Below, piece after piece: positions 1-12,197 of a stretch of 12,197 nt of DNA. The DNA comes from Marinilabiliales bacterium (GTDB lineage Bacteria > Bacteroidota > Bacteroidia > Bacteroidales > BM523). The notes under the pieces are model-generated. The model worked only from the letters and a program-made list of their open reading frames with translations, made no database searches and was not told where the DNA came from. The stretch is from positions 1 through 12,197 of the forward strand of contig PKSZ01000314.1 in assembly GCA_002869425.1 (NCBI GenBank), in the 5' to 3' direction. Position 1 is the first letter of the stretch. Every line of letters starts with the position of its first letter. The translations under genes were made by a program, and so were the position numbers.

Positions 1-2
1 AA

Positions 3-1331
3 TCCGATCAACAACCCGAATTTTTCAAAGAGATTAAAAAGAAATATAAGGGTGATTTTGATCTGGCTTTGGAATATCATCAGAAAAGTATGAAGATAAA
101 AGAAGAGGCTGGTGATAAGCTGGGATTGGTTGATACTTATACCACAATGGGATCTTTCTATTATACTTTTAATTATTACAAAGAAGCCCTTGAATATTAT
201 CAGAAAGCCTATTTATTGGCAAATGAGCTAAAAATGCCGGAATCTCAAAAGGCTTCAGCAGAAGGTTTAAGTCAAACATATTCGAAGCTTGGCGATTATA
301 AAAGGGCATACACTTATCAACTTGATTTTATTGCCATTACGGATTCAATTTACAAAAAGGAAAGCCTGAAAAAAACAACCCAGCTTGAAATGCAGCTTGA
401 ATTTGAGAGAAGGGAAAAACAACAGGAGTTTGAGCAGAAACAAAAAGATCTGTTTCAGCAATCCAGATTGAAACGACAAAGGATTATCAACTATTCACTT
501 TTTATTGGCTTAATCTTAATGTTGCTTTTGGCATTTGTTATTTACCGAAGCTATAAATCAAAGTCGGAAACAAATAAGATTCTTGAAAAACAGAAGCATG
601 AAGTAATGAACGAGCGCGATAGGGCAGAACGCTTATTGCTGAATATTCTTCCGGAACGAACGGCCGAAGAGTTAAAGAAATATGGTAGGGCAACATCAAA
701 GCAGTTTGCGCATGCGAGTGTGATGTTTGCAGATTTTGTTGATTTTACCTTATTGTGTGAAGAAATGAATCCGCTTGATCTTATTTATGAACTTGATGCT
801 CATTTTGGAGAGTTCGACAATATTGTAATAGAATCTGTTGGGCATATAGAAAAGGTAAAAACCATTGGCGACTCATATATGTGTGCCGGAGGAATACCTT
901 ATGCAAACAAATCCAACCCAATTGATTTGACAATTTTGGGCCTGCAGTTTCAGAAATATGTCAAAGAGCAAAACGAGTTGAAACGAAAGGATGGCAAACC
1001 GGAATGGAAGTTGCGGCTTGGAATCAACACAGGTCCGTTAATTACAGGTGTGGTAGGAACTATAAAGTTTGGTTATGATATATGGGGAGATACAGTTAAT
1101 GTAGCAAGCAGGATGGAAAGTTCCGGAGAGGCTGACAAAGTAAATGTTAGCGGTACTACTTATGATTATATTAAGGAGTATTTTGATTGCACATACAGAG
1201 GTGAAATCCCTGCAAAAAACAAAGGCAAAATTTCCATGTATTTCGTCAATCGTATTCGTCCGGAATATTCTGAAGATGAGGATGGTATATTTCCAAATGG
1301 GAGGTTAATTTCTATTATAAATTCAATGTAA
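3..1331 (+). CDS. TPR-transmembrane class III adenylate cyclase (5' end outside window)
   Basis: The frame is open from base 3, so the true start lies upstream; a TTG at 69 is only the first in-window start-like codon (numbering here counts it as residue 1). Residues 1-85 are TPR helices, 95-135 a charged coiled stalk, and 139-160 one membrane helix. A signalling-helix linker (LLNILPERTAEELKKYG) precedes a class III nucleotide cyclase domain, about 215-395. Catalytic residues are all visible: metal aspartates D222 (FADF) and D268 (TIGD), adenine-selecting K264 and D337 (YDIWG), and transition-state N344 and R348 (NVASR). Family knowledge therefore predicts ATP to cAMP conversion as a cytoplasmic homodimer, controlled by a periplasmic TPR sensor. 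D225 replaces the glycine usual in the FxDxxGFT motif. The TAA stop overlaps the next gene's ATG by one base, so the two are probably translationally coupled. The input sensed is unknown. Confidence 0.93.
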   Translation, partial: SDQQPEFFKEIKKKYKGDFDLALEYHQKSMKIKEEAGDKLGLVDTYTTMGSFYYTFNYYKEALEYYQKAYLLANELKMPESQKASAEGLSQTYSKLGDYKRAYTYQLDFIAITDSIYKKESLKKTTQLEMQLEFERREKQQEFEQKQKDLFQQSRLKRQRIINYSLFIGLILMLLLAFVIYRSYKSKSETNKILEKQKHEVMNERDRAERLLLNILPERTAEELKKYGRATSKQFAHASVMFADFVDFTLLCEEMNPLDLIYELDAHFGEFDNIVIESVGHIEKVKTIGDSYMCAGGIPYANKSNPIDLTILGLQFQKYVKEQNELKRKDGKPEWKLRLGINTGPLITGVVGTIKFGYDIWGDTVNVASRMESSGEADKVNVSGTTYDYIKEYFDCTYRGEIPAKNKGKISMYFVNRIRPEYSEDEDGIFPNGRLISIINSM

Positions 1332-3568
1332 TGCTTTTATCTAAAGGCCGGCTGCTGATTACTGTGTTTTTAACGATAATCAATTTATGGTCGTTTGCCA
1401 ACAGTATAGATAGCCTTAAATTACAGATGGAAAAAGCAGGTGAGGATTCCAGTAAAATTATATTGCTTAGTAACGCAATCCAGGCCAATTGGCAAAATAC
1501 TGAAATGGTGGATGAAATAGAGCAACTGACAAAGATGTATTTGTCAGATAGTGCAATATCCAGTGCTTGTGATTATTTGTACACACTTGCGTCTTTTTCT
1601 CAAAAAGCCGATAACTACAAGACTTCTATTCGTTATTATAAGTTAGCTGCTGATTGCAATAACAGCAAAGGACAAATAATGCAATATGCCACAATCCTGG
1701 GGTATCTGGGGTATATGTATTATGTTGATGGAAATTTTAACGAAGCATTGAAAGTGGCCCAGAAAAGCCTAAGAATAATGGATAGCCTGGGCTATCCGGA
1801 TAATAGTCCGATGGCATATATAACTGCCGGCTATGTTTGCAGAGATACCAAAAGATTTCCTAAGGCACTGGAGTATTTTGGAAACGCTGAGAGAGTTACC
1901 AAAGAAGGTGTATATTCGCATTTACATCATATAACGCTTAATGAAATAGGGAACGTATATCTGATGATGGAGGAGTATGAGAAAGCGCTAACGTATCAAA
2001 AACGATCAATTGGAATCATAAAAGAGAATGGCAATACAGCCTCTCTGTGTTTTGCCTATAACGATATTGCAATAACATATAAAAGCATGAATTTTATTGA
2101 TACGGCAAAATCATATTATTTTAAAGCATTGAAAGTTTCCAGGGAGATAAATAATGAATATGCACAAGCTGCAAATCTGATCAATATTTCTACCACATAT
2201 TCAGAACTCAATATGCGTGATTCTGCAAAAATATTCTTTAGGCAAACACTTGAAATGTGTGATAGATTGAAATTGAAGTCTCTGTACAAAGATGTATATT
2301 ATGCTTTGGCAGACTTTAATAAACGAAATGGTCAGTATAAGGAGGCATTAGAAAACACACAGTTGTATATGATTTATTATGATTCCTTGCATAATGAAGA
2401 GATAGAAAAACAATTGGGTGAACTTGAAGCCAGGTATGAATCTGAGAAAAAGGAAAAAGAAATACAATTGTTGATGAAAGACCAGCAATTGAAACAGGTA
2501 CTTATTGAAAAACAGGATATTAAGGTTCAGAAACAGCAGAAGGCAATTTATTTTTTCCTAAGTATAATACTTCTCTTCCTAGCATTGGTAATTGTTGTTT
2601 ACAGTTTGTTTAGATCAAAAAAGAAAGCAAATATTAAACTAAGAAAGCAAAAAGAAGAGATTATAGAGAAGAATGAAGAACTTCATCAGCAATCTGAGGA
2701 GATATTAGCCATAAATGAAAAACTAAACAGTATTAATGCGGAATTATTAGAGAAAAACGAAGAAATATGGGATAGTATGAGTTATGCTGAACGTATTCAA
2801 CGATCACTTATCCCTTCTGCAGGAGACCTAAAAGAACTTTTTGCAGTCAGTTTTGTTTTTTATTTGCCCAAGGATATCATTGGGGGGGATTTTTTCTGGC
2901 TTACAAAAATCAACAACTATAAATTTTTGGCATTGGCTGATTGCACAGGACATGGTGTGCCAGGAGCAATAATGAGTGTGTTGGGCACCAGTTTGCTAAA
3001 TGAAATTGTAGTAGAGATGAATGTAGAGGAAACAGATGAAATTTTGAACCATTTGCGAAAAAAAGTGATTTCAAGTCTGGGTTATAAAAAGGGCAAAAAT
3101 GCAGCTAAGGATGGTATGGATATTATGGTATTAAGGGTTGATAATGAGGGTAATATTCAGTGTAGCGGTGCAAATCAACGAATGTACCTCATAAGCAGAG
3201 AGAGGCATGAAGTAGAATGCTTATATGAGCATAAGAATCTGTCCAATCAGCAATCATTTTTTTATGAGTTAAAAACAGATAATATGCCGGTTGGGTTTTA
3301 TTATTTGCCAGAAGAAAAGGGATTTGCAAAGTATCAGTTTAAATATATGAATGGAGATAAAATATTTCTGTTTTCAGATGGTTTTGCTGATCAACTGGGT
3401 GGTGAAAAGGGCAAAAAGTATAAGTATAATAATTTTAGGAAATTAATTCAACAGAGTGCGGTTGAGCCCATTGATAAGCAGGAAGTTTTGTTTAAAACTG
3501 AGCTGGAACGATGGAAAGGAGACAATGAACAGGTTGATGATGTAAGTGTGCTGGGAATTAGACTTTAG
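1331..3568 (+). CDS. TPR-transmembrane SpoIIE/PP2C-type serine phosphatase
   Basis: The 745-residue protein begins at an ATG sharing one base with the upstream TAA. Residues 1-24 look like a signal peptide (ending SFANS). TPR units fill about 75-350, a charged coiled segment 355-400, a membrane helix 405-427, and a second coiled coil 430-480. The SpoIIE (PPM) phosphatase domain is 483-745. Metal-binding acidic residues are intact: D520 (IGGD), D537 (ADCTGHGVPG), the DGMD motif near 594-597, D683 (FSDG) and D736/D737 (VDD). Such domains dephosphorylate phosphoserine/phosphothreonine, classically on STAS anti-anti-sigma proteins in partner-switching systems. No STAS protein or RsbW-like kinase lies in the window, so the substrate is unknown. 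The protein lacks the PAS domain found in its downstream paralogue. Its position suggests output complementary to the preceding cyclase within one operon. Confidence 0.93.
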   Translation: MLLSKGRLLITVFLTIINLWSFANSIDSLKLQMEKAGEDSSKIILLSNAIQANWQNTEMVDEIEQLTKMYLSDSAISSACDYLYTLASFSQKADNYKTSIRYYKLAADCNNSKGQIMQYATILGYLGYMYYVDGNFNEALKVAQKSLRIMDSLGYPDNSPMAYITAGYVCRDTKRFPKALEYFGNAERVTKEGVYSHLHHITLNEIGNVYLMMEEYEKALTYQKRSIGIIKENGNTASLCFAYNDIAITYKSMNFIDTAKSYYFKALKVSREINNEYAQAANLINISTTYSELNMRDSAKIFFRQTLEMCDRLKLKSLYKDVYYALADFNKRNGQYKEALENTQLYMIYYDSLHNEEIEKQLGELEARYESEKKEKEIQLLMKDQQLKQVLIEKQDIKVQKQQKAIYFFLSIILLFLALVIVVYSLFRSKKKANIKLRKQKEEIIEKNEELHQQSEEILAINEKLNSINAELLEKNEEIWDSMSYAERIQRSLIPSAGDLKELFAVSFVFYLPKDIIGGDFFWLTKINNYKFLALADCTGHGVPGAIMSVLGTSLLNEIVVEMNVEETDEILNHLRKKVISSLGYKKGKNAAKDGMDIMVLRVDNEGNIQCSGANQRMYLISRERHEVECLYEHKNLSNQQSFFYELKTDNMPVGFYYLPEEKGFAKYQFKYMNGDKIFLFSDGFADQLGGEKGKKYKYNNFRKLIQQSAVEPIDKQEVLFKTELERWKGDNEQVDDVSVLGIRL

Positions 3569-3590
3569 TAGAATCTGTATTTTGCTGATC

Positions 3591-6206
3591 ATGATATATA
3601 GGGCTTTTATATTGATTATATTATTAGCAGGTTTGAATTTTTCGAATGCAGAAAACTCTTCATCTCTGAAGGAAGATAGTATTGTCAATTTAGAAGCCGA
3701 TGTACATAAGGTTGAAGCACTGCTTAATTTGTCTGCTGAACTTGCTAAAGAAAAGCCGGAAAGGGCAATTTATTATGCGCTGGAAGCAAAACAAATTAGC
3801 ATGAAATTATCCTTCACAAACGGGATCGGTTTGGCTTATAAAGCAATAGCATATGTTCATTATATTCACAATAATTTCCCTCAAGCCATAGAGAATTACA
3901 ATGAAGCTGTCCAATTTTTGAATAAGGGTGAATCTGATATTGTTCTTGCTGAAATTTACGAGAATGTAGGGAATCTCTATTTTCAGCAGTCGGTTTATGA
4001 TCTTGCTATGAAAAAATTCATGCAAAGCATTGCTATCTATAAGGCGCATAATAATATACAAGGCATGGGAAGATTATATCACTTGATTGGAGATATTCAT
4101 ATGATACAGGAAAATTACTCCAATGCTGAAGAGAATTATTTGCATGCTTTGGAAATGAGTGAACAGTCCAATGACTTAGAAAATATTGTATATGTATACT
4201 TAAGTTTGGGTAATTTGAATGAATTGAAGGGAAAGAAGGATATTGCACTACGATATTTTAGTGAAGCAATAACGGTAAGTGAAGAGATGAAATCGGAATT
4301 GCTGTTGGCACAATCCATGATGAAGCTTGCGCATATCTTGTTGAAAGAAGGAAAACCCCAGGAGGCCTTGTCATATTTAAAAAGAGCAGGTGTTGTTTTT
4401 AATGGTCATGAATATACGGAGTTCCTTGCAGAAAATTACCTGGAATTTGGGCGCTATTATCTTCTAAAAGAAGATCTTGATTCAGCAGAATGGTGTCTGT
4501 CGCAAACCAGGAGTATGGCAGATAGTCTTAACATATTGTGGATGCTTAAGGAGTATTATAATGAGCTGAGTAATTATTATTTTTTAAAAGGGTCGTTTAA
4601 AGAATCTTTATTCGCATATAGAAATTATAAGCTTTACAGTGATTCGCTTTATAAGAAAGACTATTTAAAGAGCATCACGCAGTTAGAAATGACTGCTGAG
4701 TTTAATCGGATTGAGAAAAAAAGAATGCTTGATGAGGTAAAAAGAACCGAGATTCAAAAGTATAAAGCACATCAGAAAAATCTATTGATTACAGGATTGG
4801 CTATTCTTGCTTTGGCATTAATGGGGTTTCTATTTTATGTTGTTAGAAACTACAGGAAAAGTCAGTCTTTGGGAAGAAAACTGCAGTTTCAGAAGAAAGA
4901 AATTGAGCAAAAAAACCTTGAATTGGGCAAGAAGGCAGAGCAGATACGAAAGAATGCTGAAGACTTATCATATTTGAATCAGGAGCTGCAAAAATTGTCA
5001 GTTGTTGCAAGCAAAACAGATAATGCAGTTATCATTGCAGATGAAACAGGTACTTTTCTGTGGGTTAATGAAAGTTATTGTAAGCTTTTTGAATGTTCAA
5101 AAGAACAATTACTCAGATCACAGCCAGGGCTTATAGAACCGGGAACTCCAGATGAAATCCGGAAAATAATTGAGCAGTGCAGGGAGCAGAAAACTTCTGC
5201 ATATTACGAACAAAAAAGTTTTAGTAATAAGGGCAGGGAAATTTGGATGCAGGTAACCATTACTCCAGTATTGGATGCCGGAGAAAAGATTGAAAACCTG
5301 ATTGCTGTTTGTACAGATATTAGCGAGCTTAAAAAGGCTGAAAAAGAAATTGTTTCTCAAAGAGATTTATTGTTGCATCAAAAACAGGAGATTACCGATA
5401 GTATTCGTTATGCGCAACGTATACAAACAGCTGTAATACCTAGATTATCCAACATTAAAGAATTTGTTGATGATTATTTTGTTCTTTTCAAACCACGGGA
5501 TATTGTGAGTGGTGATTTTTTCTACACTCAGAAAAAAGAAGATTTGATTATTGTTGGTGTTGCCGATTGCACTGGACATGGAGTGCCGGGAGCTTTTATG
5601 AGTATGTTGGGGATGGCTTTTATCAATGATATTGTGCTTAGGGAAACCAAATTGGATGCAGCATCGCTCCTTGATCGTTTACGATTACGAGTTATTAATG
5701 CACTTCAGCAGAGAGGGGTTCCTGGTGAGCAGAAAGATGGCATGGATGTTAGTTTGCTTTGTTTTAATTACAAATCAGGAGAGGCTACTTGGGCAGGAGC
5801 AAACAATGCAGCATATATGCTTCCGGTGGATGAAAGAAGGTTTTCTGGCGACAGATTCGAGAAATTTGTTATGGATGAGCATATATTATTGGAGTTGAAA
5901 CCTGATAAAATGCCAATTTCTATTTATGATAAGCTGGAGAATTTTTCTGCTCTGGAGATTTCTTTGGAAAAAGGAGATCAAATTTATATGTTTAGTGATG
6001 GTTATCCAGATCAGTTTGGTGGTCCCAAAGGGAAAAAGTTTAAATATCAAGCATTCAGAAAATTAATATGCAAAAACAGCAATATGTCTATGCTTGATCA
6101 GCAGGAATTCCTTGATTTTGAGATCGAACGATGGATGGTTTCTCCCGATGGGAAAAAATCGTATGAACAAATTGATGATATCACCGTACTAGGAATAAAA
6201 TTTTAA
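3591..6206 (+). CDS. TPR-transmembrane-PAS-SpoIIE serine phosphatase
   Basis: I chose the ATG at 3591, 22 nt after the previous stop. It places a clean signal peptide at the N terminus (residues 1-20, ending FSNA); a GTG at 3546 would add 15 residues inside the upstream gene. The product is 871 residues. TPR units occupy about 45-345, a coiled stalk 360-395, a membrane helix 398-417, and a coiled coil 425-468. A PAS domain covers about 470-582 (VIIADETGTFLWVNESYCKL, closing with AVCTDISELKKAE). The SpoIIE phosphatase domain is 605-871, with metal ligands D642 (SGD), D659 (ADCTGHGVPG), DGMD at 716-719, D803 (FSDG) and D862/D863. It is clearly a paralogue of the preceding phosphatase, and the two share the terminal FRKLI...ERW...DD.(V/T)VLGI pattern. 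The PAS could bind a cofactor or ligand; no diagnostic haem or flavin residue was recognised. Confidence 0.93.
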   Translation: MIYRAFILIILLAGLNFSNAENSSSLKEDSIVNLEADVHKVEALLNLSAELAKEKPERAIYYALEAKQISMKLSFTNGIGLAYKAIAYVHYIHNNFPQAIENYNEAVQFLNKGESDIVLAEIYENVGNLYFQQSVYDLAMKKFMQSIAIYKAHNNIQGMGRLYHLIGDIHMIQENYSNAEENYLHALEMSEQSNDLENIVYVYLSLGNLNELKGKKDIALRYFSEAITVSEEMKSELLLAQSMMKLAHILLKEGKPQEALSYLKRAGVVFNGHEYTEFLAENYLEFGRYYLLKEDLDSAEWCLSQTRSMADSLNILWMLKEYYNELSNYYFLKGSFKESLFAYRNYKLYSDSLYKKDYLKSITQLEMTAEFNRIEKKRMLDEVKRTEIQKYKAHQKNLLITGLAILALALMGFLFYVVRNYRKSQSLGRKLQFQKKEIEQKNLELGKKAEQIRKNAEDLSYLNQELQKLSVVASKTDNAVIIADETGTFLWVNESYCKLFECSKEQLLRSQPGLIEPGTPDEIRKIIEQCREQKTSAYYEQKSFSNKGREIWMQVTITPVLDAGEKIENLIAVCTDISELKKAEKEIVSQRDLLLHQKQEITDSIRYAQRIQTAVIPRLSNIKEFVDDYFVLFKPRDIVSGDFFYTQKKEDLIIVGVADCTGHGVPGAFMSMLGMAFINDIVLRETKLDAASLLDRLRLRVINALQQRGVPGEQKDGMDVSLLCFNYKSGEATWAGANNAAYMLPVDERRFSGDRFEKFVMDEHILLELKPDKMPISIYDKLENFSALEISLEKGDQIYMFSDGYPDQFGGPKGKKFKYQAFRKLICKNSNMSMLDQQEFLDFEIERWMVSPDGKKSYEQIDDITVLGIKF

Positions 6207-6210
6207 AATT

Positions 6211-6870
6211 ATGAAGTATTTATTAAAAATGTTATTTGTTGTATTGAGTTTGCAATTTTGTGCTGCTCAGGATACCATTTTCTTACCAACTCCGGATACA
6301 ACAGGAGGAATGCCATTGATGGAGGCTTTAGCAAATCGAAAATCAGGACGAGATTATGCAGATAAGAAATTGGATAAGAAAACTTTATCTAATCTGCTAT
6401 GGGCTGCATTTGGAATTAACAGGCCTGAGTCGGGGAAAAGAACTGCACCCAGTGCTGTTAACTGGCAGGAAATAGATATGTACGTTGCATTGCCCGATGC
6501 TATATACTTGTATTCAGCCACTTTACATGGGTTGATAAAGATTAAGGATGGAGATTACAGGGAAGGCTTTGGAAAACAGCGTTTTGTAAAAGATGCTTCC
6601 ATAATGATCGGTTTTGTATCCGATTATTCAAAAATATCACCCATTGGTGAGAAGAAGAAGCAAACATACTCATATGTTGATACCGGATTTATTAGTCAGA
6701 ATATTTATTTGTTCTGTGCTTCCGAGGGTCTTTCAACTGTTGTTTTGGGTATGATAAACCGTGACAAAATCTCCGAAATTCTGGAGTTGAATAATAACCA
6801 GCATGTAATTTTTACTCAATGTGTGGGATATCCTGCTGTTGAACAGACTTTTCCTTCAATAGAAGAGTAG
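6211..6870 (+). CDS. Exported nitroreductase-like flavoprotein (SagB/ThcOx type)
   Basis: The 219-residue protein starts 4 nt after the preceding stop, so it is almost certainly in the same transcript. Residues 1-19 form a signal peptide (hydrophobic, ending CAA-Q). The mature part shows nitroreductase-fold signatures: LMEALANRKSGRDY (33-49), whose basic residues R43/R47 fit the FMN phosphate-binding loop; an LLWAAFGINRP helix-turn (62-72) followed by RTAPSAVN, as in SagB-type proteins; a GFISQNIYLFCASEGLSTV helix (159-177); and a closing GYP (206-208). Family members are FMN-dependent oxidoreductases acting as dimers. The physiological substrate cannot be read from sequence. An exported member is odd because FMN must be loaded outside, or before export. 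The last 15 nt overlap the convergent radical SAM gene. Confidence 0.85.
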   Translation: MKYLLKMLFVVLSLQFCAAQDTIFLPTPDTTGGMPLMEALANRKSGRDYADKKLDKKTLSNLLWAAFGINRPESGKRTAPSAVNWQEIDMYVALPDAIYLYSATLHGLIKIKDGDYREGFGKQRFVKDASIMIGFVSDYSKISPIGEKKKQTYSYVDTGFISQNIYLFCASEGLSTVVLGMINRDKISEILELNNNQHVIFTQCVGYPAVEQTFPSIEE

Positions 6871-7989
6871 CTTTTCTTCAGAAAGGTATTTGTCGCATAG
6901 TTTTTTGGCTTTTTCTGTGAATTTTTCTATTAGTAAATTATATTCCGGAATGGTAAGATATTCAATAGCTTTGGGTAATTCCTGAATTGTAAAACCTGCA
7001 TACTGAAGATCTTTATAGGGTTTGTTAATCATTTGCAGGAAGTAAGCATTGTTTAGAAATCTTTCTGATATTTTATAGTTTGTCTTTCTGAAATCATTGG
7101 GAATGAATCTCTTAATCCGATATGCCATTTTATATTTCTTACACAAATCTATAAAATAGCTGTTTTTTTCTGCATGGTATTCCATATTGGCAGTATACGA
7201 GCCTTTGTATGTTTGATTTTTATCGGAGAATCCATAAATTTTATGGTAAATCACGGGAATGTCTCCATGAATTGTTTTGATTTCACGAAAATATCTTTTG
7301 GCTTGCTTGTCTCTTAGGGTAAGACCTCCAAAAAGAATATAGTCTGCATTCGCTTCTTTGGCGCTTGCAACCATTAATTCCATATCTTGATTACTGTCTG
7401 AAATACCTGGAAGAGCAGGCATAAAGAGAATGCCACATTGAATGGAACTGTTTTGCTTGATGGTTTGGATACATTGAAATCTCTCAGAAGAAAGGGACGC
7501 AGAGGGTTCTATTTTTTGCGACAGTTCATCATCTGTTGTCGTAATGCTCAATGAAACATTACAATAGCCGGATTCTTCTTTAATTTTTTGCAGAAGATCC
7601 ATATCTCTAATTATGAGGTTTGATTTGCTCACAACCTGAACCGGAAATCTGTATTTGAGAATTACTTTTAGTAAGGATTGGGTTGTTTTATAATCTTTTT
7701 CTGCTTGTTGATATGGATCACAAGTACCACCAACCCCAATGATATCTGGCTTTAATCGCCTGGCTTTTGAAAGCCTTTTGTCTAGTAATAATGCTGCATT
7801 TTTTTTAACGTAAATGGCATTTTCAAAATCTTCTGGCAAATGGTATTTGCTGCTTCTGGAATCGCAATATATACAATTGAATTCGCAGCCATTATAAGGA
7901 TTGATACCATAACGATTCCAAAACCAGTTGTCAGCTGCTTTTCTTACATTCAGTATGCTTTTGTATTCTTTTTCAGTATGTTTTGCCAC
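6856..7989 (-). CDS. SplB-like radical SAM protein
   Basis: A GTG at 7987-7989 gives 377 residues and lies 10 nt beyond the upstream stop; I prefer it because the product then starts close to the KSILN motif. A TTG at 8025 would add 12 residues and overlap the upstream gene. The cluster motif is intact: C35, C39 and C42 (GCEFNCIYCDSR), preceded by an NPYNGC element typical of the SPL (spore photoproduct lyase)-like/Rv2578c radical SAM group. A GGTCDPYQQAEKDY segment (about 87-100) matches the conserved 'G..TD.YQP.E' block of that group. Downstream are the TIM-barrel strands PVQVVSKS, VSLSITT and GILFMPALPGISD. There is no visible SPASM domain or C-terminal cysteine cluster. Family knowledge supports a [4Fe-4S]/SAM radical enzyme in the cytoplasm. 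DNA photolesion repair is not implied, since most members of this group are uncharacterised. It follows the repeat-protein gene on the same strand, probably in one transcript. Confidence 0.85.
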   Translation of the reverse strand: MAKHTEKEYKSILNVRKAADNWFWNRYGINPYNGCEFNCIYCDSRSSKYHLPEDFENAIYVKKNAALLLDKRLSKARRLKPDIIGVGGTCDPYQQAEKDYKTTQSLLKVILKYRFPVQVVSKSNLIIRDMDLLQKIKEESGYCNVSLSITTTDDELSQKIEPSASLSSERFQCIQTIKQNSSIQCGILFMPALPGISDSNQDMELMVASAKEANADYILFGGLTLRDKQAKRYFREIKTIHGDIPVIYHKIYGFSDKNQTYKGSYTANMEYHAEKNSYFIDLCKKYKMAYRIKRFIPNDFRKTNYKISERFLNNAYFLQMINKPYKDLQYAGFTIQELPKAIEYLTIPEYNLLIEKFTEKAKKLCDKYLSEEKLLFY

Positions 7990-7999
7990 AATTATTTGT

Positions 8000-9718
8000 C
8001 TAGTGTTCCCACATCTTTCTTCCAAAAAGACCTATTTCAGGTGCTGCTTTTTGTTTTTTTGGTCTGAATAACCTGTATCTGGTTAAAAATCCAAAGAATC
8101 CTTTTTTGTGTTTCTTGTTTGGTTTGGAATATACTTTTTTACCTCTTCTTACCTTAATGGTTGAGTAATTGTAATTGGATTTTTTTGAAACATGTAGTTT
8201 TACACTGTTCTTTGCGTATGCATATTTGGCTTTACTTCTGCCAAAATTGCTTTTATTTCTTCTGGATTGATTAAAGGTCTGTGGAATGTGCTTTCTTTCG
8301 TTTCTTCTCTTAAATGAAGAATAATAATATACTTTTCCCTCCTTGCCCCTAACTTTTTTGTTTACAGTGTTAACACTTGATTTAGACGGCTTTCTGGTTA
8401 TTCCACTGGACACAGAATACATTTTCTTTCCTTTTCTTACATTGTAGTTTACTGTAGCAACCGTTGTTTTACTTGTGTTTCTTTGGAACGAATTGGACAC
8501 AGAATATATTTTTCCTCCTTTTTTTCGATTGTAATTAACAGTGGATACTTGTGTATTCCATATGTTTCCGCGCCTTCCGGATGAAACAGAGAATACTTTC
8601 CCATCTTTATTTACTTTTCGGTTAAAGGTTGAAACACCTGTATTCCATGGATTGTTTGTTCTTCCACCTGAGTAGGAGTAAGTTTTTCCTTTCCTGTCTC
8701 TCTTCATGTTTACTGTTGGTGCTCCGGTTCTCCATGGATTTCCAGTACGACCACCACTATAAGAGAAAACTTTTCCGTTTTTGCTTGTTTTTTTGTTTAC
8801 TGTGGCTGCACCTGTTTTCCACGGATTATTTGTTCTTCCACCGGAAAAACTGAATGTTTTTCCTTTTCTGCTTCTATTCATATTTACAGTAGAAACACCT
8901 GTTCCCCAGGGGTTGTTGGTTCTCCCTCCTGAAAAGCTAAAAGATTTACCGTCTTTGCTAATTTTTTTATTAAATGTTCTTACGCCGGTTTTCCAGGGAT
9001 TAGAAGTTCCTCCGGAGCTTCTGCTAAATACTTTCTCTCCTCTTCTTTTTTTGCTATTAACGGTACCGGCTCCGGTCTTCCATGGATTGTTGGTTTTTCC
9101 TCCTGAGAATGAATAGAATTTTTCGCCTTTTTGTCGCTTGCTGTTGAATGTATTCACCCTTGTTTTCCATGGATTGTTAGTCTTCCCTCCCGAAAAAGAA
9201 AATACTTTTCCTTCTTTGGATTGCTTTGAGTTAACAGTTTTTACATTTCTGTTCCATGGATTTTTTGTTTTCCCTCCAGAGTAAGAGTAGGTTTTGTTTT
9301 TTCTCATTCTCTTGCTGTTTACTGTTGCAACACTGCCTTTTGAGCTTTTTTTGAAAAGGTTGGATGAGGAGGAGAAAACCTTTCCTTTGGAAGAATATTT
9401 TTTATTAACAGACTTTGCTTTTCCTTTGTTTTTGAACGGATTACCTGATTTGCTTGCGCTATATGTTTTGTTTCCCTTTGTAACTTTTAGAGAATAGCTT
9501 TTGGGGATAACTTTTCTTGATTTGTTTTTTAAACCAGGAGTGGCGGAGTATGTTTTTCCTTTAATAGATTTAGATTCGGAATATGTTTTAACTTCTGTCG
9601 TATTTTCACTCCATGATTTGTTTTTTTTCCCAATATTGAACCACCTATTTTGGCCATTCGCACAATAAGTAGCGAATGTTAACAGAAAAGAAGTTGTTAT
9701 AATGGTTCTGAAATTCAA
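8000..9718 (-). CDS. Secreted, highly basic 29-residue-repeat protein of unknown function
   Basis: I do not recognise this family. The 572-residue product starts at a TTG (9716-9718); a stop lies in frame five codons upstream and no ATG is available. Residues 1-22 look like a Sec signal peptide. The cysteine at 19 lies in TYC, a poor lipobox. Residues 55-431 are thirteen exact-length 29-residue units, followed by a 30-residue unit (432-461) and a degenerate one (462-491). The consensus is K-x-[FY]-S-x-S-G-G-[KR]-T-x-N-P-W, then T-G-x-x-T-[VF]-N and a basic turn ending K-x-G. The tail (492-572) is non-repetitive, with KKGFFGF and a terminal PEIGLFGRKMWEH. I count about 138 Lys/Arg against 13 Asp/Glu, and no cysteine outside the signal peptide. 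A surface or matrix protein binding acidic polymers is possible but is only inference. It is the first gene of a minus-strand pair with the radical SAM gene. Confidence 0.85.
   Translation of the reverse strand: MNFRTIITTSFLLTFATYCANGQNRWFNIGKKNKSWSENTTEVKTYSESKSIKGKTYSATPGLKNKSRKVIPKSYSLKVTKGNKTYSASKSGNPFKNKGKAKSVNKKYSSKGKVFSSSSNLFKKSSKGSVATVNSKRMRKNKTYSYSGGKTKNPWNRNVKTVNSKQSKEGKVFSFSGGKTNNPWKTRVNTFNSKRQKGEKFYSFSGGKTNNPWKTGAGTVNSKKRRGEKVFSRSSGGTSNPWKTGVRTFNKKISKDGKSFSFSGGRTNNPWGTGVSTVNMNRSRKGKTFSFSGGRTNNPWKTGAATVNKKTSKNGKVFSYSGGRTGNPWRTGAPTVNMKRDRKGKTYSYSGGRTNNPWNTGVSTFNRKVNKDGKVFSVSSGRRGNIWNTQVSTVNYNRKKGGKIYSVSNSFQRNTSKTTVATVNYNVRKGKKMYSVSSGITRKPSKSSVNTVNKKVRGKEGKVYYYSSFKRRNERKHIPQTFNQSRRNKSNFGRSKAKYAYAKNSVKLHVSKKSNYNYSTIKVRRGKKVYSKPNKKHKKGFFGFLTRYRLFRPKKQKAAPEIGLFGRKMWEH
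8246..9556 (-). repeat. Tandem 87-bp coding repeat array (29-residue units)
   Basis: Fifteen consecutive units within the secreted basic protein: thirteen of exactly 87 bp, one of 90 bp and a final degenerate unit. The best-conserved block is protein residues 142-402 (bases 8513-9295), nine units with SGG and mostly NPW motifs. At DNA level the copies have diverged at synonymous sites. For example, the Pro codon of NPW is CCA, CCG or CCC in different units, while the amino acids stay the same. The outer units are more diverged in protein as well, keeping mainly the K-x-[FY]-S start and the T-x-N element. Confidence 0.9.
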
Positions 9719-9906
9719 CAGATTATAGTTTTAAGCGTTTATACGAATATGTTTTGCTTAAGATACAGTCAAATGATAAATAATGCTTCAATAATTGATA
9801 TTTGTCCAATCTGTTTGAAAACAATTGTTTTCAGCTTGAAAATGTCAGGCAGCAAATATTATATTATTTGTATCTTTAAAAGCTTGTATATTGTAAATCA
9901 AGTTTG
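9719..9906. promoter_or_regulatory. Divergent intergenic region with candidate promoters
   Basis: These 188 bp separate the start codons of the minus-strand repeat-protein gene and the plus-strand hybrid kinase gene, so both promoters should lie here. The sequence is A/T-rich. For the kinase gene, TATCTTTA at 9871-9878 matches the Bacteroidota -7 element TAnnTTTG at all but the last base and would leave a leader of about 25 nt. No well-placed TTTG -33 element accompanies it. For the minus strand the best match (TATCTTAA) has two mismatches, lying some 20-30 bp upstream of the TTG start. The promoter calls are weak; the main structured element is the palindrome listed separately. Confidence 0.35.
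9816..9833. promoter_or_regulatory. 18-bp perfect palindrome, candidate operator
   Basis: TGAAAACAATTGTTTTCA reads identically on both strands. It sits between two divergent genes, about 75 bp upstream of the kinase start and about 100 bp upstream of the repeat-protein start. It partly overlaps a direct repeat: CTGTTTGAAAA (9811-9821) and CAGCTTGAAAA (9832-9842), matching at 9 of 11 positions and offset by 21 bp, two helical turns. This arrangement suits binding of a dimeric regulator. The centre is A/T-rich, so some symmetry could arise by chance, and no regulator gene is adjacent. Confidence 0.35.
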
Positions 9907-12197
9907 ATGAAGAAATATCTAATAATGATATTGTTGGGAGTGTTTTGTCTGGGTACAGGTCAAGGTTTGTTGGCCGAGAATCTGGAGAAAAAAAATATTC
10001 CTGTTGATTCCATGTACATATTGGCTGATAGTCTAAAATATGTAAATCCTGAATTGGCTATACAATATGCAGAAGAATTTCTTAATGAGTCATTGAAAGG
10101 TGATGATAATCAGTCGACTATCGACTCATATTTTTTATTAGCTAAAATCTTTTTTAATCTGGGGAATGCTGAAATGGCAATAGAAAATGCCAAGTTGGGT
10201 TTGTATACAGCAAATATTGCAGATGATGATGATAATAAGATTTTAGCGCTGAATTTATTGGCAAATATTTATGGTTCCATTGGAAAGTATCATAAGGCAT
10301 TGAAGCAACTTTTCAAGTCTGTGGACTTATCGCAGGAATTAGGTAAGGATAAGATGTATGCCCGATCGCTTAATAATATTGGAATTGTATATGGAAATCT
10401 TGAGAATAACGAAAGGGCCCTGGAATATTTTAATAAATCATTAACGATATTTCATTTGAATTCGGATAAGCAGGGTTTAGCGATGGTTTTAAATAATGTT
10501 GGCAATGTATATACAGGAGTAGAGGATTATGATGAGGCACAGTACTATTTTAAACAAGCATTGCATTATGCAAAACAAGTAGGAGATAAGGTTAGAATAG
10601 CCGAATCTTATCATAACCTGGGAAGGGTATATACCTGGAATCATCAGTATTCAGAAGCAGAAAAGTGTTTTCAGAAGTCGTTAGAAATCAAACGCGAACA
10701 GAATAACCTTAGTGATATTATTTTGGCTTATCTGGCTTTTGCAGATTTGTATATTGAGATGGGGAATAAAGATCTTGCAATCGCCTATCTTGAACAAAGT
10801 CATAAGATTGCTGAGAAGGAAGGACTGGTTCGGGAGCTAAGAGATGTTTACAGATTATATTCAGGTTTCTATGAGAAAAATAAAGAATACAACAAGGCTC
10901 TATCATATTATAAGCTTTATCAATCATTTAGAGATTCTGTTTTTAATCATGAAAATTCCAAAATGATAGCGGATCTTCAAATTTCACATGAGATTAGTCA
11001 GCGTGAAAAGGAAAATGAATTGTTGCGTTCCAATGTAAAATTGCAGAAACTTAAATTGGAAAAGCTTCAAAATCTCAGAAATTCAGCAATTGTAATCATT
11101 GCACTTTTTTTTATCGTAATCCTGATTTTAATCAATAGGTGGATGATTAAAAAGAAAGCATCCCGCAAAGTAAATGAAGTAAATGATGAATTAAAGCAAT
11201 TGAATGAAAATCTGGAAAAACTTGTTGATCAGCGAACAAAGGAGCTTAAGGAAGAGGTTGCATTCAGAAAGGATGCAGAATACAAATTATTAATAGCCGT
11301 TGAAAAAGCAGAGGAAGCCAATAGGCTTAAAGATGCATTTTTGGCAAATATGAGTCATGAAATTCGCACACCTATGAATGGTATTTTAGGCTTCATTGAT
11401 TTACTGAAAGAACAAAATCTTGACAAGGAAACACAACAGGAATACTTGCAATTAATTTCAAATAGCGGAAATCATTTGTTAAGCATTATCAATGATATTA
11501 TTGATATCTCAAAGATAGAAGCTGATCAGCTTAAAATCAATCAGGAATATTTTTCACTTAATGAACTACTTACTGAAATATATAACTTGTTCGCTTCTGA
11601 AGTAAAAGTATTAAACAAAGCAATTACAATAAAAAAAGAATTTGCCCTAAGTGATAATGAATCTTATATTCAGTCAGACACAGTAAGAATACGGCAGGTA
11701 ATGTCGAATTTAATCAACAACGCATTGAAGTTTACCAATAATGGAGAAATTTCTTTTGGTTACAAGATCAAAGATCAAAATATTGAGTTTTTTGTGAAAG
11801 ATACAGGTGTGGGTATTGATCTGGCAAAACAAGAGATTATTTTTGATAGATTCAGACAGGCAGACAATTCTACAACCCGCGAGTATGGTGGAACCGGACT
11901 TGGTTTGTCGATTTCTAAGGGGATTGTTGATCTTATGGGTGGAAACTTATGGTTGAACTCAAAACCAGGTAAAGGTTCGGTGTTTTTCTTTAGCATTCCA
12001 TATGTAAAAGCAGTTCCTTTTGAAAAAGAGGATGAGAAAGAGAAGTTAATGTCAAGCATTGAAGGAAACAAAATATTGTTGGTTGAAGATGACTTGGTTA
12101 GTAAAAAGTATTTTGAAATACTGATTGGAAAATACCTCGACGGAGAAATCACTCCCAGCGAGCAACAGATCCTGGAGACCGAACTCAACAAAGATCC
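9907..12197 (+). CDS. TPR-transmembrane hybrid histidine kinase (3' end outside window, tail discordant)
   Basis: The ATG at 9907 opens a frame running to the window edge (763 complete codons). Residues 1-23 are a signal peptide (ending LLA-EN). TPR units occupy about 68-340, a coiled stalk 345-392, a membrane helix 393-410, and a coiled coil 412-475. The HisKA domain carries H484 (NMSHEIRTPMNG). The HATPase domain has N-box N601/N605, G1 at 632-636 (DTGVG) and G2 at 661-667 (GGTGLGL), so it should be an active kinase. A receiver domain begins at 722 (KILLVEDD, acidic pocket D728/D729), but its expected continuation is not seen. After about residue 738 the protein reads like a different family (KYLDGEITPSEQQ), and the DNA becomes GC-rich. 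The phosphoacceptor aspartate is not reached. The intact part is a typical Bacteroidota TPR hybrid kinase; the gene's true 3' end should be considered unknown. Confidence 0.9.
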   Translation, partial: MKKYLIMILLGVFCLGTGQGLLAENLEKKNIPVDSMYILADSLKYVNPELAIQYAEEFLNESLKGDDNQSTIDSYFLLAKIFFNLGNAEMAIENAKLGLYTANIADDDDNKILALNLLANIYGSIGKYHKALKQLFKSVDLSQELGKDKMYARSLNNIGIVYGNLENNERALEYFNKSLTIFHLNSDKQGLAMVLNNVGNVYTGVEDYDEAQYYFKQALHYAKQVGDKVRIAESYHNLGRVYTWNHQYSEAEKCFQKSLEIKREQNNLSDIILAYLAFADLYIEMGNKDLAIAYLEQSHKIAEKEGLVRELRDVYRLYSGFYEKNKEYNKALSYYKLYQSFRDSVFNHENSKMIADLQISHEISQREKENELLRSNVKLQKLKLEKLQNLRNSAIVIIALFFIVILILINRWMIKKKASRKVNEVNDELKQLNENLEKLVDQRTKELKEEVAFRKDAEYKLLIAVEKAEEANRLKDAFLANMSHEIRTPMNGILGFIDLLKEQNLDKETQQEYLQLISNSGNHLLSIINDIIDISKIEADQLKINQEYFSLNELLTEIYNLFASEVKVLNKAITIKKEFALSDNESYIQSDTVRIRQVMSNLINNALKFTNNGEISFGYKIKDQNIEFFVKDTGVGIDLAKQEIIFDRFRQADNSTTREYGGTGLGLSISKGIVDLMGGNLWLNSKPGKGSVFFFSIPYVKAVPFEKEDEKEKLMSSIEGNKILLVEDDLVSKKYFEILIGKYLDGEITPSEQQILETELNKD
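12120..12197 (+). other. Compositionally discordant segment at the window end, possible chimeric join
   Basis: Bases 12134-12197 contain 34 G/C of 64 (53%), while 12071-12133 contain 16 of 63 (25%). Codons switch to CTC, GAC, ATC, CCC, AGC, CTG and ACC, which are uncommon earlier in the gene. The encoded stretch from about residue 739 (LIGKYLDGEITPSEQQ, ending LETELNKDP) resembles the N-terminal helices of anti-sigma or FecR-type proteins (pattern LI-x-KYLDGE, then acidic helix, then DP) and not a receiver domain. The join probably falls between about 12115 and 12134. It could be an assembly chimera, a recombination junction, or a real but unusual receiver. Confidence 0.5.

Follow-up and report, generated by a model that had tools for sequence, protein, structure and literature searches.

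The curli proteins CsgA and CsgB are generally described as exported proteins made of short tandem repeats in which Ser, Gly, Asn and aromatic residues occur, and mussel foot proteins and diatom silaffins as secreted tandem repeat proteins rich in Lys, Ser, Tyr and Gly. Mussel foot proteins and silaffins act by multivalent charge and aromatic contacts. The protein family analysed here, found through one gene of a Marinilabiliales bacterium, resembles both groups in these respects. It differs from curli proteins, as these are usually described, in its period and charge; the Curlin repeat model of Pfam gave no match at E ≤1 in the protein of the window, and no curli genes were recognised by eye among the open reading frames (ORFs) around the four family copies. 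Mussel foot proteins and silaffins are eukaryotic and carry modified residues, unlike the repeat family, and the likeness is drawn with no claim of homology. Sequence comparison indicates that the gene product belongs to a family of exported, cationic repeat proteins that is small, has no name and is known to date from two families within a single Bacteroidota order. Searches of open-access literature met no account of a repeat protein like this, and one may exist.

Architecture of the repeat protein

The window, meaning the whole stretch of DNA analysed (12,197 nucleotides), makes up an entire contig (C421) of a genome of 3.92 Mb in 751 contigs, judged to be 83.2% complete. The repeat gene and its nearest downstream neighbour are laid out as follows:

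8000..9718, minus strand: repeat gene, coding for the secreted basic protein (572 aa) from a TTG at 9718 to a TAG stop
9650..9718, minus strand: type I signal peptide (by eye), roughly residues 1-23, cut likely near ANGQ/NRW
9473..9559, minus strand: degenerate unit in register, residues 54-82
8342..9472, minus strand: thirteen uninterrupted 29-residue units, residues 83-459
8252..8338, minus strand: last degenerate unit, residues 461-489, with a one-residue insertion before it
8003..8248, minus strand: C-terminal part, residues 491-572, with a GLFGRKMW motif common to the relatives
6856..7989, minus strand: downstream radical SAM gene, GTG start at 7989, TTG at 8025 as alternative start

Our analysis confirmed the initial annotation in the coordinates and strand of the gene, which has 572 codons, and in its thirteen uninterrupted units of 29 residues, which are flanked by one degenerate unit on either side to give about fifteen. 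Identity at a lag of 29 residues was 0.401, against a maximum of 0.146 over lags of 15-59 in 1000 shuffles. The core unit has a consensus of approximately GK[TV][YF]S[YF]SGG[RK]TNNPWKTG[VA]xTVNxKxxKx. These units had been called exact, which is true of the period of 29 but not of the sequence, as four of the 29 columns (K2, S5, S7 and N23) are fixed in all thirteen units. An Asn-Pro-Trp turn had likewise been described as invariant, which overstated its conservation: Asn13 occurs in ten of the thirteen units, Pro14 and Trp15 in nine each and the complete motif in eight. At the DNA level Tandem Repeats Finder counted 2.9 copies, a low number that agrees with the differing synonymous codons between units.

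The strong positive charge noted earlier was reproduced (138 Lys and Arg residues to 13 Asp and Glu), with a pI of 11.8 and a net charge of +124 at pH 7 over 549 residues. The mature part is free of Cys as previously stated, since the sole Cys, residue 19, lies within the signal peptide. The signal peptide itself was borne out by eye, as a direct reading of the sequence, and residues 3-22 form a helix in the AlphaFold2 model. No lipobox was seen by eye before this Cys, as ATYC does not qualify.

Homologues and their distribution

A two-unit profile (A3) built from the window's own units was run on the window genome and 392 others. Among these 392 the three best E-values (1.3e-4 to 0.0017) belonged to three genomes from a different family within the order (f65), and the fourth-placed match (E 0.0023) looks unrelated. 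Matches at E ≤0.1 were obtained in 37 genomes other than the window's own; ORFs were inspected in eight of these, three of which contained relatives and five apparently unrelated sequences by eye (L012, L013, L018, L019, L023). The relatives occur in Bacteroidetes bacterium GWA2_31_9 (MEND01000137.1; G169), GWF2_33_38 (MEOF01000054.1; G065) and a third f65 genome (G262), and their ORFs measure 495 aa in G169, 531 aa in G065 and 466 aa (with a masked stretch inside) in G262.

Comparison of the window protein's C-terminal 82 residues, which lie beyond the final unit, with each relative gave scores reached by 0 of 500 shuffles (z 14.9, 12.1 and 13.7), which argues for homology beyond composition. 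The features in common there are NYS, a V.R....YS..N stretch and P..GLFG.K.W, and the final 38 residues alone also scored above all 500 shuffles against each relative (z 6.6-8.6). For the N-terminal part 0 of 500 shuffles reached the score against G169 and G262, and 6 of 500 did so against G065, where support is thus weak. On these alignments the window protein and the f65 proteins are judged to be homologues and not look-alikes.

An export signal, tandem units of 29-32 residues beginning G-K-x-[YF]-S-x-S and a C-terminal GLFG-x-K-[ML]-W motif are present in all four proteins. Units of the window protein have 29 residues. Those of the relatives usually have 31 (range 29-32), with SINR-type segments mostly replacing the TNNPWKTG/NPW turn; this turn is a feature of the window genome's copy, and Trp content is 2.2% in the window protein versus 0.2% in G169 and G065. 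Composition was measured in the window, G169 and G065 proteins, the G262 protein with its masked stretch being left out. The pI and net charge of the two relatives are 12.1 and +111 (G169) and 11.6 and +109 (G065), and all three proteins lack Cys beyond the signal sequence or lipobox. In a three-protein alignment the invariant columns include no Asp, Glu or His and one Cys, in the signal sequence. A lipobox (LISC/LVSC) ending at residue 18 was seen by eye in G169 and G262, whose proteins are probably lipid-anchored, and none was seen by eye in G065; the window and G065 proteins look freely secreted.

All four family genes begin with TTG (L028:10643, L029:8520, L030:8987 and window 9718). In none of the four does an ATG or GTG stand in frame from the upstream stop to the midpoint of the signal sequence, a stretch where rarer starts such as ATT are possible. 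This conserved TTG start may limit expression; passages on start-codon use in one study (PMC6847099) have no bearing on it.

A profile of three members, the window included (A5), found the family in all three f65 genomes and in the window's own, making four of the 339 genomes sampled from the order. It found no member in G001, the one other genome of the window's own family within a set of 60 related genomes. Among 395 sampled genomes of the class no further member was found, and with the repeat profile A6 the single match at E ≤0.001 in 395 sampled genomes of the phylum was the own genome, although the class and phylum samples returned no f65 genomes either, the first-look step limiting sensitivity. 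The sole class match besides the own genome, in G689 (E 0.00164), looks unrelated and was rejected as a short repetitive segment that is interrupted by a stop and open in several frames. This repeated stretch of DNA (L039:1473-1865) adjoins a secreted protein gene. The family is rare in the sampled genomes.

Protein searches gave weak negatives: none of 7991 candidates scored for the whole window protein reached E ≤0.01, none of 7997 scored for the G065 relative matched (with the query's own published protein missing from the results), and none of seven candidates for residues 505-572 reached E ≤1. No relatives appeared in tblastn searches of plasmids and phages, in viral contigs searched with A5 or in genome contigs searched with the single window protein. 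Within 60 related genomes, own included, four besides the own matched the window protein at E ≤1. The best of these (G029) is broken by two stops and continues in frame into the beginning of an integrase-like ORF, and was set aside as a chance match; the other three had E-values of 0.08-0.21. A DNA pattern of the GLFGxKxW type gave 11 matches in 10 of the 395 class genomes, against 15 for the reversed control pattern, and the window's own is the one match placed where a long basic ORF ends.

Relation to known families and predicted structure

The initial annotation had left the family unrecognised, and database searches agree with this. All Pfam matches of the window protein stay below their cut-offs (the best is FTP, E 0.018; one four-unit block reaches E 0.0012 and 19.1 bits against a cut-off of 21), and NCBIfam, PHROGs and the PDB sequences yielded no match. 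In the relatives, the Nebulin repeat (PF00880) matched four of 15 repeat blocks (best E 5.6e-6), and the G169 protein scored 20.1 bits against it, equal to the curated cut-off, with no single stretch passing alone; the window protein has no Nebulin match at E ≤1. Nebulin is a helical, actin-binding protein, and the likeness is taken for a chance match of the Lys/Tyr rhythm.

The register of the units had been proposed to suit a stack of beta-hairpins or a solenoid, with strands at K-x-[FY]-S-x-S and T-V-N and a basic turn. Mean pLDDT was 45.1 in an AlphaFold2 run on the window protein by itself and 37.3 in a second run given 15 rows of four-unit blocks. The first strand is upheld in several units in both runs; elsewhere the runs disagree, as one has the T-V-N strand and the other a strand over VNxKxxK, the proposed basic turn. 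At such low pLDDT the models give no evidence for a fold, are equally compatible with disorder, and neither show a solenoid nor establish disorder.

These observations bear on a self-assembling structural protein, in which the units would be beta-hairpins stacking into a fibre or solenoid as in curli, the charge serving for solubility or matrix cross-linking. The strict period, the alternating residues in the K-x-[YF]-S-x-S and T-V-N segments and the strand recurring in both runs are what such a polymer could be expected to display. However, model confidence is low and the runs differ outside the K-x-[YF]-S-x-S segment, a Curlin match is lacking at E ≤1 in the window protein, the period varies among relatives (29 and 31), and a charge of +124 over 549 residues opposes close stacking unless a counter-ion is supplied. 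We regard assembly of this type as unlikely.

Selection on the repeated peptide

Synonymous (pS) and non-synonymous (pN) differences were compared between units of the window gene. Mean pS was 0.72 and mean pN 0.31 over the 28 pairs of eight core units, with synonymous sites near saturation, and pN was lower than pS in 70 of the 78 pairs formed by all thirteen units. The near saturation of synonymous sites with the peptide kept indicates that the window array is of long standing and did not expand recently. Between the G169 and G262 genes dN/dS was 0.11 (bootstrap 0.08-0.15; 439 codons; dS 1.14), in an alignment whose mid-section pairs units that are possibly non-orthologous. Two genes neighbouring the repeat gene in the same genome pair gave similar values (0.07 and 0.12). 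The repeat peptide is under purifying selection, and the earlier statements that synonymous codons differ while the motif is kept, and that the peptide is selected and not newly expanded, are upheld.

Alternatively, the array might be drifting low-complexity sequence that has no function. Tandem repeats do expand readily, and the G065 array carries a recent two-unit duplication, in which units 4/6 and 5/7 of the eight compared share 98 and 95% DNA identity. The low dN/dS, the excess of pS over pN in most unit pairs and a C-terminus conserved across four genomes all run against drift, which we find very hard to credit.

Genomic context

The radical SAM gene starts ten bases past the stop of the repeat gene on the same strand and has a Radical_SAM Pfam match (E 1.6e-10). 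Such an arrangement would be compatible with an enzyme that modifies the repeated Lys, Tyr or Trp residues ahead of export, a situation known from modified repeat peptides. The best NCBIfam matches of this enzyme nevertheless fall short of their cut-offs; they are the PA0069 and Rv2578c types, a group that we take to be photolyase-like. Neither a radical SAM gene nor a TPR histidine kinase was seen by eye beside the three relatives, and a search at 1e-10 with the window's radical SAM gene matched nothing in G169 and G065 and gave one match in G262, on another contig. The gene is probably a chance neighbour, and we give modification by its product very little credence. Elsewhere in G262 (L029:11907-16876), genes for a radical-SAM-like protein, an outer-membrane-receptor-like protein and an ABC exporter with a peptidase-like N-terminus stand in a row and have by eye the look of a modified-peptide cassette.

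On its other side the repeat gene is divergent from a TPR histidine kinase gene across 185 bases. Its neighbours in G169 and G262 are a TPR-SpoIIE gene and a gene for a 269-aa membrane protein, and those in G065 are DNA polymerase I and a TonB-type receptor (names by eye); neighbours thus differ among the four family copies and a conserved neighbourhood is absent. A window TPR-SpoIIE gene finds the relatives' neighbour as its second (G169) and third (G262) match, and a reverse search from the relatives' TPR-SpoIIE placed the window's copy sixth of nine. Conserved synteny of TPR-SpoIIE was rejected on this reverse rank and on the 54-112 matches per f65 genome.

The 12-kb contig carries four TPR-containing signalling genes (window 3-6206 and 9904-12195), one cyclase-like and two SpoIIE-phosphatase-like by eye and one histidine kinase by Pfam. 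The second SpoIIE-type protein of the window has 54 to 167 matches per genome at 1e-10 in four genomes, a large expansion.

A promoter scan found 9 sigma-70-like sites against 5.3 expected (sd 2.5), and a terminator scan one terminator-like site, within the array. No site resembling the consensus TAnnTTTG lies in the 200 bases upstream of the repeat gene in the window, and no Rfam family was found.

A candidate cationic polymer of the cell envelope

We infer a location outside the cell for the family, at the cell envelope. The best reading, to which we assign a probability of roughly 0.5, is that these proteins would be cationic polymers of the envelope that bind polyanions. It is favoured by the charge and pI, the unit rhythm with its K-x-[YF]-S-x-S core, the C-terminal homology, the dN/dS of 0.11 and the lipobox. 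The array might act as a multivalent ligand: with Lys/Arg beside an aromatic-Ser-x-Ser in each unit, the chain could grip polyanions many times over. Candidate partners at a Gram-negative envelope would be LPS phosphates, acidic exopolysaccharide and extracellular DNA, and the GLFGxKxW tail may be a docking or sorting element. Many weak binding contacts would be the simplest use of a Cys-free mature chain that has about fifteen basic-aromatic units and no invariant acidic or His residues.

Several observations weaken this reading. No conserved neighbour hinting at matrix, LPS or polysaccharide synthesis was seen by eye at the four loci, which counts against it, and the mixed anchoring, with a lipobox in two members and none in two, is unlike a fixed surface device. 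The low pLDDT, the ambiguity between surface and periplasm and the weak N-terminal support against G065 weaken it further.

That ambiguity touches on a periplasmic envelope stabiliser, i.e. a disordered cationic tether from the outer membrane to peptidoglycan or inner-leaflet polyanions. A chain rich in Lys/Arg, Ser, Asn and Gly with low model confidence, and the lipobox of G169 and G262, would be in keeping with a tether; however, a peptidoglycan-binding domain is absent from the Pfam matches, and the window and G065 proteins have no lipobox by eye. We consider a tether quite unlikely. By analogy with mussel foot proteins or silaffins, the secreted 29/31-residue Lys/aromatic/Ser unit could also define a new class of bacterial structural polymer that forms a coat or glue by condensing with polyanions of the same cell, the TTG start keeping dosage tight and GLFGxKxW serving as a docking tag, a speculative proposal that is distinctly improbable.

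The analysis adds to the uncharacterised surface proteins of Bacteroidota an unnamed, lineage-restricted family under selection, defined by its repeat unit, its tail motif and its start codon, whose relatives were missed by the ordinary searches tried and reached by a two-unit profile. If polyanion binding is true, the family would offer a modular protein of simple design with which to test how charge and aromatic spacing govern matrix cohesion.
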